A stretch of 22,366 nucleotides of DNA, taken from the IMG/VR virus record IMGVR_UViG_3300030333_000959, positions 1 through 22,366 of that record; one strand, 5' to 3'. Within the stretch, counting starts at the first letter, position 1. The number at the start of each line of letters is the position of its first letter. The position numbers were made by a program, and so were the translations under genes. Positions 1 to 22,366 of this stretch are shown here, one piece after another. The DNA is from a virus. The notes under the pieces are model-generated. The model searched no databases, had not been told where the DNA came from, and saw only the letters and a list, made by a program, of their open reading frames with translations.

Positions 1-95
1 TATTAGGAAGGCTCGCAATGGGAGCTGACTATCTTAACCCAGCTGCTGCTGTGGAACTGTACGCTGGTACAGGAACCGCACCAGGTGCATGGTAA
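1..95 (+). CDS. Major capsid protein, C-terminal end (T7 gp10-like), partial
   Basis: The window opens inside a reading frame (codons from base 3) that ends in TAA at 93-95. The last 30 residues include the segment GRLAMGADYLNPAAAVEL, then a Gly/Thr/Ala-rich tail ending in Trp. This resembles the C-terminus of T7 gp10A, where a segment AKYAMGHGGLRPEAAG lies at the same place. The identification also rests on position: the frame lies directly upstream of the tail tube gene and is followed 10 bases later by a strong terminator, as for T7 gene 10. The codons are clearly G+C-richer than those of the downstream tail genes, which would fit a very highly expressed protein. The start lies outside the window. 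No 10B-type frameshift extension is apparent, because the terminator follows at once. Confidence 0.85.
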   Translation, partial: LGRLAMGADYLNPAAAVELYAGTGTAPGAW

Positions 96-104
96 TGTAC
101 ATAT

Positions 105-129
105 GGGGAGTTTTCACGCTCCCCTTTTT
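105..129 (+). terminator. Intrinsic terminator after the capsid gene
   Basis: A 6-bp G/C-rich stem (GGGGAG 105-110 with CTCCCC 119-124) closes an 8-base loop and is followed directly by five T, then C and three more T. This is a textbook intrinsic terminator. It occupies the position of T-phi in T7, between capsid and tail tube genes, and would reduce expression of the tail genes relative to capsid. The function is inferred from structure and position. Confidence 0.9.
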
Positions 130-143
130 CTTTATATAATTTT

Positions 144-773
144 ATGGCTTCCACGACAATTGATACCGAGACCGAACTCTCCGCTGTAAATGCTATCCTG
201 GGAGCTATTGGTCAATCTCCAGTAACAGAAATAGACAAAACTAATCCAGAAATAGGATTTATATATAATATACTAAGAGATTCTAATGTAGATTTGCAAG
301 CTGAAGGCTGGCATTTTAATACAGAAAGACATGTTAAGTATACACCTGAAGATGTAGGTGGTGTAAAGAAGATAGCTATAGGTAATGACATATTAAAGAT
401 GGATGTTACTGATGGTTGGACTAAGAGAAACTATGATGTAGTTAAAAGAAACGGTTATCTATATGATAAATATGATCATACAGATGATTGGGATGAACTA
501 ACTGATGGTATTGATTTAGATATAGTAAAGCTTATCAGCTTTGCAGATTTACCTGAAGTATTTAAAAGATATATAATATATAAATCTTCAGTTAGAGCTG
601 CTACACAGTTAGTAGGTAATCCACAATTAGCACAGTTATTAGCTCAACAAGAAGCTATGGCTAGATCTGCTGTCATGGAATATGAATGTAATCAAGGCAA
701 TCATACTATGTTGGGTTTACCAGAGGATTCAGTTTATAATTCATATCAACCTTGGAGGACGTTAGGAAGATAA
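144..773 (+). CDS. Tail tubular protein A (T7 gp11-like), tail gatekeeper
   Basis: A 209-residue protein against 196 in T7. The start ELSAVNAILGAIGQSPV aligns with ELSAVNDILASIGEPPV of T7 gp11. Further shared blocks are the EGWHFN motif (T7 RGWTFN), the GYLYD segment (T7 GGYVYD) and the C-terminal MEYECNQGNHTMLG (T7 MEYEMDYGGYNMLD). In the family, this protein forms a 12-subunit ring below the portal that joins the connector to the nozzle. The ATG at 144 is the first start after the terminator. No good Shine-Dalgarno sequence precedes it, only an AT-rich stretch. The stop TAA shares its last base with the ATG of the next gene, so tail tube A and B are probably translationally coupled. Confidence 0.95.
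   Translation: MASTTIDTETELSAVNAILGAIGQSPVTEIDKTNPEIGFIYNILRDSNVDLQAEGWHFNTERHVKYTPEDVGGVKKIAIGNDILKMDVTDGWTKRNYDVVKRNGYLYDKYDHTDDWDELTDGIDLDIVKLISFADLPEVFKRYIIYKSSVRAATQLVGNPQLAQLLAQQEAMARSAVMEYECNQGNHTMLGLPEDSVYNSYQPWRTLGR
764..767 (+). promoter_or_regulatory. Ribosome binding site fixing the gp12 start
   Basis: AGGA at 764-767 lies 5 bases before the ATG at 773. A second purine run GGAGG at 754-758 lies 14 bases away. Together with the TAATG stop/start overlap, this favours ATG 773 over the upstream in-frame TTG at 752, which itself begins before these sites. Confidence 0.7.
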
Positions 774-3700
774 TGACTGGAATATCTCAAACTATAAATA
801 ATTTTCATGCTGGTATATCTCAACAACCAGACCAAAAGAAACTTCCTGGTCAAGTAAAAGATATAGTTAATGGTATACCAGATGTAACTGAAGGGTTGTA
901 TAAAAGACCTGGATCAAAACGTATAGGTACTACGAAATTAGCTAATGTACAAAGTAATGGGTCTTGGTTCCATTATTATAGAGATGAAGTAGAAGGAATC
1001 TATATAGGACAAGTAGCTGCTGATGGTAAGATTAGAATGTGGTGTACTAAAGATATATACAATGGTTCAGGTACAAAAGTAAATGATGCTGGTGATGAGA
1101 TCTTTGTACACTATGATACAGTAAGTGGTGCGTATACACAGAGTAATTATAATGGTTCTACTGCAGCTCATACAGCTATAACAGGATATCTAACTCCTAG
1201 TAGTGCTGCAAATACAGAAGATATACAAGCTTTAACTATTAGTGATACTACTTTTTTAAATAATAGAACTAAAGCAGTAACCCATACAGGTACTACAGAT
1301 TCAGCTCCTCATGCTCACTATGCTTATATTGATTTATTAAGATCAGAGAATGGTAGGCAATATGGATTAAATATATTTTCTAACTCTACTACTACTAATA
1401 TAGAAGTAGCTACTAAACTAAAAATAGTACATGATACTTTAGTTGAAACTGCTGGCTCTGGACATTGCCCAGGTATAGGTACAGAAGTATTTGATATTTC
1501 TTATACTAATACACATCATCATGTTCCTCTTACTGGTTGTACATTTGCTACATCAGATGAGGGTGGTGTAGCAAATTCAAGAATTACTGTTACAACTCCA
1601 TCTGCTCATAACTTAGTTTCACAAGATAAAATTAGAGTTAATTTTACAGCTGGGGCAGTCGGTGGAGTTACTTCTGATAATAATGCACAATTTGAAGTAA
1701 CTAGTGCAACTACCTTTTACTATATTACAGGAAGAGATAACGGAGATCATACTAATACAGCTTGTTCAATACAGAGTCCACATTTAGAAGACAAAAAGAA
1801 AGACCTTACATTTAGAATTGAAGCTTTAGGTCAACAAGGTAGATCGCCTGGATCTGATGATGGAGAAAATGCTAATGAATATGCTTGTACATATAGTAAA
1901 AAAGTTACTCTACTACATGGTGGAGAAGGTTGGAAGCAAGGAGATAGAGTTGCTGTTGTCCTTACTCAAGCTCAAGCATGGTATACTTATGTAGTTGAAG
2001 TTCAAGATACTGAATTAATTCCAGTTAAAGGTAACATGACAGGTCAAGATGCTGGTGACGGTATTATAAGACCTAAACCTACACCTTTTGACGCAGATAC
2101 AGCAGTAACAACTGATACAATACTAGGTGGTATTCATCATGAAATATCGACTAGACTAGGTTTAGGTATTATTAATGTTGGTACTGGTTTGTACTTATAC
2201 CATAATTCTACTGCATTTAGTGTAGAAGTAAACGAAAAAGATTTGATGAGGGTAATGCAAGATGAAATCAATGATGTTTCTGAATTACCTCAACAATGTA
2301 AACATGGTTATATAGTTAAAGTAGTTAACTCTGCTGCTTCAGATAATGATGATTATTACTTGAAATTTGTAGGTAATGATGGTCAGGATGGGCCTGGTTC
2401 ATGGGAAGAATGTACTGCTCCTGGTATAGTAAAAGGTATTAATGCTGATACTATGCCTCATGTATTACAACGTCAAACTATTAGCGGTACTAATCCTGTT
2501 ATATTTTTAGTGAAAAAATATTCTTGGGAAGACCGTTTAGTAGGAGATGATGCTACTAATCCTTTACCTACTTTTATAAGTATACGATCTGGTCATCCTG
2601 ATTATGATGCTAATAAAGGTAATCAAGATAAGTATATAAATAGAGTATTATTTTTCCGTAATAGACTAGCTTTACTATCTGGTACAAATGTTATATTATC
2701 AAGACCTGGAGACTTAGCATTACCATCTTTCTTTGCTAAGACAGCTCTTGCAGTTAGTGCTATAGACCCTATAGATATAACTAGTAATTCTATTTTTCCT
2801 TCTACCTTATATGATGGTGTAGAAACAACAGCAGGTTTAGTAGTATTTAGTACTAACCAGCAATTTCTATTAGCTTCAGATGATACAGTACTAAATCCTG
2901 ATACAGCTAAATTAAGAACTATATCATCATTTAATTATAATAAAAATTTACCTCCTATATCATTAGGCACTACTGTAGGTTATGTAGATAACTCTGGTAA
3001 GTTTAGTCGATTTAATGAAATGGCTAATATTCAAAGAGAAGGTGAACCTGTAGTAGTTGAGATGAGTAAACTTATATCTAATTTATTACCTAGAGATATA
3101 GATTTACTTACCAATTCTAGAGAAAATCAAATAGTATTGTTCGGAAAAACTACTGGAGATATTGTATATGGATTTAGATATTTCACTGCTGGTGAAGAAA
3201 GAAAACAATTAGCTTGGTTCACATGGAAATTGAACAATCCTCTTATATATCATTTCATTGTAGATGATGATTACTATTATATAGATGGAGATCATTTCCT
3301 ACAGAAGATGAGTATCATGCAAGGCAGTGCTGATCCTAGTATAACTCAAGATAGTGTTGACTACTTAATACATCTTGATAACTGGACTACTGTAACTGGA
3401 GGTGTATGTCCATTAGATCCTGGTACAATAACTACATTTACTAATCAAGCTAATTGGATACCAGATGTAACTACACCTAATGGTAAGCTAGTAATAGTAG
3501 ATATAGATCCAAGTTCTACTAGAGTAGGTAGATATGCAGAAGTTACGTTATTAGGTAATTCACCTAATGATGACTTTACAGTACCTGGGAATTGGTCTAG
3601 TGGTACATTCTATATAGGATATCTATATGAATATAAAGTACATTTTCCAACTATTTATCCTCTTAAAGTTCAAGGTAATCAATCAGCAGCTGATGTAAAT

Positions 3701-3997
3701 TCATCACTTGTTTTACATAGAGTTAAATTTAATTTCGGTAAATCAGGATTGTATACTACTACTTTACAGAGAGTAGCACCTAAAACTGATTATAGTCAAA
3801 CATATGAAGCTGCTGCATTAAATGAGTATAACGTAAGTGATGCACCATACGTAGCAGAAGAAGAGCAAACTGTACCAGTATATGAAAAGAATACTAATGT
3901 AGAGATATTGTTAAAATCTTCACACCCAGCTCCTGCTACATTACATTCTATGTCATGGGAAGGAGACTATACTAATAAAAACTATCAACGTGCATAA
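773..3997 (+). CDS. Tail tubular protein B (T7 gp12-like), tail nozzle
   Basis: A protein of about 1074 residues. Its N-terminus has the family signature of T7 gp12: a GISQQPDQ motif, an NG dipeptide and an EGLYKRPG motif (T7 GISQQPD, VNG, EGLQKRP). In the family, six copies form the conical nozzle through which DNA leaves, and the protein contacts the tail fibres. It is about 280 residues longer than T7 gp12 (794). The extra length is in the middle, where much of the sequence is Thr/Asn/Gly-rich and not recognisable. Conserved-looking blocks resume with INRVLFFRNRLALLSG (about residues 622-637) and continue to the C-terminus. The start is taken at ATG 773, with AGGA upstream; the frame extends 21 bases further to a TTG that is less likely. 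The 3' end overlaps the gp13 start by 8 bases. Confidence 0.95.
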   Translation: MTGISQTINNFHAGISQQPDQKKLPGQVKDIVNGIPDVTEGLYKRPGSKRIGTTKLANVQSNGSWFHYYRDEVEGIYIGQVAADGKIRMWCTKDIYNGSGTKVNDAGDEIFVHYDTVSGAYTQSNYNGSTAAHTAITGYLTPSSAANTEDIQALTISDTTFLNNRTKAVTHTGTTDSAPHAHYAYIDLLRSENGRQYGLNIFSNSTTTNIEVATKLKIVHDTLVETAGSGHCPGIGTEVFDISYTNTHHHVPLTGCTFATSDEGGVANSRITVTTPSAHNLVSQDKIRVNFTAGAVGGVTSDNNAQFEVTSATTFYYITGRDNGDHTNTACSIQSPHLEDKKKDLTFRIEALGQQGRSPGSDDGENANEYACTYSKKVTLLHGGEGWKQGDRVAVVLTQAQAWYTYVVEVQDTELIPVKGNMTGQDAGDGIIRPKPTPFDADTAVTTDTILGGIHHEISTRLGLGIINVGTGLYLYHNSTAFSVEVNEKDLMRVMQDEINDVSELPQQCKHGYIVKVVNSAASDNDDYYLKFVGNDGQDGPGSWEECTAPGIVKGINADTMPHVLQRQTISGTNPVIFLVKKYSWEDRLVGDDATNPLPTFISIRSGHPDYDANKGNQDKYINRVLFFRNRLALLSGTNVILSRPGDLALPSFFAKTALAVSAIDPIDITSNSIFPSTLYDGVETTAGLVVFSTNQQFLLASDDTVLNPDTAKLRTISSFNYNKNLPPISLGTTVGYVDNSGKFSRFNEMANIQREGEPVVVEMSKLISNLLPRDIDLLTNSRENQIVLFGKTTGDIVYGFRYFTAGEERKQLAWFTWKLNNPLIYHFIVDDDYYYIDGDHFLQKMSIMQGSADPSITQDSVDYLIHLDNWTTVTGGVCPLDPGTITTFTNQANWIPDVTTPNGKLVIVDIDPSSTRVGRYAEVTLLGNSPNDDFTVPGNWSSGTFYIGYLYEYKVHFPTIYPLKVQGNQSAADVNSSLVLHRVKFNFGKSGLYTTTLQRVAPKTDYSQTYEAAALNEYNVSDAPYVAEEEQTVPVYEKNTNVEILLKSSHPAPATLHSMSWEGDYTNKNYQRA

Positions 3998-4430
3998 ATA
4001 TATTCACCCAATAACATTGGAGGCTGCCATAGAGGTGGCCTCTAATTTACGTCCAGAAGACCGTAGAGAGGTCGAAGAGGGTCACGGGTATGATCCAATA
4101 GAGTACGCTAAATTCATCGCTCAGGAAGGCTCTGCTGTGTATTTCACAGTGCCTAACGGCAAGACTGCTGGTATGGCTGGAGTCAGCCCAGAGGGAGCTA
4201 TATGGATGATATGTACAGAAGCTATTAAAGATTACCCACATACGTTTGCAAGAGAATCCAAAAGGTTTGTTGAGAGTAGAACAGAACCTTTACTTTGGAA
4301 TGTTGCAGATAGACGGAATACAGTCCACTTGAAACTACTCAAATTTTTAGGATTCAAATTCTTGAGAGAACTCAAGTATGGTCCTAACCAATTAACCTTT
4401 ATCGAGTTTTGCCGTGTGTGCAGATCCTAA
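3990..4430 (+). CDS. Internal virion protein A (T7 gp13-like, GNAT fold)
   Basis: A 146-residue protein against 138 in T7 gp13. The C-terminal half aligns with T7 gp13: LWNVADRRNTVHLKLLKFLG against LWNYVWVGNTSHIRFLKTIG, followed by a block ending QLTFIEF (T7 QLFTI). Members resemble GNAT acetyltransferases and are needed for T7 virion morphogenesis; the RNT and HLKLLKFLGF elements fit the final GNAT motif. No enzyme activity is implied. The likely start is GTG 3990 inside the end of the gp12 gene, since no ATG gives the conserved N-terminus; no Shine-Dalgarno sequence is visible, so coupled translation is likely. Bases 4021-4200 are about 52% G+C by hand count, against roughly a third in flanking genes. 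The 3' end overlaps the next gene by 17 bases. Confidence 0.85.
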   Translation: MHKYIHPITLEAAIEVASNLRPEDRREVEEGHGYDPIEYAKFIAQEGSAVYFTVPNGKTAGMAGVSPEGAIWMICTEAIKDYPHTFARESKRFVESRTEPLLWNVADRRNTVHLKLLKFLGFKFLRELKYGPNQLTFIEFCRVCRS

Positions 4431-5181
4431 TGCTGGGGCAAGAGAACAAGCCCGTGCTAGACAAAAACAAAAAATCTATGAATACAAATCTAATTCCATA
4501 AAATATTGGAATAAAGAAACAGATTTCGTAAGAGGTCAAGAACAGATCGCTACTGGATATAGTAGAGATATTAGTGATATACAACAAGCCTTATCTAAAT
4601 CAAGAGGTGCAGCTCTTTCTCAATATGAAGACATAGCTAGAAAACAAGCTATTGAAGGTTTCGTAGATGAAGGCGGTAGTTCTAGAACTGCTGGTAGAAA
4701 TGCAGCAATAGGTTTGTTAGCTAAGAGAGCTGAGATAGAAAATAAACTTTACAACTTTGAAACACAAGGAATAGCTCAAGCACAGAGAGGTGCATTCCTT
4801 AGAAGAGAAGATAGAATAGGTAAGAATAGAGCTAAATTAGGTCTGGTTCCTCAATTTGGTGATCCAGTTATGATGCCTGGTAGGGATACAATGGGTCAAT
4901 TCTTAAATGCAGCTCAGTTCGGATTACAAACTGCAACTAGTATAGCTACTTTAACTGCGATGGGAAGTGATATAAGACTGAAAGAAAATATAGAACAAGT
5001 TGATATATCTCCTGATGGACATAAGGTATATGAATTCAACTACAAGAATAATCCTACCCGTTATCGTGGAGCTATGGCACAAGATGTCGTTAAGATTAAT
5101 CCTATGGCTGTAGGTATACGTGATAATTATCTCACTGTTGATTATAGTAAAATTGATGTAGACATGGAGGTTGTGTACTAA
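4414..5181 (+). CDS. Internal virion protein B (T7 gp14-like) with C-terminal S74-type chaperone motif
   Basis: A 255-residue protein at the gp14 position. T7 gp14 (196 residues) also begins Met-Cys and is rich in Ala, Gln and helix-forming residues; family members are ejected and form a channel in the outer membrane. Residues 1-180 here are charged and helical. Residues 185-249 carry a peptidase S74 (intramolecular chaperone) signature: SDIRLKENI, then YEFNYK, RGAMAQDVV, NPMAVG and LTVDYSKID. Ser185 and Lys190 (S-D-x-R-x-K) match the Ser/Lys pair that cuts phage fibre proteins just before the Ser. That module is normal on fibres and unexpected here. The start is GTG 4414, overlapping gp13 by 17 bases with no clear ribosome binding site. 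The stop overlaps the next ATG (TAATG). Confidence 0.85.
   Translation: MCADPNAGAREQARARQKQKIYEYKSNSIKYWNKETDFVRGQEQIATGYSRDISDIQQALSKSRGAALSQYEDIARKQAIEGFVDEGGSSRTAGRNAAIGLLAKRAEIENKLYNFETQGIAQAQRGAFLRREDRIGKNRAKLGLVPQFGDPVMMPGRDTMGQFLNAAQFGLQTATSIATLTAMGSDIRLKENIEQVDISPDGHKVYEFNYKNNPTRYRGAMAQDVVKINPMAVGIRDNYLTVDYSKIDVDMEVVY
5166..5170 (+). promoter_or_regulatory. Ribosome binding site of the gp15-like gene
   Basis: GGAGG lies 10 bases before ATG 5181, inside the last codons of the gp14-like gene. This is a strong site for the third ejection protein, while gp13 and gp14 start at GTG codons without a visible site. Confidence 0.65.
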
Positions 5182-7820
5182 TGGATTCATTCAAATTTAA
5201 TACTTTAAATTATCAAGATACTAATTCTTTAGTAGATGCACAGAATAAAATTATTGACGCTTTAACTAAAGATAAAAAAACTTTACTTCAAGACGAAGGT
5301 AATTATGCTGCATTCAGAGAGAAAGAAAAAGCAAGACAAATGAAACAGTTAGGTGATATTATAGCTGGTGTACCAAAACTTAAAAAAGCTTTAGATGCAG
5401 CTAAAGCTAAAAAAGAAGCAGATAAAGAAGTAAAGGATATTGACGCACAAGCAGCAGCACTTGAAGAACAGAATAGAATAAATAGAACAGGTATATATAG
5501 TACGGGTATGGAAGGTAGAGATTACGATGATCCAGATTTTATTCCATTAACTAAAGATGAGATAACGAAAAGAAAACTTGATCAACAAATAACTGCTGAA
5601 ATCCAAAATCCAAAGACAGAAACAGGTGTAAAAAATGTTCTAGAATCAGCAGCTACTGAACATAATGAAAGAAATAAACTTCGTAAGAATACTACTCAAG
5701 ACGTTTTAAATTTATCTACGCAGCATGTAACTACATTTATGGGTGAAGGCTTAGGTTATAATATGATAGCTGAGCATGGAAAAATTAAAGAATTTGATGA
5801 TTCAGCTCATAATTATTTAGTTGAAATAGCTAGAACTCCAGAATGGCAGCAATTAGATCATAGAAAGAAATTACTATTTGTCAAAAATTATCGTGGACAG
5901 GTATCTAATTACAGAAATCAAGCTTCAAGAGCTTGGGTAGCTAAAAGCCAAACTGTTTATAAGGCTACTAGACAGCATGAATTATTAGATAATATAAAGG
6001 ATAATGGAGGTGCGGCTATAGAAGAATACATCTTTAAGCATGAATATTATGGTAATAAAAAGAATACTCCTCAAGCTATAAATCAGTTGATAGATGATCT
6101 AACTGAATTAGAGAAAGATGGACATGTGACTGCTGAAACTTATACTAAGATACTTAGAGGTTGGGTTGTAGATAGAAGTTCTAATAAACGTAAACATGTA
6201 GCAGATCTAAATAATGGACTTTCTAAGTGGATACAAGGTAGACAAATAACATTACAAAATAAAGAGAATCAAGATAAGATAAACAAATGGAGAATTAAGG
6301 CTCAAACTGATATAGAAGAAGGAGAAAAGGAATTTGAAAAATTTCAAATCGAAAACACTGATGCTACTGATGAAGATGAATTTGAATGGAGAAAAGACTG
6401 GCTAACCAATGCTTATAAAAGAAACAAGCATGTACTGCCTGGTGATCCTATTTGGACTAAATGGAAAGATGGTTTAACTAGATTAGATGGACCTGATCAT
6501 ACTATAATTCTAGAAAGATTAATTGAAGATTATAATAAAGATGCACCATTAGATGATGCTATGTATCAAAGCCTACCTAACTATTGGAAAAAACAATTCC
6601 AAAAAGCTATTAAAGGTGATGATGGAGAGGAAGGATCTTCTGGAAAAAGTATTGGTACTGGTAAACTTAAATTCAAATCATATTTCAATGCACTACAAAA
6701 AGGTGGTGGATGGGATACATGGGTTATGGAACAAATGCGAATAACAGATATCAAGACTGCTCAAACTAATTCTAGATTTGGTTGGATAGTATTTCAAGGT
6801 CAAGAAGATTATGTAACTAAATTTGAAGAATTAAGAAAAATAGGATCAGTAAGAGATGCTCAAGCAGGTGCCTTAAAGTTTATTAAAGAAAAATATAAAG
6901 ATTATTATCATAATCCTATTGAAGAGGGATTTGATGAAAGAATTATTTCTTCTATAACTGAAGGTAGAGAAGATATTATCCCAAGACTTAGAGGTAAATC
7001 ACAAAAGGATAAATTATCAGTACTTAATCAACCAACTTTCTGGGCAGGAGAAGAAGTCGCCTTTGAAGAACTTATGAAGTGGTCAAGAGGTTACGGTGAA
7101 TTTCCACAGTATTATAGACAGATTGATGATAATATGTTTAAAGATATGACTCCTAGAGAAATAGCTGTTCATAGAATGGAGATACATAAAGATCGAATAG
7201 AAAGTAAAAAAGATTTTGATAATGCTCTTAAAGCTATATCAAAAGGAGCAGAGTTAGAAAATAAACTTTACAATTCTTTACCTATAGATACTTCTAGATT
7301 ATTTACTAATCATAATACAGCTAGTAGAACGTATAGAGCTGAAGTTATAGAAAAAGATAACCCTGAAGTATATGAACATTTAAAAATAAATGATGATCCT
7401 AATGCATATAAACCAGCTAATCCTTATTCAGATCATGTACCAAGTGGTAACTTATCAGAGATGCCCTTGAACGAAGTATTAAAAGAATCAGGGAAAAAGC
7501 GTTTAAAATCATTAGGTTTATACGGTTTGAATCCTAGAGATATAATAAATGTAATCTCAAAAGAAGAGAGAACAAATGGTTTCCTTGATACAACATTTGA
7601 CGAAGAACTTCAGACAGAATTAAAACGTAGACTAGCTAGATTAGCTGCTAATAAAAGTAATCAATATGGAGCATTAAAAGAAAACCCAAACCCACTACCA
7701 AATCTAATACCAGAAGATGTTCTTACTTTAACTGAAGTATTTGGACCTCAAATAGATTGGTCAAGTACATCACCCAATGTTTTACAAGAATATGTAAAAG
7801 AACTTCAGAAACAAAATTAA
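5181..7820 (+). CDS. Internal virion protein C (T7 gp15-like)
   Basis: An 879-residue protein (T7 gp15 is 747) placed between gp14- and gp16-like genes. In T7, gp15 forms part of the internal core stacked on the portal, is ejected, and with gp16 builds the tube across periplasm and inner membrane. The sequence is hydrophilic and charged, with long helical stretches. Residues about 48-100 are a Lys/Ala/Glu-rich probable coiled coil, and there is no signal peptide or membrane segment. I recognise it mainly by order, size and composition, with weak residue-level similarity. Start ATG 5181 is fixed by a TAATG overlap and the GGAGG upstream. It is followed by a 13-base gap before the next gene. 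Confidence 0.85.
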   Translation: MDSFKFNTLNYQDTNSLVDAQNKIIDALTKDKKTLLQDEGNYAAFREKEKARQMKQLGDIIAGVPKLKKALDAAKAKKEADKEVKDIDAQAAALEEQNRINRTGIYSTGMEGRDYDDPDFIPLTKDEITKRKLDQQITAEIQNPKTETGVKNVLESAATEHNERNKLRKNTTQDVLNLSTQHVTTFMGEGLGYNMIAEHGKIKEFDDSAHNYLVEIARTPEWQQLDHRKKLLFVKNYRGQVSNYRNQASRAWVAKSQTVYKATRQHELLDNIKDNGGAAIEEYIFKHEYYGNKKNTPQAINQLIDDLTELEKDGHVTAETYTKILRGWVVDRSSNKRKHVADLNNGLSKWIQGRQITLQNKENQDKINKWRIKAQTDIEEGEKEFEKFQIENTDATDEDEFEWRKDWLTNAYKRNKHVLPGDPIWTKWKDGLTRLDGPDHTIILERLIEDYNKDAPLDDAMYQSLPNYWKKQFQKAIKGDDGEEGSSGKSIGTGKLKFKSYFNALQKGGGWDTWVMEQMRITDIKTAQTNSRFGWIVFQGQEDYVTKFEELRKIGSVRDAQAGALKFIKEKYKDYYHNPIEEGFDERIISSITEGREDIIPRLRGKSQKDKLSVLNQPTFWAGEEVAFEELMKWSRGYGEFPQYYRQIDDNMFKDMTPREIAVHRMEIHKDRIESKKDFDNALKAISKGAELENKLYNSLPIDTSRLFTNHNTASRTYRAEVIEKDNPEVYEHLKINDDPNAYKPANPYSDHVPSGNLSEMPLNEVLKESGKKRLKSLGLYGLNPRDIINVISKEERTNGFLDTTFDEELQTELKRRLARLAANKSNQYGALKENPNPLPNLIPEDVLTLTEVFGPQIDWSSTSPNVLQEYVKELQKQN

Positions 7821-7833
7821 TTACTAAGGTAAT

Positions 7834-10800
7834 ATGGAACCAGAAGAATCACAAGAACTATCTTTAGAATTAGATCAAGAAGCTTTAAATAGACCTATTG
7901 ATTTATATGTTGATATAAAGAATCAACGAGAAGATCAAGAAGTTCAACAAACACAAGTTCAACAAGAAGACCAGCAAGCTGTAGCTGAACAAGACGATCC
8001 AAGGAACGCCGAACAATGGGGTACAGCAGCTGTTGCTAAAGAAATATCTTCAGCTTTTCATGGTGGTGTACAGAAATCATTATCTTCTCTAACTACTTTT
8101 CCTGAACGCACAGTAGATGCAATATCAGGAGAAATGTCTAGAGAAAGAAGAGAGAAAGGATACTATAGACCTGAATGGGATCCATTTGAAAATTACGATA
8201 ACCCTATCATAACTAGAACATGGTGGGGTCAATTATTAGAAGGTACAGTGCATTTTGGTACATTAGCTGCTGCTATCATACCGTCTGCAAAATTTACATT
8301 AGCGAGAATTGGTCTAGCAGGTGCATGGGCTGGTACTAGCAGTCTTGTTAGAGCTGCTGGAGTTGGTGCTGTATCTGATTTAATATCTAAAGAATCAGAT
8401 GGTCATAATGCTTTAGGTATGCTTAGAGATCGTTACGGTCTAATTGATACACCTTTAAGTACTAAAGATACAGATCATCCTATTTGGATGAAATTTAAGA
8501 ATATAGCTGAAGGAATAGGTATTGGTATGGTATTTGATTCAGCTACTTTACTATTAGGTAAAGGTACGAAAGCTGTTAAAACTCAAGTATCTAATAGACA
8601 AAAAAGTATAGACATACAAACGAATAGAAAAGGAGTCCAAGAATTAAGACGTAATGAATTTGGATTCCGTGGTAGTAAAAATAAACCTATAGCGGATTCA
8701 CATCAAGCTGCCCATATATCAGAAGAAGATCCTTTTATAGTTTGGGAACAACAGAAAAGGATAAGAAATGAATGGGGAGCTGAAGATGGATCAACAGGTT
8801 CTGTAACTACACCTATCCAAAGAGAGCGAGTAGCAAGAGAAGCTGACATTAGCGAAGAGATGGTAGAAGATGTATTAAAGAAATATACATCTAGTGAAAA
8901 ATATCAAAAGATTGTAGAAAGTGTTAAAGCTAGTAGACAAAGATTAGTTGATGTCTTTGGTGATTCTATAGCAGCTCATCAACGTATTACTCAAGGTAGA
9001 AATGCAGTTGATATGTCAGCTGAAGAATACTTAATGGAAATCTTTGAAAGTTCTGATGTATATGACAGAGGGACACCAGATGAAATAGTAACTATTACTA
9101 GTAAAAATGTAGTAGTAGTTGATTTAGTAGTTGGTACATTGCTAAGGCAATTAAGAGATTTAGGTATTGCAGGTAGAGAAATAGCTGATTTTGCAGATCT
9201 GATGGATATTGATGGACCTGCAGATCAGATTATGGATACTATGCTGACTGCTTTAACTGAAGCTAAAAGAGCTAGAATTGTTAAATCACAAAACTTTAGA
9301 GAATTAGGAGCTGGTAAGAAAAAGAAATTCTTACAAGAAACTCTATCAAAAGATATGGCAGATACTAGAGATTCTATCATGTCTATTCTACAAATAGCTA
9401 AAGAAGATCCAGATGAAGGTTTATTAAACGCTCTTTTTGAAGCTTTCTCCCAAATGAAAGAAGTCAATACTTTAGATGACTTTGATGCATGGGCTAGGAA
9501 AGTAATCAAAGGAGGAGAAATTGGCGGTAAGAAACAGACTGGTGTACTGATAAAAGAGTTAGAAGGTATGATGGTAAATAGTATCCTAAGTGGTCCTAAA
9601 ACACCTGTAAGGGCTTTAATGGGTACTTCAATCGCAACCTTTACTAGACCTTTTGCTACAACACTAGGAGCTACTCTTAGGTATCCTTTTGATGGAGATT
9701 CAACAACTATAAGAGCTGGATTATCTTCACTCAATGCTATGATGGAAACTTTACCAGAAGCATTTGAATTATTTAAGTCCAGAGTAAATTCATATTGGAA
9801 GGGAGATCTTTCAACAGTTAAATCAAGATTTGCTGAATTTAATAGAGGTGATGGAAACTGGGAATTAATGAGAAGATGGGTAGAAGATTCAGGTAGATCT
9901 ACAGTAGGAGACAGGATAGCTTTTAATATAGCTAATATGGCTAGAGCTGTAAATGATAATAGTTTCTTTAGTAGCGGTACAAGAATAATGGCTGCTATGG
10001 ATGATACTTTTGCATATATTTTAGGTAGAGCTAAGATGAGAGAGAAAGCTTTAAGATCAGCACTAGATGCTAAGGCAAAAGGTGTTCTTACAGCTTACAC
10101 AGAAATAACTCCAGATCTTATTAAAGTATTTGAAGAAGATTTCTATAGACAAATATTTGATGCTGATGGTAATATTATAGATGCAGCTACTAAGTTTGCT
10201 AGAAAAGAAGTTACACTTACTCAAGAATTAACTGGATTTGTTTCTGGATTAAACCAAGTATTCCAAGCTAATCCATGGGCTAAACCATTCTTTTTATTTG
10301 CTAGGACTGGTATCAATGGATTACAATTAACCGCTAAACATACACCTGGATTTAACTTTTTAGTTAAAGAATTTAATGATGTTGCTCTTGCAACTAACGC
10401 TGATATACCAGATTTAGTTAAGTATGGTATAACTAATGCTGCTGAACTTGCTAATGCTAAGGCATTACAAACAGGTAGATTTGCTATGGGTTCAGCTGTT
10501 GTTAGTATGGCATCCTGGGCATGGTTAAGCGGTAAGATGACTGGTGATGGTCCAATGGATAGACAAAAGAAACAAGCTTGGATTGATGCTGGTTATAAGA
10601 CTAGACAATTCTGTGTTGGTCAAGTCTGTGTAGGATATGATGCATTTGAACCTTATAATCAAATAATGTCTACTGTTGCTAATATAGGCGATCTTAGTCA
10701 ATTAATGGGTGAAGAATGGACAGAAAAAGAATTACAGAAAGTAGCTTTGGTAGTTGCTACATCTATAACTAGTAAGTCTTATCTAGCTGGATTACAACAA

Positions 10801-11523
10801 TTTGTCGATTTACTTGGTGGTAGACCTGGACAAACTGCTAGAATACTTTCAGGTTTAAGTAATAATCAAGTACCTTTAGCAGGTTTAAGAAATGAAATAG
10901 GTAAAATTTTCACTCCTTATACTAGAGAATTAAATTCTGGTATATTAGATTCTTGGAGAAATAGAAACCTTATTACTGAATATATAGCTGGTCAAGAGCT
11001 TCCTATTAAATATGATTTATTAAATGGTAAGCCTATTAAAGATCATGATCCTATGACTAGAATGTGGAATGCTTTAATGCCTGTTCATTTTAATTTAGAA
11101 TCTAGTCCTGGTAGACAGTTGTTATTTAATAGTGGTTATGATTTAAGAATGTCTGTATTATTTTCACCTGATGGATATGATCTAAGTGATTCAAATGAAC
11201 TCAGATCAATGTTTCAAAAAGCTATTGGTGAACAAAACTTAGAACATGAATTAAATAAATTAGCTAGGAATAAAAAGATACTTGCTTCTATTGCAAACAT
11301 GCAAAAAGATATTAAAATGGGTAAAAGAGGCGATTATGAGCCTGGAGATTACTACCATAATATAATTATAGGTAGAATGTTTGATGATGCAAGAGAAAAA
11401 GCTTGGTTAAAAGTTAGACAAGAAGATATAGCAATTGATTTAATTAGAGAACAAGATCTAAAAACATTAGAACGTAGAAAGAAAACTAGTGAAACTGAGG
11501 ATCTATTATCAATTTATAAATAA
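7834..11523 (+). CDS. Internal virion protein D (T7 gp16-like), no lytic transglycosylase domain
   Basis: A 1229-residue protein (T7 gp16 is 1318) at the gp16 position. The family forms the core tip, enters the host first, spans the cytoplasmic membrane and pulls in the first DNA. Here the first 57 residues are acidic and Gln-rich. No soluble lytic transglycosylase (Glu-Ser type) active site is seen at the N-terminus, where T7 has one. Hydrophobic stretches that could insert into membrane lie at residues about 139-183, 224-244 and 883-900. The long middle is charged and helical. Start ATG 7834 follows AAGG at 7826-7829. The stop is 3 bases before the next ATG. Confidence 0.85.
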
Positions 11524-11526
11524 CCA

Positions 11527-12453
11527 ATGGCAACTTTTAAACAATATACAGCAAGTGGAGGTGCTTCAGAAAATTTCTCTATACCTACCTTCTCTTCTGA
11601 TGAAATAAAAGTAAGAGTAGACGGTGCATTAAAGACAGCTGCTACTCATTATAATATAACCAGTTATACTCAAAATGGTGGTACAGTTACCTGGACTTCA
11701 GGTAACGTACCTAATGGTAAAACTGTTCGTATCTATAGAGAGACTAAATTATTAAATGAATCTGGTACTGATGTATCAGGGAAAGCAGTATTTTCTGCAG
11801 GTTCCTCACTTAAGTCAGATGATCTGAATAATAACCATAAGCAAGCATTACGTGCATTAGAAGAGACAGATCAATTAGTACAGACATATGAAATAGATGA
11901 TGGTGCAGTAACAACAGCTAAAATGGCATTTAATTCACTGGATACATTAGCTGATCAAATCACTGCTAATGAACCAGGATGGTTAACTGATATTGGTATT
12001 GTTGCAGGTGAGTTAGGTTTCCAGTCTGACATGGGGAACATAACTGATGCATCTGATTCTGTTAATCTAGGTAATATAAATACAGTAGCAGCTAATATAA
12101 CAAGTGTTAATAGATATGCTGATGAATATAAGATAGCAGCTTCAGCACCAAGTTCTCCTACTGAAGGTGATTTATGGTATGATACTACTAACAATATAAT
12201 GAAGTATCATAACGGTACTACTTTCCTTGAAATTGGTGAAGGATCTAATTTAATAGATGAAGATAATATGGCTAGTAATTCAGCTACTGCAGCACCCACC
12301 CAACAATCAGTTAAAGCTTATGTTGATTCATTAGCTTGGCTTGACCAATCCACCAAAGAAGACGGTTCTGTGATCTATTGGAAAAACAGTTCCTCTAAAT
12401 ATTTTGCCGACAATGCACAAAACATTAAAACTATAAGTGGAGGAAACTTTTAA
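11527..12453 (+). CDS. Tail fibre N-terminal adaptor (T7 gp17 N-terminal domain)
   Basis: A 308-residue protein. Residues about 1-120 fit the T7 tail fibre attachment domain: N-terminal FSIPTFSSDEIKVRVDG, then a VRIYRET motif (T7 IELRRVT) and SLKSDDLNNNHKQALRALEE (T7 SILRAYDLNVAQIQTMHVAEE). This domain binds the nozzle/gatekeeper ring. The rest is a short extension: a helical NTVAANITSVNRYADEY-like piece, a PTEGDLWYDTTNN module common in marine phage fibres, and a C-terminus ending GGNF. T7 gp17 is 553 residues and carries its own receptor-binding tip. Here the adaptor is short, and the distal parts are presumably the proteins encoded just downstream. Start ATG 11527 is 3 bases after the gp16 stop. 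Confidence 0.9.
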   Translation: MATFKQYTASGGASENFSIPTFSSDEIKVRVDGALKTAATHYNITSYTQNGGTVTWTSGNVPNGKTVRIYRETKLLNESGTDVSGKAVFSAGSSLKSDDLNNNHKQALRALEETDQLVQTYEIDDGAVTTAKMAFNSLDTLADQITANEPGWLTDIGIVAGELGFQSDMGNITDASDSVNLGNINTVAANITSVNRYADEYKIAASAPSSPTEGDLWYDTTNNIMKYHNGTTFLEIGEGSNLIDEDNMASNSATAAPTQQSVKAYVDSLAWLDQSTKEDGSVIYWKNSSSKYFADNAQNIKTISGGNF

Positions 12454-12456
12454 GCA

Positions 12457-14052
12457 ATGGCATCAACGATAAGAATTAAAAAGAGAGCTTCTAGTGGAAG
12501 TGCTGGAGCACCTAGTTCTTTAGCATCTTCTGAATTAGCCTTTAACGAAAATGCTAGTGATAAGAAACTATATTATGGATACGGTGACGATGGTAATGGA
12601 GTAGCTACTTCTATTATAGCTGTAGGCGGACCTGGAGCATTTGTAGATAGAACTACAGCTCAATCAGTAGCAGGTAATAAAACATTCAGTGATAATGTAG
12701 TTATTACTGGTAACTTGACAGTTAACGGTACAACAACAACTGTAAACTCAACCACAACAACGGTTGATGATCCTGTATTTACTATTGGTGGTGATTCAGC
12801 ACCTGGAAGTGATGATGACAAAGATAGAGGTATTGAATTTAGGTGGCATAATGGTTCAGCTGCTAAAACAGGTTTCTTTGGATTTGATGACAGTACAGGT
12901 AAATTTACTTTTATACCTGATGCGTCTAATAGTGGTGAAACATTCTCAGGTACAGCAGGGACTATTGTAGCTAATACATTTGAAGGTAATTTAACAGGTA
13001 ATGTAACAGGGAATACTTCTGGGTCATCTGGTTCATGTACAGGTAATGCTGCTACTGCTTCAGCTTTAGCGTCTGGTAGAACTGTCGGTATGACAGGAGA
13101 TGTTGTTTGGACATCAGGTTCATTTGATGGTTCAGGTAATGTTACAGGTACATCTACCATTCAAGCAGATGCTGTTGATATGGCTATGCTTAATGCTAGT
13201 GGTACAGCATCTAGTTCAACTTATTTAAGGGGAGATGGCTCTTGGCAATCAATAGCTGGTACAGATACTACATATTCAATTTCCTGTGTAGATGGTGATA
13301 ACTCAGATGAAGAGAAAATACGGTTAACTGCAGGTGGAGATGGATCAGGTACTGATGATATAGTTCTAGAAGCTAGTACAGGTTTATCAATATCCAGATC
13401 AGGAGATAAGATAACCTTTACTAATACTGTATCTGATACTAATACAACCTATTCTGCTGGAACAGGTTTAAGTCTAAGTGGTACAACATTTAGTCTTGGA
13501 AATCACTCTGGAGATCTTATAACATCTGGTACAGTTGCAGCTGCTAGAGTAGCAACACTAAACCAAAATACTACAGGATCTGCTGCAACCTTAACTACAG
13601 CACGAAATATTGGTGGGGTATCTTTTGATGGTTCAGCTAATATTGATCTACCTGGAGTCAATTCAGCAGGTAATCAGAATACTTCTGGTACAGCAGCTGG
13701 TCTTTCTGGAACACCAGATATAACAGTCGATGATGTAGTAGCAGCAAGTCTTGATATCTCAGGTAATGCTGATATAGATGGTACACTAGAAGCAGATGCG
13801 ATAACAGTTAACGGTACTGCATTAAGTTCAGTTATTGCTGGTACAACAGTAACTAATGCAACTACAGCAGCTGTAGGAACAGCAATAACAGTAGCTGATG
13901 AGTCATCTGATACTACATGTTTCCCATTATTCGCTACTGCAGCTACTGGAAACCTTGGAGCTAAGAGTGGTTCTAACCTAACATTTAATTCATCTTCAGG
14001 ATTACTAACAGCAACTCAAGTAGACGGATTGATTGATGGAGGCACCTTCTAA
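12457..14052 (+). CDS. Tail fibre/appendage protein with repeat modules
   Basis: A 531-residue Gly/Ser/Thr-rich beta protein. Residues 1-50 form an N-terminal module of the type seen on many phage fibres and in the tropism-determinant family (IRIKKRASSG, then a SELAFNE motif and LYYGYGD). Residues about 78-110 have GNLTVNGTTTTVNSTTTT and DDPVFTIGG motifs, then FRWHN and TGFFGFDDSTG. From memory these are common in cyanomyovirus structural proteins. Residues about 165-205 hold a short GNLTGNVTGN-type repeat. Residues 480-520 are a 41-residue module found again in the next protein. The role is inferred as a distal fibre or baseplate-like appendage contacting the host. The stop overlaps the next ATG (TAATG). 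Confidence 0.8.
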   Translation: MASTIRIKKRASSGSAGAPSSLASSELAFNENASDKKLYYGYGDDGNGVATSIIAVGGPGAFVDRTTAQSVAGNKTFSDNVVITGNLTVNGTTTTVNSTTTTVDDPVFTIGGDSAPGSDDDKDRGIEFRWHNGSAAKTGFFGFDDSTGKFTFIPDASNSGETFSGTAGTIVANTFEGNLTGNVTGNTSGSSGSCTGNAATASALASGRTVGMTGDVVWTSGSFDGSGNVTGTSTIQADAVDMAMLNASGTASSSTYLRGDGSWQSIAGTDTTYSISCVDGDNSDEEKIRLTAGGDGSGTDDIVLEASTGLSISRSGDKITFTNTVSDTNTTYSAGTGLSLSGTTFSLGNHSGDLITSGTVAAARVATLNQNTTGSAATLTTARNIGGVSFDGSANIDLPGVNSAGNQNTSGTAAGLSGTPDITVDDVVAASLDISGNADIDGTLEADAITVNGTALSSVIAGTTVTNATTAAVGTAITVADESSDTTCFPLFATAATGNLGAKSGSNLTFNSSSGLLTATQVDGLIDGGTF

Positions 14053-15584
14053 TGGCGGCGACCATAAAGCACAAAAGAGGTACTAGTAAGCCTGGTACCT
14101 CAGATGTTGCTGTCGGTGAGTTAGCTATTAATACTACCGATGGTAGTTTATACACACAAAATGATAGTTCTAAAGTAATTCAGATTAGTCCTGATGTAAT
14201 TAATGTAAAAAACTATGGAGCTACAGGAGATGGCAGTACAGATGATACTACTGCTATCCAAGCTGCTCTTAACGCAGGAGTTGTTGGTGGTAAATTAGTT
14301 ATCTTTCCAGCAGGTGTTTATGTTATTACTGATGAATTAGATGTAGCTATAGATGCACTTTTAGAACAAGTACATATAGAAGCTCACGGTAATGCAATAC
14401 TAAAATTTGCTCCGACTTCTAATAAAAATCTATTACATATAACTTTAAGTAATTCTCAAAATCATTATTTAGAAAGTTCTGGTGCTCCAAGAATAAGTAT
14501 AAAAGGATTAAAGTTTGCTTATGCTGCAACTACTAATAGTTGGGGTAATGCTATTTTAATTAACGGTTGTAATGTAGCTGGTAGACATACTGGCATGTCA
14601 TATATTGAAAGTTGTCAATTTATGCCTTGGAGTGATGCAACTAAATTCTTTAGTATAGGATTACGAGTTGAAGATTTCCATGAAATAACAATTAGTAATT
14701 GCTCTTTCTTTGCAGATCAAGCATCACCAAAAATTAATACAGGTATATATTTCACAGGAACTAGTACTGGTCAATCATGTCATTATTATGTAGATAATTG
14801 CACTTTCTTGTATGGAAATTGTGGTATAAGATCGACAACATATATTGAAGGTTTCTATATTGATAACTGTGGATTCGTAGCACAGACTCAAGGTATCTAT
14901 ATAGACGCTGATAGTGCTGGAGATGAACACACAGAACCAGGGTTACAAGTAGTGAATAGTCATTTTAATATGGGTGACAGTGGAAATGCTAATTGGTGTA
15001 TAGAAGGTTCTGCACTAACTGATGTATTAATTTCTAATAATTTATTCTATAATGGTTACAGCAACCCTCAAAGTAGTGATGGGGTTATAACTAGAGGATG
15101 CATTAAATTAGATGAAACTACAGCAGTAAATATACATGGAAATGTATTTAAAAGAGTTGGTGGAAATACTTTAAGTAGTTTTGCAAACGCACACTATAAT
15201 GTAGGTGTGTGGATGTTAGATGCTTATGGCAGTAAAAACGCTTCAATACAAGGTAATATTTTTGAATATTTTAACTCTGCTAAAAGGGGTATTTGGTTAG
15301 GCGGTGCTTCAGAATATGTAACTGTCTTAAATAATGTATTTACTGATTGCAATGGAGATATTATAGATGAAGGTTCAAATAATACAACTACAACTGCAGT
15401 TACAATAGCAGATGAATCATCAGATACATCTTGTTTTCCTTTATTTGCTACAGCTGCGACAGGATCATTAGCATTAAAAAGTGGTTCTAATTTAACATTT
15501 AATTCCTCGTCAGGTGATCTTACAGCAACACTACTAAATGGTGGAGCAGGGTCAAATCTTGACTTAGACTTTGGATCGGTATAA
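14052..15584 (+). CDS. Tailspike-like protein with right-handed beta-helix (pectate-lyase-3 type)
   Basis: A 510-residue protein. Residues 1-45 repeat the fibre N-terminal module (IKHKRGTS, then VGELAINTTDGSLY). Residues about 49-95 carry the pectate-lyase-3 entry motif NVKNYGATGDGSTDDTTAIQ, with VIFPAGVYVI after it. The body to about 437 is a ladder of beta-helix turns of the form I-x-x-C/N-x-F: YIESCQF, ITISNCSF, YYVDNCTF, FYIDNCGF, QVVNSHF, LISNNLF, NIHGNVF, SIQGNIF, VTVLNNVF. Residues 453-493 are the 41-residue C-terminal module shared with the preceding protein. Such beta-helices bind and often cut surface polysaccharide, but no catalytic acid pair can be assigned by eye. It may therefore be a depolymerase or only a binder. 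Start ATG 14052 overlaps the upstream stop. Confidence 0.85.
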   Translation: MAATIKHKRGTSKPGTSDVAVGELAINTTDGSLYTQNDSSKVIQISPDVINVKNYGATGDGSTDDTTAIQAALNAGVVGGKLVIFPAGVYVITDELDVAIDALLEQVHIEAHGNAILKFAPTSNKNLLHITLSNSQNHYLESSGAPRISIKGLKFAYAATTNSWGNAILINGCNVAGRHTGMSYIESCQFMPWSDATKFFSIGLRVEDFHEITISNCSFFADQASPKINTGIYFTGTSTGQSCHYYVDNCTFLYGNCGIRSTTYIEGFYIDNCGFVAQTQGIYIDADSAGDEHTEPGLQVVNSHFNMGDSGNANWCIEGSALTDVLISNNLFYNGYSNPQSSDGVITRGCIKLDETTAVNIHGNVFKRVGGNTLSSFANAHYNVGVWMLDAYGSKNASIQGNIFEYFNSAKRGIWLGGASEYVTVLNNVFTDCNGDIIDEGSNNTTTTAVTIADESSDTSCFPLFATAATGSLALKSGSNLTFNSSSGDLTATLLNGGAGSNLDLDFGSV

Positions 15585-15586
15585 CT

Positions 15587-16219
15587 ATGGCAAAAGTATT
15601 AAAATTAAGAAGAGGTACAACCTCAGATCACAGTAGCTTCACTGGTGCCGCAGGAGAATGTACTGTAGATACAACAAAGGATACTTTAGTTGTACATGAT
15701 GGAAGCACTGCAGGCGGACACCCTGTAGCTGCTGAAGATATGGCTAATGTATCTAGTTCAGATATAGTAGGAAGACTAGCAGCAGGATCAATAGCACATG
15801 CTAAATTAGCAGGAGACGCAGTTGATGGAGATAACATAGCTGACGATTCAATAAACTCAGAACACTATGTTGATGGATCTATTGACGCAGCTCACATAGC
15901 TGATGATGCAGTTACACAATCTAAAATAGCTGATGCTTCTGTTGATGAAGCTAGGCTACAAGTATCTAACTCACCAACTAATGGTTATGTTTTAACAGCT
16001 CAATCTGGTAATACAGGTGGTTTAACATGGGCTGAACAATCAGCAAGTGGAGGAGCTGTAGGTGGTGGTAATGATACTATTTTCTGGGAAAACGGACAAA
16101 CAGTGACAACTGATTACACGATAACTAACAATACAAACGCAGGTACCTTTGGTCCTGTAACTATCAATTCTGGCGTCACTGTGACTATTGGTGCTGGTGA
16201 AAACTGGACGGTAATTTAA
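15587..16219 (+). CDS. Short tail fibre protein, tropism-determinant-type N-terminus
   Basis: A 210-residue protein. Residues 1-50 are the third copy of the fibre N-terminal module in this cassette: LKLRRGTTSDHSSF, then AGECTVDTTKDTLVVHDGS. Residues about 60-125 form an Asp/Ala-rich repeat (variations on DDSI, DGSI, DDAV and DASV every 10-12 residues), typical of elongated trimeric fibre shafts. The C-terminus has VSNSPTNGYVLTAQSGNTGG and a final beta module (QTVTTDYTITNN, TINSGVTVTIGAGENWTV) that I recall as common at the ends of cyanophage fibre proteins. A structural or host-binding role is inferred. It lies 2 bases after the preceding stop and 2 bases before the next start, so it belongs to the same transcript. 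Confidence 0.8.
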   Translation: MAKVLKLRRGTTSDHSSFTGAAGECTVDTTKDTLVVHDGSTAGGHPVAAEDMANVSSSDIVGRLAAGSIAHAKLAGDAVDGDNIADDSINSEHYVDGSIDAAHIADDAVTQSKIADASVDEARLQVSNSPTNGYVLTAQSGNTGGLTWAEQSASGGAVGGGNDTIFWENGQTVTTDYTITNNTNAGTFGPVTINSGVTVTIGAGENWTVI

Positions 16220-16221
16220 TT

Positions 16222-16758
16222 ATGGCAGTAACAATAAACGGTAACGGGACCATAACCCCGACAAGTGCAGTTCAACCGACAGGAGCGATTCTTCAAGTAG
16301 TTCAATCAGTAAAAACTGATACAACTTCAACAAATTCACCAGCAGAAACGGCTTTTGTAGATACTGGTTTATCAGTAGCAATACAACCAACTTCTTCATC
16401 AAATAAAATTTTAGTTTTGTGGAATATCAACATCGGTTCTGCTTCTGAAAATGTAACCATTTTAAAATTACAAAGAGGTTCAACCGACATACTGTTAGGG
16501 GATGCCTCTAGTACAAGAGTAAGAGCTACCCAAGCTCAAGGTGGTGCATATTCTGGTGCTCCTTGGAAGTCTGATGTAGTTTCGGGTCAATTTTTAGACT
16601 CTCCATCGACAACAAGTGCAACAACTTATAAGTTTGTATGGTGTAGTAATGGTACCACCACTTCTTATATCAATAGAAGTAGTCGTGATCATACAAGTAG
16701 TAATGATGAAGATGTAAGGTTTACTTCATCAATAACAGTAATGGAGATAGCAGGATGA
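16222..16758 (+). CDS. Tail appendage protein, first of a tandem paralogue pair
   Basis: A 178-residue Ser/Thr-rich beta protein of a type common in marine cyanophages; I know no biochemical function. Shared landmarks with the next protein are LQVVQSVKTDT, a TGLSVAI stretch before PTSSSNKILV, a LDSPSTTSATTYK motif and the C-terminal VMEIAG. The arrangement suggests a beta-sandwich domain like those at fibre tips. The first 20 residues (an INGNGTITPTSA module) differ from the paralogue. The 3' end overlaps the next gene by 4 bases (ATGA), with GGAGA upstream of that start encoded by the VMEIAG codons. Confidence 0.7.
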   Translation: MAVTINGNGTITPTSAVQPTGAILQVVQSVKTDTTSTNSPAETAFVDTGLSVAIQPTSSSNKILVLWNINIGSASENVTILKLQRGSTDILLGDASSTRVRATQAQGGAYSGAPWKSDVVSGQFLDSPSTTSATTYKFVWCSNGTTTSYINRSSRDHTSSNDEDVRFTSSITVMEIAG

Positions 16759-17327
16759 GTACAATAAAATTAATACCCGCAAGTGGGGGAGGTTCAGTTT
16801 CTTTAGCACCTCCAAACTCGACAAGTGGTTCAGATATCACTTTTACATTACCTAGTACTTCACAAAGTTTTGGTAAGATACTTCAAGTAGTTCAAGCATT
16901 AAAAAGAGACACCTCAAGCTCATCATCAACTAGCTTTGTAGATCTAACAGGCTTGTCTCAGGCAATAACTCCTACCAGTGCTAGCAGTAAAGTATTAGTT
17001 CAATATTCTATAATGTCGAGTCATAATGGTAGTGGTAGTATCCCCTCCTTTTTTACTCAGATTGTTAGAGGTAGTACTGCTCTTACAGGTGCATTACCAA
17101 CTGATACTTCAGTTTCTCAATACGGTACAACAGTTAACTACTCAGGGACTGGCAGGATGCAATGGGTTTCCATGTCTTATTTAGATTCTCCTTCAACTAC
17201 AAGTTCAACAACATATAAGATTCAATACCGTGTTGATGCTGGTGATGCTATTGAGATTAATAATTGGGCTGGAACTGATAACTATACATGTATTAGTCAT
17301 CTAACATTAATGGAGGTAGCAGGATGA
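16755..17327 (+). CDS. Tail appendage protein, second of a tandem paralogue pair
   Basis: A 190-residue paralogue of the preceding protein. It shares LQVVQALKRDT, a SFVDLTGLSQAITPTSASSK segment, LDSPSTTSSTTYK and the C-terminal LMEVAG. The first 35 residues (IKLIPASGGGSVSLAPPNST, then FTLPS) are a different lead module often seen on cyanophage structural proteins. The middle of the two proteins differs strongly while the framework is kept, as expected if exposed loops diversify. A role in host contact is inferred. Start and stop both lie in ATGA junctions. Confidence 0.7.
   Translation: MSTIKLIPASGGGSVSLAPPNSTSGSDITFTLPSTSQSFGKILQVVQALKRDTSSSSSTSFVDLTGLSQAITPTSASSKVLVQYSIMSSHNGSGSIPSFFTQIVRGSTALTGALPTDTSVSQYGTTVNYSGTGRMQWVSMSYLDSPSTTSSTTYKIQYRVDAGDAIEINNWAGTDNYTCISHLTLMEVAG
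17312..17316 (+). promoter_or_regulatory. Ribosome binding site embedded in gene end
   Basis: GGAGG lies 7 bases before ATG 17324, within the codons for the C-terminal MEVAG of the upstream protein. The same arrangement, with GGAGA at 16743-16747, precedes ATG 16755. The conserved C-terminal motif thus also supplies the ribosome binding site of the following gene. Confidence 0.6.
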
Positions 17328-17620
17328 GATTAGATCACGAAGCAATTAGAAAAGCATATCCTAATGCTGTCACTATTGACGACAGTAGAGGTGCTTTTGA
17401 CAAAGATGGTAATTCAATTACCCTCGTACAATCGAATATAGACACAGCTCGTACAGAGCTTAATACAGCTGCAGCAGCAGTTAAATATAAATCAGACCGT
17501 GAAAAAGCTTTCGCTTCTATAGGTGACCAGTTAGATATGCAATACTGGGATGCTGTAAACGGTACAACTACATGGAAAGATCATATAGCAAAAGTTAAAG
17601 CAGATAATCCGAAACCATGA
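17324..17620 (+). CDS. Small tail-associated protein with SIGDQLDMQYWD motif
   Basis: A 98-residue hydrophilic protein. The N-terminus has AIRKAYPNAVTIDD, followed by a helical Thr/Ala-rich stretch. The C-terminal part has ASIGDQLDMQYWDAVNGTTT and WKDHIAKVKAD. The SIGDQLDM...D signature is common in small phage tail proteins (XkdW-like, from memory) found beside fibre genes in cyanophages and other phages. A tail or fibre accessory role follows from context only. It overlaps both neighbours by 4 bases (ATGA) and has the GGAGG site described separately. Confidence 0.65.
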   Translation: MRLDHEAIRKAYPNAVTIDDSRGAFDKDGNSITLVQSNIDTARTELNTAAAAVKYKSDREKAFASIGDQLDMQYWDAVNGTTTWKDHIAKVKADNPKP

Positions 17621-18738
17621 GTACATTAAAAGTAAATACAATTAACGCTGCAACTAGTGGACAAGCTGTTGCAGTAGATATTTCAAATCCTAAAAGCTTT
17701 AGAAATTTAATAGTTAATGGAGCGATGAATATTGCTCAGAGAGGTACTTCTACTACTACTAATTTAGCTTTTGCTATTGATAGATGGAAGCATAGTAGTA
17801 ACGGTTTAGGTGTTACAATAACTAATTCACAACAAGCTTTAACAAGTAGTGATACACCATATAGTTACGGATTTAGAAAAAGTAATAGGCTAGCTTTAGC
17901 AAGTGCTGGAACTGCTGGTGCTGGTAATTGGTTACAGTTTTGGTATACTGCTGAAGCACAAGACATAGCAAATAGCGGTTGGGATTATACATCAAGTTCA
18001 AGTTATATTACTATAAGTTTCTGGGCAAGGGCTAGTTCAACTCAAACCTATGGATGTGTTTTCGAAACTAATGATGGAACTACATATCTCTATCCAAAAT
18101 CATTTGATTTAACTGCAAACACTTGGACAAAAGTAAGTTTTTCGGTACCTGGAAATAGTAATTTAACAATAAACGATGATAATGGAGCAGGGCTACTAAT
18201 TAAAATATTTCCTTACTTAGGAACTACTTATAGCGGAGGAACAGATGCTACGTGGGCTGCTGCAAGTGGAAATGGCTATGGCTCGATGGGTAATACATCT
18301 ACATGGTTAACTGCTGGAGCATCAACATTTGACTTAACAGGCGTTCAGTTAGAAGTAGGATCATATGCCACTGACTTTGAACATAGATCGTATGGTGATG
18401 AATTAATTAGGTGTCAGAGGTACTACTGGAAATGGGTAACTGAACATGCTTATGGTGTTTTAGGTCAGGGTTGGTCGGCAGGCACTACAAGAGTTGATAC
18501 TCTTGTTCCATATCCCGTCACGATGAGAGGTGTTCCATCCTTTACAACAGGAGGAAACTTTAGTTTTTCTCCTGGAACTGGATCAGGTTCTGGATTCACA
18601 CCTACAATGGAAAGAGCAACTACCAGTACAGCTTATCTTAGAAGTTCAAATGTTTCTGGATTAACAGCAGGGGTTAGTGGTGAATATCGTGCTGATAATG
18701 ATACCAGTGCCTATGTTGCATTTTCGGCGGAGCTTTAA
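17617..18738 (+). CDS. Tail fibre/structural protein with carbohydrate-binding-like domain
   Basis: A 373-residue protein. The N-terminus TLKVNTINAATSG is a lead module frequent on cyanophage fibre proteins. Next comes RNLIVNGAMNIAQRGTSTT, the hallmark of a widespread phage tail protein family. Residues about 50-250 resemble a jelly-roll carbohydrate-binding module: ITISFWARAS, WTKVSFSVPG, then FDLTGVQLEVGSYATDFEHR. The closing segment LIRCQRYYWKW also typifies the family. The last 100 residues are beta-rich and probably the variable tip. A receptor-binding or decoration role is inferred. It starts at an ATGA overlap with the previous gene. Confidence 0.8.
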   Translation: MSTLKVNTINAATSGQAVAVDISNPKSFRNLIVNGAMNIAQRGTSTTTNLAFAIDRWKHSSNGLGVTITNSQQALTSSDTPYSYGFRKSNRLALASAGTAGAGNWLQFWYTAEAQDIANSGWDYTSSSSYITISFWARASSTQTYGCVFETNDGTTYLYPKSFDLTANTWTKVSFSVPGNSNLTINDDNGAGLLIKIFPYLGTTYSGGTDATWAAASGNGYGSMGNTSTWLTAGASTFDLTGVQLEVGSYATDFEHRSYGDELIRCQRYYWKWVTEHAYGVLGQGWSAGTTRVDTLVPYPVTMRGVPSFTTGGNFSFSPGTGSGSGFTPTMERATTSTAYLRSSNVSGLTAGVSGEYRADNDTSAYVAFSAEL

Positions 18739-18741
18739 ATT

Positions 18742-18912
18742 ATGACTATTAACTACAAATTACAAAAAGATAGTGATACTGGACTAACTCAAATTGTTAT
18801 TAAAACAGAAGGAGCAGAAAAAACGTGGATTCCTTTTTATTCAGGCAACACAGACTACCAAGAATACTTAGCGTGGGTAGCAGAAGGTAACACTGCAGAT
18901 GCAGCAGATTAA
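18742..18912 (+). CDS. Small conserved cyanophage protein, 56 residues
   Basis: A short gene translating to 56 residues: MTINYKLQKDSDTG at the start, a WIPFYSGN motif, then YQEYLAWVAEGNT and an acidic end. I recall similar small proteins beside fibre genes in marine cyanophages, but no function is known to me. It starts 3 bases after the fibre gene stop and ends overlapping the next gene by 14 bases. The frame is intact, starts with ATG, and has the composition of its neighbours, which supports a real gene. Confidence 0.7.
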   Translation: MTINYKLQKDSDTGLTQIVIKTEGAEKTWIPFYSGNTDYQEYLAWVAEGNTADAAD

Positions 18913-19300
18913 ACTACCAAATGTTAATCTTCCTAAACCTATACCTTTAGGTCCACTACAAATTGAATTTAAACCACCTAATGCTCAGATTCCATCTTAT
19001 AAACCTATAATAGTACCACCTACTGATTTAGAAGCTCCTGAAGGAGTAGAAGAAGAGACTACAGAAGAAGTACCAGCAGCACCTAGTTTGAAAATACCTG
19101 TTATAGATATTCAGATGCCAATACCAGAACCTGCAGTAGTTGTAACTGCTGTTACTACTGCTGTGGTAGCTGTGGCTACTACATCTATAACATCATCTTT
19201 ATTTGAACCAATTAAAAAAAAAGTACAAAAATTCCTACAAGGTAAAGTAGATAAATGGAAGCAAAAGCGAAAGAAGAAAAAGGACTCTTCGGTAAATTAA
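18899..19300 (+). CDS. Proline-rich single-span membrane protein
   Basis: A 133-residue protein. Residues 1-75 are rich in Pro (LPNVNLPKPIPLGPLQIEF and similar), with an acidic patch at about 44-58. Residues 79-102 are a hydrophobic segment made of Val, Ala and Thr. Residues 105-128 are very basic (KKK, KWKQKRKKKK). By the positive-inside rule, the C-terminus would be cytoplasmic and the Pro-rich arm in the periplasm, with no cleavable signal. I recall the family as conserved in cyanophages without known function. Lying next to a holin-like gene, it could take part in lysis or envelope disruption, but this is inference. A nine-A run lies at 19214-19222 with the frame intact. Confidence 0.7.
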   Translation: MQQIKLPNVNLPKPIPLGPLQIEFKPPNAQIPSYKPIIVPPTDLEAPEGVEEETTEEVPAAPSLKIPVIDIQMPIPEPAVVVTAVTTAVVAVATTSITSSLFEPIKKKVQKFLQGKVDKWKQKRKKKKDSSVN

Positions 19301-19539
19301 AAGATGCTGCAGAAGATCAAGAACATCAAATACAAATTTTAGGTACATTTGTCCGTCTTGGAGTTGTAGTTTGGAGCGGATTTATCATTACGTTAAATTA
19401 CGTAGAAATACCTATGATTAAGAAAAGTCCAGGTGGTGATATCACGTTCCCTGCTTCGATTTTTACTGGAGCACTTGCAACTTTCGGGTTGACTACTGGT
19501 AACGGTAACGGTAACAAAAAAGAAAAACCAAAACAATGA
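19255..19539 (+). CDS. Small two-helix membrane protein, holin candidate
   Basis: A 94-residue protein. Residues 1-28 are charged and amphipathic (KLKDAAEDQEHQIQILG). A first hydrophobic segment covers about 30-52 (TFVRLGVVVWSGFIITLNYV) and a second about 63-82 (ITFPASIFTGALATFGLTTG). The C-terminal tail is hydrophilic and Lys-rich. Size, two membrane segments and a charged tail fit a class II type holin, and the T7 holin also lies close to the terminase genes. No endolysin is encoded in the window, so the role is inferred. The gene overlaps the upstream one by 46 bases in another frame, and its stop overlaps the next ATG (ATGA). Confidence 0.7.
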   Translation: MEAKAKEEKGLFGKLKDAAEDQEHQIQILGTFVRLGVVVWSGFIITLNYVEIPMIKKSPGGDITFPASIFTGALATFGLTTGNGNGNKKEKPKQ

Positions 19540-19907
19540 AGAAATGGCTAGTACTCTTATTACTGGCAGCACCCACGGTAGCGAGAGCAGAGTTAGTGAC
19601 TCCCAATTTTACACAGGGATCAATGAACTCAACAACAACAACGACTCAAGAGATTGTAGAGGAAATAACTACGACAACCTATGGGTCCGCATTAAACAAA
19701 TGGAGTGGGGAAAATATAACCCATACATCAGCCTCATCAGGAGGTATAGTCGATTCAGATTCGGTATTCACCTTACACACAGCTGGAGATCCCTTCTCAC
19801 TAGAAGTGGTATCAAGAGCAGCAAGTCAGGTGCTATCCGTAGAAGTAATAGACAGAGAAATAGATACCTCGTCTACTACGGTCTCCTTATCAGTCTTCTC
19901 TCAGTAG
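19536..19907 (+). CDS. Exported small protein with signal peptide
   Basis: A 123-residue protein. Residues 1-18 are a clear Sec signal peptide (two Lys, then WLVLLLLAAPTVARA), with predicted cleavage before Glu19. The mature part is Thr/Ser-rich: ELVTPNFTQGSMNSTTTTTQ near the start and a TSSTTVSLSVFSQ end. I recall homologues with the same start and SVFSQ end in marine cyanomyoviruses, without a known role. Start ATG 19536 overlaps the upstream stop (ATGA). Nearly all of the gene is also open in the -1 frame (from 19544), and the next exported protein's signal peptide is encoded in that frame over its 3' end. Confidence 0.75.
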   Translation: MKKWLVLLLLAAPTVARAELVTPNFTQGSMNSTTTTTQEIVEEITTTTYGSALNKWSGENITHTSASSGGIVDSDSVFTLHTAGDPFSLEVVSRAASQVLSVEVIDREIDTSSTTVSLSVFSQ

Positions 19908-20428
19908 CACCAGTACGTGCAGAGGAGGAGAACAATAACGTAAGTAATCCAGTAGCTGCTGCGACTGGGAATGTGACCAATCAGGCGGTGCAATTTCAAA
20001 ATAATGGAGCACCATCCAGGCAGCACTATGGACCTAACATTTCGTGCAATGGAAGTACAATGACTTTCTCACCATTCTATATGGGAAATCATACGACTCC
20101 TTGGGATATAGATGATGAATTAGGTATGGAACAAAAGAACTATACCGTTGCCGAAAACTGGGGGGCACAGATTAACTTTATGGTTCCTTTAGACCGTAGA
20201 GGCTTAAAGCGTTGTCTCTCCATTGCTGCAAGGCAAGAAGAGAAGATGCGTCTTGACTACGAATTAGTCAGAACATTGAAATGTGCAGAACTACAGCAAA
20301 AAGGTTTTATGTTAAAGCCTGGTAGTCGTGTAGCAAACATGTGTAGTGATGTAATTCCTATCACTGCTTATTTAAAATCTATAGCCCCTAAAGAAGAAAA
20401 AACTAAACCTTGGTATAAACCATTTTAA
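19835..20428 (+). CDS. Second exported protein, four cysteines, start codon uncertain
   Basis: The frame is open from ATG 19544, but the part that looks like a protein starts near 19835. It begins with a basic n-region (RRSNRQRNR), a hydrophobic core (YLVYYGLLISLLSV) and an APVRA site giving cleavage after 19921. The mature part has NPVAAATGNVTNQAVQFQNN, ISCNGSTMTFSPFYMGNHTT, FMVPLDRRG and MRLDYELVRTLKCAELQQKG, and four Cys that could form two periplasmic disulfides. I recall close relatives in cyanophages as separate signal-peptide proteins. The only in-frame ATGs upstream are 19544 and 19700, with no GTG or TTG. ATC 19835 with AGG before it is a possible rare start. Function is unknown. Confidence 0.7.
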   Translation: MRRSNRQRNRYLVYYGLLISLLSVAPVRAEEENNNVSNPVAAATGNVTNQAVQFQNNGAPSRQHYGPNISCNGSTMTFSPFYMGNHTTPWDIDDELGMEQKNYTVAENWGAQINFMVPLDRRGLKRCLSIAARQEEKMRLDYELVRTLKCAELQQKGFMLKPGSRVANMCSDVIPITAYLKSIAPKEEKTKPWYKPF

Positions 20429-20430
20429 CT

Positions 20431-20535
20431 ATGACATACGCTAACAAAAGTGCAAGAGAACTATTAGCTGAAAAAGAAGCAGCAGCTAAAGCTAAAAAAG
20501 CAACTAAGAAATCCACTAAAACTACTAAAGAATAA
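20431..20535 (+). CDS. Micro-gene, 34-residue Ala/Lys-rich peptide
   Basis: ATG 20431 opens a 34-residue frame: MTYANKSARELLAEKEAAAK, followed by Lys/Ala/Thr-rich residues. It begins 2 bases after the preceding stop and its TAA shares a base with the next ATG (TAATG). The regular packing and acceptable start support translation. The protein is probably helical and basic at its C-terminus. I recall comparable Ala/Lys-rich peptides near cyanophage terminase genes, with no known function. It may also serve only to couple translation. Confidence 0.55.
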   Translation: MTYANKSARELLAEKEAAAKAKKATKKSTKTTKE

Positions 20536-20693
20536 TGATCCTAATTTTAAAGCCTATCCTTTTCGCCTTTTTAAAGTCCAAAGCAGTTAAGCAACTTGTT
20601 GTTGACCTGTTAGAAGGCTTGGCAAAATCCACAGATAACACACTTGATGATCAAGCTGTGGCACTGGTAAAGAAGAATTTATTACCTGAATAA
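20535..20693 (+). CDS. Small conserved phage protein, 52 residues
   Basis: ATG 20535 opens a 52-residue frame: MILILKPILFAFLKSKAVKQ, then LVVDLLEGLAKSTDNTLDDQ and a C-terminus LVKKNLLPE. The first 14 residues are strongly hydrophobic with basic residues after them, so it may bind membrane at its N-terminus. The second half is an acidic amphipathic helix. I recall close relatives throughout marine cyanophages, but no function. Both ends are TAATG overlaps with neighbours, placing it in a tight unit with the small terminase candidate. Confidence 0.7.
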   Translation: MILILKPILFAFLKSKAVKQLVVDLLEGLAKSTDNTLDDQAVALVKKNLLPE

Positions 20694-20836
20694 TGACTAA
20701 AGCTAGAGCAACTGAAGCTCAGTTCAATGAGCTGCATAATTTAATTACTAAGGAGTTTCTAGAAAGAATAAAAGCTGGTGAAGCCACTACTGCAGACCTT
20801 AAAGCAGCAGCTGATTGGCTGTCTAATGGCCCCTAA
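20693..20836 (+). CDS. Candidate terminase small subunit (T7 gp18-like position)
   Basis: ATG 20693 opens a 47-residue frame with ATEAQFNELHNLITKEFLER, then IKAGEATTADLKAAADWL. The pattern LHxLxxxxLxxRIKxGEATxxDLxAAxxWL resembles small terminase (DNA maturase A) proteins of T7-like phages, which have a helix followed by a G-E-A-T turn and a second helix. T7 gp18 has 89 residues, so this is short. In the family the small subunit recognises or regulates the packaging start and partners terminase large subunit, which is encoded about 640 bases downstream. The assignment rests on motif recall and context. The 3' end overlaps the next gene by 11 bases. Confidence 0.6.
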   Translation: MTKARATEAQFNELHNLITKEFLERIKAGEATTADLKAAADWLSNGP

Positions 20837-21095
20837 GAAACTCCCGCTTTCTAAACTCAAAAAGAGTGCCCGTAACTACCGCAAGAACCCTTTGTCTAGG
20901 ATAAAGAAAAACTCAGCACAAAGGAAAAGGAATAAGCTCAAGATCAATAAAAAGTACCGTGCTGAACTAAATAGAGCCAGGCGTAAAGCTGGTGTCTATG
21001 GTAAAGGCGGTAAAGATTTCTCTCATACTAAATCTGGAAAGTTAGTTAGAGAGAATCCATCTACAAACCGAGCAAGAAACCGTGGTAGGAAATGA
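20826..21095 (+). CDS. Highly basic small protein, probable nucleic-acid binder
   Basis: An 89-residue protein from ATG 20826. The frame reaches back to ATG 20778, but that start adds 16 unlikely residues inside the preceding gene. By count, 33 of 89 residues are Lys or Arg (37%). Landmarks are PLSKLKKSARNYRKNPLSR, AELNRARRKAGVYGKGGKD, SHTKSGKLVREN and NRARNRGRK. I recall relatives with the SHTKSGKLV motif in many marine phages, without known function. The charge predicts DNA or RNA binding. Placement between the small-terminase candidate and an HNH gene hints at packaging. The stop overlaps the next ATG (ATGA). Confidence 0.75.
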   Translation: MAPKKLPLSKLKKSARNYRKNPLSRIKKNSAQRKRNKLKINKKYRAELNRARRKAGVYGKGGKDFSHTKSGKLVRENPSTNRARNRGRK

Positions 21096-21421
21096 CACCA
21101 GTACTTCCAGACGCTAACCATTACACATACAATTTATTAGCTATGACTTCATCTGAGGCAAACCGACTCTGGAGAAAAGCTATCAAAGAGGCAAACAATT
21201 ATGAATGTATTTATTGTGGAAAATCCCATGACGAGAATGATCTTACCATTGATCATGTACATCCCAGATGTATGGGAGGTTGTTCCCATACTAGGAACTG
21301 TGTTCCCGCTTGTGTATCGTGTAATCAAAGTAAAGGAAGTCAAAACTGGTTGACTTGGTTTAGAGATAACTTCCCACCTAACCAAATTAGAGAATCGCTG
21401 ATCCTTAACTGGATACAATAA
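21092..21421 (+). CDS. HNH endonuclease
   Basis: A 109-residue protein with a complete HNH fold. A zinc knuckle is formed by Cys39-x2-Cys42 (ECIYCGK) and Cys74-x2-Cys77 (PACVSCNQSKG). The catalytic strand has Asp54-His55 (LTIDHVHP), followed by Asn69, Asn78 and the NQSKG motif. Such enzymes nick or cut DNA with one metal ion. HNH proteins encoded beside terminase genes are known in several phages to be needed for cutting at packaging; a homing-type role is the alternative. Start ATG 21092 overlaps the upstream stop and has AGGA just before it. ATG 21143 is an alternative that still keeps the domain. Confidence 0.9.
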   Translation: MTPVLPDANHYTYNLLAMTSSEANRLWRKAIKEANNYECIYCGKSHDENDLTIDHVHPRCMGGCSHTRNCVPACVSCNQSKGSQNWLTWFRDNFPPNQIRESLILNWIQ

Positions 21422-21427
21422 CCCTGT

Positions 21428-21468
21428 AAGGTACCTATAAGCCCCTGTAAGGGGGCTTAAGTACCCTT
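21428..21468 (+). promoter_or_regulatory. Hairpin and direct repeat in the terminase leader
   Basis: AAGCCCC (21439-21445) pairs with GGGGCTT (21452-21458) around a 6-base loop. Outer arms AAGGTAC (21428-21434) and GTACCCTT (21461-21468) can extend the stem with one bulge. The ten bases CCCTGTAAGG occur at 21422-21431 and again at 21443-21452. Only a short T run follows, so it is a weak terminator at best. It could attenuate terminase, protect RNA ends, or be a processing or protein-binding site. This is the only gap of more than 50 bases right of the capsid terminator. Confidence 0.5.
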
Positions 21469-21477
21469 TATATACAT

Positions 21478-22366
21478 ATGCCTAGAAAGAAAAAACAAGC
21501 ACCCTTAGAGGAGCAATTAAAGAAAGACTTCCGTCTATTCCTAACTGCCATCTGGACGCATTTAGCGTTACCACCTCCTACCAGGGCACAGCTTTGTATA
21601 GCAGAATACTTACAACATGGACCAAAGAGACTCCAAATTCAAGCTTTTCGAGGTGTTGGTAAATCTTGGATTACTGCGGCTTTTGTTCTTTGGACGTTAT
21701 ATAACGATGCAAATAAGAAGATCATGGTTGTTTCGGCTTCTAAGGATAGAGCTGACTCATTTTCGATCTTCTGTCAAAGATTAATCCTTGAGGTGCCTTG
21801 GATGTCCCATCTAAGACCAAAGAATGATGACCAGAGATGGTCTAGAGTGTCTTTTGATGTAGGTACCGCTGCACCTCACCAAGCACCTAGCGTTAAATCA
21901 GTCGGTATTACGGGGCAGTTAACTGGATCTCGTGCTGATTTGATGGTTTTAGACGACGTAGAGGTGCCAAATAACAGTATGACTGAGTTACAACGTGAAA
22001 AACTACTTCAACTGGTTACTGAGTGTGAGTCTATTCTTACTCCTAAGCCTGATTCTCGTATCATGTTCCTTGGAACTCCTCAAACTACTTTTACCGTCTA
22101 TAATAAACTCAGAGAACGAGCTTATAAACCTTTTGTATGGCCAGCTAGATACCCTCGAAAGGTGGCTATGTATGATGGTTTACTCGCACCACAACTAGAA
22201 CAGGACTTAGAAAATGAAACAGATCTCACTTGGAATCCAACGGATACAAGATTTAAGGAGGACGATTTGCTGGAACGTGAATCTGCTATGGGTCGTAGCA
22301 ACTTTATGTTACAGTTTATGCTTGACACTTCTCTTTCTGATGCGGAGAAGTTTCCTCTTAAATTTG
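21478..22366 (+). CDS. terL: Terminase large subunit (T7 gp19-like), partial
   Basis: The frame is open from ATG 21478 to the window edge, giving 296 residues of an expected 580 or so. It aligns with T7 gp19 throughout. The Walker A motif is QAFRGVGKSWIT (T7 QAFRGIGKSFIT). Next come VVSASKDRAD, then SVKSVGITGQLTGSRAD, identical to T7, then the Walker B VLDDVEVP. Coupling motif LGTPQT, the WPARYPR segment and FMLQFMLDTSLSDAEKFPL follow (T7 FTLQFMLNPNLSDAEKYPL). It is the ATPase motor that pumps DNA into proheads; the nuclease domain lies beyond the edge. No Shine-Dalgarno sequence precedes the ATG, and a hairpin lies just upstream. Confidence 0.97.
   Translation, partial: MPRKKKQAPLEEQLKKDFRLFLTAIWTHLALPPPTRAQLCIAEYLQHGPKRLQIQAFRGVGKSWITAAFVLWTLYNDANKKIMVVSASKDRADSFSIFCQRLILEVPWMSHLRPKNDDQRWSRVSFDVGTAAPHQAPSVKSVGITGQLTGSRADLMVLDDVEVPNNSMTELQREKLLQLVTECESILTPKPDSRIMFLGTPQTTFTVYNKLRERAYKPFVWPARYPRKVAMYDGLLAPQLEQDLENETDLTWNPTDTRFKEDDLLERESAMGRSNFMLQFMLDTSLSDAEKFPLKF

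Follow-up and report, generated by a model that had tools for sequence, protein, structure and literature searches.

Start codons hidden in tryptophan codons of an overlapping gene: a pair of putatively exported proteins in marine cyanophages

Results

A probable dual-coding gene pair in a T7-like cyanophage

The window analysed here, a 22.4-kb (22,366-nucleotide) fragment from a T7-like cyanophage virus record, carries two genes for predicted exported proteins, P1 and P2, that overlap on the same strand. On comparative sequence evidence they form a -1 (phase-2) overlapping gene pair with both frames under selection across the overlap: the P2 frame is kept stop-free far beyond chance, and the amino acids of P1 are conserved. 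The best overall explanation, which we consider likely, combines an ordinary P2 start codon concealed within a P1 Trp codon, dual coding of the overlap and a disposable leader. The relevant features of the window are as follows.

19255-19539, + strand: upstream membrane protein with DUF6450, overlapping the P1 start by 4 nt
19536-19907, + strand: P1, predicted exported protein of 123 aa, ATG open reading frame; PHROG 650, DUF6322-like
19544-20428, + strand: P2, predicted exported protein, 294 aa if begun at the preferred codon, in the -1 frame with respect to P1; PHROG 848/1755 ('gp165' family)
19544-19546, + strand: preferred P2 start codon, within AAA-TGG (Lys3-Trp4 of P1) and 8 nt downstream of the ATG of P1
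19547-19867, + strand: P2 N-terminal extension ahead of the hydrophobic core, about 108 aa counting Met1, with 19 Lys/Arg and 7 Asp/Glu
19700-19702, + strand: alternative or additional P2 start codon, within AAA-TGG (Lys55-Trp56 of P1); putative start of the sister clade
19835-19837, + strand: ATC suggested as a rare start codon, rejected
19868-19921, + strand: P2 signal peptide core and signal-peptidase-I-type site (VRA/E), dual-coded with the P1 C-terminus and running beyond the P1 stop
19922-20425, + strand: mature P2, 168 aa, with four Cys conserved family-wide

P1, placed at these positions as an exported protein in the preliminary description of this DNA, was confirmed as an ATG open reading frame with a signal peptide. 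Its start is overlapped by the upstream membrane-protein gene through the sequence ATGA. The predicted signal peptide is of the Sec type and comprises residues 1-18 (MKKWLVLLLLAAPTVARA). In 372 of 373 sequences mature P1 is free of Cys, and its C-terminus (TTVSLSVFSQ) is conserved, relatives sharing the ending (S/T)xF(S/T)Q-stop. DUF6322 matches 14 of 19 members of the P1 family, the window's copy falling below the cut-off. Apart from DUF6322 in these relatives, searches of Pfam and of the PDB by sequence and by fold gave nothing significant for P1. The P1 model is a long beta hairpin (mean pLDDT 83), and its PDB fold matches, including those to beta-pore stems, were all insignificant. A viral fold search with the P1 model returned significant matches solely to unnamed or uncharacterised proteins, the named ones being phage proteins.

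The P2 frame encodes LVYYGLLISLLSVAPVRA followed by EEEN. With a basic n-region, a hydrophobic core and an AxA-type site all present, P2 is predicted to be a secreted protein of the Sec/signal peptidase I type, and core and AxA-type site are kept in all relatives compared. Searches of Pfam and of PDB sequences gave nothing significant for P2. The model of mature P2 is of low confidence (mean pLDDT 64; beta strands and one long helix).

Relatives and their annotation

Homologues of P2 were found in 420 phage records from T7-like (Autographiviridae) and T4-like (Kyanoviridae) cyanophages, and homologues of P1 in 49 records at the threshold used for P2. The sample comprised 22 annotated relatives, six viral-contig sets and cyanophage contigs out of genome assemblies. 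Together they yielded 479 loci, of which 373 carry a complete overlap distinct from the others. Relative to P1, P2 lies in the -1 frame in 314 of these and in the +1 frame in 59; the sequences are related to each other, and the counts given here are non-independent tests. The +1-frame overlaps form one clade that includes P-SCSP1d and P-SCSP2, with an ATG in all of them. Confinement to a single branch indicates that the overlap frame switched once in the history of the family. In P-SCSP1d and P-SCSP2 (L021:1134-1968 and L022:1134-1968), the P2 ATG lies 18 codons upstream of the P1 stop. Five contigs of cyanophage type with P1/P2 (L152, L153, L154, L155, L158) were found in bins labelled Flavobacteriaceae, Neomarinimicrobiota, Crocinitomicaceae and Gammaproteobacteria, and were probably mis-binned.

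By sequence, P2 and P1 are members of the cyanophage 'gp165' family (PHROG 848/1755) and of PHROG 650 (DUF6322), respectively; in the public records of these families P2 starts vary or P1 is omitted. The deposited P2 start is the Trp4-derived ATG in NATL1A-7 and P-SSP6 and the Trp56-derived ATG in P-SSP10. In NATL2A-133 (L002), SS120-1 (L006) and P-SSP7 (L007) it was placed at internal codons, leaving the C-terminal part only. P1 is unannotated in NATL1A-7 (L001), P-SSP10 and P-SSP6 (L004, L005).

The P2 frame is kept open within P1

The preliminary description had noted a -1 frame open from 19544 and regarded its length as unusual. The frame is indeed open, but its extent had been understated, since it is stop-free from 19493 to 20428. 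Synonymous recoding of P1 placed this far beyond chance: the whole -1 frame is free of stops in 71 of 82 window-like P1 genes, with none expected under the phage's own codon usage. By the same recoding, the +1 frame of P1 was neutral over most of its length and stop-free in the last 11 codons only. Eight other genes in the window did not avoid -1-frame stops.

A second test made no assumption about the start. The last NTG before the signal core was located, and -1-frame stops were counted on both sides of it. After the last NTG no stop was found in any of the 314 P2 frames, with 256 expected from synonymous shuffling within P1 and 295 from recoding with the window's codon usage. Before it, 856 stops were observed against 777 expected (shuffle), as under neutrality. 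Thus, P2 translation would start at or before that codon, the frame ahead of it being unconstrained on average. Selection on the -1 frame over its whole length in every lineage was rejected, since in many lineages stops occur at neutral frequency ahead of the start.

P2 start codons derive from Trp codons of P1

An ATG, GTG or TTG in the P2 frame was present in all 373 overlaps. Of 470 such codons in the -1 frame, 469 derive from a Trp codon of P1 (N/TGG) and one from Cys. An earlier paper states that phase-2 starts can arise from TGN codons (Cys, Trp) alone (Sabath, Graur and Landan 2008, PMC2542354). Since the P1 codon must begin with TG and mature P1 lacks Cys, NTG codons in the -1 frame arise at Trp.

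In 178 of the 314 sequences only a single NTG follows the last stop, which would fix the P2 start. These single-start sites fall at the Trp of the WSG motif or its T4-like equivalent (118 sequences), at the Trp at codon -37 (40), at codon -22 (16) and at Trp4 (4). Among cultured isolates, the predicted P2 start is a GTG in the Trp at codon -37 in P-SSP7, an ATG at -22 in P-SSP2, an ATG at -64 in S-RIP2 and the Trp4-derived ATG in NATL1A-7. Most site classes include genomes in which the frame is closed by a stop upstream of the single possible start, and in 101 sequences a distance of 1-5 codons separates the last stop from the first possible start after it. Parsimony on a tree of mature P2 gave at least 13 changes of start site among the single-start sequences, a minimum from a quick tree and non-independent sequences. 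Judged from these sequences, different lineages must use different Trp codons of P1 as the P2 start. Sequence comparison thus shows the overlap, the selection on its open frame, the derivation of the starts from Trp codons and the differences in start site among lineages.

The P2 start in the window

As the preliminary description stated, no ATG, GTG or TTG stands shortly before the P2 core; the nearest in frame is at 19700 and the next at 19544. The main start in the window is probably 19544. The 82 P1 genes of the window's length split in two, into the window's clade (n = 63) and a sister clade (n = 18; P2 motif NYR...YYC). In the window's clade, no -1-frame stop was found between 19544 and 19700, against 110 expected, and none beyond 19700, against 191 expected. 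Synonymous sites at codons -102 to -73 were as variable as under random codon choice in this clade, so that the absence of stops does not come from shared ancestry alone. In the sister clade, stops upstream of the Trp56-derived ATG were neutral over most of the length (8 against 7.4 and 7 against 7.9 expected) and fewer in the last 16 codons ahead of it (4 against 15.5). Downstream of this ATG there were none against 72 expected. This pattern of stops before and none after indicates that P2 of the sister clade begins at the 19700-equivalent codon.

The Trp4-derived codon is ATG in 63 of 63 sequences of the window's clade (Lys3 is AAA in 63 of 63, Lys2 AAA or AAG). The sister clade also has this ATG in 17 of its 18 sequences, and 10 of these contain stops further on; conservation of the codon by itself is therefore weak evidence. 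The Trp56-derived codon is ATG in 47, GTG in 15 and CTG in 1 of the window's clade, and ATG in all 18 of the sister clade. Use of 19700 in the window too, giving a P2 of 242 aa with 19544 unused or both codons used, would fit its obligatory role in the sister clade, the ATG or GTG found there in 62 of 63 window-clade sequences, and the annotation of P-SSP10, which begins at the homologous ATG. We regard it as rather unlikely: the 110 stops expected between the two codons are missing in 63 sequences with mostly random-like synonymous sites, and one sequence (L086) has CTG at the 19700 position and has retained the 19544-equivalent ATG and the open frame.

No Shine-Dalgarno motif was found upstream of P1 in the window, and in the window's class such a motif occurs in only about half of the sequences, mostly 3 nt from the P1 ATG. 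In 37 of 95 members of this class, the Shine-Dalgarno-like AAGGA is spaced 3 nt from the P1 ATG and hence 11 nt from the Trp4-derived one, neither distance being optimal.

Other readings of the P2 start

Of the origins that the preliminary description had offered for P2, dual coding from a distant ATG gained support from the open-frame selection that begins at Trp-derived start codons. The others fared worse. Initiation at a near-cognate codon just ahead of the signal core, such as ATC 19835, appears highly improbable. The ATC is common to the window and its three close relatives NATL1A-7, NATL2A-133 and P-SSP6; it is replaced by GTC in P-SSP10 and R27W and by AGA or other codons elsewhere. 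No relative lends support to initiation there. In several genomes the roughly 20 codons preceding the core include neither ATH nor NTG, the frame is held open much further upstream, and a standard start is available in every overlap. Least credible of all is a P2 start broken by a point change or sequencing error, for which nothing speaks beyond the absent nearby start itself. Cultured and uncultured relatives share the arrangement, and their frame is selected to stay open; most of them likewise have no start close by, and all 373 overlaps offer a standard one further upstream. Relatives that all carry an ordinary ATG near 19835, which would have pointed to such a change, were looked for in the alignment and were not found.

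A -1 shift of translating ribosomes late in P1, yielding a P1-P2 fusion, is also very unlikely. It would be compatible with the -1 position of P2 in 314 of 373 overlaps and with the conserved DNA of the P1 C-terminus. Inspection of the aligned C-terminal codons by eye revealed no conserved slippery heptamer, however, and the selection on the open frame extends far upstream and begins at Trp-derived starts, often with stops just ahead of them. In one lineage P2 is read in the +1 frame from an ordinary ATG, and a fusion would place the signal peptide in the middle of the chain.

Constraints on the overlap and a proposed mechanism

Over most of the overlap, P1 amino acids are conserved far more than residues of the P2-frame extension, which is poorly conserved and merely stop-free. 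A check of synonymous sites, as the preliminary description had proposed, showed that P1 synonymous diversity falls to 0.39 of expectation in the part coding for the P2 core (codons -12 to -3). Core hydrophobicity of P2 was above that of stop-free P1 recodings in 105 of 120 sequences. The charge of the n-region is largely a by-product of the frame. P2 therefore seems to demand little of P1 beyond the absence of stops and a hydrophobic end. Such modest demands fit disposal of the leader once P2 is exported, and this in turn would explain why leader length ranges from about 20 to over 100 residues.

We propose that P1 and P2 are expressed as exported proteins from overlapping genes on one late transcript, and that P2 is translated by ordinary initiation at the ATG hidden in a P1 Trp codon. 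In the window, initiation most likely at 19544 would place nearly all of P1 inside the 5' part of P2, in the other frame, and the two start codons would probably compete for the same arriving ribosomes. The basic P2 leader of about 108 aa would stay in the cytoplasm and be removed together with the signal peptide after VRA, probably by signal peptidase. Provided that it is free of stops and ends in the hydrophobic core and AxA site, the sequence of the leader would be nearly irrelevant, which would leave the start free to move among P1 Trp codons between lineages. Initiation, export, cleavage and disposal of the leader are what we infer from the sequence patterns; against the model stand the unusual length of a leader of about 108 aa ahead of a Sec signal core, the missing Shine-Dalgarno motif in the window and the Trp4-derived ATG that the sister clade keeps in spite of later stops.

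Genomic neighbourhood

In T7-like relatives the pair lies behind the gene for the DUF6450 membrane protein and, as a rule, ahead of the small terminase gene. Neither an Rfam family nor any persuasive promoter or terminator turned up in the region. The stretch that separates P2 from the gene after it is filled by a short Lys/Ala-rich open reading frame at 20432-20535 (MTYANKSARELLAEKEAAAKAKKATKKSTKTTKE). The next small gene (20535-20693) belongs to PHROG 2738 and is separate from P2 in P-SSP2. In P-SSP3 and P-GSP1 (L009:1797-2507 and L011:1746-2462), P2 seems to have lost its stop codon and to continue into the homologue of this small gene.

In T4-like cyanophages, the gene preceding P1 (PHROG 564; OMP1 protein in S-RIM8) is weakly P1-like (PHROG 650, E = 0.001; DUF6322, E = 0.09), which suggests a tandem paralogue of P1. 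The three copies with weak similarity to the P1 family lie as follows.

L018:671-1123: PHROG 564 gene preceding P1
L017:696-1202: PHROG 564 gene preceding P1
L019:735-1196: PHROG 564 gene preceding P1

Discussion

Long overlapping genes and Trp-derived phase-2 starts are already known in general. As in the long same-strand phase-2 overlaps described before (PMC2542354), the downstream gene begins in the -1 frame within the upstream gene. In P2, by contrast, the start has shifted many times from one Trp codon of P1 to another, in the extreme leaving the two genes almost fully overlapped, and the apparent reason is that the extension serves as a leader that can be disposed of. Searches of open-access papers turned up no account of the P1/P2 overlap, of DUF6322 or of a start migrating among the Trp codons of a partner gene, and keyword searches in papers about P-SSP7 and P-SCSP1u were uninformative as to P1 and P2.

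As to function, an envelope or lysis-stage role is our guess. Two-component spanins with embedded or overlapping genes, among them Rz/Rz1 of lambda (PMC6139136), offer a parallel: there, too, two exported phage proteins are encoded in overlapping frames behind a gene for a small membrane protein. Two-component spanin genes are, like P1 and P2, frequently missed in annotation (PMC6139136). Among 91 phages without recognisable spanins, a published survey (PMC6139136) listed 20 phages of Prochlorococcus or Synechococcus, which makes a spanin-like role attractive. Unlike spanins, P1 has neither a lipobox nor a mature Cys, and both proteins carry sites of the signal peptidase I type. A two-component spanin defined by an o-spanin lipobox was rejected, a lipobox-like pattern being found in 1 of 373 P1 and 0 of 370 P2 sequences. 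Compared with an i-spanin, P2 has an N-terminal hydrophobic segment and, in a low-confidence model, one long helix, but also the conserved AxA-type site. It is doubtful that P1 and P2 jointly disrupt the envelope in place of the spanins that cyanophages lack, their ratio being set by out-of-frame starts 8 nt apart. That idea is based on the survey, the predicted export of the pair, the Rz/Rz1-like overlap, the adjoining small membrane-protein gene and the beta-hairpin model of P1, whose fold matches to beta-pore stems were insignificant.

The public annotation of this widespread cyanophage protein pair is inconsistent, and gene-finding tools that penalise long overlaps would overlook pairs of this kind. 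P1 and P2 provide a large and clean natural experiment, in hundreds of abundant marine phages, on a gene start moving into a neighbouring gene. They suggest that a cleavable leader lets the start of a gene wander, up to near-complete overlap. If the pair acts in lysis or at the envelope, it would bear on how cyanophages without recognisable spanins breach the outer membrane.

Follow-up and report, generated by a model that had tools for sequence, protein, structure and literature searches.

Overlapping genes for two predicted exported proteins as a candidate exit module of cyanophages

The closest described systems are the two-component spanins of lambda (Rz/Rz1) and T7 (gp18.5/gp18.7) and the holin-endolysin cassettes of the cyanophages P60 and S-CBP42. 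Here we describe two genes, named A and B, in a 22,366-nt stretch of viral DNA (IMG/VR record IMGVR_UViG_3300030333_000959, positions 1 to 22,366; hereafter the window). Like the spanins, A and B are an apparently late gene pair for exported or membrane proteins, the two reading frames overlapping or one lying inside the other, and in T7-like phages both pairs lie near the small terminase gene. A, however, has no lipobox, the hydrophobic segment of B ends in a conserved small-x-Ala motif and given this motif is probably cleaved, and gene order and sequences are unrelated; a spanin identity is not claimed. With the holin-endolysin cassettes A/B share a genomic slot, and the two are mutually exclusive in the tested records, but A and B have predicted Sec signals of their own, and searches of Pfam, NCBIfam and PHROGs at the thresholds used assigned neither to a family of peptidoglycan hydrolases. 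Nor is B claimed to be an endolysin, since it matches no enzyme family.

For cyanomyoviruses, passages of Sullivan et al. 2010 (PMC3037559) describe a mobile gene cluster (T4-GC 218, 219, 234, 235 and 237), grouped "for functional reasons" and absent from S-PM2, in agreement with the lack of A and B in S-PM2 here. This cluster includes B (T4-GC235) and the exported protein encoded upstream of A (T4-GC237); A itself (T4-GC236) is off its list, and these passages make no mention of an overlap, a late promoter, T7-like homologues or an exit role. How such phages leave the host is a question in itself: the P-SSP7 annotation names no endolysin in all but its last 2.4 kb, and P-SSP7, P-SSM2, Syn9 and others are listed as spanin-less in the part of Kongari et al. 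2018 (PMC6139136) used here, which proposes fragile outer membranes or non-lipoprotein alternatives for spanin-less cyanophages.

Layout of the locus and the two predicted exported proteins

In the window, fibre-like genes are followed by genes for a Pro-rich protein and a DUF6450 protein, then by A, B and the small terminase gene (Table 1), the end of the DUF6450 gene and the start of A overlapping by 4 bases. Directly 3′ of B lies a Lys/Ala-rich open frame of 34 codons (20432-20536), and a very basic protein (phrog_6437, 20778-21095, start uncertain) is encoded in another frame across part of the small terminase gene.

Table 1. Coordinates of features at the A/B locus of the window
Feature	Position	Strand	Evidence or remark
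Pro-rich protein, one hydrophobic stretch, phrog_9426; module membership uncertain	18899..19300	+	profile, hydrophobicity
DUF6450 two-TM protein, holin-like candidate	19255..19539	+	PF20048, 4.1e-30
Gene A, 123 aa, predicted exported, phrog_650 (gp166/T4-GC236 family)	19536..19907	+	8.7e-32
Predicted signal sequence of A, MKKWLVLLLLAAPTVARA	19536..19589	+	read from sequence, hydrophobicity
C-terminal SVFSQ of A	19890..19904	+	S-x-F-x-Q terminal in 62/62 aligned sequences
Gene B open frame, phrog_848/phrog_1755 (gp165/T4-GC235 family), -1 frame to A	19544..20428	+	1.3e-56; 5.5e-53
Alternative start ATG of B (A+164)	19700..19702	+	caution: A's Lys-Trp codons alone yield a start codon
Predicted hydrophobic signal segment of B, YLVYYGLLISLLSVAPVRA	19865..19921	+	sequence, hydrophobicity
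Predicted mature part of B, 168 aa	19922..20425	+	conserved Cys codons 20045, 20213, 20282, 20342
T7 gp18-like small terminase, marks T7-like slot, outside A/B pair	20693..20836	+	PF11123, 1e-9

The N terminus of A, MKKWLVLLLLAAPTVARA followed by E, reads as a Sec-type signal sequence, its best 17-residue stretch averaging 1.9 on the Kyte-Doolittle scale, and the P-SSP7 record itself labels A a "possible SignalP predicted signalling protein." B has a single hydrophobic stretch: residues 56-72 (counted from the 19700 start) average 1.79 on the same scale and run into PVRA followed by E, and the 53-residue basic region N-terminal to this stretch holds 13 K/R and a single D/E. The signal sequences of both proteins end in small-x-Ala in T7-like as well as T4-like relatives. 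We infer export and cleavage of A and B from these features, as read from the sequence. An initial sequence-only reading had presented the two as consecutive exported genes, the second with four Cys suited to periplasmic disulfides and a body conserved in cyanophages. The Sec-type signals agree with this, as do the four Cys of mature B, which are kept in 77/77 aligned sequences (15 of these have six) and may form disulfides, and the conservation of B, which matches 455 phage records; the genes, however, are not merely consecutive, as that reading missed both their out-of-frame overlap and their wide occurrence in T4-like phages. Cys is absent from 58 of 62 A sequences, the other four having a single Cys inside the signal sequence (LALC-AP), which does not form a lipobox. 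We rejected the idea that the SVFSQ end of A is a by-product of B coding, because the window and S-RIM8 differ in the place on B to which the end of A maps, whereas S-x-F-x-Q closes all 62 aligned sequences.

PHROGs assigns no function to phrog_650 (A) or to phrog_848 and phrog_1755 (B). The model of B (mean pLDDT 62) has short strands followed by a 35-residue helix; Foldseek gave no match in the PDB (best E 0.51) and 14 matches among viral models at E 0.001 or better, of which the nine that bear names come from cyanophages or uncultured phages and are either uncharacterised or called Gp165. The model of A (pLDDT 79) has two long strands; it gave no Foldseek match at E 0.001 and a Z of at most 3.9 in VIA-align. 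In these searches it weakly resembles pore stems built of beta hairpins, as well as tail and collar chains of phages, which is a hint at most. A sequence search of solved structures with the A and B profiles gave nothing significant. The structure search proposed in the initial reading thus returned no relative of known function for either protein, and the literature searched names no function for A or B.

Out-of-frame overlap and a late-promoter motif

A and B overlap in different frames, and in the window clade A lies almost entirely within the open frame of B. Among 324 sampled loci, 304 contain both genes (254 distinct A stretches), and in 300 of these 304 the frame of B is -1 relative to that of A. 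B could start at either ATG 19544 or ATG 19700, its signal segment lying deep within the frame, and in the window no ATG, GTG or TTG is nearer to this segment than 19700; P-SSP7, SS120-1, S-RIM8 and P-SCSP2 have local B start codons. In one locus, L062, a stop falls immediately 5′ of A+164, so that the 19700 start would be needed there. Conservation of the A+164 start codon was dropped as proof of the B start, given that the Lys-Trp codons of A (AAA/AAG then TGG) by themselves make ATG/GTG at +8 and +164.

We used instead a codon-shuffle test, in which the synonymous codons of A were shuffled and the expected open B frame was computed. For the window clade (87 distinct sequences, more than 3% apart), the B frame is open throughout the overlap, taken as the last 207 coding bases of A, in 87/87 sequences against 6.6% expected; the corresponding figures are 11/12 against 22% in the P-SSP7 clade and 56/58 against 8% in T4-like relatives, the sequences sharing ancestry and so not being independent trials. 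Upstream of the overlap the number of stops matches the prediction (3.67 against 3.68 in the P-SSP7 clade, 3.34 against 3.38 in T4-like relatives), indicating that the test is calibrated. The avoidance of stops in the shared stretch, in both T7-like and T4-like relatives, makes both frames look translated. Within the window clade the frame is also open upstream of A+164 in 86/87 sequences against 33% expected: of six stop-capable columns in this part, T is found in one sequence only, although other synonymous bases vary at most of these columns. This suggests that B is probably read there from about 19544 and that A is nearly embedded in B. Across 59 sequences, diversity at fourfold sites comes to 0.31 for the overlap and 0.37 for A codons 1-54, against 0.48 to 0.52 for DUF6450 and for two blocks that code for B alone; it shows no drop in the P-SSP7 clade (0.26 before the overlap, 0.25 inside, 12 sequences). 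In P-SCSP2 (L316:3640-4474) the relative frame of A and B differs and a 56-nt overlap is retained; by this comparison the overlap has outlasted a frame change.

In T4-like phages, the motif [CAT]TAAATA, which we take to be the T4-like late promoter, is found 5′ of the exported gene preceding A in 56 of 60 distinct upstream sequences (a set that includes MED4-117, though it is not T4-like), against a background of 0.038 per 120 nt. All 56 have one copy at -36 to -28, with two extra copies at -63, and the four without it are S-RIM8, MED4-117, L208 and L231. Upstream of DUF6450 the motif is present in S-RIM8 and S-SM1, and none was found there in P-SSM2, P-SSM4, Syn9 or MED4-117. The A/B pair is thus apparently made late in infection.

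Distribution, the DUF6450 partner and endolysin exclusion

The phage records matched by B are named Synechococcus, Prochlorococcus, cyanophage, marine, uncultured or Tiamatvirus, and an S-RIM8 B query gave 461 matches; A gave 51 matches with the window query (E 0.1) and 412 with the S-RIM8 query. Among the carriers are T7-like phages, T4-like phages, the lake phage DSL-LC02, S-TIP37 and MED4-117, the last with 38.8 kb and a gene named "central tail fiber J." Gene order A then B, with overlap and profile matches, places the pair in the gp166 and gp165 families. In P-SSM2 the other exported protein, A and B follow in this order, and in both P-SSM2 and P-SCSP2 the A/B genes form a small island on the strand opposite to both neighbours. 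The name "OMP1 protein" on the S-RIM8 upstream gene record was not adopted, NCBIfam giving no match. A cellular genome collection yielded 17 homologous loci titled as picocyanobacteria and unrelated taxa, most of them presumed to be phage contigs; four with a cyanophage-like B (L326, L327, L335 and L339), titled Flavobacteriaceae, Neomarinimicrobiota, Euryarchaeota and Nonlabens, are probably misbinned contigs of phages.

DUF6450, a 94-aa protein with two hydrophobic stretches (1.82 and 1.48) and a lysis-cassette-type position, is above the cut-off in 10/10 tested A/B-positive records and in two of 12 A/B-negative ones (S-N03 and S-B68). It adjoins A/B in podoviruses and MED4-117 and lies some kilobases away in T4-like phages. 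Profile searches found none of A, B and DUF6450 in Syn5, P60, PSS2, S-CBS4, Pf-WMP4 and S-PM2. The holin-like, two-helix neighbour of the initial reading is thus a DUF6450 protein, a likely candidate for a holin or timer.

Genome-wide profile searches for lysis families covered phrog_181, a GH19-like endolysin, and SLT (PF01464), the latter above the cut-off in none of 18 records. The endolysin is found in 0/12 A/B-positive records, and also not in Syn5, PSS2, S-CBS4, Pf-WMP4 or S-PM2, five phages which carry neither A/B nor phrog_181; the other seven records tested have one or more. Conversely, A and B are absent from ten endolysin-positive cyanophages, save for a marginal A match in S-B68 (E 0.04, within a 3110-codon frame), but these ten were chosen for having the endolysin and several are close relatives, so that the exclusion amounts to few independent events. 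The annotated endolysin of P60 and S-CBP42 lies between the fibre and small terminase genes, i.e., in the A/B slot, and that of S-B28, WH11-B and S31-C1 lies elsewhere. The slot before the small terminase also holds phrog_12220 in the A/B-less podoviruses P60 (gp38, L373:8062-8325) and Syn5 (gp47, L372:4393-4653); this protein apparently consists of one N-terminal TM and a coiled coil, and may serve those phages in exit. S-CREM2, a T4-like cyanophage without A/B, has a rich lysis-like cluster in which a C39-family peptidase gene (L379:959-2835) lies directly 5′ of two annotated lysozyme genes. Comparison with lysis genes across cyanophages, as the initial reading had advised, brought out the endolysin exclusion. 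Among 12 tested phages from the spanin-less list, six have A/B (P-SSP7, P-SSM2, P-SSM4, Syn9, S-RSM4 and S-SM1) and six do not, so that A/B cannot be the whole answer.

A proposed exit module and competing readings

Based on these results, we propose that in carriers A and B, together with DUF6450, may form a late, Sec-exported exit (lysis) module replacing endolysin and spanin, a reading that we hold tentatively, at a little short of an even chance. Exported by Sec, the products of the two overlapping late genes would do their work in the periplasm and at the outer membrane as progeny leave the cyanobacterium; A would sit at the outer membrane, where its long beta hairpins might assemble into rings. 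The module, completed by DUF6450 as the likely holin or timer, would take over the task that the endolysin has in other phages, and perhaps also that of their spanins. The sequences show dual coding, conservation, the T4-like late motif, DUF6450 co-occurrence and exclusion of the GH19-like endolysin. The initial suggestion of a cyanobacterium-specific lysis or envelope module accordingly gains from the distribution, the late motif, the two-TM company and this exclusion; the lysis role itself, like the action of A at the outer membrane, we infer, and neither protein has a family or fold of known function. We consider unlikely a bolder version, in which several unrelated kinds of cyanophage share one exit system without known endolysin or spanin, A forming outer-membrane beta-hairpin rings or pores, disulfide-bonded B coupling them to the wall, Sec export preceding lysis and DUF6450 triggering it.

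A and B might instead remodel the infected-cell envelope late and without lysis, for example in superinfection exclusion or receptor shielding. The signal sequences, periplasm-suited Cys and late-promoter motif would fit, as would the restriction of A/B to cyanophage-type records (judged by name), but the endolysin exclusion and the slot shared with P60 and S-CBP42 would stay unexplained, and exclusion genes are usually early; we regard this alternative as rather improbable. Late expression fits virion proteins equally well, which counts against the exit module. Were A and B virion or virion-assembly proteins, such as tail or needle parts, with signal-like segments serving another end, their place after fibre genes and the weak likeness of the A model to tail and collar chains would also be accounted for; small-x-Ala signal sequences in both proteins of T7-like and T4-like relatives, and an operon lying apart from the structural genes in P-SCSP2, P-SSM2 and MED4-117, make such a role distinctly unlikely. 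We give similarly little credence to the idea that B, possibly assisted by A, represents a new family of Sec-exported peptidoglycan hydrolases, so that the module has its own endolysin: the mutual exclusion with the GH19-like endolysin and invariant polar residues of B such as E114 and D143 would suit it, but B has no Pfam or NCBIfam match of note, no recognised catalytic motif and, for a model of modest pLDDT, no PDB fold match. Finally, production of B by a -1 frameshift from A, giving a fused exported protein besides A rather than using a start of its own, is very improbable, for although the prevailing -1 frame, XXXYYYZ heptamers in the frame of A in 57/87 sequences of the window clade (most often at A+65 or A+68) and the distance of the nearest start codon in the window point that way, the heptamer is absent from the window and 30/87 relatives and may stem from the Thr-Pro-Asn-Phe codons of A, stops are avoided also 5′ of its site (codons 16 and 18), and four phages have the local B start codons named above.

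The lysis of Prochlorococcus and Synechococcus by viruses is important for the carbon cycle of the ocean. As parts of the proposed exit module, A and B would provide a named two-gene candidate for host exit by marine cyanophages, in phages that are genetically tractable, and the pair illustrates clearly how dual coding over a long stretch has been retained in different phage families.
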